Of a stretch of DNA of 64,000 bases, positions 1 through 64,000 are shown in pieces. A program made the translations under genes and the position numbers. Each line of letters opens with the position of its first letter. The stretch's first letter is position 1. Origin of the DNA: Qipengyuania soli (GTDB lineage: Bacteria > Pseudomonadota > Alphaproteobacteria > Sphingomonadales > Sphingomonadaceae); the NCBI RefSeq assembly GCF_015529805.1, contig NZ_CP064654.1, positions 2,480,001-2,544,000 on the forward strand, read 5' to 3'. The notes beneath the pieces are model-generated. The model did not search any database and was not told the DNA's origin. It was given only the letters and a program-made list of their open reading frames with translations.

Positions 1-2609
1 GAGCGGATGACCTTGTCGCGGCGCAGCGGCTCGATCGCTTCGGTGACCTTTTCTCGAAGAGCGCGCAGCTGGGTCCACTTGGCACCGTCGGCAGTAACGC
101 CGGGAACGGCGGGCCATTCGAGCAGGTGGACGCTGCCACCATCGGGATAGCGGCTCTGCCACACCTCTTCGGCGGTGAAGACCAGCACCGGCGCGGCCCA
201 GCGCACCAGCGCGTGGAACAGCAGGTCGAGCACGGTGCGATAGGCGTTGCGCTTGGTGCTGTCCGGCCCGTCGCAATAGAGGCTGTCCTTGCGGATATCG
301 AAGTAGAAGGCCGAGAGGTCCTCGTTCACGAAGTCCGACAGGAGCCGCGTGTAGGTGTTGAAGTCGTAGTCATCGACCGCCTTGCGCAGCTTGCCGTCGA
401 GATCGGCTAGCAGCGCGAGGACATAGCGCTCCAGCTCGGGAATTTCGCCCGCATCGCCCATGTCGCCGATGAAGCCGTCGAGCGCGCCGAGGAGGTAGCG
501 GAAGGTGTTGCGCAGCTTGCGGTACTGGTCGGCAACGCCTTTGAGGATTTCATCGCCGATGCGGTGGTCCTCGGTGAAGTCGACCGAGAGCGCCCACAGG
601 CGGATGATGTCCGCGCCATAGGTCTCCATGACCTTGATCGGGTCGACCGTGTTGCCGAGGCTCTTCGACATCTTGCGCCCGTCGCTGGCCATGGTGAAGC
701 CATGCGTCAGGATCTGGTCGAAGGGCGCGCGGCCGCGGGTGACGCAGCTTTCGAGCAGGCTCGACTGGAACCAGCCGCGATGCTGGTCGGACCCTTCGAG
801 GTAGAGATCGGCGGGCCACTGCAGTTCGGGCCAGCGGCCGCTTTCGAGCGTGAAGGCGTGGGTACAGCCCGAATCGAACCACACGTCGAGGATGTCGGTG
901 ACCATCTCGAACTCGGCCGGGTCATGGGCGTCGCCGAGGAAGGCTGCCTTGTTGGCCTCGCTCCAGGCATCCATGCCGTGTTCGCCCACCGCCGCGACGA
1001 TGCGCGCGTTGACTTGCGCGTCCTGCAGATAGGTGCCGTCGTTGCGGACGAAGAGCGTGATCGGCACGCCCCATGCGCGCTGGCGGGAGAGCACCCAGTC
1101 GGGGCGGCCCGCGACCATCGAGCCTAGGCGATTGCGGCCCTTCTCGGGCACGAAGCGGGTATCGGCGATGGCCTGCATGGCCCGTTCGCGCAGCGTGCCG
1201 CCGCCAGCCAGTTCCTTGTCCATCGGCACGAACCACTGCGGGGTGCAGCGGAAGATGACCTTGGCCTTGGAGCGCCAGCTGTGCGGATAGGAGTGCTGGT
1301 AGTCCTCGCTCGCGGCAAGCAATGCGCCCGCCTCGCGCAGGTCCGAACAGATCGGGCCTTCGGGCGAATTGAATGGCTTGTTGATGACGCTGCGGCGGCG
1401 ATCGTCGCTGGCACCCAGCCATTCCCAGTCGTCGCGATAGCGGCCGTCGTTCATCACCGCGAACTGCGGGCCGATGCCGTGTTCCTTGCACAGCTCGAAA
1501 TCGTCCTCGCCATGGTCGGGCGACATGTGGACGAGGCCGGTACCACTGTCGGTGGTGACGAAATCGCCCGGCAGGAAGGGGCGCGGCCTAGCGTAGAACC
1601 CGCCGAGATGGTGCATCGGGTGGCGTGCGACGGTTCCGGAGAGGTCGGAGCCTTTACACTCCCATTCGGGGTCTTCCGCCAAGAAACCAGTGCGCGCTTC
1701 GAAGGCCGAGACAAGGTCTTTGGCAACGAGGAATTTACCCGCCGCGATAGTGTCATCAGGGACCGTGTCGAGCTTGTCAGCGGCAATGGAAGCATAGAAG
1801 AAAACGTAGTCGACGTCCGGACCGTAAGCGAGGGCTTGGTTCACCGGGATTGTCCAAGGCGTGGTGGTCCAGATAACCACGGCATGACCGACCAACTCGG
1901 GCAGATTTGGGCTTTCAATCACGTCGAACGCCACGTCGATCTGGGTCGAGACGATGTCCTCATACTCGACCTCGGCCTCGGCCAGCGCGGTTTCCTCGAC
2001 CGGGGACCACATCACCGGCTTCGACCCGCGATAGAGCACGCCTGCCTCGGCCAGCTTCATCAGCTCGGCGACGATGATCGCCTCGCTTTCCTTCTGCATG
2101 GTGAGATAGGGGCGGTCCCAGTCGGCCATCACGCCGAGGCGCTTCAGCTGTTCGCGCTGCACGTCGACCCAGTGCTGGGCATAGGCGCGGCATTCCTCGC
2201 GGAAGGCGAAGACCGCCGCCTCGTCGCGATTGGCGCCGGAGAGGACGGGCTTTTCCTTCTTCTCCTTGCGGTAAAGCTCCTCGACCTTCCATTCGATCGG
2301 CAGGCCGTGGCAGTCCCAGCCGGGGACGTAAGGCGCATCCTTACCGAGGAGGTTCTGCGTGCGGCAGACCATGTCCTTCAGCGTATGGTTCAGCGCGTGC
2401 CCGATATGCATGTCGCCATTGGCGTAGGGCGGGCCGTCGTGGAAGATGAACTTCTCGCGCCCCGCGCGGCTTTCGCGCAGCTGGCGGTAGAGCCCTTCGG
2501 ATTCCCACTGCGCGGCAATGCCCGGCTCCTTCGCAGGAAGGCCGGCCTTCATGGGGAATTCGGTCTTGGGCAGGAAGACCGTGTCTCTGTAATCGCGCTT
2601 CTCGGACAT
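1..2609 (-). CDS. ileS: Isoleucyl-tRNA synthetase, C-terminus missing
   Basis: Class I aminoacyl-tRNA synthetase that charges tRNA-Ile in the cytoplasm. The frame stays open to the left window edge, so about 869 codons are visible and some 60-100 C-terminal residues (tRNA-binding/zinc part) lie outside. The HIGH motif is intact at residues 68-71 (GDMHIGH) and the KMSKS loop is at about residues 646-650 (GRKMSKSLGN). The long CP1 editing insertion lies between them. The ATG at 2609 gives the expected start, MSEKRDYRDT. It is the last visible gene of a minus-strand run and begins 42 bases after the phosphodiesterase stop, so it is probably co-transcribed. Identification is secure. Confidence 0.97.
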   Translation of the reverse strand, partial: MSEKRDYRDTVFLPKTEFPMKAGLPAKEPGIAAQWESEGLYRQLRESRAGREKFIFHDGPPYANGDMHIGHALNHTLKDMVCRTQNLLGKDAPYVPGWDCHGLPIEWKVEELYRKEKKEKPVLSGANRDEAAVFAFREECRAYAQHWVDVQREQLKRLGVMADWDRPYLTMQKESEAIIVAELMKLAEAGVLYRGSKPVMWSPVEETALAEAEVEYEDIVSTQIDVAFDVIESPNLPELVGHAVVIWTTTPWTIPVNQALAYGPDVDYVFFYASIAADKLDTVPDDTIAAGKFLVAKDLVSAFEARTGFLAEDPEWECKGSDLSGTVARHPMHHLGGFYARPRPFLPGDFVTTDSGTGLVHMSPDHGEDDFELCKEHGIGPQFAVMNDGRYRDDWEWLGASDDRRRSVINKPFNSPEGPICSDLREAGALLAASEDYQHSYPHSWRSKAKVIFRCTPQWFVPMDKELAGGGTLRERAMQAIADTRFVPEKGRNRLGSMVAGRPDWVLSRQRAWGVPITLFVRNDGTYLQDAQVNARIVAAVGEHGMDAWSEANKAAFLGDAHDPAEFEMVTDILDVWFDSGCTHAFTLESGRWPELQWPADLYLEGSDQHRGWFQSSLLESCVTRGRAPFDQILTHGFTMASDGRKMSKSLGNTVDPIKVMETYGADIIRLWALSVDFTEDHRIGDEILKGVADQYRKLRNTFRYLLGALDGFIGDMGDAGEIPELERYVLALLADLDGKLRKAVDDYDFNTYTRLLSDFVNEDLSAFYFDIRKDSLYCDGPDSTKRNAYRTVLDLLFHALVRWAAPVLVFTAEEVWQSRYPDGGSVHLLEWPAVPGVTADGAKWTQLRALREKVTEAIEPLRRDKVIR

Positions 2610-2650
2610 AGGTGTGCGCCGTTAGGGGATTTGGGGCTGGCTTTAAAGCG

Positions 2651-3703
2651 TCAATCGCCGCGCCGCGCCCGGCGGCGTGCGAGCCCGTCATAGACCGCAT
2701 CGATCTCTTCCTGCGAACGGTCGTCGAAGCGCTGGATGAGCGCCGGGATCACGGCGAGCGAATCCTCGACCCAGGCATAGCCGTTGAAGCTGGCCGGTAT
2801 CTCGCCCAGCTGTTCGGGCAGGTCGAGCCCGCGCGGACGCCCTTCGCCCAGCGGCCCGACCACCACGATGCGCGCGCCATGCGCCTCGGCTCGGGCAATC
2901 ATGCGGTTGGGCCAGCCCCAGAAAAGGAACTGCTTGTCGAGCGGGATCATCAGCGTGCCGTTCTCGCAGGAAGAGGGGAACCAGCCGCTCCAGCCGTAGA
3001 GGACATAGTCCTTGGTACACTGCTTTGCTTCTTCGTTGCTGAAGGCCCATGTGCCGGGCAGCAGCGTCCGGATACGGTCGACCGGGCCCTGTCCGCCGTA
3101 GAAGGCATCGCCTCGGTCACCGGTATTGCGTCCGGCGGCCTTGACTGCCGCCGCCACCATGTCCGCCTCGCGCGGGTCCTTCGACTTGAAGTTGTAGATC
3201 AGCGAGGCGCGGCCCGAAGCCGCCATCGCTTCCTCGATGGTCGGAATTGCGCCCACGTGCTTGCCGCGGAATGGGAAGGTCTTGCCGCCGTCTGCGGTGT
3301 AGCCGTAACCCGCATCGAGCGCCTTCAGTTCGGCCATGGTCGCATCGCGCGTATCGCCCTTGCCCTCGGTACGGCAGTCGAGCGTCCAGTCATGGAACAC
3401 CGCAAGTTGCCCGTCCTTCGTCGGGGCAATGTCGATCTCGACCAAGGTCGCACCCAGCTTGGCCGCACGGGCGATCGAGGGCACCGTGTTTTCCAGATAG
3501 CCATGCACCGGCTGCTCGATCCGCGTCGCCGTGCAATCGTCGCGACCGAGGCCGGTCTTGTCATACTGCTGGTAAAGCCCGCGATGCGCGATCAGCTTGA
3601 CCGCGCCCTTGGGCGTGGGGGCCAGCCAGCTCGCGTTGACGATCGTCAGGACGAGGAACAGGAGCGCCCCGACAAAGCCGAGGCGCTTGAGCCAGATTTT
3701 CAT
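2651..3703 (-). CDS. Glycerophosphodiester phosphodiesterase family protein
   Basis: GDPD-family TIM-barrel enzyme expected to hydrolyse glycerophosphodiesters (lipid head-group turnover) to sn-glycerol 3-phosphate and an alcohol. A single hydrophobic segment at residues 8-24 suggests a membrane anchor with the enzyme facing the periplasm. Family signatures are visible: AHRG at 39-42, EN at 71-72, VEIDIAPTKDG at 88-98 and HD at 104-105, which together supply the metal ligands and catalytic histidines. Its ATG overlaps the ribF stop as ATGA, so it is translationally coupled to ribF. The actual substrate cannot be told from sequence. Confidence 0.88.
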   Translation of the reverse strand: MKIWLKRLGFVGALLFLVLTIVNASWLAPTPKGAVKLIAHRGLYQQYDKTGLGRDDCTATRIEQPVHGYLENTVPSIARAAKLGATLVEIDIAPTKDGQLAVFHDWTLDCRTEGKGDTRDATMAELKALDAGYGYTADGGKTFPFRGKHVGAIPTIEEAMAASGRASLIYNFKSKDPREADMVAAAVKAAGRNTGDRGDAFYGGQGPVDRIRTLLPGTWAFSNEEAKQCTKDYVLYGWSGWFPSSCENGTLMIPLDKQFLFWGWPNRMIARAEAHGARIVVVGPLGEGRPRGLDLPEQLGEIPASFNGYAWVEDSLAVIPALIQRFDDRSQEEIDAVYDGLARRRARRGD

Positions 3704-4626
3704 GCAAGCAGTTCTTTCGCCCGGGCGCAGTCGCGGTCCATCTGTTCGATCAGCGCGTCGAGGCTGTCGAACTTGGCCTCGCCGCGCAGGAAGTAGTGGA
3801 ACGCCACCTCGATTTCCTGTCCGTAGAGGTCGCCCGAAAAGTCGAAGAAATAAGGTTCGAGCAATTCCTTGGGCGGGTCGAACTGCGGGCGGATGCCGAT
3901 GTTGGCCGCGCCTTTCAGGACTTGCCCGCTGGCCAGGATGCGCCCGGTGACCGCGTAGATGCCGTACTTCGGACGCAGGTACTGTTCGACGGGCAAATTG
4001 GCGGTGGGATAGCCGATCTCGCGCCCGCGCTTGTCGCCATGCTGGACGACGCCGCGAATGGCAAAGGGGCGGGTGAGCAGGCGTGCAGCCTCCTGCGGGT
4101 TTCCGTCACGCAGGGCGTTGCGGACGCGGCTGGAGGATACGGGCTCGCCACCGTCGAGCACCGGCGGGACGGCGCGGGCCTCTATGCCCACTTCCTTGCC
4201 CAGACCGACCAGTCGTTCGAAATTGCCGCCGCGCGCCTTGCCGAAAGTGAAGTCCTCACCCGTGACAACCCCTGCCACGCCGAGATGTTCGGCCAGCAGC
4301 ACTTTCACGAAATCTTCCGCCGTGGTCCCGGCGAGCTCGCCGTCGAAGTGGAACACCAGCATCGCGGTCGCCCCGGCGGCAAGGTAGAGTTCCTGCCGCT
4401 GTTCGAGAGTGGTGAGGCGGAAGGGTTCGGCATCGGGCTTGAAATGGCGCACCGGATGCGGGTCGAAGGTGGCGATGATACTCGGCCGACCCTCTTCGCG
4501 CGCCCAGCGGATTGCCTCGCCCGCCACCGCCTGGTGGCCGAGGTGGAAGCCATCGAAATTGCCGAGCGCGATGACTGCGCCGCGCAGGGATTCGGGCAGC
4601 GGATCGCGATGATCGAGCCACCTCAT
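3700..4626 (-). CDS. ribF: Bifunctional riboflavin kinase / FAD synthetase
   Basis: Converts riboflavin to FMN and then FAD. The N-terminal nucleotidyltransferase half carries the GNFDGFHLGH motif (residues 22-31) and SSSRVR (164-169). The C-terminal flavokinase half carries GDKRGREIGYPTANL (197-211). At 308 residues it has the usual family length. It lies between the M19 dipeptidase (overlapping by 4 bases) and the phosphodiesterase (ATGA overlap). No FMN riboswitch is visible upstream, consistent with its place inside a housekeeping operon. In many proteobacteria ribF directly precedes ileS; here the phosphodiesterase is inserted between them. Confidence 0.96.
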   Translation of the reverse strand: MRWLDHRDPLPESLRGAVIALGNFDGFHLGHQAVAGEAIRWAREEGRPSIIATFDPHPVRHFKPDAEPFRLTTLEQRQELYLAAGATAMLVFHFDGELAGTTAEDFVKVLLAEHLGVAGVVTGEDFTFGKARGGNFERLVGLGKEVGIEARAVPPVLDGGEPVSSSRVRNALRDGNPQEAARLLTRPFAIRGVVQHGDKRGREIGYPTANLPVEQYLRPKYGIYAVTGRILASGQVLKGAANIGIRPQFDPPKELLEPYFFDFSGDLYGQEIEVAFHYFLRGEAKFDSLDALIEQMDRDCARAKELLA

Positions 4627-5798
4627 TGGGGAACAAGCCCCGCGCGGATCACTCGCAAGGCATTGCCACCCATGGCGGCTCGAATCTCGTCCTCGGTGAA
4701 GCCTTCGTCCAGCAGCGCCTGCGTCACCTGCGTCAGCTGCGAAGTATCGAAGCGCACCGTGGTCGCCCCGTCATAGTCGCTGCCCAGCGCGACATGTTCG
4801 ATACCGACGAGGTCGCGGATATGCTTCATCGCCTTGGCGGTTGCGTGAGGGTCGGTGCTGCACACCGCGCCTTCCCAATAACCGACGCCGATCACGCCGC
4901 CGGTCTTCGCCACACCGCGAATCTCCTCGTCGGTGAGGTTGCGGTTGACCTTGCAGGTCGCCTGCACGCCGCCGTGGCTCGAGACCACGGGACGCTTTGC
5001 CATGACGAGGATGTCGGCGACACACTGGTGACTGCAATGGGCGATGTCGACGATCATGCCCTTCTGCTCCATCCGCCGGACGGTCTCGCGCCCCATGTCG
5101 GTGAGGCCGCCCTTCTTCAGGCCATGCATCGACCCGGCAAGCTCGTTGTCGAAGAAGTGCGTCAGCCCGGCCATGCGCATGCCCGCAGCATAGAGCTTGT
5201 CGAGGTTGTCGACGTTCCCTTCGAGGCTCTGCAAACCTTCGGCGCTGAACAGGGCGCCGACCGGCTTGGTCGCGTCCTTGCGCGCGCGGAGCAGGCGGTC
5301 GAGATCTTCCGGGGACCAGACCTGGTAAAGGTCTGTGCGGGAAGTATCGACCGCCGCCTCAAGCTTCCTGGCGTGCCAGAGTGAGCGTTCCAGCAAGCTG
5401 GTCCATGTCCGTATGGGCTGCATCTGCACGACAGTCAGCAGGGTGATGTTGTCGGTATCGGCGCTGTTGGCATCGTAGTTCTGGCCCTTGGGCGTCTTGG
5501 TAACGCTGGAGAAGACCTGGAGCGCGACATTGCCCTCGCGCAGGCGCGGCAGGTCCATGTGGCCGCGTCCGGCGCGCTCGAGCAGGTCGCGCTTCCACAA
5601 CAGCGTGTCGGAGTGCAGGTCGACGATGTCGAGCGTGGCATGGAGCGCCTTCGCCTCGTCCGAAACCGGGATGAGCGGCTGACCGTCGATCTTGTTCATT
5701 CCGCGCTCGACGATTCCGGGACCGAGAATGAAGAACCCGCCCAGGGCAACAACCAGGAGGATGCCGATGCCGGCGAGGATCTTTCGGCGGCGGGTCAT
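4623..5798 (-). CDS. Membrane dipeptidase (peptidase family M19)
   Basis: Zinc dipeptidase of the renal-dipeptidase family, 391 residues. The ATG at 5798 is preferred over a longer open frame because it overlaps the folA stop as ATGA and is followed at once by a basic-hydrophobic signal/anchor (residues 2-26). The family signature DLHSDTLL gives metal ligands H62 and D64; SAEGL, DIAHCSHQ and GSDYDG blocks follow. It probably acts on dipeptides or peptide-like compounds at the outer face of the inner membrane. Members can also hydrolyse other amides, so the substrate is open. Its C-terminus overlaps ribF by 4 bases. Confidence 0.9.
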   Translation of the reverse strand: MTRRRKILAGIGILLVVALGGFFILGPGIVERGMNKIDGQPLIPVSDEAKALHATLDIVDLHSDTLLWKRDLLERAGRGHMDLPRLREGNVALQVFSSVTKTPKGQNYDANSADTDNITLLTVVQMQPIRTWTSLLERSLWHARKLEAAVDTSRTDLYQVWSPEDLDRLLRARKDATKPVGALFSAEGLQSLEGNVDNLDKLYAAGMRMAGLTHFFDNELAGSMHGLKKGGLTDMGRETVRRMEQKGMIVDIAHCSHQCVADILVMAKRPVVSSHGGVQATCKVNRNLTDEEIRGVAKTGGVIGVGYWEGAVCSTDPHATAKAMKHIRDLVGIEHVALGSDYDGATTVRFDTSQLTQVTQALLDEGFTEDEIRAAMGGNALRVIRAGLVPQ

Positions 5799-6274
5799 GC
5801 TGCTTTCTCCAGGGTGACGAAGCTGTAGGCCGGGCGCCCGTCGTCGGCCGAATGATCCTCGCGCGCAACTTCCGACCATTCGGAGCCGGTTTCGGGCATG
5901 AAGGTGTCGCCCTCGAAATCGCCGTGGACTTCGGTCAGCTCGATCCGGTCGGCGAGCGGTTCGAACAGCCGGTAGATTTCTGCGCCGCCGATCACCGAAC
6001 AGTCGCTGTTCGCCACCAGATCGAGCGCTTCATTGACGCTGTGCACGACCTCCGCGCCCTCAGCCTGCCAGCTCTTGCTGCGGGTCAGGACGATGTGGCG
6101 ACGACCCGGCAGCGGCTTGGGAAAGCTCTCGAACGTCTTCCTCCCCATGATCATCGGCATTCCCATGGTCAGCCGCTTGAAGCGCTTCAGATCGTTGGGA
6201 ATGTGCCAGGGAATTCCGCCATCCTTGCCGATCACGCCGTTCGCGGCGCGGGCGTAGATCAGGAACATGCCCAT
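5795..6274 (-). CDS. folA: Dihydrofolate reductase
   Basis: NADPH-dependent reduction of dihydrofolate to tetrahydrofolate, 159 residues, the normal size. The N-terminal block IYARAANGVIGKDGGIPWHI matches the substrate/NADPH site, and MIMGRKTFESF and VIGGAEIYRLF are the classical DHFR signatures. Two starts are possible (residue 1 or residue 3); the first shares its A with the purK stop (TGATG), which favours it. The 3' end overlaps the dipeptidase start. No thyA is adjacent. Confidence 0.96.
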   Translation of the reverse strand: MGMFLIYARAANGVIGKDGGIPWHIPNDLKRFKRLTMGMPMIMGRKTFESFPKPLPGRRHIVLTRSKSWQAEGAEVVHSVNEALDLVANSDCSVIGGAEIYRLFEPLADRIELTEVHGDFEGDTFMPETGSEWSEVAREDHSADDGRPAYSFVTLEKAA

Positions 6275-7329
6275 CAGCGGTCCAGCCGGGTGACATGACC
6301 CATCTTGCGCCCTGCCCGCACCTCGGCCTTGCCGTAGTCGTGAAGATGCGTGTCCGGCGTCGACAGGAAGGACTGCGCCGAGGAAATTGCGTCACCGATG
6401 ATATTGGTCATCTCGACCGCCTTCGCCACGGTGGAGGTATCGCCCAGCGGCAATCCAGCCACCGCACGGATGTGGTTCTCGAACTGGCTGGTGACTGCCC
6501 CCTCGATGGTCCAGTGACCCGAATTGTGGACGCGCGGTGCCATCTCGTTGAACACGGGACCGCTCTTCGTCGCAAAGAATTCCAGTGTCAGCACGCCCAC
6601 GTATTCGAGCCGATCGGCAACCTTGCGGGCGAGAGAGCGGGCCGTTTCGACCTGCGCCGCAATGACCTCACCTGTCGGAAGCACCGAGGTGGCGAGGATC
6701 CCGTCCACATGCGTGTTGCGGGTCGAATCCCAGAACCGCACCTCGCCATCCCGTCCGCGCACGAGGATGACCGAGAATTCGGCCTCGAATTCGACGAAGG
6801 CTTCGTAGATCAGCGGTACGTCGGGAAGGCGCAGTCCTTCGGCATCACGCGCCGAGGAGATCCGCCACTGACCCTTGCCGTCGTAACCGTCGCGGCGGGT
6901 CTTGAGGATGCCGGGCGCCCCCAGTCGCTCGATCGCAGCCGTGAGGTCGTCGTGCGAATCGACTTTCGCGTATGCGGCAGGCGTGCCGCCGAGATCCTCG
7001 ACGAAGCGTTTCTCGGTAAGACGGTCCTGCGCGGTCTCAAGCGCGCGAGGGTGCGGAAAGATGCGGCCTGCCGGAATAGCCTGCGCCGTGGAGACGGGTA
7101 CGTTCTCGAATTCCCATGTCACCGCATCGCATTGCGCCGCGAAGGCGGCGAGAGCGGCGCGGTCGTCCCACTTGTTGGAGAATACGTCATCGCACACCTG
7201 TTCGAGGACCGTGTCTCCCTCGGGCGCGAAGCCGATGCAGCGATAGCCTAGCTGTGCGGCGGCGACCGCCATCATCCGGCCGAGTTGCCCGCCGCCGAGA
7301 ATGCCGATCGTGCCCCCGCGCTTCAGCAT
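6274..7329 (-). CDS. purK: 5-(carboxyamino)imidazole ribonucleotide synthase
   Basis: ATP-grasp enzyme that carboxylates AIR to N5-CAIR in purine synthesis. The start reads TIGILGGGQLGRM, the family hallmark, followed by an ATP-grasp core with the KTRRDGYDGKGQ lysine loop and a C-terminal block FNEMAPRVHNSGHWT typical of PurK. Length (351) is normal. It is one-base coupled (TGATG) to both purE upstream and folA downstream, so PurK and PurE, which act in succession, are made together. Confidence 0.97.
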   Translation of the reverse strand: MLKRGGTIGILGGGQLGRMMAVAAAQLGYRCIGFAPEGDTVLEQVCDDVFSNKWDDRAALAAFAAQCDAVTWEFENVPVSTAQAIPAGRIFPHPRALETAQDRLTEKRFVEDLGGTPAAYAKVDSHDDLTAAIERLGAPGILKTRRDGYDGKGQWRISSARDAEGLRLPDVPLIYEAFVEFEAEFSVILVRGRDGEVRFWDSTRNTHVDGILATSVLPTGEVIAAQVETARSLARKVADRLEYVGVLTLEFFATKSGPVFNEMAPRVHNSGHWTIEGAVTSQFENHIRAVAGLPLGDTSTVAKAVEMTNIIGDAISSAQSFLSTPDTHLHDYGKAEVRAGRKMGHVTRLDR

Positions 7330-7811
7330 CAGCTTTCGGGACGCTCCGTCACCGCGGCGCTGCGCCTGGCACGCCAGTCCTGAAGGCGCTGCGACAGTGC
7401 GGCATCATGGTTGGCGAGGATAGCGGCGGCGAGCAGGCCAGCATTGGTCGCGCCGGCCTTGCCGATGGCGAGAGTGCCGACGGGTACTCCTGCGGGCATC
7501 TGGACGATCGAGAGCAGGCTGTCCTGACCCGAAAGCGCCTGTGACTGGACCGGCACGCCGAGCACCGGGACATGGGTGAGAGCGGCGATCATGCCAGGCA
7601 AATGAGCCGCACCGCCTGCGCCAGCGATGATGACTTCGAAGCCGGCCGCAGCGGCGCCCTTGGCGAATTCGTACATGCGGTCCGGCGTACGGTGGGCGGA
7701 AACGATGCGGACATCGGTTTCGACTCCCAGTTCCCCAAGCACCTCGGCGGCGCAGGTCATGGTCTCCCAGTCCGACTGGCTGCCCATCACGATTGCTACC
7801 TTGGCCGTCAT
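7329..7811 (-). CDS. purE: N5-CAIR mutase, PurE catalytic subunit
   Basis: Rearranges N5-CAIR to CAIR, the step after PurK. The 160-residue form starts at the ATG at 7811, giving [18 protein letters not shown]; the longer frame upstream would run into gpmA and is rejected. Signatures: [15 protein letters not shown] and [11 protein letters not shown] around the active-site histidine. The start is separated from the gpmA stop by one base, and the stop shares a base with purK. This is the class I (bacterial) PurE form. Confidence 0.97.
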
Positions 7812-7812
7812 G

Positions 7813-8499
7813 TCACGCGTCCTTGAGATAGTAGCGTTCGCCAACTGGCGTCGCGCCGTCGAAGTCGTAGACGATTGGCTGGCCGGTCGGAATCTCCAGC
7901 CCGGTGATATCCTCGTCCGAGATGTTCGAAAGATGCTTTACCAGCGCGCGGAGCGAATTGCCGTGGGCGGAGATGATCACGTTCTCACCCTTGGCCAGTT
8001 GCGGCAAGATCGCTTCCTCCCAATATGGCAGCACGCGTTCGATAGTGAGCTTGAGACTCTCGGTACGCGGGATGTCGATACCGGCATAACGCGGATCCGA
8101 AGCGAGATCGAACTCGCTGCCCGGTTCGAGCTCGGGTGGGGGCACGTCGAAACTGCGGCGCCAGATGTGCACCTGTTTCTCGCCGTGCTTTTCACGGGTT
8201 TCCTGCTTGTTGAGGCCTGTGAGGCCGCCATAGTGGCGCTCGTTCAGGCGCCAGTCGCGGGTTACCGGGATCCACAAGCGATCGCAGGCTTCAAGGGCGA
8301 TGTTGAGTGTCTTTATCGCGCGCTTCTGGACGCTGGTGAAGGCGACCGTGGGCAGCACACCCTTGGCCTTCATCAGTTCGCCCGCAGCCTTGGCCTCGGC
8401 GACACCCTTTTCCGTGAGGTCGACGTCCCACCAGCCGGTGAAGCGGTCGGCGAGGTTCCACTCGCTCTGGCCATGGCGGACGAGGATCAGCTTGGACAT
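7813..8499 (-). CDS. gpmA: 2,3-bisphosphoglycerate-dependent phosphoglycerate mutase
   Basis: Interconverts 3- and 2-phosphoglycerate. Residues 1-13 ([13 protein letters not shown]) contain the phosphoacceptor His9 in the RHG motif; [12 protein letters not shown] and [13 protein letters not shown] are diagnostic of GpmA, and the second catalytic histidine lies in [11 protein letters not shown]. The length of 228 fits the shorter alphaproteobacterial form. The ATG at 8499 is chosen over an upstream in-frame TTG because it gives the conserved N-terminus. First well-known gene of the purE-purK-folA run. Confidence 0.96.
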
Positions 8500-8532
8500 G
8501 GAAACTCCCGATTTCCCTAGGAGCACCGCGCG

Positions 8533-8676
8533 TTAGCGGCCCTCGGGCGGCTTGGGAACCCCGTCTGCATCCGATTCGCGCATTTCCCTGCCCTGCTCCT
8601 TACGGCGACGCAGGTTTTCACGCAGTTTCGCGGCAAGCCTCTCTTCGCGGCTCATCTTGTCGTTCTGGTCAGACAT
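8533..8676 (-). CDS. Small basic conserved-type protein, unknown function
   Basis: A 47-codon reading frame in the gap upstream of gpmA, starting at the ATG at 8676. It opens MSDQNDKMSREERLAAKLRE and continues with an arginine/lysine-rich helix (NLRRRKEQGREMRE) and a short acidic-proline tail. I recall similar short 'ERLAAxLRxNLRRRK' proteins as common in alphaproteobacteria; I know no assigned function. It has no membrane segment or signal. It ends 33 bases before the gpmA start, so it may share that transcript. The size and strong charge leave some doubt, but amino-acid order and codon pattern look coding. Confidence 0.7.
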   Translation of the reverse strand: MSDQNDKMSREERLAAKLRENLRRRKEQGREMRESDADGVPKPPEGR

Positions 8677-8788
8677 CGCGCAACCTTTTGCGAATTTCGC
8701 TTCGAGGCTCAAGCGGAGGTTGACTTATCCGCCGTGTCTGCCAATAGCGCGCGCCTCCACCCCGCGAGCCTTTCCGCGGTGGATCCGT

Positions 8789-8863
8789 GCTGCTGTAGCT
8801 CAGTGGTAGAGCGCACCCTTGGTAAGGGTGAGGTCGGGAGTTCAATCCTCCCCAGCAGCACCA
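8789..8863 (+). tRNA. tRNA-Thr (anticodon GGT), CCA encoded
   Basis: A complete cloverleaf can be drawn. The 7-bp acceptor stem pairs GCTGCTG (8789-8795) with CAGCAGC (8853-8859), followed by ACCA. The D arm is GCTC/GAGC around AGTGGTA. The anticodon stem is CACCC/GGGTG with loop TTGGTAA, so the anticodon is GGT (reads ACC). The T arm is GGGAG-TTCAATC-CTCCC. Its last 22 bases overlap the 3' end of the CorC-type gene on the other strand. Confidence 0.97.
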
Positions 8864-10194
8864 TTCTCCAAATCGATGCCTTCCGACACCACGGGCGAGC
8901 CGTCCTCGCGCGCGACGAGCAGCTTGTCGATACGGCGCCCGTCCATGTCGACCACTTCGAAGCGATAGCCCTGGTCGTGGAAATGCTCGCCTTCATTGGG
9001 CAGGCGCTTGAGGACATGCAGGGCATAGCCGGCAGCGGTGCCGAACTCGCGATCATCGCCGTATTCGAGGTCCAGCTTGTCGGCGAGCACATCGGCAGAG
9101 AGCGAACCCGAGACGAGCAGGCTGCCGTCCTCGCGCTCGACCATGCCCGGTCCGTCGCCATGTTCCTGGTCGCTGACGAAATCACCCACGAGGGTCGTGA
9201 GGAGGTCCACTGGCGTAACGATTCCGTCGAGATGACCATATTCGTCGTGGACCATCGCCATGGCCACTTCCGCCTGCTGCAGGACACGGAGCGCGTCCAC
9301 CGCATCGAGCTGGTCGGGTACGACTTCGGCCTTCTTCATCAGCGCCGCGAGGTCGACAGCTTCTCCGGTGACCATGCGGGTGAGGATCTCGCGGACCTTT
9401 ACCACCCCCACAACCTTGTCGGCCGAGCCTTCCGCAACGGGAAGAAGCGAGTGCGGGCTTTTCTCGATAGTGGTGCGGATCGCATCCTGATCGGCACCAA
9501 GGTCGATCCAGTCGATCTCGGTGCGCGGCGTCATCATCTCGCGGACCGGACGCTGGGCCAGACGTACGACGCCCTGCAGCATCTGGTGCTGTTCGTGCTC
9601 GATCACGCCGCTGCGCGTTGCCTCGGCGAAGAGCATGTGGAGTTCCTCGGCGGTCACCGCACTCTGCCCGGCAGGGCGCACGCCGAGGAGACGGATCAAC
9701 AGGCCGGACGAGGCATCGAGCAGCCACACAAGCGGAGCGGCCACGCGGGCAAGGATCGCCATCGGCAGCGCCATGGCAATGGCGATCGGCACTGCCGCGC
9801 GCAGGGCGACCTGCTTCGGCACCAGCTCGCCGACGACGAGGCTGAGGTATGTCGTCAGGGCAATGACGGCGGCAAAGCCCGCTTCTTCAGCCCACTGGGC
9901 GGGGAAACCCCAGGCCAGCAGGCGGTCGGCCACCGGACCGCCAAGGCTCGCTCCGGAGTAGGCGCCGGCGATGATGCCGATGAGGGTGATGCCGATCTGG
10001 ACCGTCGAAAGGAACTTCCCCGGCTCCGCAGCCAGTTCGAGAGCCGTTTTCGCGCCGCTGCTGCCATTGTGCGCGGCGGCCCGCAATCGCGCGGTTCGTG
10101 CCGATACGATGGCCAGCTCGCTCATGGCGAAGACGCCGTTCAGTACGATCAGTCCTGCGATGATGAGCAGGTCGGTCCATGGAAAGGGTGTCAC
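8842..10194 (-). CDS. CorC/HlyC-family (CNNM-CBS) membrane transporter
   Basis: Integral membrane protein of the hemolysin C/CorC family, linked to divalent cation (Mg2+/Co2+) handling; 'hemolysin' is a historical name. Order: DUF21/CNNM membrane domain in the first ~190 residues (four hydrophobic segments, with GIAGAYSGASLGG between), a CBS pair at about 215-335 (contains VREMMTPRTEIDWID), and a C-terminal CorC_HlyC domain. The start is a GTG at 10194. The last codons, GAAGED and the TGA, are written on the strand opposite the tRNA-Thr 3' half. Confidence 0.9.
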   Translation of the reverse strand: MTPFPWTDLLIIAGLIVLNGVFAMSELAIVSARTARLRAAAHNGSSGAKTALELAAEPGKFLSTVQIGITLIGIIAGAYSGASLGGPVADRLLAWGFPAQWAEEAGFAAVIALTTYLSLVVGELVPKQVALRAAVPIAIAMALPMAILARVAAPLVWLLDASSGLLIRLLGVRPAGQSAVTAEELHMLFAEATRSGVIEHEQHQMLQGVVRLAQRPVREMMTPRTEIDWIDLGADQDAIRTTIEKSPHSLLPVAEGSADKVVGVVKVREILTRMVTGEAVDLAALMKKAEVVPDQLDAVDALRVLQQAEVAMAMVHDEYGHLDGIVTPVDLLTTLVGDFVSDQEHGDGPGMVEREDGSLLVSGSLSADVLADKLDLEYGDDREFGTAAGYALHVLKRLPNEGEHFHDQGYRFEVVDMDGRRIDKLLVAREDGSPVVSEGIDLENGAAGED

Positions 10195-10252
10195 GCTACT
10201 GCGCTAGCACAAATGGCGCACTCTTCCAGTGGCGGCATGCACTTATTGTCCA

Positions 10253-10285
10253 GCGCCTCAGGAACAGGCGCGCGATTCGAATGTT
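10253..10285 (+). promoter_or_regulatory. Candidate EcfG-type stress promoter before the OmpA lipoprotein
   Basis: GGAAC at 10261-10265 is followed after 16 bases by TGTT at 10282-10285, one mismatch from the alphaproteobacterial general-stress sigma (EcfG) pattern GGAAC-N16/17-CGTT. The same stretch contains an inverted repeat, GCGCCT (10253-10258) and AGGCGC (10266-10271). The leader to the ATG would be about 95 bases, long but possible. Weaker than the site before the GlsB gene. Confidence 0.35.
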
Positions 10286-10379
10286 GGAGGGGAAGACGCG
10301 GGTGGGCGCGTCCCATCCAACGCGGGCTCAAAAGGGAACCCTCGAAAGACCGTACGCCCGTCGCCAAGGAGGAATGATA

Positions 10380-11075
10380 ATGAAGAAATCGCGCATCCTT
10401 ACTGCCAGTCTCGCCGCCGTGTCGCTGATGACCGTGTCGGCATGTGTCACCGATCCCAACACCGGCGAGAAGAAGGTCTCGCGCACCGTCCTCGGCGGCG
10501 CTGGCGGCGCTGTGCTCGGCGGCCTGCTGGGTGGTGTCATCGGCGGGAAGACCGGACGCATCGTCGGCGCTGTCGGCGGTGCCGCTGCCGGTGGCTACGT
10601 CGGCTACAAGATGGACCAGCAGATCAAGGAACTGAAGGAACAGACCGCCGGCTCGGGCGTGGACGTTTCGGAAGTCGACGGTGGCGATGCCATCCTCGTC
10701 AACCTGCCCGACGGCGTCACCTTCGCCACCGGCAGCTACACGATTTCGCCCGGTTTCCGTGACCTGCTCGACCGCGTCGCAGCAAGCCTCAAGCAGTACC
10801 CGAACAGCCTCGTCGACGTGTATGGCCATACCGACACGGTTGGCTCGGCATCGTCGAACCAGCGCCTGTCGGAACAGCGCGCACAGGCGGTGGCGAACTA
10901 CCTGATCTCGCAGGGTGTAAGCTCGTCGCGCATCCGCTGGATGGGCTTCGGCGAAACGCAGCTCAAGGTTGCGACCGGCGACGGCGTCAACGAGCCCCTG
11001 AACCGCCGCGTCGAAATCAAGATCATCCCGTTCGACCAGAATGACGTGGCTGCCGCCCAGGCTGCCCAGAACTGA
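10380..11075 (+). CDS. OmpA-family outer-membrane lipoprotein with glycine zipper
   Basis: Secreted lipoprotein: signal peptide at residues 1-21 and lipobox VSAC with Cys22 as the lipidated residue. A glycine-rich zipper follows (GG/GxG repeats, about residues 38-75), then a C-terminal OmpA domain that binds peptidoglycan (VYGHTDTVG, NQRLSEQRAQAVANYL, NRRVEIKI). It likely ties the outer membrane to the wall, as Pal/YiaD proteins do. The start at 10380 is set by AAGGAGG at 10366-10372, 7 bases upstream; an ATG two codons earlier is too close to that site. A hairpin terminator follows. Confidence 0.93.
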   Translation: MKKSRILTASLAAVSLMTVSACVTDPNTGEKKVSRTVLGGAGGAVLGGLLGGVIGGKTGRIVGAVGGAAAGGYVGYKMDQQIKELKEQTAGSGVDVSEVDGGDAILVNLPDGVTFATGSYTISPGFRDLLDRVAASLKQYPNSLVDVYGHTDTVGSASSNQRLSEQRAQAVANYLISQGVSSSRIRWMGFGETQLKVATGDGVNEPLNRRVEIKIIPFDQNDVAAAQAAQN

Positions 11076-11109
11076 TAAGAACGAACCCTCGGGTTTCGCA
11101 AAAGGGGAG

Positions 11110-11135
11110 GGGCCGTCCGCTGGGGCGGCCCTTTT
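11110..11135 (+). terminator. Rho-independent terminator after the OmpA lipoprotein
   Basis: 9-bp stem GGGCCGTCC (11110-11118) with GGGCGGCCC (11123-11131), one G-T pair, loop GCTG, then TTTT. It sits between convergent genes and abuts the cysQ-like stop. Confidence 0.85.
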
Positions 11136-11136
11136 C

Positions 11137-11916
11137 CTATGCCGTCAGCTGCGCGGCGCGCGCAGCGAGCCTTTCCACCGCAGCTCCGTGGATCGCGGGC
11201 GCGCTTGCAAGGACGCCGAAAGCGCGCGGATCGCGCTTGTTGTAATCAAGCTTGTTGCCGAAGGCGTCGCTGATCGCTGCACCTGCTTCACGTGCGATCA
11301 TGCCCGCAGCCGCGATGTCCCATTCGAAGCCCCAACGCAGCGTCGCGACAAGGTCCGCTTCGTCCGCGGCCACCATCGCGATGCGCAATGCGATCGAATT
11401 GGGTTGGTCGACCATAACGAGGTCGGCATCGGTCTTGGGCAGTGCGTGGGCCGGTACGCGTGAACCGGGGAATTCACTGCGCGTCGAGGAGCGCAGGCGT
11501 TCGCCATTGCGCCAGGCGCCTTGCCCCGCGACCGCGCTCCAGTTCTCGCCGCGCGCCGGTGCCGCCAGCATGCCGATCAGCGGTCGCCCCGAACTGATCA
11601 GCGCGACGGACACTGCCCAGCCCGGACGGCCGCGGATGAAATCGCGTGTCCCGTCGACCGGATCGACCAGCCAGATGAGGTCGCGCTCTAGGCGCGAGGG
11701 GTCGTCCGCCGTCTCTTCAGACAGCCAGCCCGCCGCCGGCAATAGCGCACCGAGCTCGCGCTTGAGGAAAGCGTCGACAGCAAGGTCGGCTTCGCAAACC
11801 GGGCTGTTGGGTTCCTTCTCCCAGCTACGCACGACATTGCCTGCCCCAGGCCAGAGGTCATGGGCGATCCGTCCCGCTTCGGAGACGATCGATTCCAGGC
11901 GTTTGCTGTCGATCAT
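11137..11916 (-). CDS. 3'(2'),5'-bisphosphate nucleotidase / inositol-phosphatase family (CysQ-like)
   Basis: Mg2+/Li+-sensitive phosphatase fold, 259 residues. Metal-site signatures: EE at 67-68 (WLSEETADD), DPVDGT at 85-90, and WD at 199-200 in the [17 protein letters not shown] block. CysQ members clear PAP formed during sulfate assimilation; inositol or fructose bisphosphatase activity is the alternative. The wording [17 protein letters not shown] favours the CysQ branch. Start at the ATG at 11916; a longer open frame runs antisense into sucC and is not real. Monocistronic, divergent from sucC with a 117-base gap. Confidence 0.85.
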
Positions 11917-12033
11917 TGGAGACGCCTCGCCCCTGCACCCGAAAACCGCACTTTTCAAGCGCGCCCAGACATGCTTATGCGCCCGGCGACTCCCTTTCCC
12001 CCAACGCGCATCACGCGAAGGACGAACGAACCC

Positions 12034-13233
<1,200 letters not shown>

Positions 13234-13268
13234 GCGCCCTCGTCACCTTGCCGTAAGGAATAGGGAAA

Positions 13269-13296
13269 GGCGGGCCTCGCGAGGGGTCCGCCTTTC
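13269..13296 (+). terminator. Rho-independent terminator after sucC
   Basis: GGCGGGCC (13269-13276) pairs with GGTCCGCC (13285-13292), one G-T pair, loop TCGCGAGG, followed by TTT-CT. This closes the sucC transcript before etfB. Confidence 0.8.
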
Positions 13297-13362
13297 TCAT
13301 TTGGGCGACCGCGAATGCTCTGGTGCGGTCGAACATTAACTACGTAGGAGGGCCTGCCTCAC

Positions 13363-13391
13363 TTGACGTTTACGTAAACGCAAGCTAGGCG
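13363..13391 (+). promoter_or_regulatory. etfBA promoter with embedded 14-bp palindrome
   Basis: A perfect palindrome CGTTTACGTAAACG occupies 13367-13380, directly in front of etfB. It overlaps a good -35 (TTGACG, 13363-13368) and fills the 17-base spacer before a poor -10 (TAGGCG, 13386-13391). The core resembles operators I recall for LiuR-type (MerR-family) regulators of branched-chain amino-acid and fatty-acid breakdown in Proteobacteria. That match is from memory; the palindrome itself is certain. Confidence 0.6.
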
Positions 13392-13424
13392 AGCCGCAGA
13401 TTCATTCGAGAGGAAGGAAACCCG

Positions 13425-14171
13425 ATGAAAATCCTCGTCCCCGTCAAGCGGGTGATCGACTACAACGTCAAGCCGCGGGTCAAGGCCGACGGCACCGGCG
13501 TCGATCTCGCCAACGTCAAGATGAGCATCAACCCGTTCGACGAAATCGCCGTCGAGGAAGCGATCCGTATCAAGGAAGCCGGCAAGGCGACCGAGATCGT
13601 GGCCGTCTCCATCGGCCCGGCGAAGGCACAGGAAACGCTGCGCACCGCGCTTGCCATGGGTGCCGACCGCGCAATCCTCGTGCAGACCGATGACGAGGTC
13701 GAACCATTGGCCGTTGCCAAGATCCTCAAGGCGATTGCCGAGGCTGAAGAGCCGGGTCTGATCCTGCTCGGCAAGCAGGCGATCGACGACGATTCGAACC
13801 AGACCGGCCAGATGCTCGCTGCCCTCATGGGACGCCCGCAGGGCACCTTCGCCAATACTGTCGACGTCGATGGCGACAGTGTCACCGTGAAGCGTGAAGT
13901 TGACGGCGGTCTCGAAACCGTGAAGCTCTCGCTCCCCGCCATCGTCACCACCGACCTGCGCCTGAACGAACCGCGCTATGCTTCGCTGCCCAACATCATG
14001 AAGGCGAAGTCGAAGCCGCTCGATACCAAGGCTCCGGCCGACTACGGCGTCGACACTGCGCCGCGCCTCAAGACGCACAAGGTCACCGAGCCGCCGGTGC
14101 GCCAGGCCGGCATCAAGGTCGCCGACGTCGACGAGCTGGTCGCCAAGATCAAAGCCCTCGGCATCGCGTAA
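13425..14171 (+). CDS. etfB: Electron transfer flavoprotein beta subunit
   Basis: AMP-binding small subunit of ETF, which carries electrons from acyl-CoA dehydrogenases to ETF-ubiquinone oxidoreductase. Starts [20 protein letters not shown], with [17 protein letters not shown] and [19 protein letters not shown] as family signatures; 248 residues is normal. A strong purine-rich ribosome site (GAGAGGAAGGAAA) precedes the ATG. It is followed after 27 bases by etfA. Regulation is probably through the palindrome at 13367-13380. Confidence 0.97.
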
Positions 14172-14198
14172 GCCCCGGACACGAAAGGAATCACGAAG

Positions 14199-15128
14199 AT
14201 GAAAACTCTCGTCTGGGTGGAACACGACAACGCCCACATGAAGGACGCCACTCTGGCTGCAGTTACTGCCGCCTCGAAGCTCGGCGACGTCCACCTCCTC
14301 GTCGCCGGCAAAGGTTGCCGCGGGGTGGCTGAGGAAGCCGCCAAGGTCGCCGGCGTCGGCAAGGTGCACGTCGCCGATGACGCCGCCTACGAGCATGCAC
14401 TGGCCGAGAACGTCGCTCCGCTCGTCGTCGACCTGATGGGTCACCACGATGCCTTCGTCGCGCCGGCCACCACCACCGGCAAGAACATTGCGCCGCGCGT
14501 CGCCGCACTGCTCGACGTGATGCAGATTTCGGACATCCTCTCGGTCGAAGGTGACAAGACATTCACCCGTCCGATCTATGCCGGCAACGCCATCGCTACT
14601 GTGGAATCGAGCGACCCCAAGCTGGTCATCACCGTGCGCGGTACCGCCTTCGACAAGGCGGCGACCGAAGGCGGTTCGGGCACCATCGAGGACGTCCCCT
14701 CGACCGGTGACGCCGGCACGTCGACCTTCGTCTCGGCCGAAATCGCCAAGAGCGAACGTCCGGAACTCACCAGCGCCAAGGTCATCGTTTCGGGTGGCCG
14801 CGCGCTCAAGGACTCCGAGACCTTCCAGGAAGTCATCATCCCGCTCGCCGACAAGCTCGGCGCGGGCGTCGGCGCCAGCCGCGCGGCAGTCGACGCGGGC
14901 TATGTCCCCAACGACTACCAGGTCGGCCAAACCGGCAAGATCGTGGCCCCGGAAGTCTACATCGCCATCGGCATTTCGGGCGCTATCCAGCACCTTGCCG
15001 GCATGAAGGACTCAAAAACCATCATTGCCATCAACAAGGACGAGGACGCCCCGATCTTCCAGGTCGCGGACATCGGCCTGGTCGGCGATCTTTTCAAGAT
15101 CGTGCCGGAGCTCACCGGAAAGCTCTGA
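14199..15128 (+). CDS. etfA: Electron transfer flavoprotein alpha subunit
   Basis: FAD-binding large subunit of ETF, 309 residues. The C-terminal FAD domain has the expected run: [20 protein letters not shown], then [12 protein letters not shown], then [20 protein letters not shown]. It forms a two-gene operon with etfB and ends at a strong terminator 36 bases downstream. Confidence 0.97.
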
Positions 15129-15164
15129 ATTCACGCAAAGTTTGCAAGTTTTCTTGCATAAGGA

Positions 15165-15192
15165 GGCCCGGGTATTTCGCCCGGGCCTTTTT
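15165..15192 (+). terminator. Rho-independent terminator after etfA
   Basis: Perfect 8-bp stem GGCCCGGG (15165-15172) / CCCGGGCC (15180-15187), loop TATTTCG, then TTTTT. The next plus-strand gene starts only 17 bases after the T run. Confidence 0.93.
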
Positions 15193-15209
15193 CGTTGCAT
15201 GAGGTGTGC

Positions 15210-16322
15210 ATGACCGATCACCTGCCGTCCTATTCGCAGGGAGATGTGAAGCAGGCACTACTCGCCGCGGGTGCCTCGGGCACGATCTATTCGCTGGTCA
15301 TGCCCGAGAGCGAGGCCGTGCTGGCCGAAGTCATGGATGGTGGCGCCGCAGGGCGCGATGCCGGGCTGCTCGAACACTACCGCGAAGCGTGGACCCAGAA
15401 GCAGGACGCGCTGCACGAAGGTTATTTCGAATGCTGGATCGCGTGGTCCGCGCCGGTCGTGAAGTTCGACGCCGCCGCGTTCCCGCACCGCTATCCCACC
15501 GCTGGGGCGAGCGAGGGCATCTTCAAGCTGATGGCGGAATATGCCGCACGGGCGCGGAGCGAAGGATTTGGGCCGACGATCCATATATTCGATGGAGAGT
15601 ACGAGGGGTTCCCTGCCTATGCCGCCAGCCTGGGCCTTCTGCTGGTTCGACACAGCCGTGTGGATTGGCCAGAGGTCGCAAGCCGCGCAGACCGCCATGC
15701 ACAATTCTGGATCAGCCAACCCTCAGCAATCGACGGGAGCGTCTGGCCACATTTCGACGCCTTTGCGCGAAAGCTGGCAGAAGATAGGCCCGACATCGCG
15801 CTCGTCCCCGACCTCACCTATGTCGGGAATGTAGCCCGCGCGTTTGAGGTCGCCATCGACCTGCCCAATGTCACCAACTTCGTATTCAGCCACTCCAAAC
15901 CCTTCGGCGGATACTACCACCGCGTCGGCGGCGTGTTCTCGCGCAAGGAGAGTCCGTCGCTGTTCGGAAACAAGTGGTTCAAGAACCTCCTCAGCCTTGC
16001 CTGGGGCAGCGCGATGATGGACCGCTTTGGTGTCCACGAGCTGCCCCGCCGCTATGCCGGGGTCCAAGCGGAAGCGACACGACGAATCGGGCACCTGCTC
16101 GGCGTCAGGAACCTCGCGCCCGCCGACGTGAACCTGCTCGCTACCGCACCCGTCTCCGATGCCGACAGCACCTTGGTGCGCATGCTCCATCGCGGGTCGG
16201 GCGACGAGGCCGTCGTCCGCCTTTGCGCGACCCCCGCCATGGCGGCCCTTATCGATCCCAAGCTGGCCGCGAGCACCGCGCCGCAGCTCCTTGAGCGCTG
16301 GCGAGCGGAGGGCCTCGCATGA
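15210..16322 (+). CDS. PLP-dependent aminotransferase-like protein (fold type I), unknown substrate
   Basis: 370 residues with the layout of a fold-type I PLP enzyme but no subfamily I recognise. TAGASEGIF at 97-105 looks like the phosphate-cup loop. PDLTYVG at 200-206 places an Asp (D201) where the pyridine-N ligand is expected. SHSKPFGGYYHRVGG around 227-241 puts Lys230 as the likely Schiff-base lysine. The N-terminal quarter is atypical and contains FECWIAWS. The ATG at 15210 is preferred; an upstream in-frame TTG at 15195 lies almost in the etfA terminator. The stop overlaps the next gene by 4 bases (ATGA), so the two are coupled. Function is not assigned. Confidence 0.75.
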   Translation: MTDHLPSYSQGDVKQALLAAGASGTIYSLVMPESEAVLAEVMDGGAAGRDAGLLEHYREAWTQKQDALHEGYFECWIAWSAPVVKFDAAAFPHRYPTAGASEGIFKLMAEYAARARSEGFGPTIHIFDGEYEGFPAYAASLGLLLVRHSRVDWPEVASRADRHAQFWISQPSAIDGSVWPHFDAFARKLAEDRPDIALVPDLTYVGNVARAFEVAIDLPNVTNFVFSHSKPFGGYYHRVGGVFSRKESPSLFGNKWFKNLLSLAWGSAMMDRFGVHELPRRYAGVQAEATRRIGHLLGVRNLAPADVNLLATAPVSDADSTLVRMLHRGSGDEAVVRLCATPAMAALIDPKLAASTAPQLLERWRAEGLA

Positions 16323-17218
16323 GGGCCGATCGCATCGACCTGCTGATCTCGCGCGACGAAATCCACGATTACGTGATGAACCTTTGGGCGGACGGCCCGA
16401 TCGCCGAGTCGCACCGCAAGGGCGGGATGGTTCACGATATCGTCGATCGCTTCGGCAAGGTCCCGCGGTTTTTCTACGAACCATCGGAGCCGGAAATCGA
16501 GTGGACGCACTTCTCAACCTGGTGGGGCGGCATCCTGCTGTGCGACTACGACAACCCGCATATCCGCGACTTGCGCTACCTCCACGAGATCTACCATGCC
16601 GCCACGCTGCCCTATTTACGCGATTGCAGTGTCGCGATGCTGGAATCGAAGAACTTCGCCAACGAGCGGCAGGCTTCCACGCTGACCGAAATGGCGATTT
16701 ATCTCGAGCTGCCCGAGCTGCGCAAACTGACCTTCGACCACCCCATCTTCATGGATCGCTTCCTCTATCCGACAGGCGACTTTTCACGACCCGACCGACA
16801 GCTTGTCGACCATTGGAAGGCCGACAGCCGCACGACCTTCGACTTCCTCCTCGAACAGCGACGGAAGGTCATCGAGGCACCGGTCAGCGAGATTGATCCT
16901 GCTGATCCGCAGGTGATCTGGCTGAGGCGCTACGGCGAACAGGGTCGCAACTGGGTTCGTATCTGGAGCGAGCGCTATGGCGAGGTGGAGAACGCCATGC
17001 TCACGCTCATCGAACGTAGCGCCGCGGGCGAGCGCAAAGCGGCCGGCCGCAACCATCTTGCCTGGCTCCTCTCGGACGTGGTCAGCGAGGGAACAGGCGT
17101 ACCTTTCCAACGCGAGGCGCGTGCCTTCCGCGATGCTTTCGACGCGCTGGTCACTGCCTACGACGCTGCCATGACCGAGAGCGGTGAGACCGCGGTCAAA
17201 GGCAAGGCGCCCGGCTAA
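16319..17218 (+). CDS. Unknown protein with HExxH motif, coupled to the aminotransferase-like gene
   Basis: 299 residues, soluble, no signal or membrane segment. I do not recognise a family. The most notable stretch is a Trp-rich segment (EWTHFSTWWGG, about 61-71) followed by H89-E90-I-Y-H93, an HExxH arrangement, with glutamates at 110 and 116 and further His/Asp pairs (DH at 140-141 and 164-165). This could be a metal site of a zinc hydrolase, or of an iron/di-metal helical enzyme, where E-x-x-H is also used. Helical, Arg/Glu-rich C-terminal half. The ATGA overlap and lack of other partners imply it works with the upstream PLP enzyme. Codon use matches its neighbours. Confidence 0.7.
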   Translation: MRADRIDLLISRDEIHDYVMNLWADGPIAESHRKGGMVHDIVDRFGKVPRFFYEPSEPEIEWTHFSTWWGGILLCDYDNPHIRDLRYLHEIYHAATLPYLRDCSVAMLESKNFANERQASTLTEMAIYLELPELRKLTFDHPIFMDRFLYPTGDFSRPDRQLVDHWKADSRTTFDFLLEQRRKVIEAPVSEIDPADPQVIWLRRYGEQGRNWVRIWSERYGEVENAMLTLIERSAAGERKAAGRNHLAWLLSDVVSEGTGVPFQREARAFRDAFDALVTAYDAAMTESGETAVKGKAPG

Positions 17219-17259
17219 CCGGCCCGCTCCATGTCGTATTCGTACTCGCAAAGGTGACA

Positions 17260-17275
17260 CAGCCTTTCTAGGCTG
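17260..17275 (+). other. Small perfect hairpin after the two-gene unit
   Basis: CAGCCT (17260-17265), loop TTCT, AGGCTG (17270-17275). There is no T run after it, so it is a weak terminator at best. It lies 42 bases after the HExxH gene stop and 28 before the next ATG. Confidence 0.3.
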
Positions 17276-17303
17276 ATCCGGATTTGAAAGTTTGGGGTCG
17301 CAA

Positions 17304-18230
17304 ATGGTTACAAAATCACTCTTGGCATCGGCATGCCTTTCGCTGGCAATTGCACCTGTAGCGGCATGGGGCGCAGACAGGGCTCCGATCGTGCTCAAGC
17401 CGATAGGCCAGTGGAACCTGGACATGGGCGAAAACAAATGCCGCATCGCACGTGTGTTCGGTAGCGAAGAGCAGAAGGCCGCATTCTATCTTGAACAGTG
17501 GTCGCCATCTGAGGAAGCCGATTGGGCCGTTGCGGCACGCGAGGTCGCCGGGTTTCGCAGCGATCGGAAGACCACTTATGCGTTCGGCCCTGGCGGCAAG
17601 AGCGATGATTTCGAGTTCACCAAAACAAGTTTCGGCGACTTCGGGAGTCTCGTTGGCGCCAGAAGCAAGATCGTGAGTGAAGACCCTTCGCAAGAGGATA
17701 TGGACTCGAACGATGATGACGAGCGTGACTGGCAAGCGCGTCCTCGCGGACTCGAGCAACTCGATTCCGACCGCGCTGCCCAAATAACTTCGCTGACATT
17801 ATCGCAGTCGGGCCGAACGGATGTGATCATCGAAACGGGAGGTCTGAAACCGGTCCTCGCTGCGATGAATGCATGCATGGAGGACCTCGTTAGGCACTGG
17901 GGCCTCGATCCGGCGGAGCAAAGGAGGGTAGTGAGCCCTCCCAAGGCCACCAACATGCCCAAGGTGGTCCAATACATAATGAGCACCTATCCTGCAGGGG
18001 CGCTGAGAAAAGGTGCCCAGGCCACTTTCCACTTGCGGATCATGGTGGGTACCAATGGCGCGGTCGAGGAGTGCGTCCTCACCAACCAGACCCTGGCCGA
18101 GGATTTCGACATGAAACGCCATCCCTGCTTCGCATTTACGACGCGAGCGGTAATGGAGCCTGCACGAGACGCCGCCGGCGAGCCTGTCAGGTCATTCTAC
18201 ACCGCTCGGATCGCCTATCGGATCGGATGA
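17304..18230 (+). CDS. Secreted protein with TonB C-terminal-like domain
   Basis: 308 residues. A signal peptide is evident in the first ~24 residues (basic start, LLASACLSLAIAPVAAWGA). The middle is polar and has an acidic run (DSNDDDERD). The last ~85 residues look like a TonB_C fold: HLRIMVGTNGAVEECVLTNQ, then RAVMEPARDAAGEPVRSFYT. There is no N-terminal TonB-style membrane anchor with a proline-rich spacer, so this is not a classical energy transducer; it belongs with secreted 'TonB-C' proteins that I recall as frequent in sphingomonads. The ATG at 17304 is used; the ribosome site is weak. Function unknown. Confidence 0.75.
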   Translation: MVTKSLLASACLSLAIAPVAAWGADRAPIVLKPIGQWNLDMGENKCRIARVFGSEEQKAAFYLEQWSPSEEADWAVAAREVAGFRSDRKTTYAFGPGGKSDDFEFTKTSFGDFGSLVGARSKIVSEDPSQEDMDSNDDDERDWQARPRGLEQLDSDRAAQITSLTLSQSGRTDVIIETGGLKPVLAAMNACMEDLVRHWGLDPAEQRRVVSPPKATNMPKVVQYIMSTYPAGALRKGAQATFHLRIMVGTNGAVEECVLTNQTLAEDFDMKRHPCFAFTTRAVMEPARDAAGEPVRSFYTARIAYRIG

Positions 18231-18259
18231 GCGCGGCGCTGCCACACAGCAGCACCTGC

Positions 18260-19540
18260 CTAACCTATCGTCTCCGACAGGAAGTGGAGCGTCAGGCCGA
18301 CAAGTCCGCCGACCATCGTGCCGTTGATACGAATGAACTGGAGATCGCGGCCGACAGCGCCTTCGACCCGATCGGTGATGGTTTGCGCATCCCAGCGCTT
18401 CACGGTTTCGGACACCAGCCTGACGATCTGGTCGCCATAGCGCGTGGCAATCCCGACCGCGGTACGGCGTGCAAAGCGATTGACCTGGCGCTGCAATCGC
18501 TCGTCGTCCCGCAGGGCTGCGCCCAGTTCTCCCAGGGTTTCCCCGAGATAGCCTTCGCCCGCGCCGCCGTTCGATCGGATCGACTTGATGAGACCGGCAC
18601 GCAGGCGCTCCCACACGCCCTGCCACCAGTCGCCGATGGCAGGATTGTTGAGCAGTTCGCGCTTCATCCGCTCGACCCGCTCCTGCATCTCGGGGTCTTC
18701 GCGTAGACCTTTTGCAAGCTCCTGTAGGCCTTCCTCTATCTTGTCGCGCAGGGGATGCTCCGGATCGACGAGGACTTCCGCCAGCAGCTTATAGAGCCCA
18801 TCGATGACCGAATTGGCCAACCGCTCATCAAGGCCGGTAAAGCGCAGCACGGCATTGGCGCGCTTGTGCACCATGTCACGCACCAGTGTTTCGTTGTCCT
18901 CCAGCACCAGCCCTGCCCAGCGGATGATCTTGTCGATCAGCGGCTTGTGCCGGCCGTCGGCGATCATCGCTTCGAGCATGCCGCCGAGCAGCGGGGCGAT
19001 GTCGAGTTTCTCCAGCTGCGCCTTTATGCCGCCGCGTACCTGCCCGCCGAGCCGGTCGGGATCCAGCGACTGCAGCACTTCGATCGCAAGCTCGCCTGCG
19101 CCTGCGCGGATGCGCGAATCGCGCGCCGACTTGGGATCGGCAAGGTAGCTGCCGACCGCCTTGGCCAGGTTCATCGTGCCCATGCGTCGGCCGACGACCG
19201 CAGGCGTGAGGAAGTTTTCGCGCAGGAACTGCGCCATGGTGTCGGCGATACGGTCCTTGTTTTCCGGAATGATGGCGGTGTGCGGAATGGGCAGGCCGAG
19301 CGGACGGCGGAACAGCGCCGTAACCGCGAACCAATCGGCGAGTCCGCCGACCATGGCTGCTTCCGCAAAGGCGTGGAGATAGCCCCAAGCGGGGTGCAAA
19401 TCGAGATAGCGCCCGGAGAGCAGGAACAGCCCCGCCATCAGGACGATCAATCCGGTGGCAGTTCGCCGCATGACCCGCGCGCGGTCGGGCGCTAGCGGAG
19501 GGCCGGCTAATGCCGAACCCGCGGGCAAGTGGTCACTCAC
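18260..19540 (-). CDS. DUF445 family membrane protein
   Basis: 426 residues of the DUF445 (YjiN-like) family. Two hydrophobic segments near the N-terminus (about 29-45 and 58-80, around HAFAEAAMVGGLADWFAV, the family hallmark) precede a long helical cytoplasmic or periplasmic region, and a last hydrophobic stretch (GGLVGLTLHFLSETIG) closes the protein. The start is a GTG at 19540 that overlaps the RND pump stop (GTGA), so it is made with the pump. The family has no established biochemical role; the coupling hints at an envelope role here. Confidence 0.85.
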   Translation of the reverse strand: MSDHLPAGSALAGPPLAPDRARVMRRTATGLIVLMAGLFLLSGRYLDLHPAWGYLHAFAEAAMVGGLADWFAVTALFRRPLGLPIPHTAIIPENKDRIADTMAQFLRENFLTPAVVGRRMGTMNLAKAVGSYLADPKSARDSRIRAGAGELAIEVLQSLDPDRLGGQVRGGIKAQLEKLDIAPLLGGMLEAMIADGRHKPLIDKIIRWAGLVLEDNETLVRDMVHKRANAVLRFTGLDERLANSVIDGLYKLLAEVLVDPEHPLRDKIEEGLQELAKGLREDPEMQERVERMKRELLNNPAIGDWWQGVWERLRAGLIKSIRSNGGAGEGYLGETLGELGAALRDDERLQRQVNRFARRTAVGIATRYGDQIVRLVSETVKRWDAQTITDRVEGAVGRDLQFIRINGTMVGGLVGLTLHFLSETIG

Positions 19541-22500
19541 TCCGCGGGCTCTGCCTCCGGCGCCTGGCCGCCGCCCACGATGCCGCGCTTGTCGTCACCT
19601 TCCTTGTAGGTGAGCAAACGACCGCGCAGCCACGGGCCGGCACGCTTTTCGAAGCCGTCAGCAAGACTGAAGCCTGCGGGCACGATGAGCAGGGTGAGCA
19701 GGGTAGAAAGGATCAGGCCGCCAATCACCATGGTCCCCATCGGCGCGCGCCACGCACCGTCGCCTGCTCCAAGGACGCCCGAGAGCGCCGTCGGCACCAT
19801 GCCTGCGGTCATCGCCACCGTGGTCATGACGATCGGCTGGGCACGTTTGTGACCCGCATCGAGCAGGGCGTGAAGCTTGCGGGTTCCCTTGGCCATTTCC
19901 TCGATCGCGAAGTCGATCAGCAGGATCGAGTTTTTCGACACGATGCCGAGAAGCAGCAGGATGCCGATATAGATGGGCATCGACTGCGGCTGGCCGAACA
20001 GCCAGACCAGCATGATACCGCCCAAGGGCGCCAGCAGCAGCGAGGTCATGTTCACCAGCGGACTGATGATGCGCTTGTAGAGGAGGACCAGCACGGCGAA
20101 AACGAGGAAGAAGCCGGCGACGATGGCAATCATCAGGTTCTGCAGCATTTCTGCCTGCCACTCGTCCTCGCCGACCACGTCGCGGATGACGCCCTGTGGC
20201 AGGTCCTTGAGGATCGGCAGCTCATCGATCTTCTTCTGGGCTTCACCCTTGATGACGCCTTGGGCAAGGTCGGCACCCACGAGGACGCGGCGGTTCTGGT
20301 TGTAGCGCTGAATGGCTGTCGGACCCGAACCGAAAGTGATTTCGGCCACGCGAGATAGCGGGACCGAACCACCGCTCGCCGTCTGCACCGGCAAGTTCTT
20401 GATCGTCTCGAGGCTCTCGCGCGATTCCTCGGGAAGCATCACGCGGATCGGGATCTGGCGGTCAGACAACGAGAACTTCGCCGCATTCTGCTCGATCTCG
20501 CCCATGGTGGCGATGCGGATGGTCTGGCTCAATGCTACCGTGGTCACGCCAAGATCTGCAGCGAGGTCCTCGCGCGGGCGAATAATGATCTCGGGACGGT
20601 TGACGTCAGCACTGATGCGCGGCGCGACCAGGGTATCGATACCCTTCATCTGCTCGACCAGCGTGGCGGCCGTTTCCTCGAGGAGTTCGGGATCGGATCC
20701 GGCGAGCATGATAGTCATGTCGCGGCCCGAGCCGAAGCCGCCCGATTGCGATGCAAAGCGGATGCGTGCGTCGGCCATCTGCGCGAATTGCGGAGCGAGG
20801 CTGCGCTCGAAGTCGATCGAACTGCGCTCGCGATCCTCCTTGAGCGTGATGTAGATCGTTGCCTGGCCTTCGCGCACGCGCTCCAACGCCAGTTCGACTT
20901 CAGGCTGCTCGTAAAGCACCTTGGAGACGCGATCGGCGACTTCGCGCGTGGTTTCCAGCGTAGTGCCAGGGACCATCTCGATTTCGATGCGGCTGTTCTC
21001 GCTGTCGATCACCGGCTGGAACTGCGCCGGGACGATGGTGAACAACAGGATAGTCAGCATCAGCGAGAAATAACCGATACCCAGCATCCATACCCGATGG
21101 TCGAGGAAGCGGGCGTGGAGATACTTCCACACCTGTCGCATATGATCGCCAAACAGTCCGACGATGAAGCCGAACAGCTTGAACAGCGCCAGTACGGCCA
21201 ACAGTCCAGCACCAAGCGCTATCGCCACCTGGATGATCTCGATGATCTTGGCGACGACGACAGCAAAGATATTTTCCGACCCGCCGGTGATCAGCGCGGG
21301 CAGTCCCAGACCATTGATCGCATTGAACACGGCGAAGATGGCAGCGCCCGCGACAGCAAGCGCTGCGAGCACGGTGAACAACAGGCCAAGCACATAGAGC
21401 CAGCGGTGGCGCGGACCTTCCAGCCCTTCGCGTGCCGCATACATCTTGCCGCGGTCGAGCGACCACCTGAGGACTTCCATGTAACGGTCCATCAGCGGAC
21501 CTTCGCCGTGTGCAGCCTGTCCCTGCGCCTTGAGGAAATAGGCGGCCAGCATGGGCGTGATCATGCGGGCAACGGCCAGCGACATGAGCACGGCAACGAC
21601 GACCGTCAGGCCGAAATTCTTGAAGAACTGGCCCGAAATGCCCGGCATCGCGCCGACGGGGAAGAATACCGCAACGATACAGAAGCTGGTGGCAACCACC
21701 GGCAAGCCGATCTCGTCGGCCGCGTCGATCGAGGCCTGGTAGGCGGTCTTGCCCATGCGCATGTGTCTGACGATGTTCTCAATCTCCACGATCGCATCGT
21801 CGACCAGCACGCCTGCAACCAATGCCAGGGCCAGCAGCGAGAGCTGGTTCAGGTTGAAACCCAGCAGGTCCATGAACCAGAAGGTCGGAATGGCCGACAG
21901 CGGAATGGCGACTGCGGAAATTGCTGTCGCGCGCCAGTCGCGCAGGAAGAAGAACACCACGACGACGGCGAGGATGGCACCCTCGATCATCGCGGCCATG
22001 GCGCTTTCGTACTGTTCCTTGGTGTACTTCACCGTGTTGAAGAGGGGGATGAACTTGATGCCCGGCGTTTCCGCCTGGATCTTCTCGATTTCCTTCACCG
22101 CCTCTTCGTAAACCGTGACGTCCGAAGCACCTTTGGCGCGGCTCATGGCAAAGTTCACGACCTGCTTGCCCCGGACGGTGGCGATGGAGGTTTGCTCCGA
22201 ATTGCCGTCACGCACGGTGGCCACGTCGGCCAGCTTGATGGTCCGGCCGCCGCCGAGCTGAATCTGGCGCTGGCTCAGTTCGAATGCATCAGCATTGTTA
22301 CCGAGGACGCGAACCGACTGGCGCGTGCCCCCCACTTCGGCAGTGCCGCCTGCGGTATCGAGATTGTTCGCGCGCAGAACGCTGTTGATCTGGCTGGCGG
22401 TCACACCGAGTGCCTGCATCTTGGGCAGGTCGAGTATGACCTCGATTTCCCGATCGACGCCGCCGAAGCGATTGACCTCGGCCATGCCTTCGATGCCGAG

Positions 22501-23004
22501 CAGACGCTTGGCCACCGTATCGTCGATGAACCAGCTCAATTGCTCGATGGTCATGTCATCGGCTTCGACCGCATAGATTGCGAGGAAGCCGCCGGAGATT
22601 TCCTCCTTGGTGACGCGTGGTTCGAGAATGCCGTCCGGCAGGCTCCCGCGAACCGTATCAATGGCGTTCTTTACCTCCGAAACCGCGTCGTTCGGGTCGA
22701 TCCCGATCTCGAACTCGATGAAGGTGTTGGAGTTGCCTTCCCGCGCGGTCGAATTGATCGAATTTACGCCGTTGATCGAACGGACGGCCGCCTCGACGCG
22801 TTGGGTGATCTGGTTCTCGATCTCGGTCGGGGCAGCACCCGGCTGCGAAATCGAGACATTGACCGCCGGGAATTCGATGTCGGGGTTGTTGACCACGTCC
22901 ATGCGCATGAACGCTATCAGGCCCGCGAGCAGCAGCGCGGTAAACGCGACCAGGGGAATGGTCGGGTTGCGGATCGACCAGGCCGAGATATTGCGGAAGT
23001 TCAT
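19537..23004 (-). CDS. RND efflux transporter permease with extra hydrophobic block
   Basis: Inner-membrane proton-driven pump of the AcrB/HAE class, 1155 residues against the usual 1020-1060. Standard parts are present: TM1 (about 14-33), first periplasmic loop, TM4 with the proton-relay pair D402-D403 in [16 protein letters not shown]6 near 470-490, TM7 at about 637-660 and the C-terminal repeat. Between TM6 and TM7, about residues 520-630, an insertion of roughly 100 residues carries hydrophobic runs at about 535-563 and 580-619, enough for two or more added membrane helices. It follows the adaptor gene by 12 bases and overlaps DUF445. Drug or lipid substrates cannot be told apart. Confidence 0.93.
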
Positions 23005-23016
23005 CGGTCGACTGCC

Positions 23017-24207
23017 TCAGCTACCCTTGGCCATCTGCGGCTTCACCGTTTCGCCTTCGGTCAGGAAGCCGCCGGCTCGAAGCACGACGCGCTCCTTGCC
23101 GTTGAGGCCTTCGGTCACCACGATACCCTGCGGCGTTACCGCACCGGTGGTGATCGGGCGCCGTTTCGCCTTGCCCTCGCTATCTACGATGTAGACGAAT
23201 GCTCCCTCGCGATCGGACAGGACAGCCGATTCAGGCAGCACCGGCGCCACGACCGCGCCGCTTTCGATGGTCGCGGTTGCGAAGCCACCGGGGCGAAGTT
23301 CGGGAGCGTAAGGCAGCGCAATCCGTGCCGTACCCTGGCGATCGGCGTTGCTGATGGTCGGCGAAATCTGCCAGATCTGGCCCGAAAAAGTCTTTTCCGA
23401 ACCGACGGGCTGCACCTTGGCCGTCTTGCCGGCGCCGATGTTGGCAAGGTCGCTCTCGCTCAACTTGGCGAGCATCTCCATCTCGCCGCCGCGAGCGATG
23501 CGGAACAGCGCCTGCGCACCGCCTGCCACGGTCTGGCCAACCTCGACATTGCGTTCAAGAACAAGGCCTGCCGCCGGAGCTACAATATTCAGGCGCGCAT
23601 TGCGTGCCTGCAACTCGCGCAACTGCGCTTGTGCCACGCGGACGCGGGCGACAGCGGCATCGCGCGTCGCAGTTAACCGGTCGACGTCGGCGGTCGATAC
23701 GAAGCCGCGCTCAACCAGCTTGAGCGAACGGTCGAGATTGGCCTGAGCGAGGTTCGCATCTGCCTGTGCGACCTGGATCTGGGCCGCGGCACTCTGCGCC
23801 TGCTGGGACTGGACCGAGCGATCGATGATCGCAAGAACCTGGCCCTGGCGCACCCAATCGCCGGCTTCGACCGGTATCGCGATGACGCGTCCGCCTTCAC
23901 CGACAGCGCCGACCGGCATATCGCGGCGAGCCGCCAACGTGCCAGTGGCCACTATCTGGCCGGAAACGGTCGTGCGGCCGGGGGCAACGACGGTGACGGT
24001 GGGAAGCTGCTGCTCGTTCTCGTCAGTCGGCGCAGTTCCGGAGCGGCCGAATACGACATAGGCGATCAGGATCAGCGCCGCGAGGGCGACAACGGCCGCG
24101 ATAATCTTCCTGCGTCCGGACGAGGTCGAGCCTTCGCCGTCGGCGACAAAGCCGATGGTGCCCGCATCGCGCGTTTCAAATCCCGTCTCGTAATTCATCG
24201 CCATCAT
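23017..24207 (-). CDS. RND efflux periplasmic adaptor (membrane fusion protein)
   Basis: HlyD/AcrA-type adaptor, up to 396 residues, anchored by one membrane segment (about 34-52). The lipoyl half-motif VIAIPVEAGDWVRQGQVLAIID leads into a coiled-coil hairpin rich in Ala/Gln (about 130-200), then the second lipoyl half (RLNIVAPAAGLVLERNVEVG) and beta-barrel and proximal domains. Three in-frame ATGs (24207, 24204, 24198) compete and no clear ribosome site decides. It heads the operon adaptor-pump-DUF445. No outer-membrane channel gene is nearby. Confidence 0.93.
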   Translation of the reverse strand: MMAMNYETGFETRDAGTIGFVADGEGSTSSGRRKIIAAVVALAALILIAYVVFGRSGTAPTDENEQQLPTVTVVAPGRTTVSGQIVATGTLAARRDMPVGAVGEGGRVIAIPVEAGDWVRQGQVLAIIDRSVQSQQAQSAAAQIQVAQADANLAQANLDRSLKLVERGFVSTADVDRLTATRDAAVARVRVAQAQLRELQARNARLNIVAPAAGLVLERNVEVGQTVAGGAQALFRIARGGEMEMLAKLSESDLANIGAGKTAKVQPVGSEKTFSGQIWQISPTISNADRQGTARIALPYAPELRPGGFATATIESGAVVAPVLPESAVLSDREGAFVYIVDSEGKAKRRPITTGAVTPQGIVVTEGLNGKERVVLRAGGFLTEGETVKPQMAKGS

Positions 24208-24237
24208 GCCCCGGTACTCGTCACTCGGACGTGGTGT

Positions 24238-24265
24238 ATTATCTTGCTATATCACTGAACGCAAG
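24238..24265 (-). promoter_or_regulatory. Probable promoter and operator of the RND operon
   Basis: On the minus strand, TTGCGT (24264-24259) and GATAAT (24243-24238) form a -35/-10 pair with a 15-base spacer. The same segment is bounded by an inverted repeat, CTTGC at 24243-24247 and GCAAG at 24261-24265, as expected for a repressor of the TetR or MarR type acting between the boxes. No regulator gene lies alongside. Confidence 0.45.
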
Positions 24266-24405
24266 AATTTACCGAAAAGGGCGATAAACCGCCAATTGGG
24301 CAAGGGCAACGCGCCGTTCTGCGAAGCGCAAATTCCGGCAGACCAATGTCGCGCGGTTACAACATAACGTGGCAGGCTCAAGGCATGGAAATATGTCGAC
24401 AAATA

Positions 24406-24445
24406 GAAAAAGCGGAGCCTCCGAAAATGGAGACCCCGCTTTTAC
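24406..24445. terminator. Bidirectional-looking terminator after the GlsB gene
   Basis: 12-bp stem between AGCGGAGCCTCC (24411-24422) and GGAGACCCCGCT (24429-24440) with two G-T pairs and loop GAAAAT. It is flanked by an A run (24406-24410) that gives a U tract for minus-strand transcripts, and by TTTA on the other side. It ends the GlsB transcript and shields the divergent RND promoter. Confidence 0.8.
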
Positions 24446-24463
24446 TTACGCGATTGCGGTTAC

Positions 24464-24730
24464 TTAGCGGACGCGGCCGCGCTGAACCATATTCGCAATG
24501 CCGAGCAGGACGATGGCACCGACGATGGCGACCAGGAAGCCCGGAAGGTTGAAAGTCTGGATAGTGGTGTCGATGCCGAACAGCGGACCTGCGAGCAGGT
24601 TGCCGATGATCGCACCGATGATTCCGACGACGATGTTCCAGAAAATGCCCATCGAGGCATCACGGTTCATGACCAGGCTTGCGAGCCAGCCGGCAACGCC
24701 GCCAACGATAATAGCAATAATCCAACCCAT
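24464..24730 (-). CDS. GlsB/YeaQ/YmgE family stress-response membrane protein
   Basis: 88-residue transglycosylase-associated (GlsB/YeaQ) family protein. Almost the whole length is three hydrophobic helices with glycine zippers: MGWIIAIIVGGVAGWLASL, then GIFWNIVVGIIGAIIGNLL, then LPGFLVAIVGAIVLLGIA. The MNRDASMG loop is typical of the family. An excellent ribosome site (AGGAGG) sits 7-8 bases before the ATG. Homologues are induced by general stress, and a consensus EcfG promoter lies upstream. Molecular function is unknown. Confidence 0.92.
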   Translation of the reverse strand: MGWIIAIIVGGVAGWLASLVMNRDASMGIFWNIVVGIIGAIIGNLLAGPLFGIDTTIQTFNLPGFLVAIVGAIVLLGIANMVQRGRVR

Positions 24731-24772
24731 TCTATTTCCTCCTGTATTTCCCGTCGACCGTGTGCCCCCCTT

Positions 24773-24798
24773 AACGGACAGCAGGACGAAACGGTTCC
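24773..24798 (-). promoter_or_regulatory. EcfG (general stress sigma) promoter for the GlsB gene
   Basis: On the minus strand GGAAC (24798-24794) is followed after exactly 17 bases by CGTT (24776-24773), a full match to the GGAAC-N16/17-CGTT consensus of alphaproteobacterial EcfG sigma factors controlled by PhyR/NepR. It lies 42 bases before the ATG, a sound distance, and in front of a family known for stress induction. Confidence 0.75.
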
Positions 24799-24862
24799 CC
24801 GTTGTTTACCGGGGATACAGCTGGAGCGAGTGGATTGTCGTTTTGTTCCCGAAGCGGGCGCG

Positions 24863-25162
24863 TCAGTACTTGAGCTGGCGCTCGTAAAGATCGCGGTAAT
24901 GCTGGATACGCGTCACGCGCAGGCCCTGCATGCCGGACCGATCGACGGCGCGTTGCCAGGAGGCGAACTCTTCGAGGCTGAGGCTGTAACGCTCAAGAAC
25001 CTCGTCGATCGACAGCAGGCCGCCATTGACCGCGGCAACCACCTCGGCCTTGCGGCGAACGACCCAGCGCTTGGTGCCCGGCGACGGCAGGTCGGCGAGC
25101 GTCAACGGCTCCCCGAGCGGGCCAATCACCTGTGCAGGGCGGATATCCTGGTTCTCAATCAT
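24863..25162 (-). CDS. sciP: SciP-type CtrA inhibitor (DUF1153)
   Basis: 99-residue DUF1153 protein matching SciP, the small helix-turn-helix protein that, in Caulobacter, binds CtrA and blocks its recruitment of RNA polymerase late in the cell cycle. Family features: VIGPLGEPLTLADLPSPGTKRWVVRRKAEVV, a DNA-binding helical core (NGGLLSIDEVLERYSLSLEEF) and the end SWQRAVDRSGMQGLRVTRIQ. Its ATG overlaps the stop of a small upstream gene (ATGA). No CtrA box (TTAA-N7-TTAA) is obvious nearby. Confidence 0.93.
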   Translation of the reverse strand: MIENQDIRPAQVIGPLGEPLTLADLPSPGTKRWVVRRKAEVVAAVNGGLLSIDEVLERYSLSLEEFASWQRAVDRSGMQGLRVTRIQHYRDLYERQLKY

Positions 25163-25452
25163 TTTTTCTCTCGATCGCCATGCACCGCATCACTTGCGGC
25201 TGACCCGAGGCTTAAACCCGTGGCTTTTCCATGACCTGAAGCTTCATGGTTACCCGGGCATTTACCCTTTTCATTCCCCTCACGACGAACCTCGGCGAAT
25301 GCGCCGAAGCCGGCCTCGATACGCGCAAACTCCTCGCGAAGATCGCGAGTCGCGGCGATGCGGGCAACGAGATCCGTCCACTGGAAACGGCGCAAATCCG
25401 CGCCATCCCGCGTTTCGGGGAACCCTGCCCTGTTGAAATGCCCCTCGTACAT
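25159..25452 (-). CDS. Small conserved-type protein coupled to sciP
   Basis: 97 residues from the ATG at 25452, beginning MYEGHFNRAGFPETRDGADL. The first ~55 residues look like an ordered helical domain (RRFQWTDLVARIAATRDLRE, EFARIEAGFGAFAE); the rest is polar, Gly/Ser/His-rich and ends DREKK. I recall similar proteins beside SciP in sphingomonads but know no function. Evidence that it is real: its TGA overlaps the sciP ATG as ATGA, and protein-like composition begins at this start while the upstream extension reads as noise antisense to mnmA. No clear ribosome site; a DnaA box sits just upstream. Confidence 0.7.
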   Translation of the reverse strand: MYEGHFNRAGFPETRDGADLRRFQWTDLVARIAATRDLREEFARIEAGFGAFAEVRREGNEKGKCPGNHEASGHGKATGLSLGSAASDAVHGDREKK

Positions 25453-25457
25453 TCGAC

Positions 25458-25466
25458 TGTGGATAA
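25458..25466 (-). promoter_or_regulatory. Perfect DnaA box at the start of the sciP operon
   Basis: TTATCCACA read on the minus strand, the strong DnaA-binding nonamer, lies 6-14 bases upstream of the ATG of the gene coupled to sciP. A bound DnaA would cover the leader and start region. There is only one box, so this is not an origin. Confidence 0.5.
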
Positions 25467-25556
25467 CAGCGCATGGTGAACGATCCGTAAAACATCGCAT
25501 ACGGCGCTGGGCACTGCCCTCTGGTGGCAAGCCCCCTGCCCGTGTATGGGCGCGCC

Positions 25557-26711
25557 ATGCCCACCACCGCAGAACTTTCCCCGGCCGCCGCCGCGGCGCT
25601 GTTCGACCTTCCGCGTCCGGCGGAAGAGTGCCGGATCGTGGTCGCCATGTCTGGCGGGGTGGACAGCTCCGTCGTTGCAGCACTCGCGGCACGCAGCGGA
25701 GCCGAAGTCATCGGCGTGACCCTCCAGCTTTACGATTACGGCGCAGCGACCGGGCGCAAGGGGGCCTGCTGCGCGGGCGACGATATCCGCGATGCACGCG
25801 ACGTCGCCGAACGTCTCGGCATCGCGCATTACGTCCACGACCATGAAAGCGCCTTTCGCGAGGAGGTGGTCGAAGGATTCGCCGATGCCTACCTTGCAGG
25901 CCAGACGCCTGTCCCCTGCATCCGCTGCAACATGGGGCCCAAGTTCACCGACATGTTCGCCATGGCGCGCGAGCTGGGTGCGGATTGCCTCGCAACCGGC
26001 CATTACGTCCGCCGGGTGATGGGCGCGGCGGGTCCCGAACTGCATCGGGCACTCGATCCCGCGCGCGACCAGTCCTATTTCCTCTATGCGACCACAGATG
26101 AACAGCTCGCGTTCCTGCGCTTCCCGCTGGGGGGACTTCCCAAGGACGAGGTGCGTGCGCTGGCAGCGGCAGCAGGCCTGCGCAATGCCGACAAGCCCGA
26201 CAGCCAGGACATTTGCTTCGTCCCCGACGGAGACTACGCGAAGATCGTCACCAAGATGCGGCCCGAAGGCGTGCGCCCGGGCAAGATCGTCCATGCTGCA
26301 ACCGGCGAGGAACTGGGCGAACATCGCGGGGTGATTCACTTTACCGTCGGTCAGCGGCGCGGGCTCGAGATCGGCGGCCAGCCGGAACCGCTTTACGTCA
26401 TTGGCATCGATGCTGAAGCCGCCGAGGTCCGCGTCGGCCCCAAGCGCATGCTCGCGGTCGAATCGGCCCGGATCATCGAAACGAATCGCATTGGGCCGCT
26501 GCCTGACGCCCCGTTGACCGCCAAGGTCCGCAGCCTCGCCAAGCCCGTCCCGGTCGTTCTCGACGGTCCTCTCGGCGACAATGCCGCCACTACGATCCGC
26601 TTCGTCCAGCCCGAATACGGCGTGGCCCCCGGCCAGGCGGCGGTCATCTATGCTGGAGAGCGCGTGGTCGGCGGGGGCTGGATCGCATCGACCGAGGGTG
26701 TGGCCGGCTGA
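25557..26711 (+). CDS. mnmA: tRNA-specific 2-thiouridylase
   Basis: Inserts sulfur at U34 of tRNA-Lys, -Glu and -Gln. The PP-loop SGGVDSSVV sits at residues 32-40; the alphaproteobacterial [11 protein letters not shown] insertion follows. Catalytic Cys121 lies in [13 protein letters not shown], and the second cysteine in [14 protein letters not shown]. The C-terminal beta domains contain [13 protein letters not shown]. The ATG at 25557 gives 384 residues; an upstream GTG would add 11 unlikely ones. It stands alone, convergent with the next small gene. Confidence 0.97.
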
Positions 26712-27056
26712 TCAGCCCTCCCACGGCTGGAGGACGCAGCCGTAGCCTTCGCGATAGAATGCCGTGTCCGAGGCAACCAGCGGCACCGAAGCGGTTACGC
26801 TCTTCGCCTCTTCGTCTGCGCTGAAGCGCACGAATTCCATCCCCTCCAGCTTGTCCTTGGCACAGTCGCTCATGCTCCGCCCCTCAATGAAGCGGCATGA
26901 GCAGGCGACATGCGCTCCATAGGCGGTTCCGGCGGCGGCAGTGCGGCGCACACCCTCGCCATAGAACACCCAGGCAGCCCCGCCGATGGCGAGAGCGATG
27001 AGCGCGAGCCACAGCCAGATACGTGTTTTGCCGGAGCTGGTTTTGGCCGTTGCCAA
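26712..27056 (-). CDS. Small membrane-anchored unknown protein
   Basis: 114 residues: a short polar N-terminus, one membrane helix (about 13-32, WLWLALIALAIGGAAWVFYG), then an exported domain with cysteines at about 52, 54, 65 and 106 (HVACSCRFIEGRSMSDCAKD). The even number of cysteines and outward placement suggest disulfides. The gene is divergent from the serine hydrolase with a 29-base gap, so they may share control. No family or function recognised. Confidence 0.7.
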   Translation of the reverse strand: MATAKTSSGKTRIWLWLALIALAIGGAAWVFYGEGVRRTAAAGTAYGAHVACSCRFIEGRSMSDCAKDKLEGMEFVRFSADEEAKSVTASVPLVASDTAFYREGYGCVLQPWEG

Positions 27057-27085
27057 GCGGGATTCCTTCGTGCGAGTGACGCCGC

Positions 27086-28216
27086 ATGTCCCAGCGGCCC
27101 ACCCCCCTTATCGCGCTTCTCATTGCTGCCACAAGCCTTGCTTCCTGCGGTTCGTCGGGTCCCGCCGAATTGCCGCCGCTCAGCGAAGAGGCGCTCGCAG
27201 CGGTGACGCAGGATGCCGGTGCACCCAAGGATCAACTGGCCCGTCAGGTGGACGAAGTCTTCACCGGCGAAGGCGTCGGCGAGACGCGAGCGCTGGTGGT
27301 CATGCATGGCGGCAAGATCGCTGCCGAGCGCTATGCCGAGGGCTACGACAAGGACACTCGCTTCGTCAGCTGGTCGATGGCCAAGACTGTCACCGCGGTG
27401 ATGATCGGCATGCTTGTGGCCGACGGACAGCTACGGCTCGATGCGCCGGCCCCGGTCCCGCGCTGGCAGCGTCCCGGCGACCCGCGGGCGGAAATCACGC
27501 TGCGCCAACTGCTCCAGATGAGGTCGGGCCTCGAACATACCGAGGCAGGCGATCCGCCGTACGAAAGCGGCGAGGTTCGCATGCTCTTCCTCGACGGTCG
27601 CGACGACATGGCCGACTATGCAACGGCCCAGCCGCTCGAGGCGGAGCCCGGCTCGAAGTTCGAATATTCGTCCAACACCACCGTCATTCTTGCCGACATC
27701 GCCGCACGCGCACTGACGAGCAGCAAGGATCCCGAAACCCGCCGCAAGGCTGTGGCCGACTTCCTCCATTCCCGCCTGTTCGGACCACTCGGCATGACCT
27801 CTGCAGTGCTGGAGTTCGACGCTTCGGGCACGTTGATCGGCGGCAGCCTGATCCATGCAACGGCACGCGACTGGGCCAAGTTCGGCGAAATGTTGCGCAA
27901 CAAGGGTTCGTATCGCGGCGAACAACTGGTCCCGCGCGCCTGGGTCGAGGAAATGGTCAAGCCCAGCCCGAAGTCGCCGCATTACGGCCTGCAAACCTGG
28001 CTCAACCGACCATTGCCCAATGGCGAGGAGCACCCGCTCTTCCCCGACCGGGCGCCGCACAGCGCCTTCGCGATGATCGGCCATATGGGCCAGTACGTCT
28101 TCGTGTCGCCGAGCCAGAAACTGACCGTGGTCCGCCTGGGCCATTCGGACGCGCCGCAGCGAAAGGCGATGCTCCAGCAGCTGGCCGACGTGATCGACCT
28201 CTACCCCGCCAGCTAG
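27086..28216 (+). CDS. Serine hydrolase, beta-lactamase class C family, lipoprotein
   Basis: 376 residues. A signal peptide with lipobox LASC makes Cys21 a likely lipid-anchor site. The catalytic SxxK tetrad is SMAK at 97-100, the tyrosine motif is EYSSN in FEYSSNTTVI, and the third motif region is near HMGQYVF towards the C-terminus. Members include esterases, D-amino-acid amidases and peptidases; true beta-lactamase activity is unlikely to be the default role. The 3' end overlaps the convergent phzF-like gene by 4 bases. Confidence 0.88.
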   Translation: MSQRPTPLIALLIAATSLASCGSSGPAELPPLSEEALAAVTQDAGAPKDQLARQVDEVFTGEGVGETRALVVMHGGKIAAERYAEGYDKDTRFVSWSMAKTVTAVMIGMLVADGQLRLDAPAPVPRWQRPGDPRAEITLRQLLQMRSGLEHTEAGDPPYESGEVRMLFLDGRDDMADYATAQPLEAEPGSKFEYSSNTTVILADIAARALTSSKDPETRRKAVADFLHSRLFGPLGMTSAVLEFDASGTLIGGSLIHATARDWAKFGEMLRNKGSYRGEQLVPRAWVEEMVKPSPKSPHYGLQTWLNRPLPNGEEHPLFPDRAPHSAFAMIGHMGQYVFVSPSQKLTVVRLGHSDAPQRKAMLQQLADVIDLYPAS

Positions 28217-29010
28217 GGCAAAAAGAACGTCCCCTCGACCACGGTCACGCAAGGACCGCCAAGCCAGGCCTGGTCACCCACACGCCGACAGGTCAGCGTC
28301 CCGCCCCGGCTGCTCGCCTGGTGCGCCGTAAAACTGTCGCGCCCCAACCGCTCGCTCCAGAAATGGGTCAGCACGGCATGGGCCGATCCGGTCACGCTGT
28401 CCTCGTCCACGCCCCCGCCGGGCACGAAGACGCGACTTACTACATCGGTGGCACTACCGGGCGCAGTGCAGATGAACTGGTCGTTCCCGAGTTTCCCGAG
28501 CCCCCGCAAGTCAGGTGTCAGTGAGCGCACCGTCGCCTCATCCGCGAACAGGAAGACATTGTAGCGGGTATCGTTGCGCCACACCTCGAGCGGATCTGTG
28601 CCGAGCAGGGCGACGGCCTCGTCCCAGCCGCGCGGCGCGGTTTCGATGAGCGGCAGGCCGAGTTCGTAGCCCTCGCCAGCCTTGCGCACTTCGAGAATGC
28701 CCGCATGGCGCGTACGGAAAGTCACGCGGTCGGCTCCGTCCCGCCCGAGCAGGACATGCCCGCTGGCGAGCGTCGCATGGCCGCACAGCCGGACTTCCTC
28801 GGTTGGGGTGAACCAGCGCAATTCCCAGTCCGCCGCACCGCTCGCATCACGGATGACGAAAGCAGTTTCGGCGAACATGTTTTCTTCGGCAATCGCCAGC
28901 AGTGTCGCATCGTCGAGCCATGCTTCGAGTGGCATCACCGCCGCCTGGTTCCCTGCAAAGGGGCGGTCGGCAAAGGCGTCGACGTGCCAGTAGGGCAGTG
29001 CCCGGGTCAT
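28213..29010 (-). CDS. PhzF-family isomerase/epimerase
   Basis: PhzF/DAP-epimerase fold protein, 265 residues. N-terminal HVDAFADRPFAGNQAAV and the catalytic Glu48 in ENMFAETAF are diagnostic; the second half has FVPGGGVDEDSVTGSAHAVL. No other phenazine genes are present, so the name reflects family only. It is translationally coupled (ATGA) behind the CDF transporter. Confidence 0.93.
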   Translation of the reverse strand: MTRALPYWHVDAFADRPFAGNQAAVMPLEAWLDDATLLAIAEENMFAETAFVIRDASGAADWELRWFTPTEEVRLCGHATLASGHVLLGRDGADRVTFRTRHAGILEVRKAGEGYELGLPLIETAPRGWDEAVALLGTDPLEVWRNDTRYNVFLFADEATVRSLTPDLRGLGKLGNDQFICTAPGSATDVVSRVFVPGGGVDEDSVTGSAHAVLTHFWSERLGRDSFTAHQASSRGGTLTCRRVGDQAWLGGPCVTVVEGTFFLP

Positions 29011-29939
29011 GCCTTGTGGTCCCCCAGCTCGGGCAAGAGCTCTTCGGCCGCTGGTCCCTCCTCGTCAATCAAGCCTTCGGGGTCGGGGTGAATGAGCACT
29101 TCGACACCGGGAAATTCCGCTTCGATGCGCGCTTCGATTTCGTCCATGATCTTGTGGACTTCGCGCAAGGGCTTCGATCCGTCCATCGCCGCGTGGAACT
29201 GCACGAAATCGACCGCCCCGGCAGTACGCGTGCGCAAGTCGTGCACCCCGCGGAGTTCGGGATGGCGTGCAAGAACGGCAAGGAATGCCTCACGCTTCTC
29301 GTCCGGCCACTCCTTGTCCATCAGGTGATCGACCGCCTCGCTCGCCGCGTGGAACGCGCCCCATGCCAGCCATGCGGCAATCCCGAGCCCGAAGAGCGGG
29401 TCGGCCATACCGAAGCCCAGGTACTGGTCGATGACCAGCGCGGCGATGACCGAGAGATTGAGGAACAGGTCCGATTCGTAATGGATGTTGTCGGTCTTGA
29501 TCGCGACCGAGTTGGTCTTGCGCACGACATGGCGTTGCCATGCAACTAGGCACAGGGTTGCGAGGATCGCGAAAATGGAAACGCCGATACCCTCTGCCGC
29601 AGCGGTGGTTTCTCCGCCGCTCAACAACCGCTCGACTGCGCGAAACGCAATGCCGAAAGCAGAGATCGAAATCAGCATGACTTGCACGATGGCGGCCAGT
29701 GCCTCCGCCTTGTGATGGCCGAAACGATGGTCCTCGTCGGCGGGCATGGCCGCGATCCACACGCCGATGAGCGTTGCGAGGCTGGCGACGAGGTCGAGCG
29801 CCGAATCGGCCAGGCTCCCCAGCATCGCGGTCGAGCCGGTGCGCCAGGTCGCCCAGGTCTTGAGCGTGACCAGCACCACCGCCATCGCGATGGAGGCGAG
29901 TGCGGCCGAACGGGTCAAGGCGGCGCGATTGTCGCTCAT
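29007..29939 (-). CDS. Cation diffusion facilitator (Zn/Fe/Mn efflux)
   Basis: 310 residues with six predicted membrane helices and a C-terminal cytoplasmic metal-sensing domain. The metal-site pattern is visible as LADSALDLVASL (DxxxD, TM2) and a His/Asp pair in TM5 (SVIAALVIDQ); DHRFGHHKAEALAA is the usual cytoplasmic loop. The DxxxD pair with a hydrophobic TM5 partner is found in FieF-like proteins, but metal choice cannot be fixed. The ATG at 29939 overlaps the pdxH stop (ATGA) and is preferred over a longer open frame. Confidence 0.92.
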   Translation of the reverse strand: MSDNRAALTRSAALASIAMAVVLVTLKTWATWRTGSTAMLGSLADSALDLVASLATLIGVWIAAMPADEDHRFGHHKAEALAAIVQVMLISISAFGIAFRAVERLLSGGETTAAAEGIGVSIFAILATLCLVAWQRHVVRKTNSVAIKTDNIHYESDLFLNLSVIAALVIDQYLGFGMADPLFGLGIAAWLAWGAFHAASEAVDHLMDKEWPDEKREAFLAVLARHPELRGVHDLRTRTAGAVDFVQFHAAMDGSKPLREVHKIMDEIEARIEAEFPGVEVLIHPDPEGLIDEEGPAAEELLPELGDHKA

Positions 29940-30562
29940 GGATAAAGCAGCGTGTTCGACCACGCCTCCTTCTCATCATGGCGAGTGAAGAGGCGCCTGT
30001 CGTGCAGTCGGAACTCGCGGTCGCGCCAGAATTCCATCCGCCGCGGGCTCAGGCGGAAGCCCGTCCAGTGCGGCGGGCGAGGTATGTCGCCTTCCGGAAA
30101 GCGGTCCTCAAGCGCAGCAACGCGGTCGAGATAGACCTGGCGGGCGGGCAAGGGCCGCGACTGGTCGGATGCCGCAGAGCCGATCTGCGAGACGCGCGGC
30201 CGCGAGTGAAAATAGGCATCAGCCTCCGCCTCGCTCACTTCGGTCAGCGGGCCTTCGATGCGAATCTGGCGGCGCAGGCTCTTCCAGTGGAACAACAGCG
30301 CGGCGCGCATGTTGGCGCGGATCTGCTCACCCTTGCGACTTTCGGCGTTGGTGTAGAAAACGAAGCCGTCGTGGCCGTGGCCTTTGAGGAGCACCATCCG
30401 CACCGACGGAAATCCTTCGGGCGATGCGGTGGCCAGCGCCATCGCATTGGCATCGTTCGGTTCGCTCGCCTTGGCCTCGCCAAACCACACCTCGAACAGG
30501 GCGAAGGGATCGGTTTCGGGGATCGCGCTTTCATGGTCCATGACGAGATGCCCTAACGCCAT
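29936..30562 (-). CDS. pdxH: Pyridoxamine 5'-phosphate oxidase
   Basis: FMN oxidase that makes PLP from PNP/PMP. About 208 residues. Signatures: AMALATASPEGFPSVRMVLLKG, FYTNAESRKGEQIRANMRAA, and the C-terminal WSNTLLYP-like end with RRMEFWRDREFRLHDR. The exact start (30562 or the ATG seven codons later at 30541) is uncertain. First gene of pdxH-CDF-phzF; divergent from the J protein with about 60 bases between them. Confidence 0.96.
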   Translation of the reverse strand: MALGHLVMDHESAIPETDPFALFEVWFGEAKASEPNDANAMALATASPEGFPSVRMVLLKGHGHDGFVFYTNAESRKGEQIRANMRAALLFHWKSLRRQIRIEGPLTEVSEAEADAYFHSRPRVSQIGSAASDQSRPLPARQVYLDRVAALEDRFPEGDIPRPPHWTGFRLSPRRMEFWRDREFRLHDRRLFTRHDEKEAWSNTLLYP

Positions 30563-30623
30563 GTCCCTCAACACGGAAGCACCATGCTTGCGCGCGCGTG
30601 CTGTTACACCTAGCTAACACGCC

Positions 30624-31574
30624 ATGGCCGACCCCTATTCCATCCTTGGCGTTGCGCGGAATGCGACGGAAAAGGACATCAAGAGCGCCTATCGCAAGCT
30701 GGCGAAGGAGCTGCACCCTGACCGCAACACGGACAATCCCAAGGCGGCAGAGCGCTTCTCCGAAGTGACTCGCGCCTACGACCTGCTGTCGGACAAGGAC
30801 AAACGCGCCCGGTTCGACCGTGGCGAAATCGATGCCGACGGAAATCCGGCGAACCCGTTCGCCGGCATGGGCGGCGGATTCGGCGGAGGTGGCGGTGGGC
30901 AACGCGGTTTCCGCGCAGAAGATTTCCAGGGTTTCGGCAATGAGAGCGTGGACCTGGGCGACATTTTCGAAGGCTTATTCGGCGGCGGCGGCGCGCGACG
31001 CGGCGGCAGTCCGTTCGGCAGCGCTGGGCAAAGGCGTCCGCCCCCTCCACCGCGCAAAGGCGCGGACATCGCCTATCGCCTGCGCGTTCCGTTTGTCGAG
31101 GCGGCGACGCTGCAGGATCAGCGAATCACCCTCGCCGACGGCAAGACGATCGACCTCAAGCTGCCCAAGGGTGTCGAAACCGGCACGCAAATGCGCCTCA
31201 AGGGAAAGGGCGAACCCGGCTCCGGCGGAGCTGGCGACGGCCTCGTGACCATCGACATCGACAAGCATCGCTTGTTCAAGCGGGATGGCAACGACGTGCG
31301 CTGCGACCTTCCGATCACACTCGACGAGGCGCTCAATGGCGGGAAGATTCGCGTACCGACTGTCGACGGGCCGGTGATGATGACCGTCAAGCCGGGTACC
31401 CATGGCGGGACTGTCCTGCGCCTCAAGGGGAAGGGCTTCAGCCGCAAGGATGGCACGCGCGGAGACCAGCTGGTCACGCTGGAAATCCAGCTGCCTGAAA
31501 ATCTCGATGAACTTGCCAAGCGGCTCGAGGGGTGGAAGGACGAAGGGAACCCGAGGGCAGACCTGGGAGCCTGA
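30624..31574 (+). CDS. DnaJ-class co-chaperone (type II, CbpA-like)
   Basis: 316 residues. The N-terminal J domain carries HPD at 31-33, which stimulates Hsp70 (DnaK). A Gly/Phe-rich linker (about 75-140, GGGFGGGGGG) follows, then two beta-barrel substrate-binding domains. There is no CxxCxGxG zinc region, so it is type II (CbpA/DnaJ-2), not the canonical DnaJ next to dnaK. The following gene starts with TTG 4 bases after the stop. Confidence 0.93.
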   Translation: MADPYSILGVARNATEKDIKSAYRKLAKELHPDRNTDNPKAAERFSEVTRAYDLLSDKDKRARFDRGEIDADGNPANPFAGMGGGFGGGGGGQRGFRAEDFQGFGNESVDLGDIFEGLFGGGGARRGGSPFGSAGQRRPPPPPRKGADIAYRLRVPFVEAATLQDQRITLADGKTIDLKLPKGVETGTQMRLKGKGEPGSGGAGDGLVTIDIDKHRLFKRDGNDVRCDLPITLDEALNGGKIRVPTVDGPVMMTVKPGTHGGTVLRLKGKGFSRKDGTRGDQLVTLEIQLPENLDELAKRLEGWKDEGNPRADLGA

Positions 31575-31578
31575 CCGT

Positions 31579-32607
31579 TTGACCAAGCACGAACTCCCGG
31601 CACCGGCAGAGCGGGAAATCCATTCGCTCTCGCCAGAGGCGCGCAGGGAAGAGGCGCGGCACCTTCGCGGGCGGATCGAGTACCACGTCGGTCCCGGGAC
31701 GCGGGCCTGGAATGTGGCCAAACGCACCATCGTCGGCACTTACAACGACGGTTTCATCCACGCGGGCAATCTTGCCTACCTCGCCATGCTGGCGATCTTT
31801 CCGTTCTTCATCCTCGGCGCCGCGATCTTCTCGCTGTTCGGGGAAGAGGCGGAGCGAGCGGCCATGATCAATGCCGTGCTGTTCGCCCTGCCGCCCGTCG
31901 TCGGCAATGTCATCGAACCGGTCGCACGCGACGTGATCTCCGCGCGCAGCGGTTGGCTGCTGTGGGCGGGCGCGCTCGTGGCCCTGTGGACCGTCGGCAG
32001 CCTTGTCGAAACCATTCGCGACATCTTGCGCCGGGCCTATGGCACCCACCCGACCCATGCCTTCTGGAAATACCGCCTGTTCTCTTCGGGCGTGATCCTG
32101 GCGGCCGTGATGCTTCTGATGCTGTCGCTCATCGCGCAGGTTGTGATCGGCACGGCGCAGGAAGTGATCGAAGCCTACTTCCCGCAATTGGTCGACCATG
32201 TTTCCGACCTGCGGCTGACACGCATAGTTCCGGCACTCGGCCTGTTCGGCTCGCTCTACCTGATCTTCTACACGCTGACCCCGTCGAAATACCGCAGGCG
32301 TCGCTATCCCAAATGGCCCGGCGTTTTGCTGACCACCTTGTGGTGGATCGCCGTCACCACGGGCCTGCCGCCGGTATTGCGCCTCTTTTTCGCTTACGAT
32401 CTTACCTACGGCGGGCTGGCGGGCGTGATGATCGCGCTGTTCTTTTTCTGGCTTGTCGGGCTCGGTGTGGTTATCGGCGCGGAACTCAACGCGGCCCTGG
32501 CCGAAACGCCCGAGGAAGAGATGAACTTCGTCGGGCAGGCGGATGATCGCCGCCGCGCCGCGCTGAAACGTGAAATCGAGGAGGAAGATACGGCATGGTC
32601 GGACTGA
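31579..32607 (+). CDS. YihY/BrkB family membrane protein
   Basis: 342 residues with six hydrophobic helices in the YihY (formerly 'ribonuclease BN') family: GNLAYLAMLAIFPFFILGAA, then a GWLLWAGALVALWTVGSLVE helix, then LTYGGLAGVMIALFFFWLVG near the end. The frame opens inside dnaJ, so the start must be internal; TTG at 31579 fits, with GGAG 9 bases upstream. The function is unknown; the old RNase claim is not supported for this family. It overlaps fabI by 13 bases. Confidence 0.85.
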   Translation: MTKHELPAPAEREIHSLSPEARREEARHLRGRIEYHVGPGTRAWNVAKRTIVGTYNDGFIHAGNLAYLAMLAIFPFFILGAAIFSLFGEEAERAAMINAVLFALPPVVGNVIEPVARDVISARSGWLLWAGALVALWTVGSLVETIRDILRRAYGTHPTHAFWKYRLFSSGVILAAVMLLMLSLIAQVVIGTAQEVIEAYFPQLVDHVSDLRLTRIVPALGLFGSLYLIFYTLTPSKYRRRRYPKWPGVLLTTLWWIAVTTGLPPVLRLFFAYDLTYGGLAGVMIALFFFWLVGLGVVIGAELNAALAETPEEEMNFVGQADDRRRAALKREIEEEDTAWSD

Positions 32608-33404
32608 TGGCAGGCAAGCGTGGCCTGATCATGGGCCTCGCCAACGACAAGTCGCTGGCCTGGGGCATCGCGCAGCAGCTACGCGAGCATGGTGCGGAAC
32701 TCGCATTCTCATTCCAGGGAGAGGCGCTGAAGAAGCGCGTGGCGCCGCTGGCCGAGCAGCTCGGCAGCGATTTCCTGATCGAATGCGACGTGTCCGACAT
32801 GGGCGCGCTCGACGCCGCCTTCGATGCACTCAAGGCGCGGTGGGACACGATCGACTTCGTAGTCCACGCGATCGGCTTTTCCGACAAGAACGAATTGCGC
32901 GGGAAGTATGTCGACACCAGTCTCGACAACTTCCTGATGACGATGAACATTTCGGCCTACTCGCTCGTGGCCGTTGCCCAGCGCGCGGCGGCGATGATGC
33001 CGAATGGCGGTTCGATCCTGACGCTGACCTATTACGGTGCCGAGAAGGTCATCCCGCATTACAACGTGATGGGCGTTGCCAAGGCGGCACTGGAAACCAG
33101 CGTGAAGTATCTCGCGAACGACCTTGGTCCGCAGAACATCCGCGTCAATGCGATCAGCGCCGGGCCGATCAAGACTCTGGCCGCCAGCGGGATCGGCGAC
33201 TTCCGCTACATCCTCAAATGGAACGAATACAACTCGCCGCTACGTCGCAATGTCACCATCGAGGACGTTGGCGGATCGGGTCTCTATTTCCTGTCGGACC
33301 TGTCATCGGGCGTGACCGGGGAAACGCACCACGTGGATGCCGGCTATCACGTTGTCGGCATGAAGCAGGAAGACGCGCCCGATATCGCGCTCGACAAGGG
33401 CTGA
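32595..33404 (+). CDS. fabI: Enoyl-[acyl-carrier-protein] reductase (NADH)
   Basis: Last reductive step of fatty-acid elongation. 269 residues; N-terminal MAGKRGLIMGLANDKSLAWG is the FabI form of the NADH-binding loop, and the catalytic Tyr/Lys pair lies in TYYGAEKVIPHYNVMGVAKA. The ATG at 32595 is set by GAGGAAG about 9 bases upstream and overlaps the YihY gene; a second ATG at 32607 (TGATG) is possible. Target class of triclosan and isoniazid-like inhibitors. Confidence 0.97.
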   Translation: MVGLMAGKRGLIMGLANDKSLAWGIAQQLREHGAELAFSFQGEALKKRVAPLAEQLGSDFLIECDVSDMGALDAAFDALKARWDTIDFVVHAIGFSDKNELRGKYVDTSLDNFLMTMNISAYSLVAVAQRAAAMMPNGGSILTLTYYGAEKVIPHYNVMGVAKAALETSVKYLANDLGPQNIRVNAISAGPIKTLAASGIGDFRYILKWNEYNSPLRRNVTIEDVGGSGLYFLSDLSSGVTGETHHVDAGYHVVGMKQEDAPDIALDKG

Positions 33405-33413
33405 TCCCTAGGA

Positions 33414-34679
33414 TCAGGCAACGTCCGGCCAGATGCCGCGCGTGTCGTAGACCGCCTTGTTGGCACGTTCCTCGGGCGGGATGACCTTGAAGACATCGTG
33501 ATCGACGAGCGGGATCAGCACGCCGCATTCTTCGAGCGCGGTGTCGATGTCGACCAGTTCCGCACCCGTGCCCTCGAATTCCTTCGGCAGTTCCCCAGCA
33601 TAGGGTTCGACGACCTGTACCCTTCCGCCGAATTCGCGCGCGAGCGAGGCGGCGACATAGCGTGCCGGTGACTCGCGGAAGTCGTCGATGTTCGCCTTGA
33701 AGGCGAGACCGAGGCAGGCGATCTTCGCGCCGGGGTTGACCTCGACCAGTGCCTTCGCGCGGGCGAGCACATGATGCATCTTGGCATCGTTGGTCTCGCG
33801 CGCCTGGCGGATGATCTTCGCTTCTTCGGGAGCGCCGTGGACGATGAACCACGGATCGACCGCAATGCAGTGTCCGCCCACACCGGGTCCCGGGGTGAGG
33901 ATGTTCACCCGCGGGTGACGGTTGGCGAGGCGAATGACTTCCCACACGTCGAGCCCCTGCCGGTCGGCAATCATCGAAAGCTCGTTCGCAAAGGCGATGT
34001 TCACGTCGCGGAAGGCGTTCTCGACCAGCTTGGTCATCTCCGCACTGCGCGCATCGGTCGTGACGCATTCGCCCTTCACGAAGCGTTTGTAGAAGGCGAG
34101 CGCCTTTCTCGCACAGCGCGGGGTGATGCCTCCGATCGAGCGGTCGTTATGCGTCAGCTCCTCGAGGATTTTGCCGGGCAGGACGCGCTCCGGGCAATAG
34201 GCGAGGCTCACATCGGGCTGGCCGTCGGTAAGTCCGGGCATGGCGAGGTCGGGGCGTGCCGCCGCGATTGCGTCGCGCATCGCTTCGGTCGTGCCGACGG
34301 GCGAGGTCGACTCGAGGATCACCGTATCGCCCTTCTTGAGGACGCTGGCGACTTTCTCCGCCGCGGCCATGACATAGCTCGTGTCGGGAGTGTGGTTCCC
34401 GTCCTTGGCGAAGGGAGTCGGTACAGCGATCACGAACACGTCGGCTGGCGAAATCTCGGTCGAGGCACGCAGCAGCCCGCGCTGGACCACCGCCTGGACC
34501 AGCCCATCGAGATCGACCTCCTCGATATGGATTTCGCCGCGGTTGATCGTCTCGACGACGCGCTCCGACACGTCGACGCCGAGCACGGGGCAACCCGCTC
34601 GGGCAATGATCGCTGCCGTGGGAAGACCGATATAGCCGAGGCCGATAACGCAGACGTCGGGCTTGGTGTCACCGCGCAT
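33414..34679 (-). CDS. wecC: UDP-N-acetyl-D-mannosamine dehydrogenase
   Basis: Oxidises UDP-ManNAc to UDP-ManNAcA with NAD+. 421 residues of the UDP-sugar dehydrogenase family: VIGLGYIGLPTA at 11-22 (Rossmann loop), ESTSPVGTTE, YCPERVLPGKILEEL (the PGK form typical of WecC), and the catalytic Cys in VNILTPGPGVGGHCIAVDPWF. Follows wecB by 73 bases on the same strand; together they make UDP-ManNAcA for a surface polysaccharide. No glycosyltransferase or polymerase genes adjoin, so the end product is unknown. Confidence 0.95.
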   Translation of the reverse strand: MRGDTKPDVCVIGLGYIGLPTAAIIARAGCPVLGVDVSERVVETINRGEIHIEEVDLDGLVQAVVQRGLLRASTEISPADVFVIAVPTPFAKDGNHTPDTSYVMAAAEKVASVLKKGDTVILESTSPVGTTEAMRDAIAAARPDLAMPGLTDGQPDVSLAYCPERVLPGKILEELTHNDRSIGGITPRCARKALAFYKRFVKGECVTTDARSAEMTKLVENAFRDVNIAFANELSMIADRQGLDVWEVIRLANRHPRVNILTPGPGVGGHCIAVDPWFIVHGAPEEAKIIRQARETNDAKMHHVLARAKALVEVNPGAKIACLGLAFKANIDDFRESPARYVAASLAREFGGRVQVVEPYAGELPKEFEGTGAELVDIDTALEECGVLIPLVDHDVFKVIPPEERANKAVYDTRGIWPDVA

Positions 34680-34752
34680 GAAATTCGTGTCCCTGAAACC
34701 GTTTCGCGCAGGCTCTAGCGCCTGTCGGTAAATTTAACAGTAACGCTATCGA

Positions 34753-35874
34753 TCAACCGGCAAGCAGGTCGCAAATCCGCTGCGCAGAGTGGCCATCGCC
34801 GAACGGATTGTGGGCCCGTGCCATGGCTGCATAGGCTTGCTCGTCGTCGAGCAGGCGGAAAGTCTCGCGCACGATGGTGTCCGCATCGGTCCCGACCAGC
34901 TTGGCGGTTCCGGCTGCGACACCCTCTGGCCGCTCGGTGGTCTCGCGCATCACCAGTACCGGCTTGCCAAGTGCAGGTGCCTCTTCCTGCACACCGCCGC
35001 TGTCGGTCAGCATGAGGTGCGCGATGTCCAGCAGCCGGGCGAAGTGCGGGTAGTCGAGGGGTTCGATCAGGGCGACATTGTCGAGACCGGCGAGTTCGGC
35101 GTTCATGACTTGCCTGACGTTGGGATTGAGGTGCACCGGAAAAATAACCGCAACGTCATCTCTGGATGCGATTTGTCTAACCGCATTGGCGATATTCTGC
35201 ATTCCTTCGCCAAAGTTCTCGCGGCGGTGGCTGGTCATGCCAATGATGCGTTTGCCGGCAAACCGATGCTCCAGTTCGGCCAAGCCTTGCGCAAGATGAG
35301 GTTCGCGCGTCACCTTCTCGCTGACCCAGTGAAGCGCATCGATGACCGTATTGCCGGTTACGTGGACAGTCGCCGGATCGACGTTCTCGCGCAGCAAGGC
35401 ATCCCGAGCCGTCTCGGTAGGGGCGCAATGCAGCGCCGCGAAGGTCCCGACGACGCGCCGATTCACCTCTTCGGGCCACGGATGATGGATGTCGCCGCTG
35501 CGCAGCCCTGCTTCCACATGGCATACGGGAATCTTACGGTAATAGGCGGCGATGGCACCGGCCATCACCGTTGTCGTGTCCCCCTGCACCACCACCCAGT
35601 CGGGCTGTTCGGCATCGAGCACCTTGCCGATTTCGACCAAGGCTCGTGCGGTCAGCGCATCGAGCGTCTGGCCCGGCGTCATCAGGTCGAGGTCGTGGTC
35701 CGGGACGATCTCTGCGATCGCTAGCACTTGGTCGAGCATCGCGCGGTGCTGTGCCGAAACGCAGACCCGGCTGTCGAAGCGCGGGTCGGCTTCCAGCGCA
35801 TGGACCAGCGGAAACAGCTTGATGGCCTCGGGGCGGGTCCCGAAAACGGTAAGGATCTTGCGCGGCGCACTCAT
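34753..35874 (-). CDS. wecB: UDP-N-acetylglucosamine 2-epimerase (non-hydrolysing)
   Basis: Converts UDP-GlcNAc to UDP-ManNAc. 373 residues; starts KILTVFGTRPEAIKLFPLV, the family hallmark, with GDTTTVMAGAIAAYYRKIPVCHVEAGLRSG and GMTSHRRENFGEG as further signatures, and TDSGGVQEEAPALGKPVLVMR in the C-terminal Rossmann half. Supplies the substrate of WecC just downstream. Confidence 0.97.
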   Translation of the reverse strand: MSAPRKILTVFGTRPEAIKLFPLVHALEADPRFDSRVCVSAQHRAMLDQVLAIAEIVPDHDLDLMTPGQTLDALTARALVEIGKVLDAEQPDWVVVQGDTTTVMAGAIAAYYRKIPVCHVEAGLRSGDIHHPWPEEVNRRVVGTFAALHCAPTETARDALLRENVDPATVHVTGNTVIDALHWVSEKVTREPHLAQGLAELEHRFAGKRIIGMTSHRRENFGEGMQNIANAVRQIASRDDVAVIFPVHLNPNVRQVMNAELAGLDNVALIEPLDYPHFARLLDIAHLMLTDSGGVQEEAPALGKPVLVMRETTERPEGVAAGTAKLVGTDADTIVRETFRLLDDEQAYAAMARAHNPFGDGHSAQRICDLLAG

Positions 35875-35918
35875 GCGCGCGCTTTAGCCGCAATTGGTTA
35901 ATCGACGATAGACGATGA

Positions 35919-36482
35919 TTAGCCTTCGGGGCTGGGCAGCGGCTCAGCTTCAATGGTGGGCGTCTCGCCCGACCGCTCGCGCTCAAGGCGCTCCATGTAC
36001 TCGCGCTCGATCATCTCGACGCGCTCCTGCTCTTGACGTGCCTCCTCGTCGACGCCCTGCAAGCGTTCGGCACGCGCCTGGTTGACCAGTGCGCTAAAGC
36101 GCACCTCGGACCCCTGCTCCTTGTCGGCATAGGCGTTGGCGATCATTTCCTGGGTGCAGCCGGTGAAGCCGCCGGCGCCCACCGGTGTACAGGACATGGT
36201 GCCGAACTTGCCGACCATTTCCAGCCGCTCGACACGCTGGGCCCAGGCCTGACCTTCCGGACTGTCGGAGAAACGCAGGCGTTCGGGAATCCGGTACCGC
36301 TCCTGCTCGGCCTTGCGAGCACAGACCACGATCTGGTCGCTGGTGCTTTGCGGGCAGACATCGTCGCCATAGACGATGACCATGTTGTAGCTGTCATCCG
36401 GGCTTTCGACGGGCTGCTGCGCCATTGCCGGCGCTGCGGCACCGAGGGCGATGACGGCGATCAGCGGCAGGGACTTCGACAT
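35919..36482 (-). CDS. Secreted unknown protein
   Basis: 187 residues. A clear signal peptide (MSKSLPLIAVIALGAAAPAMAQ) is cleaved after about residue 21. The mature part holds four cysteines (in DVCPQST, VVCARK, MSCTPV, GCTQEM) and ends in a charged, Glu/Arg-rich coiled-coil-like tail (about 135-170) with a Pro-rich end. The ATG at 36482 has AGAGG 6-7 bases upstream; the longer frame from 36575 is not needed. I recall similar proteins in sphingomonads; no function is known. It lies between coq7 and wecB in a co-directional run. Confidence 0.75.
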   Translation of the reverse strand: MSKSLPLIAVIALGAAAPAMAQQPVESPDDSYNMVIVYGDDVCPQSTSDQIVVCARKAEQERYRIPERLRFSDSPEGQAWAQRVERLEMVGKFGTMSCTPVGAGGFTGCTQEMIANAYADKEQGSEVRFSALVNQARAERLQGVDEEARQEQERVEMIEREYMERLERERSGETPTIEAEPLPSPEG

Positions 36483-36571
36483 GGTAACCTCTCGAAACTC
36501 TATCGGGCGGCATCTGGCGCCTTGCCCGGTGAACTCTCCATGAAGCGCGCAAAGGCGCTCCGGCGTTCCCG

Positions 36572-37099
36572 TCAAATCCTCTCGGACAGCCGGATTGCCG
36601 CGCGGCAGCCGAGCCGGATGAGGCCCGAAAGCACGGGATAGGCCGGCGCACGCTCCGCTCCGGCAGCCAGGGCTGCATCGCGATGCTCACGTTCGTCCTC
36701 GCGGAATTCCTCGATCATTGCGGCGAGCTCGGGGTCCTCCCCGCTTTCGTGCAACTCATCGAGCTGGCGCGAATAGTGGTCGTCTATTTCAGTCTCGATC
36801 GCCGCCGTACAGGCCATCGCCGCTTCGGGTCCGATCAGGGCAGTTACGGCTCCCAGAGCGAATCCAGCGCGGTCCCAAAAGGGTTGCAGCGCAGTGGGGC
36901 GCACGCCACGGCGCGCCATCAGTTCATCGAACTTCTCGCGATGCCCCGCTTCCTGCTCCGCCATGCCTGCGATTTCGGCCGAGTGCGGACCGCGATTGCC
37001 CATCACGGCGAGCTGGCCCGCATAAATGCGCGTTGCTCCGAATTCCCCGGCCTGGTCGACGCGGATCATCCGGGCGATGTGATCGGGGGCCTTGCTCAT
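36572..37099 (-). CDS. coq7: Demethoxyubiquinone hydroxylase (Coq7 family)
   Basis: Di-iron membrane-bound hydroxylase of ubiquinone synthesis, 175 residues. Two ExxH iron sites and matching carboxylates are visible: DQAGEFGATRIYAGQ, AEQEAGHREKFDELM, AAIETEIDDHYSRQLDEL, and EFREDEREHRDAAL. Start ATG at 37099 overlaps the dsbB stop (ATGA). Confidence 0.94.
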   Translation of the reverse strand: MSKAPDHIARMIRVDQAGEFGATRIYAGQLAVMGNRGPHSAEIAGMAEQEAGHREKFDELMARRGVRPTALQPFWDRAGFALGAVTALIGPEAAMACTAAIETEIDDHYSRQLDELHESGEDPELAAMIEEFREDEREHRDAALAAGAERAPAYPVLSGLIRLGCRAAIRLSERI

Positions 37100-37572
37100 G
37101 CCTTCGTATCCTTGCGAAGAAGGACCAGCACCACAAGCGCCGAAACTGTCGAGATCAGGAAATTGTACCCGGCGAGGCTGATTCCGAAGAGTGTCCACGC
37201 AGGTTCGTCGCAGCGCACCAATGGGGTGTTCATGATATCCTCGAGCGCGTTACCGCTGCTCTCGCTGAAAATGGCCGCGCAAGAGGTAATCCCGGGCCAC
37301 CAGCCGTATTCCACTCCGGCGTGGAAGAACCCGATCAAGCCCGAGGTAAGGATCGCCAGGGCAGCCAGTGCCGTCAGGACTTTGCGCGGTTCGGTCACAA
37401 AGGCGAGCGCGGCCAGAGCCACGGCGGCGAAATGGGGCCACCGCTGCCACCAGCACATTTCGCATGGGTACAGGCCGAAACCGTATTGCGAGATATAGGC
37501 GCCGCCGAGCAGCAGCGCCGGTATCGCCAGCGCAATCATGCGCGCCAGTCGCGAGTTGGGCGAAAGCGTCAT
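37096..37572 (-). CDS. dsbB: Disulfide bond formation protein B
   Basis: 158-residue inner-membrane quinone reductase of the DsbB family with four hydrophobic helices. The first redox pair is CEMC (in YPCEMCWWQRWPH). The second pair is at SC (GITSCAAIF) and RC (VRCDEPAW). It reoxidises DsbA using ubiquinone, which fits its coupling to coq7. No dsbA is in the window. Confidence 0.93.
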   Translation of the reverse strand: MTLSPNSRLARMIALAIPALLLGGAYISQYGFGLYPCEMCWWQRWPHFAAVALAALAFVTEPRKVLTALAALAILTSGLIGFFHAGVEYGWWPGITSCAAIFSESSGNALEDIMNTPLVRCDEPAWTLFGISLAGYNFLISTVSALVVLVLLRKDTKA

Positions 37573-37587
37573 GCCCCGCCGTTTAGC

Positions 37588-38928
37588 CTACTTGGCGCGC
37601 GCGGCAACCTTGTTCGGCGATGTCCGGCGCAGCGTTTCCAGAGCATAATGAAGCTGGAAGTCCTTGATGCCCTTGGCCTCGAGCTGTTCGGAGGTGAACT
37701 GGAAGCGCGGATCCTCACGCAGGTCCTTCTCCATCGCCTCGTCTGCCAGGCCTGCTTCATTCAGCAGGTGCCCGCGCAGGTCGCTTTCCCGCATCACGAA
37801 CTTCGACCGCTTGGCGAGATCCGGATCGGAGAGCTGCGGCACGGTGATGTCGGGCTTGATGCCGCCCTCCTGCACCGAATGGCCCGAAGGCGTGTAGTAG
37901 CGCGCCGTCGTCAGCTTGAGCGCCGCATCGCGGCCCAGCGGCAGCAGCGACTGTACGCTACCCTTGCCGAAGCTGCGTTCGCCCATGATGACCGCGCGGC
38001 GATGGTCCTGCAGTGCGCCGGCGACGATTTCGGATGCCGAGGCCGAACCGGCATCGATGAGGACGATGATCGGGAGACCCTGAGCGATATCGCCGCGGAA
38101 CACGGTCTCTGCGTCATAGGTGATGTTCTCGCCCCGTGCGCGACCGCGCTGCGAGACGATCTGTCCGTCGGTGAGGAATAGGTCGGACAGCGCCACCGCC
38201 TCGTCGAGACTGCCGCCGGGGTTGGAGCGCAGGTCGAGCACCAGCCCGTTGAGGCGTCCGGTGGCCTTGCTCTGCATGTCCTTCCAGGCCGCGAAGACGT
38301 CGCTGCCGACATCGCGCGAGAACTCGTTGACCATGATGTGGCCGATATTGCCGGCTTCGAGTTCCCACGTCACAGGCTCGAGCTCGATCACGCCGCGCGT
38401 GACGGTCACGTCGAAGGGCTCCTCGCGACCCGTGCGGAAGATGGTCAGGCGGATGCTGGTGCCTTCCTTGCCGCGCATCTGCGCGACGGCCTCGTCGAGG
38501 CTGCCGCCGTAAATCAGCTTGCCGTCGAGGTGGGTGATGTAGTCACCGGCCTTGATGCCCATCTTGTCGGCCGGGCTGCCGCGGAAGGGCGAGATGACCT
38601 TGACCGCGCCGTCTTCCATCACGACCGAGAGGCCGAGCCCGGAATAATTCCCGTCGATCATGGTTTCGAGGCGCTGGAGATCGCCGCCATCGAGATAGGC
38701 CGAGTGCGGATCGAGCGAGGCAAGCATCCCGTCGATCATTCCGCGCATCAGCTTGTCGTCGTCGACCTGCTCGACATAGCTTGCCTTGATCCGCTGGTAG
38801 ACTGCCGCGACCTTGGCGAACTCCGGTCCTGCGCGTCCGTCGATCTGGGCGACACCCGCAGTCGTGGCGGGAATCAGGGCAACCGCCGTCACAAGGGCGG
38901 CGGAACGCAGCAAGGGGGCGAATTTCAT
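37588..38928 (-). CDS. ctpA: C-terminal processing peptidase (S41)
   Basis: 446-residue periplasmic serine peptidase. Signal peptide at the N-terminus (start at the ATG at 38928), a PDZ domain at about 95-170 (GLGLSVVMEDGAVKVISPF, GIKAGDYITHLDGK), and a tail-specific protease domain with LRSNPGGSLDEAV, catalytic Ser in DAGSASASEIVAGAL and Lys in GERSFGKGSVQS. Follows envC in the order usual for alphaproteobacteria, suggesting roles in wall hydrolase processing. Confidence 0.95.
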   Translation of the reverse strand: MKFAPLLRSAALVTAVALIPATTAGVAQIDGRAGPEFAKVAAVYQRIKASYVEQVDDDKLMRGMIDGMLASLDPHSAYLDGGDLQRLETMIDGNYSGLGLSVVMEDGAVKVISPFRGSPADKMGIKAGDYITHLDGKLIYGGSLDEAVAQMRGKEGTSIRLTIFRTGREEPFDVTVTRGVIELEPVTWELEAGNIGHIMVNEFSRDVGSDVFAAWKDMQSKATGRLNGLVLDLRSNPGGSLDEAVALSDLFLTDGQIVSQRGRARGENITYDAETVFRGDIAQGLPIIVLIDAGSASASEIVAGALQDHRRAVIMGERSFGKGSVQSLLPLGRDAALKLTTARYYTPSGHSVQEGGIKPDITVPQLSDPDLAKRSKFVMRESDLRGHLLNEAGLADEAMEKDLREDPRFQFTSEQLEAKGIKDFQLHYALETLRRTSPNKVAARAK

Positions 38929-39029
38929 CCGGGCAGTCTCCAAAGCGCTGGCGCATTTTATCGCGCATGGCCTGTTAATGCCAGATGAGCGTGAAAGTCC
39001 CGTCCCGAAAGGGGAATTCGACCGGCGAC

Positions 39030-40259
39030 CTACCTGAGGTAGTCGAGCGGATTTACCGGTGTGCCTTCACGCCGCAATTCGAGTGTAACCCGCGGTGCAT
39101 TCCGGCTTGCAGTGCCAAGGGGAGAGCCAGCGGTCACTTCCTGTCCGACAGCTGCCTGCAGTCCCGCGAGGCCGGTGACGAGGCTCGTCCAGCCGTTGGG
39201 ATGCTCGACGATCACGATCATGCCGTATCCGCGATAAGGTCCTGCGAAGGCGACCCGGCCGGTTGCGGGAGCCACCACTTGGGCTCCGGCGCGTGGAACG
39301 AGCGATATGCCCGCCTCGCGTGGACCGCCCTCGCCAGCTTCGCCGAAGCCGCGGGCAACGCGGCCGTCGACGGGCAGTTGGTAGCGTGTCGGCGGCGCGG
39401 TCGCGCTAGGCAGGGGTGTCGGGACCGGCGATGCCTTTGCCGTCGCCAGTTGCGGATTGGCCGGACGCGGGATCGGGCCGGGCAGCGCCGCAAGCCGCTC
39501 GCGCAATGAACCGGCCGCTTCCAGTTTGCCGACGAGACCGTCGAGGTCGCGCGCCTCTTCGGCAAGAATCAGGGCGCGACGCGCCTCGCGATCGGCCCCG
39601 CCCGATGCCCTTTGCGCCGCCTGCCGTTCGCGTTCGGCGAGGGTCGACAGTTTCGTGCGCCGTTGGCCGAGGGTCTTTTCGCTTTCGCGACGGTCTCCGA
39701 GCGCGAGACGCGCCTCCTCTTCGAGTGCTCGGGCGCGATCGAGTTCACCGCGCAGGGCGGCAGTACGCTCGCGGACCAGCGGGATCGTGCTGTCGAGGAC
39801 GGCGCGAGTGTGCACGAGGTCGCGCAACGAGCCGGGTTGGAGCGCGGAAAGCGTCAGCGGACGTCGGGCAAGGCTTTGCAGCGCCCCCGTGAGCTGGACG
39901 AGCGGGGTCCGACGCACGGCCAGCTGCCGGTCGAGAGTGCGCCGCTGGGTGTTTGCGATCGCAAGGCGGGCCTCCGCCGAAGCTATCGCGGCCTCGGCCT
40001 GCTGGACGCGGGCCGCCAGTGCCGCGATCTCCTGTCGCGCCTTGTCGGCAGCCTCGCGCGATTGCGCCGCCTTCTTCTCCAGCATCTCGCTGCGTGCGCG
40101 GGCATTGCGTTGCTGTTGCCGGGCTACGTCCAGTGCCTGACGCGCTTCGCCCGCATTGGCAAAAGAGTTGCCATCCTGTGCCTCGGCCGGGGTGCGGACG
40201 AAGGTAAGCGCGCCGACGACGATTGCGATGGATACCGGAAGAGCGACGCTGCGGATCAT
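39030..40259 (-). CDS. EnvC-like murein hydrolase activator (degenerate M23)
   Basis: 409 residues: signal peptide (1-27), a long Arg/Ala/Glu-rich coiled coil (about 30-270), a linker, then a C-terminal LytM fold (about 295-409). The LytM zinc ligands are missing: the HxxxD position reads REAGISLV and the HxH position reads RVTLEL. So it should not cut peptidoglycan itself but activate amidases at the division site, as EnvC does. Same order as in other alphaproteobacteria: rsfS, rlmH, envC, ctpA. Confidence 0.92.
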   Translation of the reverse strand: MIRSVALPVSIAIVVGALTFVRTPAEAQDGNSFANAGEARQALDVARQQQRNARARSEMLEKKAAQSREAADKARQEIAALAARVQQAEAAIASAEARLAIANTQRRTLDRQLAVRRTPLVQLTGALQSLARRPLTLSALQPGSLRDLVHTRAVLDSTIPLVRERTAALRGELDRARALEEEARLALGDRRESEKTLGQRRTKLSTLAERERQAAQRASGGADREARRALILAEEARDLDGLVGKLEAAGSLRERLAALPGPIPRPANPQLATAKASPVPTPLPSATAPPTRYQLPVDGRVARGFGEAGEGGPREAGISLVPRAGAQVVAPATGRVAFAGPYRGYGMIVIVEHPNGWTSLVTGLAGLQAAVGQEVTAGSPLGTASRNAPRVTLELRREGTPVNPLDYLR

Positions 40260-40277
40260 GGCGTCAATCCTGCAGCA

Positions 40278-40700
40278 TTATCCGCTGCGATGATAGGGGT
40301 GGCCCGCAAGGATCGTGGTCGCCCGATACAGCTGTTCGGCCAGCATGGCGCGGGCCAGCAGATGCGGCCAGGTGGCGGAGCCGAAGGCGAGCAGCAAGTC
40401 GGCCTCCCTGCGCTCGTCTTCCGAATGGCCGTCTGCCGCGCCGAGGACGAAACGGCATTCGCGCATCCCGTCATCGCGCCAACGCCCGAGGATGGCGGCA
40501 AACTCCTCCGAGGACAGATCCTTGCCCCGTTCGTCGAGAAGCACCGTCTTGTATGGCGATTGCGGTTCGGGAGCGCGGCCCCCGGTTTCGGGAAGTTCGG
40601 TGAATTTCACCTGCCAGGTGATGCGCTTCTGGTATCGCGCAACCAGCTCCGCCTCCGGCGAGCGCGCAATCTTTCCGCGAGCGATGACGTGGAGCAGCAT
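40278..40700 (-). CDS. rlmH: 23S rRNA pseudouridine-1915 N3-methyltransferase
   Basis: SPOUT methyltransferase, 140 residues from the ATG at 40700 (MLLHVIARGKIARSPEAELV). The knotted SAM site is visible as RFVLGAADGHSEDERREADLLLAFG, followed by WPHLLARAMLAEQLYRATTILAGHPYHR. The upstream extension of the open frame runs through three hairpins and is not translated in my reading. 18 bases separate it from envC. Confidence 0.96.
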   Translation of the reverse strand: MLLHVIARGKIARSPEAELVARYQKRITWQVKFTELPETGGRAPEPQSPYKTVLLDERGKDLSSEEFAAILGRWRDDGMRECRFVLGAADGHSEDERREADLLLAFGSATWPHLLARAMLAEQLYRATTILAGHPYHRSG

Positions 40701-40731
40701 GAACAAATTTATCCGAGGCGTAGCGGAGGCA

Positions 40732-40807
40732 GGCGCGACCACGCGCCCGGGCGTATGCGAGGAAGCCAAGCCGCACGGGTGTGCGGCGTCCAGCGCCTGA
40801 AGGCGCT
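40732..40807 (-). other. Three tandem perfect hairpins between rsfS and rlmH
   Basis: Three inverted repeats follow one another, each with a 4-base loop: GGCGCG/CGCGCC (40732-40747), GCCGCAC/GTGCGGC (40770-40787) and AGCGCC/GGCGCT (40792-40807). They fill the short gap between two genes otherwise read together. None is followed by a U run on the minus strand, so a simple terminator is unlikely. They may be an RNA processing or stability element. Confidence 0.6.
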
Positions 40808-40813
40808 AGATGA

Positions 40814-41233
40814 CTACGCCGTTCCGGCCACCGGCGGTGCGTCGCCGAATGCCCACATGCGCTCCAGGTTGTAGAAGCTGCGGACTTCGGGACGGAACAG
40901 GTGGACGACGACGTCCCCGGCATCGATCAGCACCCAGTCGGCCGCTGGCAGGCCTTCGAGCTTTACCGGCCCGTGACCTTCCTGTTTAACCTTCTCGGCC
41001 AGTTTCTGCGCCATGGCCGCGACCTGCCGGGTCGAACGGCCCGAGGCGATCACCATGTGGTCGGCGATCGAGCTCTTGCCTTCTAACGGGATGGTCACGA
41101 CGTCCTGCGCCTGGTCGTCATCGAGCTGCTGGAGCACGAGTGCGAGGAGCTGGTCGGAATCAGCCTTGGCCAAGGGGATAACCTTTGCCGAGGCCTGACC
41201 GGCGTTTGCCTGGTCGGTGTGCGCCTGAGTCAT
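40814..41233 (-). CDS. rsfS: Ribosome silencing factor RsfS
   Basis: Binds ribosomal protein uL14 and blocks subunit joining under starvation. 139 residues from the ATG at 41233; core DADQAQDV-like helix then VTIPLEGKSSIADHMVIASGRSTRQVAAMA, EGLPAADWVLIDAGDVVVHLFRPEVRSFYNLERMW, which is the family signature. An N-terminal Gln/Ala extension of about 30 residues precedes the domain. Lies between nadD and rlmH. Confidence 0.96.
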   Translation of the reverse strand: MTQAHTDQANAGQASAKVIPLAKADSDQLLALVLQQLDDDQAQDVVTIPLEGKSSIADHMVIASGRSTRQVAAMAQKLAEKVKQEGHGPVKLEGLPAADWVLIDAGDVVVHLFRPEVRSFYNLERMWAFGDAPPVAGTA

Positions 41234-41290
41234 AGGCGGATGCGGTACTCCTAGATCGAGGGGCGTGGGCCATGTCGGAAACAATGCGCA

Positions 41291-41944
41291 TCATGGCGCG
41301 GTAGTTTCCTCCCGCGCTTCGATGAGCCGATGTGTCAGCTGGTCCCTCGGAGGCGGCCCGGCGAAGCGTGCGGCCCAATCGGGATCGGCGCGGCGGATGG
41401 CCGTGGCCGATCGTTGATCGGGATCGAAACGCAAAGTCACCAGTGCCGGTGCACTCCATGCGCCCCCGTTTACAAAACTGGACAGCGGCACCAAATAGCG
41501 CCTCAGCCAGGCCATCGCGGGGCTTGCGACGACAGCGCCATCATAGCCGGGCCGTGCGATGACCGCAATCGGCATCATCCGCGCAATTCTCCGCCAGTCG
41601 CGCCAGAGGTGGAACTGGCCGAGATTGTCCGCCCCCATCAGCCAGACGAAGTCGTGCTTTGGATAGCGCCGTTTGAGCGCGGCCAGCGTGTCGACCGTAA
41701 AGCGGGTCCCCAATTCACGTTCGATCGCGGTCACACGGATTCTCGCGCGCCCCGCGAGTTCAACTGCGGAGCGGTATCGCGACGCTAACGGGGCCATCCC
41801 CTTCTTCGGCTTCAGCGGATTGCCGGGCGACACCATCCACCACACTTCGTCGAGCTGCAGAGCTGCAAGCGCGAAGAGCGACACGCGACGGTGGCCGCCA
41901 TGCGCCGGATTGAAGCTTCCACCGAGGAGGCCGATTCGCGCCAT
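41291..41944 (-). CDS. nadD: Nicotinate-nucleotide adenylyltransferase
   Basis: Forms deamido-NAD from nicotinate mononucleotide and ATP. 217 residues; GLLGGSFNPAHGGHRRVSL is the nucleotidyltransferase motif, with VWLMGADNLGQFHLWRDW and SSFVNGGAW following. The SSTxIR stretch near the C-terminus reads RSATAIRRADPDW. First gene of the long minus run to wecC; proA, often upstream, is absent. Confidence 0.95.
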   Translation of the reverse strand: MARIGLLGGSFNPAHGGHRRVSLFALAALQLDEVWWMVSPGNPLKPKKGMAPLASRYRSAVELAGRARIRVTAIERELGTRFTVDTLAALKRRYPKHDFVWLMGADNLGQFHLWRDWRRIARMMPIAVIARPGYDGAVVASPAMAWLRRYLVPLSSFVNGGAWSAPALVTLRFDPDQRSATAIRRADPDWAARFAGPPPRDQLTHRLIEAREETTAP

Positions 41945-42233
41945 ATTCCTCAGCGCCCAGCCACGGGATAGTCCTGACCTGACGTTTTATCGTTTAAAAT
42001 CAAGAACTTGCATCCCCATTGCGCGAGGGTGCTCCGTGCGAATCGCAAGAAAGCAGTAAACGCTGGCGTAACTTTTGGTTCCCGCATTTGCATGAAAATT
42101 TTCCAACAAAGTAACGCTTCACCGCATCCTTCCTTCGACTCGTGGAATCCACAGGCCCCGCGATTCGATTCCCGCGGAAACCTTTGTTAGCGCTCATTTC
42201 GGGACGTGAGAGACCATTAAGGGACGGGTCGTT
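41945..42233. other. Divergent intergenic region nadD / M23 peptidase
   Basis: About 289 bases, locally AT-richer (for example TTTTATCGTTTAAAAT near 41983-41998). It must hold the promoters of both flanking genes, but I cannot name convincing -35/-10 pairs. Short open frames here lack ribosome sites and protein-like composition. I see no RNA gene. Confidence 0.4.
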
Positions 42234-43391
42234 TTGCTCAATCAATCTGCCACGAGCGGCTGGGGGAGCCGTTTGCGTAGCTGGTTTCCCGATCGCGAGT
42301 TCTTCATGCGATCGGAAGGCCAGGTTCGCTTCATCACCATTTCATCCAAGGTCCAGATTACCGCTGCCGCGATTGCGGCTGCGGCACTTCTTGTCTGGGC
42401 AATCTCGATGGCCGTAGCTGGCTGGACACAGTATCGCGCCACGGCGGATCGCCTGTCGCTGCTCGATCGCGAGGCGAAGGTCGCAACCGCCGAAGAGCGC
42501 GTCGACGCCTATCGCGGAAATATCGATGCGGTCGCCACCGACCTGCAGAAGCGCCAGGAATTCATCGAAGACATGGTGTCCGCCCTTCCGGAGGACGTGA
42601 AGACCGTCGACAAGGTCAGCGATTCGACCGGCGAAGCGGCCAAGACCGTCGACAAGGTCAGCATGTCGATCCCCGAAGCAGCTGCGCTCGCCCGCATCGA
42701 AGCACGCCAGCTTGCCTTTGTCGAGAACCTGACCCGCTATGCCGACTGGCGTGCCCAGCGCGCATCGGCAGCGCTCAAGAAGCTGGGCCTCGATCCCCGC
42801 AGCATGGTTGCCCGCGCGGATCGCACCGCCATGGGTGGTCCGCTCGAGAAGCTCGCGACCTCTCACGATGGCTCGATCGATCCGCGCTTCGAGCGGCTCG
42901 GCCTCTCGATTGCCCGCATGGCCGCACTCGAGAGCGGACTTGCCGGCGTGCCCCAGGTCGAGCCTGCCAGCCTCAAGTACATTTCCTCTGGCTTCGGCTA
43001 TCGCCACGATCCGTTCACCGGCGCAGGCGCCATGCACAAGGGCCTCGACTTCCGCGGCCCGATCGGTGCACCGATCTATGCCGCTGCCGCTGGCCGCGTC
43101 AGCTTTGTCGGCCGGCGCTCCGGTTACGGCAACACCGTCGAAATCACCCATGGCAATGGCCTGATGACTCGCTACGCCCACATGTCGCGCTTCCACACGA
43201 CGGTTGGCGCCAAGGTTAGCCCGGGCCAGACCATCGGTGCGATCGGCAGCACCGGCCGCTCGACGGGCCCGCACCTCCATTTCGAAGTCCGCATCAACGA
43301 TCGCGCGGTCAACCCGCGCACTTTCCTGGAGACCGCCCCTCATGTTCTCGAAGAAATCCGACGAGCTCCCCAGCTCGCCTCCGCCAACTAA
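42234..43391 (+). CDS. M23 family peptidoglycan endopeptidase
   Basis: 385 residues. Short cytoplasmic N-terminus with WFPDREFFMRSEGQVRF, recalled as typical of sphingomonad M23 proteins, one membrane helix (about 44-62), a coiled-coil linker, then a LytM domain at about 245-365. Zinc ligands are intact: H and D in MHKGLDFRGP and HLHFE near the end. TTG at 42234 is the likely start. A 21-base exact repeat (42600-42620 and 42642-42662) encodes KTVDKVS twice, 14 residues apart. The 3' end overlaps the bactofilin gene. Confidence 0.92.
   Translation: MLNQSATSGWGSRLRSWFPDREFFMRSEGQVRFITISSKVQITAAAIAAAALLVWAISMAVAGWTQYRATADRLSLLDREAKVATAEERVDAYRGNIDAVATDLQKRQEFIEDMVSALPEDVKTVDKVSDSTGEAAKTVDKVSMSIPEAAALARIEARQLAFVENLTRYADWRAQRASAALKKLGLDPRSMVARADRTAMGGPLEKLATSHDGSIDPRFERLGLSIARMAALESGLAGVPQVEPASLKYISSGFGYRHDPFTGAGAMHKGLDFRGPIGAPIYAAAAGRVSFVGRRSGYGNTVEITHGNGLMTRYAHMSRFHTTVGAKVSPGQTIGAIGSTGRSTGPHLHFEVRINDRAVNPRTFLETAPHVLEEIRRAPQLASAN
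42600..42662 (+). repeat. 21-base direct repeat inside the M23 gene
   Basis: AAGACCGTCGACAAGGTCAGC occurs at 42600-42620 and again at 42642-42662, in frame, giving a 14-residue period in the linker. It is a local duplication that could vary between strains. Confidence 0.8.
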
Positions 43392-43794
43392 CCCGGGACG
43401 CAGCATAATGAGCAAGGGCAACTCCACCTTTTCGGTCCTCGGGTCGGATCTCTCGATCAAGGGCGACATCAAGGCCTCGGCCGATCTTCACATCGACGGT
43501 TCGGTAGAAGGCGACATCGCCTGTTCCAGCCTTGTGCAGGGCGAAACCAGCGTCGTGACCGGCGCGATCAAGGCCGAAACCGCGCGCCTGGCCGGGACGG
43601 TCAATGGCTCGATCACTGCGCGCGAGCTGGTGATCCTCAAGACCGCCAAGATCAACGGCGACGTGTTTTACGATGCCCTGACCATCGAACAGGGTGCGCA
43701 GGTCGAAGGCCGCTTCGCCCATCGGGACACCAAGCCTTCGCTCTCGGCCGCACCGCAGCCGGCCAAGCAGCCCGAGCTTTCGGTCGCGAACTAG
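43342..43794 (+). CDS. Bactofilin
   Basis: Polymer-forming cytoskeletal protein, 150 residues from ATG 43342 (MFSKKSDEL). The beta-helix core is FSVLGSDLSIKGDIKASADLHIDGSVEGDIACSS through VEGRFAH, with disordered ends. This start overlaps the M23 gene by 50 bases in another frame; MFSKK is, as I recall, the usual bactofilin beginning and GGAG lies 10 bases upstream. A second ATG at 43408 is an alternative. Bactofilins often localise M23 enzymes for shape control, so the pair is probably functional. Confidence 0.9.
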   Translation: MFSKKSDELPSSPPPTNPGRSIMSKGNSTFSVLGSDLSIKGDIKASADLHIDGSVEGDIACSSLVQGETSVVTGAIKAETARLAGTVNGSITARELVILKTAKINGDVFYDALTIEQGAQVEGRFAHRDTKPSLSAAPQPAKQPELSVAN

Positions 43795-43819
43795 GTCTTT
43801 ATAGTTTGGAGGGGATGAG

Positions 43820-43856
43820 GGCCGCTTGCGCAACGACGCAGGCGGCCTTCTCTTTT
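43820..43856 (+). terminator. Rho-independent terminator after bactofilin
   Basis: 11-bp stem GGCCGCTTGCG (43820-43830) / CGCAGGCGGCC (43837-43847), one G-T pair, loop CAACGA, then TTCTCTTTT. Sits between convergent genes. Confidence 0.9.
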
Positions 43857-43860
43857 GACC

Positions 43861-45537
43861 TCAGTCGAGGACTTCGGCCCGGAGCGCCTTGCGATCGAGC
43901 TTGCCGATCATGGTCTTGGGAAGTTCGTGCCGCACGACGATGCTTTCGACACGTTCGTGCTTGCCGATACGGCCGTTGAGCCATGCGGCGAGATCTTCAC
44001 CTGTAGCAGTGGCACCGGCATTAAGCGTGACATAGGCACGCGGGCGCTCGCCGAGGTAGGCGTCGGGGACGCCGATCACCAGCGCCTCCTTGACCGCCTT
44101 GTTCTCCAGCAGGACGTCCTCGACCTGGCTCGGGAATACCTTGAACCCGCCAACGGCGATCATGTCCTTGATGCGGTCGACTATCTCGAGAAATCCCTCG
44201 TCATCGACAGTCGCGACATCGCCGGTGCGCAGCCATCGCTTGCCGTGGTGCTCGACGAAGACGTCCTTTGCTGCTTCGGGCCGGTTCCAGTAGCCTTGCA
44301 TGATCTGCGGGCCGTGAAGCGCCAGTTCGCCAGGCTCTCCATCGGGTGCGATTATCGTTGCGTCCTCCTTGTCGAGGAGAAGAACCTCCGTCCGCATCAC
44401 GACTTGCCCGATAGTCCCCGGTTTGCGCTTGCCTGCATAGGGATTGGCCGAGACTACCCCCGAGCTTTCGGTAAGGCCGTAACCCTCGACCAGCCGGACG
44501 CCGGTGGCCGCTTCCCATTTCTCTCGCAGCGGGCCAGCTAGCGGCGCGCCGCCGGAAATGCAGACCTTGAGAGTCGAAAGATCGGTCTTGGCCAGGTCGG
44601 GATGGTCGAGTAGCGCCTGGAACATTGTCGGCACTCCGGGAAAGCCGGTCGCGCCATACTTCTCGATCGTTTGCAGCACCTGCTTCGTCTCGAAACGCGG
44701 CACCATGGCGATGGACGCGCCGGTCACGACCGCGTGGTTGAGCAGCGCGGTGTTGGCGAAGACATGGAAGAACGGCAGGGCGCCCATGAAGACTTCGCCG
44801 GCCGGATCGCCGAAAGGATTGAGCCCGGCGGTCTGCTGTGCGTTGATCGACAGGTTGGCATGCGTGAGCATGGCCCCCTTGGGCGTGCCTGTTGTTCCTC
44901 CGGTGTACTGGAGCAAGGCCAGGCCATGTGGATCGATTTCGGGAAGAGGCTCGTTGCGGCGCGTCCCTCCTTCTTTCAGCAGGTCCGCCCAATCCAGGAT
45001 CCCGTCCCCGTAGGCGACCCGGGCCACCTTGCTGCGCGCGAACAGGCGCAGCGCCAGTCCCTTCAAGGTTGGCAGCATGCCCGAGAGCGAGCTCACCACG
45101 AGCATTTCCAGTGAGGTGGAGCGCAGGACCGCCTCTGCCTTGCCGTACAGTTCGGGCACGTCGACGGTAACGAGCAGGCGCGTGCCCGAATCCGCAACCT
45201 GGGCACTCAATTCGTCGACCGTGTAGAGCGGCGAGAAATTGACCACCACCGCACCGGCCATCATCGCTCCGTAATAGGCGACGACATAAGATGGCACGTT
45301 GGGGAGGAAGAGACCAACCCGATCGCCGTCGCCGATGCCGTGCATGCGCAGTGCCTGGGCAAAGGCAACCGTGTCACGGAAGAGCTCGTCATAACTGTAG
45401 GTGCGACCGAGGAAGTGCAGCAGGGGCGCGGCGGGCGAACGGTCCTTCGTACGCGCGAACATTTCCGGCAAGGCAATCGCGTCGAAATGCGTTGCCCATG
45501 GTACGGGATGATAATTCGGCAGCTTGCTGACATCCAT
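43861..45537 (-). CDS. Long-chain acyl-CoA synthetase (AMP-forming)
   Basis: 558-residue ANL-superfamily ligase that activates fatty or other carboxylic acids as acyl-CoA. Motifs: LLQYTGGTTGTPKGAMLTH (P-loop-like A3), GYGLTESSG (A5), LRTGDVATVDDEGFLEIVDR (A7-A8), and the catalytic lysine in the C-terminal KTMIGKLDRKAL. Close to FadD/PimA-type enzymes; chain length is open. Flanked by terminators on both sides, so monocistronic. Confidence 0.9.
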   Translation of the reverse strand: MDVSKLPNYHPVPWATHFDAIALPEMFARTKDRSPAAPLLHFLGRTYSYDELFRDTVAFAQALRMHGIGDGDRVGLFLPNVPSYVVAYYGAMMAGAVVVNFSPLYTVDELSAQVADSGTRLLVTVDVPELYGKAEAVLRSTSLEMLVVSSLSGMLPTLKGLALRLFARSKVARVAYGDGILDWADLLKEGGTRRNEPLPEIDPHGLALLQYTGGTTGTPKGAMLTHANLSINAQQTAGLNPFGDPAGEVFMGALPFFHVFANTALLNHAVVTGASIAMVPRFETKQVLQTIEKYGATGFPGVPTMFQALLDHPDLAKTDLSTLKVCISGGAPLAGPLREKWEAATGVRLVEGYGLTESSGVVSANPYAGKRKPGTIGQVVMRTEVLLLDKEDATIIAPDGEPGELALHGPQIMQGYWNRPEAAKDVFVEHHGKRWLRTGDVATVDDEGFLEIVDRIKDMIAVGGFKVFPSQVEDVLLENKAVKEALVIGVPDAYLGERPRAYVTLNAGATATGEDLAAWLNGRIGKHERVESIVVRHELPKTMIGKLDRKALRAEVLD

Positions 45538-45573
45538 GTCAGTAGGATGGCCTATCCTGCCATAAACGCAAGC

Positions 45574-45608
45574 AAAAAGGGCGGGCGCAGCCTGTGCTTC
45601 GCCCGCCC
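45574..45608 (-). terminator. Terminator after trcR
   Basis: On the minus strand GGGCGGGCG (45608-45600) pairs with CGCCCGCCC (45587-45579); the inner AGC/GCT can extend the stem. A T5 run follows (45578-45574). It separates trcR from the acyl-CoA synthetase gene. Confidence 0.9.
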
Positions 45609-45636
45609 TTCAAGAGGTCTTTCGAGGCCTGCCCGA

Positions 45637-46338
45637 TCAGGCTTCCTCGGCATCCTCAGACGCGCGCTTGGCTTCGAGCCAGGCGGCGGCTTCGGCTTCC
45701 TGCGCAGCTTCGGCGGCGGCCTTTTCATTGGCATCACGCTCTGCGCGCAGTTCCTCGATCAGCTTCTCGCGATCGCTGCCCGATTCGACCGGGGCGGCGG
45801 CGCCTTCGATGCCGGCCTTCTTGGCAGCCTTGGCGACGACGGCGTCGAGTTCGCGCTGCGAACACAGGCCGAGCGTAACCGGATCTTTCGGCTGGATGTT
45901 CTGGATGTTCCAGTGGCTGCGCTCGCGGATCGCAGTGATCGTGTTGCGCGTGGTGCCGATGAGCTTGGAAATCTGCGCATCCGAAATCTCGGGGTGCGCA
46001 CGCAAGATCCAGGCGATGCCGTCGGGCTTGTCCTGGCGCTTGGAGACCGGGGTGTAGCGCGGCCCCTTGGTGCGGCTGACCGCGACCGGAGCGCGCTGCA
46101 TCTTGAGCGCGTAATCCGGGTCGGCCTGGCCCTTCTCGATCTCGGCCAGCGTCAGCTCGCCTGAGTGCACCGGATCGCGTCCGGTATACTTGCTGCTCGC
46201 GAGGTCGTCGGCCATCGCCTGCACCTCGAGGATGTGAAGGCCGCAGAATTCGGCGATCTGCTCGAAGGACAGGCCGGTGTTGTCGACGAGCCAGGTGGCG
46301 GTCGCATGCGGCATCAGCGGTTTGGGTTGGTCGGCCAT
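45637..46338 (-). CDS. trcR: TrcR-type cell-cycle transcriptional regulator (DUF1013)
   Basis: 233-residue DUF1013 protein; N-terminal MADQPKPLMPHATATWLVDN and the domain TGLSFEQIAEFCGLHILEVQA, then ISDAQISKLIGTTRNTITAIRERSHWN, a helix-turn-helix-like segment. The last ~50 residues are an Ala/Glu-rich coiled coil. DUF1013 proteins are conserved in alphaproteobacteria and named TrcR for a cell-cycle transcription role in rhizobia-like species; I state that from memory. Start set at the ATG at 46338. Confidence 0.85.
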   Translation of the reverse strand: MADQPKPLMPHATATWLVDNTGLSFEQIAEFCGLHILEVQAMADDLASSKYTGRDPVHSGELTLAEIEKGQADPDYALKMQRAPVAVSRTKGPRYTPVSKRQDKPDGIAWILRAHPEISDAQISKLIGTTRNTITAIRERSHWNIQNIQPKDPVTLGLCSQRELDAVVAKAAKKAGIEGAAAPVESGSDREKLIEELRAERDANEKAAAEAAQEAEAAAWLEAKRASEDAEEA

Positions 46339-46365
46339 GAAAATGCCTTTTCTCGGGTCTGAAAA

Positions 46366-46393
46366 TAGAAGGGCCGCCCCTCGCGGAGCGGCC
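46366..46393 (-). terminator. Terminator after the glycosyltransferase gene
   Basis: Minus-strand GGCCGCTCC (46393-46385) with GGGGCGGCC (46380-46372), one G-T pair, a GCGA tetraloop and a TTCTATTTTC tail. It insulates trcR from the operon upstream. Confidence 0.85.
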
Positions 46394-46441
46394 GTTGTGG
46401 TCCCGATGTAAGCGACGGGGGCGGATTCGGCAAGTGAATCC

Positions 46442-47530
46442 CTAAGGATCGAACGGCAGGTCCGTACCGAGCGTTGCCAGTCCCGCAAGAAACTGGCGCG
46501 TCGCCTCTTCCCATCCGAAAGTTGCCCCGTATCTCGCGCAGGCGCGGCGATCGCACAGGATTGCTGCGGCGATTGCCCGGTCGAGATCTTCGCTGAGCGC
46601 ACCCACATCGTCGGTTACGATGTCCTTTGGCCCGGCAACGGGATAGGCGGCAACGGGCGTGCCGCAGGCAAGAGCCTCTATCATCACGAGGCCGAACGTA
46701 TCCGTCCGGCTGGGGAAGACGAAGACATCGGCCCCCGCATAGCACCCGGCCAGTTCCTCGCCCTCGCGTCGGCCAAGGAAAACAGCATCGGGGAAGCGCA
46801 CCTTGAGCGATTCCAGCGCCGGTCCGTCACCGACGACAACCCTCGTGCCAGGGTAGGACCCGGACAGGAATGCCTCGATGTTCTTCTCCACCGAGACGCG
46901 CCCGACATAGAGCTGGATCGGGCGCGGCAGGTCGGCATACTCGACGGGCGGGGGCGCTCCGGGCGTGAAGCATTCAAGGTCGACGCCACGGCTCCAGTGA
47001 TGCAACCGGTCGATGCCGCGCTCGCGCAGTTCGCCACGGATGCTCTCGGTCGCCACGAGCACACGCTCTGCCGGGGCATGGAACCACCTGATATAGCGCC
47101 AGAACCATGCGGCGGGCAGGTGGGTACGCCGTGCCACGTACTCGGGAAACTGCGTGTGATAGGCGGTGGTGAAACTCACGCCGTAGCGCGCGCAGTAGCG
47201 CCGCGCAGCCCAGCCGAGCGGGCCCTCGGTGGCGATATGGATCGCATCGGGAGCGAACTTGCGCAGCCGATCGGAGACCGCGCGCGGACAGGTGAGGGCC
47301 AAGCGTATCTCGGGATAGGTCGGGCAAGGCACGCTGGCGAATTCCTCGGGCGAGATAACGAGGATTTCGCGCCCCTGTTCGCGCAGGATGTCGCAGGTCG
47401 TTGTCAGAGTGCGCACTACGCCGTTCATCTGCGGAAGCCAGGCATCGGTAACGATTGCGATGCGCTGGGGTTCGACGGGGATCACTGCCTTGGCGTGACG
47501 GTCGAGCAGGGGAAGGGTCTGGGCGTTCAA
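46442..47530 (-). CDS. Glycosyltransferase family 4 (mannosyl/glucosyl-type)
   Basis: 362-residue GT-B enzyme. N-terminal RIAIVTDAWLPQMNGVVRTL and C-terminal LYVGRVSVEKNIEAFL, then TFGLVMIEALACGTPVAAYPVAGPKDI are GT4 signatures with the EX7E nucleotide site (E at the MIEALACGTPV block). Similar to lipid mannosyl/glucosyltransferases of the MgtA type. ATGA-coupled to the metallophosphatase upstream, so both probably act on one membrane lipid pathway. Acceptor unknown. Confidence 0.88.
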   Translation of the reverse strand: MNAQTLPLLDRHAKAVIPVEPQRIAIVTDAWLPQMNGVVRTLTTTCDILREQGREILVISPEEFASVPCPTYPEIRLALTCPRAVSDRLRKFAPDAIHIATEGPLGWAARRYCARYGVSFTTAYHTQFPEYVARRTHLPAAWFWRYIRWFHAPAERVLVATESIRGELRERGIDRLHHWSRGVDLECFTPGAPPPVEYADLPRPIQLYVGRVSVEKNIEAFLSGSYPGTRVVVGDGPALESLKVRFPDAVFLGRREGEELAGCYAGADVFVFPSRTDTFGLVMIEALACGTPVAAYPVAGPKDIVTDDVGALSEDLDRAIAAAILCDRRACARYGATFGWEEATRQFLAGLATLGTDLPFDP

Positions 47531-48402
47531 GCAGCCTTCCTTTCGGACTTGTTGCGCCGCGCAACTTCTTCGGCCCAGTGGAGCACTTCCATGCGCCCGT
47601 CGAAATGCTCGACCAGCGCCGTGCAGCCTTCGACCCAGTCGCCGTCGTTGAAGTATTCGACGCGGCGGCCTTCGTGGAAGAAGTCACGAACCTCCGCAGT
47701 ATGGATGTGGCCGCAGACAACCCCGTCCACCCCGCGCTCGCCGGCGGCGCGCGCGACCACTTCCTCGTACTTCGAGATGAACTCGACCGCGTTCTTGACC
47801 TTGTGCTTCGCCGCCTTGGAGATCGACCAATAGGGCAGGCCGAGCGCCTTGCGCGCACGGGCGACCCAATTGTTGAGCTTCATCATCGCGTGGTAGGCAG
47901 CGTCGCCGACGAAGGCGAGCCAGCGGTGCGCCAGCATTACCGTGTCGAACTCGTCACCATGGAGCACCATCAGGCGGCGACCGTCGGCGGTATCGTGGAA
48001 AGCGGCGCGGCGAATTTCCACTCCACCAAAGTTCATTCCGCAGAACGGCCTCACCATCTCGTCATGATTGCCGGGGATGTAGACGATCCGCGTGCCGCGC
48101 TTCGCTCGTTTGAGGACGCGCCACACGATGTCGTTGTGTTCGGCTGGCCAGTAGAACTTCTTCTTGAGGCGCCAGCCGTCGATGATGTCACCGACCAGGT
48201 ACATGGTGTCACTGTCGGTGTGGTCGAGGAAATCGATCAGCAGTTCGTGGTTGCACCCCTTGGTGCCGAGGTGGATGTCGCTGATCCAGATTGTGCGAAA
48301 CCGCAACCGTTCGCCTGTGATGCGTTCGGGAACAGTTGGCTTGATCGAGGGAAAATTGGCTACGTTGTGAAGCGCTTCGAGGCCGCTGGGCAGTTCGGTC
48401 AT
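47527..48402 (-). CDS. LpxH-like metallophosphatase (UDP-diacylglucosamine diphosphatase family)
   Basis: 291-residue calcineurin-like phosphoesterase. Metal motifs in order: SDIHLGT (residues 41-47), VGDIIDG, PGNHDE, LHGDEFD and GHIHTAE. It resembles the LpxH/'UDP-2,3-diacylglucosamine diphosphatase' group common in alphaproteobacteria but is longer than true LpxH (~240). Sphingomonads are known for glycosphingolipids in place of LPS, so a lipid A role is doubtful; coupling to a glycosyltransferase suggests glycolipid or phospholipid-head-group work. Confidence 0.8.
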   Translation of the reverse strand: MTELPSGLEALHNVANFPSIKPTVPERITGERLRFRTIWISDIHLGTKGCNHELLIDFLDHTDSDTMYLVGDIIDGWRLKKKFYWPAEHNDIVWRVLKRAKRGTRIVYIPGNHDEMVRPFCGMNFGGVEIRRAAFHDTADGRRLMVLHGDEFDTVMLAHRWLAFVGDAAYHAMMKLNNWVARARKALGLPYWSISKAAKHKVKNAVEFISKYEEVVARAAGERGVDGVVCGHIHTAEVRDFFHEGRRVEYFNDGDWVEGCTALVEHFDGRMEVLHWAEEVARRNKSERKAA

Positions 48403-48408
48403 GGATTG

Positions 48409-48434
48409 GAATCCCGCTGCTTTTCACGGGATTC
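48409..48434 (-). other. Perfect 8-bp inverted repeat before the metallophosphatase gene
   Basis: GAATCCCG (48409-48416) and CGGGATTC (48427-48434) with a 10-base loop, ending 7 bases upstream of the ATG. Could be a leader hairpin over the ribosome site or an operator; no U run for termination. Confidence 0.5.
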
Positions 48435-48503
48435 TATGTCATGCCAATGTTACGCGCCGCGCACGTGACGGTTACGGAATCGGGACTTTGCTACGGTTTC
48501 GGG

Positions 48504-49118
48504 TCAAGACATCGGGACGTAACCCGGCAGGGTCGAAACCCGTTCGAGCCACCGTCCGATTGCAGGGTAATCCCCCAGGCCGAAGCCACCCTCTTCCGCC
48601 ACATGCGTATAAGCGTAGAGCGCAATGTCGGCGAGCGATGCGCCTGTTCCGACGAACCAATCGCGATCCGCGAGGTGGCGATCCATCAGCGTCAGCGCAT
48701 CGCAACCGGCGATCCGCTTGGCGATCAGCTGAGCGCGCTGCTGGTCGGACAGGTTAGGTTCGCCGATAAAGTGAAGCCAGAAGCGCAGCGTCGCGACATT
48801 GGGCTCGTGATTGTACTGCTCGAAGAACATCCAGCGCAGCATGTCGGCACGCTGGAAACGATCGCCGGGGATCAGGTCGCTGCCCTCGGCGAGGAACCAG
48901 CAGGCGGCATTACTTTCAGGCAGGAAACTGTCGCCGATCTGGAGAACAGGTATGCGGCCGTTGGAATTCACTTGCGCGAGGAATTCCGGCGTTCGCGTCT
49001 CGCCTTTCATTATGTCGTATTGCCGGACTTCCAGCGGCAGTCCGAGCAACGCGGCGGTCAGCTTGATCTTGTAGCAATTGCCGCTGCGCGGGTCCTCGTG
49101 AAGCGTCAGCCTATCCAC
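48504..49118 (-). CDS. Glutathione S-transferase family protein
   Basis: 204 residues from a GTG at 49118, chosen because GGAGG lies about 7 bases upstream and the codon overlaps the end of the oxidoreductase gene. N-terminal thioredoxin-like domain (LTLHEDPRSGNCYKIKLTAALL, with GRIPVLQIGDSFLPESNAA giving the cis-Pro and the glutathione-binding ES pair) and a C-terminal helical domain. The Ser/Cys at the start of the first helix is SGNCYK, as in beta/nu-like bacterial GSTs. Detoxification or reductive role likely; substrate unknown. Confidence 0.9.
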   Translation of the reverse strand: MDRLTLHEDPRSGNCYKIKLTAALLGLPLEVRQYDIMKGETRTPEFLAQVNSNGRIPVLQIGDSFLPESNAACWFLAEGSDLIPGDRFQRADMLRWMFFEQYNHEPNVATLRFWLHFIGEPNLSDQQRAQLIAKRIAGCDALTLMDRHLADRDWFVGTGASLADIALYAYTHVAEEGGFGLGDYPAIGRWLERVSTLPGYVPMS

Positions 49119-50097
49119 CTGCGACCTCCAGCACGATCTTGCCGATATGGTCCCCGCCTTCCATCCGCGCATGCGCCGCCGCGACGTCGCGCAAGGGGAA
49201 GCTGCGATCCATGACCGGACGGATCGTCTTGTCTTCGAACAGTGGCCAGGCGTGATTATGGATCTCGTCCGCGAGCAGCGCCTTGAACTCGTCAGAGCGC
49301 GGGCGCAGCGTCGAGCCGGTCAGGGTCAGGCGCTTGCGCATGATAGTGGCCATGTTGATCTCGGCCTTGAGCCCACCGAGCACCGCGATCGTTACATGGC
49401 GCCCGTCATCGGCGAGACATTCGAGGTTGCGCGCCACATAGTCGCCGGAGACCATGTCCAGCACCACATCGACACCCTTGCCACCGGTAAAGGCCTTCAC
49501 TTCCTCGACGAAATCCGCCTCGCGATAGTTGATCGCGAGGTCCGCGCCGAGAACGCGCGCAGCCTGGCACTTGTCCTCGCTACCGGCGGTGGTCACCACC
49601 TTCATCTCGAACGCCTTGGCGAGCATGATCGCCATTGTGCCAATGCCCGAGGTGCCGCCGTGGACAAGCAGCGTCTCACCCTCGCGCGCCCAGCCGCGCT
49701 CGAAGACATTGTGCCAGACAGTGAACAGCGTTTCGGGGATCGCAGCCGCTTCAGCCATGTCCATACCGTGCGGCACGTGAAGGCAGTGCGCCGCATTGGC
49801 GAGGCAATATTCCGCATAACCCCCACCCGAAACCAGCGCGCAGACGCGGCGGTTGAGCATCTCCGGCTGCACGCCCTTGCCGACGGCGACGACCGTGCCC
49901 GACACCTCAAGACCCGGAATGGGCGAGGCTCCCGGCGGCGGCGGATAGAACCCCTGGCGCTGGATCACGTCGGGCCGGTTCACCCCCGCCCAGGCGACCC
50001 TGATCAGCAACTGGTTCTCGCCCGGTTCGGGTAGCGGCAATTCCTCGGGGCGAAAGACATCGGGACCGCCCGGGGCATCGAACCCCATAGCAGTCAT
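49111..50097 (-). CDS. NAD(P)H-quinone oxidoreductase, PIG3 family (MDR)
   Basis: 328-residue zinc-independent medium-chain dehydrogenase/reductase. Groes-like half with GVNRPDVIQRQGFYPPPPGASPIPGLEVSG (the PIG3 signature) and a Rossmann half with VHGGTSGIGTMAI. Catalyses one-electron quinone reduction using NADPH. Start at the ATG at 50097; the longer frame to 50457 is antisense to DUF1192. Coupled to the GST gene, suggesting quinone/electrophile handling. Confidence 0.92.
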   Translation of the reverse strand: MTAMGFDAPGGPDVFRPEELPLPEPGENQLLIRVAWAGVNRPDVIQRQGFYPPPPGASPIPGLEVSGTVVAVGKGVQPEMLNRRVCALVSGGGYAEYCLANAAHCLHVPHGMDMAEAAAIPETLFTVWHNVFERGWAREGETLLVHGGTSGIGTMAIMLAKAFEMKVVTTAGSEDKCQAARVLGADLAINYREADFVEEVKAFTGGKGVDVVLDMVSGDYVARNLECLADDGRHVTIAVLGGLKAEINMATIMRKRLTLTGSTLRPRSDEFKALLADEIHNHAWPLFEDKTIRPVMDRSFPLRDVAAAHARMEGGDHIGKIVLEVAGG

Positions 50098-50235
50098 GGT
50101 AGCGGGCAATTCTGCGGCCAATTTGCGTCCCCTGCGTCTTGCGCGTCGAACATGCGTGGCACGGCTGCCACGGCGGGGGGCAATAGCGGGAGCCCCCGTT
50201 GACAGCAACCGGGGAGAATTGCGAGATTGCCCGCA

Positions 50236-50436
50236 ATGGAAGACGACGACCGTCCACGCCCCCGGGGTGACGCTGCGAGCAAGCTCGCCGCAGAGGACCT
50301 CGGCCCCTATTCGCAAGACGAGCTGGAACAGCGCATCGCCTTGCTTGAAGCCGAGATCGCTCGCGTCGAAAAGCATCGCCTTTCGGCTGCCGCGCATCGC
50401 GATGCGGCTGAAGCCTTGTTCGGGCGAAAGGATTAG
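50236..50436 (+). CDS. DUF1192 family small protein
   Basis: 66 residues: an acidic/basic N-terminus (MEDDDRPRPRGD), then LAAEDLGPYSQDELEQRIALLEAEIARVE, a short coiled coil, ending RDAAEALFGRKD. This is the DUF1192 pattern, widespread in alphaproteobacteria, without known function. An upstream in-frame TTG would add three residues; the ATG at 50236 is preferred. Divergent from the quinone oxidoreductase. Confidence 0.88.
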   Translation: MEDDDRPRPRGDAASKLAAEDLGPYSQDELEQRIALLEAEIARVEKHRLSAAAHRDAAEALFGRKD

Positions 50437-50576
50437 TTGGCTGTGCGGGGGCTGCAATCATCCGCATCGCCCACCATATCGGCCACATATCCATCCACGC
50501 ATACAGCTTTGGTCAACCTTGCCGGCCTAGGCTGCTACTGTCTCGCCTCTCGCGAGTCCCCTTAGGAAGACCGTAA

Positions 50577-52949
50577 ATGCCAAGCTTTGCAGCAAACCTC
50601 GAGAAGACCCTCCACGCAGCGCTCAGCGACGCGGGCGAGCGTCGGCACGAATATGCCACGCTCGAACATTTGCTGCTTGCTTTGATTGATGACGAGGATG
50701 CGGCGCAGGTCATGACCGCCTGTGGCGTCGACCTCGACGAACTTGGCGGCGTGGTGCGCCAGTATCTCGAACAGGAATACCAGTCGCTGAAGTCGGACGA
50801 TTCCAGCGATCCGCAGCCGACCGCCGGATTCCAGCGGGTGATCCAGCGCGCGATCCTGCATGTCCAGTCCTCGGGCAAGGACACGGTAACCGGCGCGAAT
50901 GTTCTGGTTGCCCTTTTCTCCGAACGCGACAGCTATGCGGTCTATTTCCTCCAGCAGCAGGACATGAGCCGCCTCGATGCAGTGAGCTTCATCAGCCACG
51001 GCATCGGCAAGGGCGGCAAGCAGATCGAGAGCCGCCCGCCGCAGGGTGCCGAAGAGGCCCAGGCCGAGACCGAGGAAAAGGGCGACGCCAAGGGCAAGAA
51101 GGAAACCGCGCTCGACCAGTTCACCGTCAATCTGAACAAGAAGGCGGAAGACGGCAAGGTCGACCCGCTGATCGGCCGCGGACCGGAAGTCGATCGTACG
51201 ATCCAGATCCTCTGCCGTCGCTCGAAGAACAACCCGCTCTATGTTGGCGATCCCGGTGTCGGCAAGACCGCGATTGCGGAAGGTCTGGCACGCAAGATCG
51301 TCGAGGGCGAGGTGCCCGAAGTGCTGCAGAACGCGGTGATCTACTCGCTCGACATGGGCGCGCTGCTTGCCGGCACGCGCTATCGCGGCGACTTCGAGGA
51401 ACGCCTCAAGCAGGTCGTCAACGAGCTTGAGGGCATGCCCGACGCGGTGCTCTTCATTGACGAAATACATACGGTGATTGGCGCCGGTGCGACGAGCGGT
51501 GGGGCGATGGACGCGTCGAACCTGCTCAAGCCCGCTCTGTCGAGCGGCGCGATCCGCTGCATCGGCTCGACCACCTACAAGGAATTCCGCAACCACTTCG
51601 AGAAGGATCGCGCCCTGCTGCGCCGGTTCCAGAAGATCGACGTGAACGAGCCGACGGTCGAAGACACGATCAAGATTCTCAAGGGCCTCAAGAGCGCCTT
51701 CGAGAACCACCACAAGGTCACCTACACCGCCGATGCACTGAAGACCGCGGTCGAGCTGTCGGCGCGGTACATCAACGACCGCAAGCTGCCCGATAAGGCG
51801 ATCGACGTGATCGACGAAGTCGGCGCGATGCAGATGCTGGTGCCGCCGAGCCGTCGCAAGAAGAAGATCACCGCCCGCGAGATCGAGGCGGTCATCGCGA
51901 CCATGGCGCGGATCCCGCCCAAGTCGGTAAGCAGCGACGACAAGAAGGCGCTCGAGAACCTCGAACGCGACCTCAAGCACGTCGTCTTCGGCCAGGACGC
52001 TGCGGTCGAGAAACTGTCGACCGCGATGAAATTGAGCCGCGCGGGCCTGCGCGACCCGGACAAGCCGATCGGCTCGTTCCTGTTCAGCGGCCCGACCGGC
52101 GTCGGCAAGACCGAAGTCGCGCGCCAGCTCGCCAGCATCATGGGCATCGAACTGAAGCGCTTCGACATGTCCGAGTACATGGAGCGCCACAGCGTGTCCC
52201 GCCTGATCGGCGCGCCTCCGGGCTATGTCGGTTACGACCAGGGCGGCCTGCTGACCGACGCTATCGACCAGAACCCGCATTGCGTCCTGCTGCTCGACGA
52301 GATCGAGAAGGCGCATCCGGACCTGTTCAACATCCTGCTGCAGGTGATGGATAACGGGCGCCTGACCGATCACCACGGCAAGACGGTCGATTTCCGCAAT
52401 GTCGTCCTCATCATGACCACCAATGCCGGCGCGGCAGACATGGCACGGCAGGGAATCGGTTTCGGCGACGTGAGCAAGGAGGATGCGAGCGAGGAGGCGG
52501 TGAAGCGCATGTTCACCCCCGAATTCCGCAACCGCCTCGATGCCGTGGTGCCGTTCAGCTACCTCGCCAAGAACACCGTCGCCCGCGTGGTCGACAAGTT
52601 CATCCTCCAGCTCGAATTGCAGCTCGCCGAACAGAACGTCGACATCCAGTTCGACAAGGAGGCGCGCACCTGGCTGGGCGACAAGGGTTACGACAGGCTC
52701 TACGGCGCCCGCCCGATGGCGCGATTGATCCAGGAGAAGATCAAGCAGCCGCTGGCCGAGGAATTGCTGTTCGGCAAGCTTGCCGACGGCGGCGAGGTTC
52801 AGGTCACGATCAAGGACGGCAAGCCCTCCTTCGAACTTACCCCCGCTCCTCCCAAGGCGAAGCCGGCGAGAAGGAAGGCCGTCGCAAAGAAGAAACCTGC
52901 GCCGAAGAAGCCGGCCGCAGACACCAGTGAGGGCGAAGCCAAAAAATAG
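50577..52949 (+). CDS. clpA: ClpA, ATP-dependent Clp protease ATP-binding subunit
   Basis: AAA+ unfoldase that feeds substrates to ClpP. 790 residues: N domain (1-~145), D1 with Walker A GDPGVGKTA, a middle part, and D2 with Walker A GPTGVGKTE and Walker B VLLLDEIEKAHPD. It ends in a ~35-residue tail rich in Lys, Ala and Pro (about 756-790, KAKPARRKAVAKKKPAPKKP) that E. coli ClpA lacks. clpS, often upstream, is not here; a DUF1192 gene is. Followed by a strong terminator. Confidence 0.97.
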   Translation: MPSFAANLEKTLHAALSDAGERRHEYATLEHLLLALIDDEDAAQVMTACGVDLDELGGVVRQYLEQEYQSLKSDDSSDPQPTAGFQRVIQRAILHVQSSGKDTVTGANVLVALFSERDSYAVYFLQQQDMSRLDAVSFISHGIGKGGKQIESRPPQGAEEAQAETEEKGDAKGKKETALDQFTVNLNKKAEDGKVDPLIGRGPEVDRTIQILCRRSKNNPLYVGDPGVGKTAIAEGLARKIVEGEVPEVLQNAVIYSLDMGALLAGTRYRGDFEERLKQVVNELEGMPDAVLFIDEIHTVIGAGATSGGAMDASNLLKPALSSGAIRCIGSTTYKEFRNHFEKDRALLRRFQKIDVNEPTVEDTIKILKGLKSAFENHHKVTYTADALKTAVELSARYINDRKLPDKAIDVIDEVGAMQMLVPPSRRKKKITAREIEAVIATMARIPPKSVSSDDKKALENLERDLKHVVFGQDAAVEKLSTAMKLSRAGLRDPDKPIGSFLFSGPTGVGKTEVARQLASIMGIELKRFDMSEYMERHSVSRLIGAPPGYVGYDQGGLLTDAIDQNPHCVLLLDEIEKAHPDLFNILLQVMDNGRLTDHHGKTVDFRNVVLIMTTNAGAADMARQGIGFGDVSKEDASEEAVKRMFTPEFRNRLDAVVPFSYLAKNTVARVVDKFILQLELQLAEQNVDIQFDKEARTWLGDKGYDRLYGARPMARLIQEKIKQPLAEELLFGKLADGGEVQVTIKDGKPSFELTPAPPKAKPARRKAVAKKKPAPKKPAADTSEGEAKK

Positions 52950-52976
52950 GCCGCGTCTCTACCGCACGAAACCAAG

Positions 52977-53001
52977 GGGCGACTTCGGTCGCCCTTTTTT
53001 T
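52977..53001 (+). terminator. Rho-independent terminator after clpA
   Basis: Perfect 7-bp stem GGGCGAC/GTCGCCC with a TTCG tetraloop (52977-52994) and a T7 run. Textbook form. Confidence 0.96.
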
Positions 53002-53074
53002 GTCGTTCAACCGAAGATACTTGAGCGCCTTTGGCCTTCCCCTTACCCAGTCAGTGAACAAGAGGGGCACTTGA

Positions 53075-53992
53075 ATGACTGTTTTGCGGGTGGAAAACCT
53101 CACCAAGCGGTTCGATGGCGTGCTGGCGGTGGACGATCTCACCTTCGCGGTCGAACCCGGCGAGATCTTCGGCTTTCTGGGCGGCAATGGCGCGGGCAAG
53201 ACCACTACCCTGCGCATGGTGCTCGACATTATCCGCCCCACATCCGGCCGGATCGAGGTGCTGGGAACCTCACCCGACCGTCGGAACTCGGCGGCCATCG
53301 GCTTCCTGCCGGAAGAGCGTGGACTCTACAGCCACATGACCGCGATCGACACGATCGTCTATTTCGGCCGCCTCAAGGAAATGGATGCGAAGCTCGCGCG
53401 CGAGCGTGGCATGGCGCTGCTCGATCGTTTCGATCTCGGCGAGCGCGCCAGGAGCAAGATCGGCGACATGTCGAAGGGAATGGCCCAGAAGGTCCAGCTG
53501 GCCTGCTCGCTGGTCAACGAGCCCGAACTGCTCATGCTCGACGAGCCCTTCTCCGGCCTCGACCCGGTCAACCAGGGATTGCTCGAAGAAGAGATCCTGC
53601 GCGCCTCGCGCCGCGGTGCTGCAGTAATCTTCTCGACCCACGTCATGCAGCACGCCGAACGGCTTTGCGACCGGCTACTGCTGCTGCGCAAGGGCAAGAA
53701 GCGGTTCGAAGGAACCCTCGACGAAGCGCGCGCACTTCTCCCGACCCGCATCGCCGTGGTGGCCCGGCCAGACATCGCCAACGTAACCGGGGTCATCGGG
53801 GCCACCGCCAGTGATGAAGCCGGTGAAGGCTGGACACATTACGAGCTGCAATTGCAGCCCGGCACTTCATCGGAAACGATCCTCGAACACTGCACCGCAA
53901 ACGGGATCGGGGTCAGAAGGTTCGAGGAACATCGCGCCTCGTTGCATGAGGTGTTCGTCGAACTGGTCGGCGATGCGGGAGTAAAGCAATGA
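53075..53992 (+). CDS. ABC transporter ATP-binding protein (NatA/YhaQ-like)
   Basis: 305-residue ABC ATPase with a C-terminal DUF4162-type extension. Walker A GGNGAGKTTT (36-45), Q-loop region GFLPEERGLYSHMT, signature MSKGMAQKVQ in place of LSGGQ (the usual NatA variant), Walker B LLMLDEPFSGLD and switch His in FSTHVM. GAGGGG precedes the ATG. ATGA overlap with the permease gene. Probably an exporter of Na+, drugs or peptides; substrate unknown. Confidence 0.92.
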   Translation: MTVLRVENLTKRFDGVLAVDDLTFAVEPGEIFGFLGGNGAGKTTTLRMVLDIIRPTSGRIEVLGTSPDRRNSAAIGFLPEERGLYSHMTAIDTIVYFGRLKEMDAKLARERGMALLDRFDLGERARSKIGDMSKGMAQKVQLACSLVNEPELLMLDEPFSGLDPVNQGLLEEEILRASRRGAAVIFSTHVMQHAERLCDRLLLLRKGKKRFEGTLDEARALLPTRIAVVARPDIANVTGVIGATASDEAGEGWTHYELQLQPGTSSETILEHCTANGIGVRRFEEHRASLHEVFVELVGDAGVKQ

Positions 53993-55485
53993 TGGACAAC
54001 GTCCTCCTCGTCGCCAAGCGCGAGTTCCGCCAGATCGTGGCAATGAAAAGCTTCTGGCTGACCCTGCTGCTCCTGCCCGCGGCGCTTGCTATTGGCCCCC
54101 TCTTCGCACGCGGCCTCGACGAGCCGGAATCCCAGCGCGTGGTCGTCATCGACCGGGCGGGAGGAACGGTGAGCGATGCGATCGCCGCCCGCTTCGGCAT
54201 GGAGGCCGATCGTCACATGATGCGCGACCTCGCGCGGTATGTCCAAAAGCACAGGATCGAGGGGAAAATCCCCGATGCGAAGTGGGCGAAAAGCGATCGC
54301 TGGTTCTCGGACACAGATGTTCTGGCATTCCGCAAGGAAGGTGGCGTTGATGCAGCAATCACGCGAATTGACGCGATCCGGGGAAAGGACACGCCGGAGT
54401 TCAAGAGCCACGCCCCGGCCTATGTCGTTGCCCGGGCCGACGAGCGACTGACCCAGGCAGGTGACGACGCGCTACAGGACGGGGTTGACGACCTCTTCCG
54501 GCAGAACAAGGAAAACAAGGATATCGGTGCCGACTATGTGGTGCTGGTCGGCTCCGAATTCCCACGCGACCCGAATGTGCGCCTATGGTCGAGCGAACAG
54601 CCCGATTCCGACTTCGTCCAAACTATTCAGGACGTGCTGACCGGAGAGTTGCGGCTCGGCCTGCTGCAATCGCGCGGCGTCGCGCGCGACGAGGCACGCG
54701 TGATCCAGGATGCGCGGCCCGCGATCGCAGTCACCGCGCCACCTCCCGGCGGAGGTGCCAAGGAAGCGGTGTTGATCCGCTCCATCCTTCCTCTCGCCGC
54801 AGCCTACATCCTGATGCTCAGCCTGCTGATGTCTGGCAGCTGGATGCTGCAGGGCTCGGTCGAGGAGAGGTCGAACAAGCTGATCGAAAGCCTGCTCGCA
54901 TGCATCCGCCCCGACGAGTTGATGTACGGCAAGCTGCTCGGTTCGCTGGCCGTCGGCCTCTCGATGATCGGTGTCTGGGTCATTTGCGCCGCAGTCGCTG
55001 CCTTTGCCACACAGGGTGCGATTGCCGACATGATCCGTCCTGCGCTCGAACCGCTGACTTCGCCATTCAACATCGTGACGATGATCTACTTCTTCATCCT
55101 CGGCTACGTCGCCATCTCGATCATCTTCGTCGCCATCGGCGCGCTGGCGGATTCCATGAGCGAGGCACAGGGCTATCTCATGCCGGTCATGCTGCTCATC
55201 CTCCTGCCAATCACCTTCCTGATCAACTCGGTCGTTGCCGGAAAGGAAGGGCTGTTCATCCAGGTGCTCACCTGGGTGCCGCTATGGACACCCTTCGCGG
55301 TCCTCGCGCGACTGGGCATGGGGATCGAGGTCTGGGTGGTGCTGGCGACCGGCGCTTTCCTCGCCGCCTTCGTCATCCTCGAACTGGTTTTCCTCGGCCG
55401 CCTGTTCCGGGCGAGCCTGCTGGCCACAGGGCAGAAACCCGGTTTGCGACAGCTGGTGGAGCGCCTCAAACCCGCAAGGGAATGA
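53989..55485 (+). CDS. ABC-2 type exporter permease (NatB-like)
   Basis: 498 residues: one N-terminal helix (about 19-36), a large extracytoplasmic loop (to about 260), then five to six helices in the C-terminal half (for example IRSILPLAAAYILMLSLLMSG and IVTMIYFFILGYVAISIIFVAIG). Motif VEERSNKLIESLLACI is the ABC-2 coupling helix. Partner of the ATPase just upstream, translation coupled. Confidence 0.92.
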   Translation: MMDNVLLVAKREFRQIVAMKSFWLTLLLLPAALAIGPLFARGLDEPESQRVVVIDRAGGTVSDAIAARFGMEADRHMMRDLARYVQKHRIEGKIPDAKWAKSDRWFSDTDVLAFRKEGGVDAAITRIDAIRGKDTPEFKSHAPAYVVARADERLTQAGDDALQDGVDDLFRQNKENKDIGADYVVLVGSEFPRDPNVRLWSSEQPDSDFVQTIQDVLTGELRLGLLQSRGVARDEARVIQDARPAIAVTAPPPGGGAKEAVLIRSILPLAAAYILMLSLLMSGSWMLQGSVEERSNKLIESLLACIRPDELMYGKLLGSLAVGLSMIGVWVICAAVAAFATQGAIADMIRPALEPLTSPFNIVTMIYFFILGYVAISIIFVAIGALADSMSEAQGYLMPVMLLILLPITFLINSVVAGKEGLFIQVLTWVPLWTPFAVLARLGMGIEVWVVLATGAFLAAFVILELVFLGRLFRASLLATGQKPGLRQLVERLKPARE

Positions 55486-55527
55486 GGTTGCCGGGAACAC
55501 TTGCCCGCCTCCCTGCTTGAATCGGGA

Positions 55528-56532
55528 ATGGCCGCGCCCTTCTCCTGGATAAGACCCGAGCCGCACGGCATCCATGTCGTCCCCGCAGATTGCTGGATCG
55601 ATCCCAGCCGCCCGGTGGACATGGCGCTGGTGACGCATGGCCATGCCGACCATGCCCGCGGCGGACACGGTCAGACAGTCGCTACTCCGGAGACGCTGGC
55701 GATCATGAAGTTGCGCTACGCAACTTCCGATGGGGCCATGCCCGTCGCCTATGGCGAGACGATCCGTCTGCGCGGCGGTGTCGACGCGACATACATCCCC
55801 GCAGGTCACGTCCTGGGCAGCGCACAGATCCTTCTCGAGCACGCAGGCGAGAGGGTGGTGATCACCGGCGACTACAAGCGACGACCCGATCCGACCTGCC
55901 CACCCTTCCAGGTTACGCCCTGCGACATCTTTATAACCGAGGCGACGTTCGGTCTGCCGCTCTTCACTCATCCCCCGATCGAGGAGGAGATGGCGAAGCT
56001 GCTCGATCGCCTGTCCGCGCATCCCGATCGCTGCGTGCTGGTGGGTGCCTACGCGCTGGGCAAGGCGCAGCGGGTCATCGCCGAACTGCGCCGCGCGGGA
56101 CACCGCGAGCCGATCTACCTGCACGGCGCGCTAGAGAAGATGTGCCGGCTTTACGAGGAGCACGGCGTAGATCTCGGCGAATTGCGGCTCGTCTCCGATT
56201 ATTCGAAGGACGACATGCGCGGTGCGGTCGTGATCTGCCCGCCCAGCGCGCTGAACGATCGCTGGAGCCGTCGTCTGCCCGATCCGATCACCGCCATGGC
56301 AAGCGGCTGGATGCGCGTTCGCCAGCGCGCCCGGCAAAGGAATGTCGAATTGCCGCTGGTTATCTCCGACCACGCGGATTGGGGCGAGCTCACGCGGACC
56401 ATCAAGGAGGTAGGAGCCGAAGAGAACTGGATTACCCATGGGCGCGAGGATGCGCTGCTGCGCTGGTGCCAGCTCCACCAGCGGCGCGCCCGTGCGCTGG
56501 CGCTCGTCGGCTACGAGGACGAGGACGACTAG
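55528..56532 (+). CDS. Ligase-associated DNA exonuclease (MBL fold)
   Basis: 334-residue metallo-beta-lactamase/beta-CASP-like nuclease of the 'ligase-associated exonuclease' group. Metal motifs: THGHADHARGG, the ITGDYKRRPDP block, and DHADWGEL near the C-terminus. ATG at 55528 is chosen over a TTG nine codons earlier. Its stop lies 2 bases before the GTG of the ligase gene, so the two are coupled and likely act in one DNA repair step. The helicase (Lhr-type) and phosphoesterase partners of the known cassette are not here. Confidence 0.9.
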   Translation: MAAPFSWIRPEPHGIHVVPADCWIDPSRPVDMALVTHGHADHARGGHGQTVATPETLAIMKLRYATSDGAMPVAYGETIRLRGGVDATYIPAGHVLGSAQILLEHAGERVVITGDYKRRPDPTCPPFQVTPCDIFITEATFGLPLFTHPPIEEEMAKLLDRLSAHPDRCVLVGAYALGKAQRVIAELRRAGHREPIYLHGALEKMCRLYEEHGVDLGELRLVSDYSKDDMRGAVVICPPSALNDRWSRRLPDPITAMASGWMRVRQRARQRNVELPLVISDHADWGELTRTIKEVGAEENWITHGREDALLRWCQLHQRRARALALVGYEDEDD

Positions 56533-56534
56533 GA

Positions 56535-58127
56535 GTGGAGGAATTCGCCGCCCTGGTCGACGCGCTGGTCTACACGCGCAGCCGCAACGAGAAGCTCATG
56601 CTGATTGCGGAGTATCTGCGAGCGACACCCGATCCCGATCGCGGTTGGGCTCTCGCGGCGCTGAGCGATGGCCTCGATTTCCCCGCAGTGAAAAGTTCGA
56701 CCATCCGCACCACGCTGATGGAGCGCATCGACCCCGTGCTGTGGACGCTGAGCCGCGATTTCGTTGGGGACACGGCCGAGACCGCGAGCCTTCTCTGGCC
56801 CGCTCCCGATGCCGCGCCCAGTCCGCCTACGGTTAGCGAGGCGGTAAACATGCTTGACGCCATGAATCGCAAGTCCGTGCAGGCCGAGTTGCCCAAACTG
56901 CTGGACCGGCTCGATCCTTCCGGGCGCTATGCGCTGCTTAAACTCGCGACCGGCGGCATGCGCATCGGCGTCTCGAGCCGACTTGCCAAGACCGCCTTCG
57001 CGCAAGCCTTCGATGTCACGGTCGAGGAAGTCGAGGAATACTGGCACGGTCTTACCCCTCCCTATGCCGAGCTATTTGCCTGGGCCGCGCATGGCGAGGC
57101 ACCGCCCGATACCGAAAACCTGCCGACCTTCCGCCCCTTCATGCTCGCCCATCCGCTCGAGGAGACGGTAGTAGATCTCGCCGACTACGCCGCCGAGTGG
57201 AAATGGGACGGGATCCGCGTCCAACTCGTACGCGCAGGTGACGAGACCCGGATCTATTCGCGCAGCGGAGACGACATTTCGGCAACCTTCCCCGAATTGC
57301 TCGATGTCCTCCCCTTTTCAGCGGTCCTCGACGGAGAACTGCTCGTGCGTGGCGCGCATCAGGGGGGCGAGGAAGGGGGTGCGGCGAGTTTCAACGCACT
57401 CCAGCAACGGCTCGGACGCAAGACCGTCAGCAAGAAGATGCTCGCCGACTACCCGGCCTTTGTCCGGCTCTATGATGCGCTCATCATCGAGGGCGAGGAT
57501 CTGCGCGAGAGGCCGTGGATCGAGCGACGTGCGCGGCTCGAGACGCTGATGAGGCGCCTGCCCGAAAGCCACTTCGACCTGAGCCAGGTCGTCGAGGCCC
57601 GCGACTTCGAGCACCTTGCCGCCATCCGCGAGACCGCGCGTGACGACGCGATCGAAGGGCTGATGCTCAAGCGCAAGGACAGCCCCTACATCGCCGGGCG
57701 CCGGGTCGGATATTGGTACAAGTGGAAACGCGACCCTCTGCTGGTCGATTGCGTGCTGATGTATGCCCAGCGCGGCAGCGGCAAGCGTTCGAGCTTCTAC
57801 TCCGATTACACCTTCGGTTGCTGGGATGGCGACCCCGACCGGGGCGCGGAACTGCTGCCCGTCGGCAAGGCCTATTCCGGTTTCACTGACGAGGAACTCA
57901 AGAAGCTCGATCGCCATGTGCGCCAGAACACCGTCAACCGTTTCGGTCCGGTGCGGGAGACCGACAAGAGCCTGGTGTTCGAGGTCGCGTTCGACAGTGT
58001 CCATGAATCCAGGCGCCACAAATCGGGTCTCGCCATGCGCTTCCCGCGCATTCACCGGATTCGCTGGGACAAACCGCCGCACGAAGCTGACCGGATCGAG
58101 GCACTGAGAGCGCTGATCAGGGATTGA
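56535..58127 (+). CDS. ATP-dependent DNA ligase (cassette-associated, LigC/ligase I-like)
   Basis: 530 residues from a GTG at 56535; the much longer open frame upstream is the wrong-frame shadow of the exonuclease. N-terminal DNA-binding domain (to ~200), then the adenylation domain with catalytic Lys in EWKWDGIRVQL and further motifs (DGELLVRG, EGLMLKRKDSPY, YWYKWKRDPL), and an OB-fold at the end (LVFEVAFDSVHESRRHKSGLAMRFPRI). Seals nicks in an accessory repair pathway beside the NAD-dependent LigA. Confidence 0.93.
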   Translation: MEEFAALVDALVYTRSRNEKLMLIAEYLRATPDPDRGWALAALSDGLDFPAVKSSTIRTTLMERIDPVLWTLSRDFVGDTAETASLLWPAPDAAPSPPTVSEAVNMLDAMNRKSVQAELPKLLDRLDPSGRYALLKLATGGMRIGVSSRLAKTAFAQAFDVTVEEVEEYWHGLTPPYAELFAWAAHGEAPPDTENLPTFRPFMLAHPLEETVVDLADYAAEWKWDGIRVQLVRAGDETRIYSRSGDDISATFPELLDVLPFSAVLDGELLVRGAHQGGEEGGAASFNALQQRLGRKTVSKKMLADYPAFVRLYDALIIEGEDLRERPWIERRARLETLMRRLPESHFDLSQVVEARDFEHLAAIRETARDDAIEGLMLKRKDSPYIAGRRVGYWYKWKRDPLLVDCVLMYAQRGSGKRSSFYSDYTFGCWDGDPDRGAELLPVGKAYSGFTDEELKKLDRHVRQNTVNRFGPVRETDKSLVFEVAFDSVHESRRHKSGLAMRFPRIHRIRWDKPPHEADRIEALRALIRD

Positions 58128-58137
58128 TTTCGCGCCA

Positions 58138-58824
58138 ATGCACGGCAAGCTGCAGCTCGTGCATCGATACGACCCCGCCCGCCAGAAGCTGGCCATCGGC
58201 CTCGCCTTCCTCGCAGGGGCAGTCGATGCCACTGGCTTCCTCGCGACCGGCGGCTATTTCGCCTCCTTTATGTCGGGCAACACGACGCGACTGGGCGTGG
58301 ACCTCGCCACGACTGCGGGTGCGATCCTGCTTCCGCTGGCGATCATCGGCAGTTTCGTTTTCGGAGTCGTCGTGGGCGCGATTGTTGACGGACGCTGGCC
58401 CACATACCGAAAGCGCACCCTTCTGCTGGGCGTGTCAGCGCTGCTCGGCACGGGGGCCCTTGCGCATTCACTTGGTTCCACCTTCGGCTTTCTCCTGCCG
58501 GCAGCTTGCGCGATGGGCCTCGCGAACAATGTCTTTTCCAAGGATGGCGAAGTGACTGTCGGCGTCACCTATATGACAGGCGCGCTCGTGCGCTTCGGGC
58601 AAGGGGTCGCCGCGCGGCTGACCGGCCGGTCGGCGCAGGGCATGCGGGGTTACGGCCTGCTGTGGCTTGCCCTTGCACTCGGCGCTTGTGGAGGCGGATG
58701 GGTCTATGCCCGCAATCCGGTCATTGCGCCGCCGCTCCTTTGCGCTCTCGCCGTGCTGCTTTTCAGTTCGTCGTGGCTGATCGAACGCACCGGACCCATT
58801 GATATGGAAGCGGCGCAACCCTAG
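58138..58824 (+). CDS. YoaK-type membrane protein (DUF1275)
   Basis: 228 residues with six membrane helices in the DUF1275/YoaK family: LAFLAGAVDATGFLATGGYFASFMSGNTTRLG is the hallmark start, and NNVFSKDGEVTVGVTYMTGALV the second. Function unknown in the family. Begins 11 bases after the ligase stop, so it may ride on that transcript without being part of DNA repair. Confidence 0.9.
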   Translation: MHGKLQLVHRYDPARQKLAIGLAFLAGAVDATGFLATGGYFASFMSGNTTRLGVDLATTAGAILLPLAIIGSFVFGVVVGAIVDGRWPTYRKRTLLLGVSALLGTGALAHSLGSTFGFLLPAACAMGLANNVFSKDGEVTVGVTYMTGALVRFGQGVAARLTGRSAQGMRGYGLLWLALALGACGGGWVYARNPVIAPPLLCALAVLLFSSSWLIERTGPIDMEAAQP

Positions 58825-58851
58825 CTGGCAGGGACCTGAGGGGAGAGAACC

Positions 58852-59367
58852 ATGTCTTACGCCACTGCCGCGCTCGCCACTTACGCCAACATGCTTGGAA
58901 CGCTTGACCACCTGGTCCGCAAGGCGAACGAGCACGAGAAGGGTACCGACCTGCTGGAAGCCCGCCTTGCGGAGGACATGTATCCCCTTCACACGCAAAT
59001 CCGCTTCACTGTCGGTCAGGTGATTGTCGCGCTGGACCGCCTGGGCGAGTTGGGCCTGGAGTCCGACGACAGCGACATCGTTGATTACGCCGACGCGCAC
59101 GCAAGGATCGCCAAGGCGCAGGAACTTGTCGCCGACACCGACGCCTCCGGCTGGCCTGCTTCCGATGCCACTGTCGAGTTCGACCTGCCCAACGGCATGG
59201 TCTTCTCCATGCAGGCGCACGAGTACATCCGCGACTGGGCGATGCCCCAGTTCTACTTCCACCTGATGACCGCCTATGCGATCCTGCGGAAGGAAGGCCT
59301 CGCGATCGGCAAGGCCGACTACGTGCCCTTCATGATGAAGTACCTGAAGACACCCGCAAACACCTAA
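58852..59367 (+). CDS. DUF1993 family protein
   Basis: 171 residues, soluble, helical, with the DinB-like layout of DUF1993: MLGTLDHLVRKANEHE, LAEDMYPLHTQIRFTVGQ, and a C-terminal DWAMPQFYFHLMTAYAILRKEG. Conserved histidines (residues 20, 28, 47, 123, 136) could form a metal site as in DinB proteins. Role not known. Convergent with DUF167, overlapping by 4 bases. Confidence 0.88.
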   Translation: MSYATAALATYANMLGTLDHLVRKANEHEKGTDLLEARLAEDMYPLHTQIRFTVGQVIVALDRLGELGLESDDSDIVDYADAHARIAKAQELVADTDASGWPASDATVEFDLPNGMVFSMQAHEYIRDWAMPQFYFHLMTAYAILRKEGLAIGKADYVPFMMKYLKTPANT

Positions 59368-59645
59368 AGCGCAATTCCCAGCAGCTTCTCGCGCGAAGTT
59401 GCGCCGCGCAACAACTCGACCCTGGACGGTGCAAGATCGAGTGCCTGGGCGACGAGTCGAACGACCGCCTCGTTCGCGGCTCCGTCCTGTGGTTTGGCGC
59501 GGACTTTGACAGAAACCTTGCCGTCCTCGACCGTGATCGCCTCGCCCCGTGCGCCGGGAGTGGCGCGGATGGCAAGCCGGCCTTCGGCATCGATCAAGGC
59601 ACGAAGGGCGGCGGGGTCGGGAAGCTCAGCTCTTGAGCGCTTCAT
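59364..59645 (-). CDS. DUF167 family protein
   Basis: 93 residues; the family block is LAIRATPGARGEAITVEDGKVSVKVRAKPQDGAANEAVVRLVAQAL. The ATG at 59645 overlaps the carbonic-anhydrase gene by 20 bases, which implies coupled translation. Small alpha/beta protein without known function. Confidence 0.9.
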   Translation of the reverse strand: MKRSRAELPDPAALRALIDAEGRLAIRATPGARGEAITVEDGKVSVKVRAKPQDGAANEAVVRLVAQALDLAPSRVELLRGATSREKLLGIAL

Positions 59646-60198
59646 CGACTGCCGCGGCGTGGTGCTTCGCATTCTCGGCATAATGCGCGACGCCCATGCG
59701 CATCCCCATGATCGCGGCATCGTTCAGTTCGCGCATCAGGCGCGCCGGGCGCCCGCCCCACAATTCTCGCGGGCCCATGACCTTGCCCTCCGTCAGCATG
59801 GCGCCTGCCGCCAGCATCGCGTCGGAGCCGATCACCGCCTTGTTCATAGCGATCGCGCCGAGCCCGACGAAGCCCCGATCCTCGATCCTGCAGCCGTGTA
59901 TCATCGCCATATGGCCAACCAGAACGTCGTCACCGATGATGCAGGGTGAGCCGTCGGGATCACCCGGGCGCTCGGGATCGCAGTGGACCACGGTGCCGTC
60001 CTGGATGTTCGAGCGCTCGCCGATGACGATACGGCTGACATCGGCGCGCAGCACGCAATTGTACCAGACCGAGCTGCCGGCGCCGATCGTGACATTGCCG
60101 ATGATGGTGCAGCCCGGCGCGATGAAGGCGGTCTCGTGGATTTGTGGCGTATGGCCGTGGATCGGGACGATGTTCACCCCGGGGCGATGCACGCTCAT
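59626..60198 (-). CDS. Gamma-carbonic anhydrase family protein
   Basis: 190-residue left-handed beta-helix (hexapeptide repeat) protein. The three zinc/iron ligands are H72 (VVHCD), H96 (VGHMAM) and H101 (IHG). It lacks the acidic loop of Cam-type enzymes, as do CamH/YrdA forms, so carbonic anhydrase activity is unproven; acyltransfer-type or scaffold roles are alternatives. ATG at 60198 overlaps the acetyltransferase stop (ATGA). Confidence 0.9.
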   Translation of the reverse strand: MSVHRPGVNIVPIHGHTPQIHETAFIAPGCTIIGNVTIGAGSSVWYNCVLRADVSRIVIGERSNIQDGTVVHCDPERPGDPDGSPCIIGDDVLVGHMAMIHGCRIEDRGFVGLGAIAMNKAVIGSDAMLAAGAMLTEGKVMGPRELWGGRPARLMRELNDAAIMGMRMGVAHYAENAKHHAAAVDEALKS

Positions 60199-60752
60199 CG
60201 GGCGCTCTCCCACTGTTCCTTGGTAATCGAATAGAGAATCGTCGTGCGATCCTCGGGCGGATAGGCGGGATCGTCGAAATCGAGATCCTTGCGCCGGACC
60301 ATGCCGAGCTTTTCCATCAGCTTCCAGCTGGCGACGTTGAGATCGCTGGTGAGCGCCACGACATGCGGGGCATCGACGCGCCCGAAAGCCCAGTCGAGCA
60401 CTGCACGCATCGCTTCCTCGGCGTAGCCCCGGCGCCAGCGGTCCTCGCGCACCAGCCAGCCAACCTCGTGGTCCCCGAGATTGCTCGCCAGCGGATTGTC
60501 GACCCGTTTGATCCCGCAATGACCGACCATTTCGCCGGTCGCCTTCTCGATCATGAACAGGAAGCTGAAGCCTTCCTGCGCATAGAGTGCACGCGACTTG
60601 GCGTGCTTGGCTTCGATTTCGTGCAGTTCCTTCACGCCGCCCAGCCGCTCCATCACGGCAGGCGTGTTGAGCAGGCGGTCCTGTTCCACCGCGTCGCCCT
60701 CGTCGATGGTGCGCAGGATCAGGCGCTCGGTTTCAGCGATGATATCAGCCAT
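60195..60752 (-). CDS. GNAT family acetyltransferase, copy 1
   Basis: 185-residue RimJ/RimL-like N-acetyltransferase: TERLILRTI start, HEVGWLVREDRWRRGYAEEAMRAVLDWAF (acetyl-CoA loop R-x-x-G-Y), LNVASWKLMEKLGM. Overlaps the second GNAT gene by 8 bases. The two share layout and many positions, so they arose by tandem duplication. Substrate (protein N-terminus, antibiotic or polyamine) unknown. Confidence 0.92.
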   Translation of the reverse strand: MADIIAETERLILRTIDEGDAVEQDRLLNTPAVMERLGGVKELHEIEAKHAKSRALYAQEGFSFLFMIEKATGEMVGHCGIKRVDNPLASNLGDHEVGWLVREDRWRRGYAEEAMRAVLDWAFGRVDAPHVVALTSDLNVASWKLMEKLGMVRRKDLDFDDPAYPPEDRTTILYSITKEQWESAR

Positions 60753-61293
60753 GCCAGTCCTCCCGTGCGATCGAGTAGACGATGATGGTCGGATCCTCGT
60801 CATCGAAATCGGCACTATCGAAATCGAGATCTTCGCGCCGACGCATGCCGAGGCGCTTCATCAGTCCCCAGCTCGGGACGTTCTTGTTCACGGTGAAGGC
60901 AACGACCTCGTCGGCCCCGAACCGGTCGAAAGCCAGATCGAGCGAGGCGCTTGCAGCCTCCTTCGCATAACCCTTGCCCCAGGCATCCTCGCGCAGGCGC
61001 CAGCCCACTTCCATCAGGCCCATCGGTCCGCCTGCCTGATTGGAGCGCTTGAGGCCGCAAAAACCTAGGATCGCACCATCTTCCTTGCGTTCGATGCACC
61101 AGAAGGTGTGGCCGTGATCGCGCTCGTAGGAAAGCAGGCGTCCCTGTGCGGCAAGGCGCTTGTCCTCGTCGCAAACGCCGCCTAGCCAGCGCATGACTTC
61201 GGGCGTGTTGGTCGCGCCCCAGAAAAGGTCCCAATCCTCGTCGCGCCAGTCGCGCAGGACCAGCCGCTCGGTCTCGTGCCGGAAGTTGCCCAT
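60745..61293 (-). CDS. GNAT family acetyltransferase, copy 2
   Basis: 182-residue paralogue of the neighbouring gene: TERLVLRDW start, MEVGWRLREDAWGKGYAKEAASASLDLAF, NVPSWGLMKRLGM, and the same ending pattern (YSIAREDW against YSITKEQW). Follows hemB by 5 bases, so it is probably co-transcribed with it. Confidence 0.92.
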   Translation of the reverse strand: MGNFRHETERLVLRDWRDEDWDLFWGATNTPEVMRWLGGVCDEDKRLAAQGRLLSYERDHGHTFWCIERKEDGAILGFCGLKRSNQAGGPMGLMEVGWRLREDAWGKGYAKEAASASLDLAFDRFGADEVVAFTVNKNVPSWGLMKRLGMRRREDLDFDSADFDDEDPTIIVYSIAREDWHG

Positions 61294-61298
61294 CGCCG

Positions 61299-62303
61299 TC
61301 AGCCGTTCAGCAGGCGCGCAGCCACGGGCGCATGATAGGTGAGCACGCCGGAACAGCCGGCGCGCTTGAAGCCGAGAAGCTTTTCCATCAGCAGCGCATC
61401 ACGATCGGCGACGCCTGCCGCAGCGCCCGCTTCGATCAGCGCATACTCGCCGCTGACCTGGTAGGCGAAGACCGGTACGCCAAAGCGTTCCTTGGCGCGC
61501 CAGATGATGTCGAGATAAGCGAGGCCCGGTTTGACCATGACGCTGTCTGCGCCCTCCGAAATGTCCATGGCGATTTCGCGCATGGCCTCGTCGCCATTGG
61601 CCGGGTCCATCTGGTAGCTTTTCTTGTCACCCTTGAGCAGTCCGCCAGACCCCACGGCGTCACGGAACGGGCCATAGAAGGCCGAGGCGTACTTCGCCGA
61701 ATAGGCCATTATCTGGACGTTGGGATGATCATTCATCTCCAGCGCCATGCGGATGGCGCGGACGCGGCCATCCATCATGTCCGATGGGGCGATGATATCG
61801 GCGCCCGCATTGGCCTGGTTGACTGCCTGGTCGACCAGCACCGCAACCGTGTCGTCGTTTACGACGTATCCCCTATCGTCGAGCAAGCCGTCCTGACCGT
61901 GGCTGGTATAGGGGTCGAGCGCGACATCGGTCAGGATGCCGACATCGCTGCCACAGGCATCGCGAACCGCCTTGATTGCCCGGCACATGAGGTTGTCGGG
62001 ATTGAGCGCCTCCGCCCCGTCGTCGCTGCGACGGTCCGGTTGGGTGTTCGGAAACAAGGCGACGCAGGGAATGCCCAGATCGAGCGCTTCCTTCGCACGC
62101 TTTGCGATGCCATCCACGGACCAGCGCGAAACCCCCGGCAGGCTTGCGATAGGCTCTTCGACGCCCGCGCCATCGGTCACGAACAGCGGCCAGATCAGGT
62201 CTGCCGGGGTGAGCAGCGTCTCGCGATGCATGGCGCGGCTCCAGGCCGTGGCACGGGTGCGGCGCAGGCGGGTCGCAGGATAGGATGCACTTGTCATGCG
62301 CAC
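61299..62303 (-). CDS. hemB: Porphobilinogen synthase
   Basis: Condenses two 5-aminolevulinates in haem synthesis. About 332-334 residues (ATG at 62303 or 62297). Schiff-base lysines lie in MAYSAKYASAFYGPFR and DSVMVKPGLAYLDII; the DVALDPYTSHGQDG loop lacks the Cys-rich zinc site, consistent with a Mg2+-dependent form. Upstream of the GNAT pair. Confidence 0.97.
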   Translation of the reverse strand: MRMTSASYPATRLRRTRATAWSRAMHRETLLTPADLIWPLFVTDGAGVEEPIASLPGVSRWSVDGIAKRAKEALDLGIPCVALFPNTQPDRRSDDGAEALNPDNLMCRAIKAVRDACGSDVGILTDVALDPYTSHGQDGLLDDRGYVVNDDTVAVLVDQAVNQANAGADIIAPSDMMDGRVRAIRMALEMNDHPNVQIMAYSAKYASAFYGPFRDAVGSGGLLKGDKKSYQMDPANGDEAMREIAMDISEGADSVMVKPGLAYLDIIWRAKERFGVPVFAYQVSGEYALIEAGAAAGVADRDALLMEKLLGFKRAGCSGVLTYHAPVAARLLNG

Positions 62304-62346
62304 CGTCTGCCGGAAGGCGCGGCGCTGCGCAATCGCAGCAGATGCG

Positions 62347-63957
62347 TCAGCGCAGTTTCTTGGGCGTCTCGATGCGGTCGATCTCGCGTAGCGGTTCTTC
62401 TGCCACGACCTCGTTGGGTGTTGGCTGAAGATCGCCGAGTGCAGCTCCCGGTTCGACCTTCTTGAGGGTCGAAAGAGTTTCGCGGAAGCGCAGCAGCTCC
62501 GCGCCGCTCAGCTGTGCGCGGGTGACATACTTGACCGAAGCCGGATCGACCGCGCGGCCATTACGATACATCTCGTAGTGGAGATGCGCACCGGTGGATA
62601 GGCCAGTGGAGCCCACGTAGCCGATTACCTGCCCCCGGCGCACTGACTGGCCGCGATCCACTGCCATGCGACTCATATGGCAGTATCGTGTGTCGATTCC
62701 GCCTTCGTGGCGCAGCTTGACTGCATTGCCGCAGCCGCCAGCGCGACCGGCCGACAGCACGCGACCGTCGGTGACGGCGACGATGGGTGTGCCGTAGCTG
62801 GCCTTGTAGTCGAGGCCCGAGTGCATGCGGGTATAGCCGAGGATCGGGTGGCGTCGCATGCCGAACCGCGAAGAAGTGCGGCCCGGCACGGGGGCCATGA
62901 GTCCGCCACGCTGCTCGCCCACGCCGGAAGCCTCGTAGAACTGGCCGTCCTTGCCCCAGCGCATCAGCTGCACGCGCGACTTGTCGCCGCGATCGATGCC
63001 TGCATAGAGCAGCTGGCCCGCCTGACGCTCGCCAGTCGCTGCGCGACGATGGGCGATGATGAAATCGAAGGTGTCGCCCGCGCGGATATCGCGATCGAGA
63101 TTGATCTGCTGGCTCAGCGTCTTGAGATAGCTCTGCACCGCACTCGCCGGAGCGCCTGCAGCGCGGGCGGAGCGATAGAGGCTGTCACCCACGGTTCCGC
63201 GAATGCGCAACGGGGTTTCGTCGACGCGGATCGGCTTCTTGATCAGCGAGAGATCGCCGCCTTCGTCGAGGCGTGCCACCGAAAGTTCGAGATCGAACCG
63301 GGCGCGGAAGGCGAGTTTCTCGAGCGGGCGCGGCTCGCCCGGCGAGGGGCGGCGGCCAAGGACGATGTCGACCTGCGTGCCGGGCTGGATTTCCGCCAGA
63401 GCGATGGCGCGGCTGACCATGTCGGTGACCGATTGGGTGTCCGAAGAGCCCATCCCGGCGCGACGGAGCATGGTTTCGAATCCGTCGCCGCGGGCCAGTG
63501 TGGCTACCAGCTCGATCCTCGGCCGTTCGGGTGCCTCGGCCAGCGGTGCGACGAGCGAAGTTGCGCCCATGTGGCGCCCGCTGTCGCCACCGAGGGCAAG
63601 CGGCATGATCATCTGGCTGCGGTATTCATCGCGCACGGCATCGTTGAGGTCGACTGCCGGTGCGGCCTCCAGCGGTTCGAAACTCGGCCAGAAGCTGAGC
63701 GCGAAGGCGGAAAGGCCGACCAGCGTGCCAAGGCCCCGGAACCAGCGCTTGCTGCCGATTTCCGCACCGAGATCGGGCGCCATGTCCAGCGTGCCGATAC
63801 GCGACGACAGATTGTCGCGCAGTTCGGCCCATGAAAACCTGGGAATGCCGGGAGCGGCAACGATCTGGTCGTGCGCGAGCGCAACGGCCGGCCCGTTCAA
63901 GCCGCCGAGCGATGCCTGGGCATCTTTCTCGCTATCGTCCCCGTGGGACCAATACAC
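62347..63957 (-). CDS. M23 family peptidase with N-terminal membrane anchor
   Basis: 536 residues from a GTG at 63957; GGAGG lies 7 bases upstream and decides against a TTG six codons earlier. An unstructured N-terminus, a membrane helix (about 75-91), a long extracytoplasmic part with two putative wall-binding or LysM-like stretches, then a LytM domain (about 350-470) with intact ligands in RMHSGLDYKA and AHLHYEMYRNG. Likely DD-endopeptidase acting in the periplasm. The first ~43 bases of upstream DNA are all that is visible at the window edge. Confidence 0.92.
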   Translation of the reverse strand: MYWSHGDDSEKDAQASLGGLNGPAVALAHDQIVAAPGIPRFSWAELRDNLSSRIGTLDMAPDLGAEIGSKRWFRGLGTLVGLSAFALSFWPSFEPLEAAPAVDLNDAVRDEYRSQMIMPLALGGDSGRHMGATSLVAPLAEAPERPRIELVATLARGDGFETMLRRAGMGSSDTQSVTDMVSRAIALAEIQPGTQVDIVLGRRPSPGEPRPLEKLAFRARFDLELSVARLDEGGDLSLIKKPIRVDETPLRIRGTVGDSLYRSARAAGAPASAVQSYLKTLSQQINLDRDIRAGDTFDFIIAHRRAATGERQAGQLLYAGIDRGDKSRVQLMRWGKDGQFYEASGVGEQRGGLMAPVPGRTSSRFGMRRHPILGYTRMHSGLDYKASYGTPIVAVTDGRVLSAGRAGGCGNAVKLRHEGGIDTRYCHMSRMAVDRGQSVRRGQVIGYVGSTGLSTGAHLHYEMYRNGRAVDPASVKYVTRAQLSGAELLRFRETLSTLKKVEPGAALGDLQPTPNEVVAEEPLREIDRIETPKKLR

Positions 63958-64000
63958 GCCTGACCCTCCGTCCAAGGTCCAACCGGCGTGAACGGTAGGA

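Follow-up and report, generated by a model that had tools for sequence, protein, structure and literature searches.

Two adjoining genes behind etfA in the 64,000-nucleotide stretch of Qipengyuania soli DNA analysed here (the window) raise the question whether they form one functional unit and on which kind of compound such a unit could act. An earlier note, made from the sequence of this DNA, had described them as a PLP enzyme and an HExxH protein at 15210-16322 and 16319-17218, overlapping by ATGA, and both the positions and the overlap were confirmed. The following features are referred to below.

15160..15192 (about), forward strand: intrinsic terminator hairpin of etfA (sequence, fold, comparison with genome G015)
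15210..16322, forward strand: gene 1, fold-type-I PLP enzyme of 370 amino acids (ORF, AlphaFold2 model, Foldseek, alignment)
16319..17218, forward strand: gene 2, mostly helical HExxH protein of 299 amino acids (ORF, model, alignment)
16583..16597, forward strand: codons of H89-E90-I-Y-H93, the HExxH motif of gene 2 (sequence, alignment)
16661..16690, forward strand: codons of N115-E116-x-x-A119-S120-x-x-x-E124 of gene 2, candidate third-ligand region (sequence, alignment)

A terminator hairpin directly precedes the gene pair

A strong hairpin with a T run in its 3′ arm is located between the etfA stop (15128) and gene 1; it is missing from the output of a simple sequence scan. The ATG of gene 1 follows only about 17 nt downstream, which leaves no promoter space between the two, and a search of 14600-17800 for sigma-70-like promoters gave none, against 0.6 expected by chance. 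Since the same arrangement of hairpin and gene 1 exists in G015, read-through of the etfA terminator or an unusual promoter is probably needed for expression of the pair. The description of the pair as standing alone behind the terminator is true of the window, though not of all relatives.

Gene 1 is a PLP enzyme outside the named subfamilies searched

The AlphaFold2 model of the gene-1 protein (mean pLDDT 87.7) has a PLP type-I fold. The best Foldseek match was 2gb3 (E 3.9e-13, 17% identity), and a total of 1001 PDB chains were matched at E ≤ 0.001, 2gb3 being followed by many superfamily members of differing activities. As the matches span different activities, the specific function of gene 1 cannot be read from the fold, and at the superfamily level the predicted fold fits transamination, decarboxylation, elimination or condensation alike. 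The aminotransferase 2gb3 was also found with a gene-1 profile among PDB sequences (7.6e-5), and PF00155 (aminotransferase I/II) was weakly matched by 9 of 12 family members (best 1.7e-7, limit E 1), the window protein not being among them. By its predicted structure, gene 1 is thus shown to belong to the PLP fold-type-I aminotransferase I/II superfamily. Nevertheless, neither window protein had a Pfam or NCBIfam match over the curated cut-off (best NCBIfam score for gene 1 10.9 bits versus a cut-off of 321) or a match to PDB sequences better than E 0.3 (searched to E 10). Gene 1 therefore lies outside the named subfamilies searched, as had been proposed.

The alignment of the gene-1 family contains 53 residues that are invariant across 14 rows. 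The PLP landmarks that had been pointed out, K230 within SHSKPFGG and D201, are conserved in 14/14 rows together with Y204, R238 and R337, and in the TAGASEG loop T97, G99, S101 and E102 are invariant across the family. Following a by-eye alignment to aspartate aminotransferase, we take K230 to be the internal aldimine Lys, D201 and Y204 the pyridine contacts, R238 the phosphate Arg and R337 the alpha-carboxylate Arg, and from R337 we infer an alpha-amino acid as substrate. Position 173, which presumably corresponds to the Asn of the NPTG loop (motif matched by eye), holds Ala (11 rows) or Ser (3 rows) in the 14-row alignment and never Asn. This Asn is not obligatory throughout the superfamily.

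Gene 2 is a helical protein with an invariant HExxH motif

The model of the gene-2 protein (AlphaFold2, mean pLDDT 90.3) is almost all helix. It places the HExxH in helix 80-96 and N115, E116, E124 and Y128 in helix 105-130, so that the conserved NExxAS/E124 stretch sits in the next long helix after the motif. Among 16 aligned rows 27 residues are invariant, including H89, E90, H93, N115, E116 and E124. The HExxH (H89-E90-x-x-H93) is thus fully conserved (16/16), as expected from the earlier note, and is not a chance occurrence. Two further residues, Glu110 and Glu116, had been suggested for a metal pocket: E116 is indeed invariant, while Ser occupies position 110 and position 109 is variable. 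Gene 2 is probably a metal protein with H89, H93 and E116 as candidate ligands and E90 as candidate base. An additional motif, E61-x-x-H64, in which H64 is replaced by Gln in 1/16 rows, would together with E90-x-x-H93 allow a dinuclear site instead.

Gene 2 has no recognised family or fold. Foldseek searches with the model gave nothing better than E 1.2 (PDB) or 0.29 (BFVD), that is, no fold match at this sensitivity, by which a new fold is not proven. A gene-2 profile gave nothing better than E 0.81 against PDB sequences, and 14 gene-2 proteins gave nothing better than E 0.043 against Pfam, each weak family being hit by a single member. For eight proteins of both families no match better than E 0.04 was obtained in PHROGs and PADLOC, and neither family matched NAD enzyme families in Pfam or NCBIfam. 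The observations that the earlier note had named as speaking against its reading, namely both proteins in well-characterised families or an unconserved HExxH, were not made.

In gluzincins the HExxH is followed by a conserved Glu downstream on the next long helix. The NExxAS of gene 2, 22 residues after the HExxH and on the next long helix, is consistent with a gluzincin-type peptidase or amidase that would free an amino acid or amine for gene 1, a role compatible with the other readings discussed below. We regard it as less likely than not: gene 2 matches no Pfam family, PDB sequence or fold, a profile comparison with the M3 peptidase PrlC gave a probability of 0.2%, and the possible dinuclear site with E61-x-x-H64 argues in the same direction. 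Assignment of gene 2 to the M3 peptidases was rejected on the PrlC comparison (one protein tested).

The two genes are inherited together

In all 14 carriers of both genes (nine viral contigs and five bacterial genomes) the two genes share a strand, with gene 1 first. They are no more than 505 bp apart in 12 of these carriers; the distance amounts to 1,450 bp in L010 and 2,828 bp in L006, with other ORFs in between. A similar-looking phage gene lies between the two genes in both of these contigs (L006:7686-9377 and L010:7032-8489). The identity matrices of the two families are correlated with r = 0.90 (91 pairs), which shows joint inheritance and not contact, because relatedness alone yields some correlation. 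Comparing the window with G015, dN/dS values of 0.088 and 0.059 were calculated for the pair genes, rough values since dS is near 1.5; as far as such a sequence comparison goes, they show purifying selection on both genes. In summary, the pair is a real, conserved and mobile two-enzyme unit, mostly found in large viral contigs.

The proposed joint unit is retained with regard to gene order and co-variation among carriers, but not with regard to adjacency across Sphingomonadales. Of 60 genomes of the genus, two carry gene 1; a sample of 398 genomes of the phylum contained it once, in the window's own genome, and most of the carriers found are viral contigs. Gene 2 was present in 2 of 61 relatives, in 2 of 397 genomes of the family (the second carrier being, by its place, the L016 genome) and in 3 of 385 genomes of the class (G000, G947 and G1009, the last by its place identical to the L017 genome). 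The pair as a conserved trait of the order was rejected on this scarcity in the genus, family, class and phylum samples. L016 and L017 were found by a genome-contig scan with a three-sequence gene-2 alignment, which uses short exact patterns and may miss other carriers. In total, the pair occurs in five bacterial genomes, representing four distinct sites. The window groups with G015 and L016 in a single clade with good support. L017 and G947 lie outside it, their own places being weakly supported.

For the insertion site, 30 loci from 59 etfA-bearing genomes were compared, two of the 30 being carriers. In all 28 pair-less relatives the gene directly after etfA is TonB-like (24 relatives) or of the DUF445 type (4 relatives), and the match to the next gene begins 66-228 bp after etfA. 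The simplest explanation of this pattern is that the pair was inserted in an ancestor shared by G000 and G015; repeated loss is the alternative. The GC content of the pair is unremarkable compared with its surroundings, and searches of plasmids and phages with both window proteins (E up to 0.01) gave nothing. The TonB-like gene downstream of etfA (17292-18230 in the window) is itself strongly variable in the genus (21-50% identity); it is doubled in some relatives and missing in others, which marks a variable site.

Two other bacterial loci have neighbours of their own. In L016 a FabK/nitronate-monooxygenase-like gene (L016:5469-6893; 27 bits, far below the NCBIfam cut-off), without a relative near the other pair carriers, ends 7 bp before gene 1. 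In G947 a gene whose product looks by eye like the CinA N-terminal domain (L075:7109-7882) is located divergently 52 bp upstream of the pair; this domain has been linked to ADP-ribose.

Large viral contigs are the main reservoir in this survey

Scans with alignments revealed gene 2 in 11 IMG/VR contigs of 40-578 kb, whereas a scan with a single gene-2 sequence gave nothing. An intact gene 1 is present in 9 of these 11 contigs. G482 carries gene 2 without gene 1, and in G486, a 128-kb viral contig, a gene-1 remnant lacking the catalytic core (L030, about 7404-7691) lies beside an intact gene 2. Two contigs have phage hallmarks named by PHROGs: in L014 a tail-fibre gene lies near the pair, and the G476 contig encodes a head-maturation protease. 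PHROGs was run on ten phage-flank proteins and named a hallmark in these two contigs only, so that the phage identity of the other nine is the IMG/VR classification, and several of them may be fragments. A scan of the viral contigs with a ribonucleotide-reductase protein, made to collect comparable huge phages, yielded one contig (59 kb) besides that of the query. The main reservoir of the pair in this survey is viral and consists of large contigs.

Among 50,697 catalogued phage records no relative of gene 2 was found (four hits, none better than E 0.7). For gene 1 a single distant relative turned up, encoded by Pelagibacter phage Mosig. Within L069:4579-10832 this short relative is surrounded by oxygenase-, desaturase-, FMN-reductase- and peroxiredoxin-like genes, and molybdenum-cofactor-like genes adjoin the region.

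The gene pair has a suggestive link to NAD metabolism

In L017, an alphaproteobacterial MAG, the genes for PRPP synthetase, NAPRTase, nicotinamidase, an HD-domain protein and NadE are followed by gene 1, gene 2 and the gene for NadD. This is a Preiss-Handler NAD operon (L017:3-9612), with 4-bp overlaps between the NadE gene and gene 1 as well as between gene 1 and gene 2. The NadE-like protein of this operon is a divergent protein of 896 amino acids carrying an insertion; it has no relative in the viral contigs, two partial matches in phages and 22 in plasmids. The same MAG also has NadA. NAD genes adjoin the pair in one of the five bacterial genomes, and a search of the viral sequence next to the pair, covering up to 8 kb on either side, found no relatives of the L017 NAD genes.

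Elsewhere in the viral carriers, PF04095 (NAPRTase/NAMPT) was detected in 5 of 11 (G476, G477, G480, G482, G484). Typing of three of these proteins revealed an NAPRTase in G476 and G482 and a PRK09198-type enzyme, read as NadV-like, in G484. Nicotinamidase-, NadE-, NadD- or NMNAT/Nudix-like genes, recognised partly by eye, lie near the PF04095 genes. PF02540 is clearly present in 4 of the 11 carriers and weakly in a fifth, and PF01467, a family broader than NMNAT, in 6. PF04095 and PF02540 are both missing from 6 of the 11, including contigs of 415 and 437 kb, and two huge carriers have no NAPRTase, NadE or PF01467 match. Large viral contigs (L061, L062, L063, L064, L065) encode much of the pathway from nicotinate or nicotinamide to NAD, comprising NAPRTase or a NadV-like enzyme, NadD or NMNAT/Nudix, NadE and nicotinamidase-like proteins.

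When the 50,697 phage records were searched by tblastn, 13 matched one NAPRTase query and 28 one NadE query; the contrast to the carriers is a rough one, as it sets HMM searches against single-query tblastn over phages of all sizes, and the NAPRTase query need not find NadV-type enzymes such as that of carrier G484. Agrobacterium phage Atu_ph07 has NAPRTase and NadE and no match to the pair; thus, NAD genes also occur in huge phages without the pair. NadA was found in G000, G015 and both MAGs as well as in 59 of 60 genomes of the genus. Since all four carrier genomes tested possess NadA, the pair is not a substitute for de novo NAD synthesis, and this role was rejected. Taken together, the gene neighbourhoods make a link of the pair to NAD suggestive. 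The earlier note had named neither this link nor the one to phages.

These contexts bear on a further reading, to which we give appreciable although tentative weight: the module may make or tailor a non-proteinogenic amino acid or a small amine, for example in the modification of nucleic acids, the cell surface or peptides, with NAD neighbours that are coincidental in large genomes. It would account for the two huge carriers without NAPRTase, NadE and PF01467, for the lack of any recognised NAD biosynthesis gene beside the pair in 4 of 5 bacterial genomes and 3 of 4 sites (partly by eye) and for the oxygenase-, desaturase- and FMN-reductase-like genes around the gene-1 relative of Mosig. It is harder to reconcile with the overlap with nadE inside the L017 Preiss-Handler operon and with the scarcity of NAPRTase in catalogued phages (13 of 50,697 records).

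A role against host defence, in which phages would use the pair to break down or restore a signal or product that immunity derives from NAD, and bacteria would have acquired a copy, appears quite improbable. Phages rebuild NAD after defence according to the accessible parts of two studies (PMC12774641, PMC13232231), and 5 of the 11 viral carriers also encode NAD-salvage enzymes. However, the accessible text of PMC9503650, PMC7824862, PMC13232231 and PMC12774641 does not mention such enzymes, and eight proteins of both families had no match in PADLOC, which lists defence and not counter-defence.

A possible two-step pathway and its relation to known systems

The pair travels together mainly in giant phages and once in an NAD operon and therefore resembles an undescribed two-step pathway exchanged between phages and bacteria. 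With somewhat less than even confidence we favour a mobile two-enzyme module of large phages and a few Alphaproteobacteria that acts on an alpha-amino acid in an auxiliary branch of NAD metabolism. Gene 1 would be a PLP enzyme of the aminotransferase I/II superfamily binding an alpha-amino acid through R337. Gene 2 would be a helical HExxH metalloenzyme that acts on what gene 1 consumes or releases; its metal would probably be bound by H89, H93 and E116, and E90 would serve as the general base. The module would reside in large phages, from which it may have entered a few Alphaproteobacteria. Most likely it would form an auxiliary NAD branch, producing or processing an amino-acid-derived compound that enters or leaves the Preiss-Handler route. 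As a more specific version, the PLP enzyme together with a metalloenzyme of new fold could attach an amino acid to a pyridine-nucleotide intermediate or release it from one, and so yield a modified NAD or precursor that evades host defences or enzymes, a huge-phage NAD branch that we consider improbable.

The two co-varying families, one of them without recognised family or fold, are easily missed because they are rare in bacteria and, in the 50,697 phage records, either lacking (gene 2) or almost so (gene 1), while they are present in uncultivated huge-phage contigs. The pair was not found described in the open-access literature searched, as far as its text was accessible. If it indeed acts on NAD, which is at the centre of antiviral defence, it widens the range of phage chemistry on this molecule. 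Either way, the pair is a small pathway of two proteins that is amenable to expression and assay.

Among known systems, the phage NAD modules (NadV/NadM, NARP1, Preiss-Handler sets) are represented by such enzymes in 5 of the 11 viral carriers, and the L017 pair lies inside one, yet neither pair protein matches any known component. A survey of viral NAD systems covers NadV, NadM and NadR and in its accessible text does not mention an aminotransferase, PLP or HExxH (PMC9503650); the accessible text of a jumbo-phage survey mentions other zincins and no aminotransferase or PLP enzyme (PMC7824862). That PLP chemistry on NAD exists is demonstrated by SbzP of the altemicidin pathway, which uses NAD as a building block (PMC11610977, accessible in part) and serves here as an analogy.

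With the gluzincins gene 2 shares the HExxH and a conserved downstream Glu (E116, 16/16), but it has no zincin fold or family match. The Pfam and NCBIfam libraries include the family of alphaKG-dependent HExxH hydroxylases, which has the HExxH in common with gene 2; no gene-2 match to it above chance was found in these libraries (E up to 10), nor a fold match. This family is IPR026337 (PMC12636437, accessible in part). The closest structure to gene 1 is 2gb3 (T. maritima TM1698), with which it shares the fold, the PLP Lys, the Asp/Tyr pair, the phosphate Arg and the alpha-carboxylate Arg. Unlike the PF00155 superfamily, gene 1 possesses blocks of its own, among them GEYEG and GNxWFK, and carries Ala or Ser in place of the NPTG Asn.
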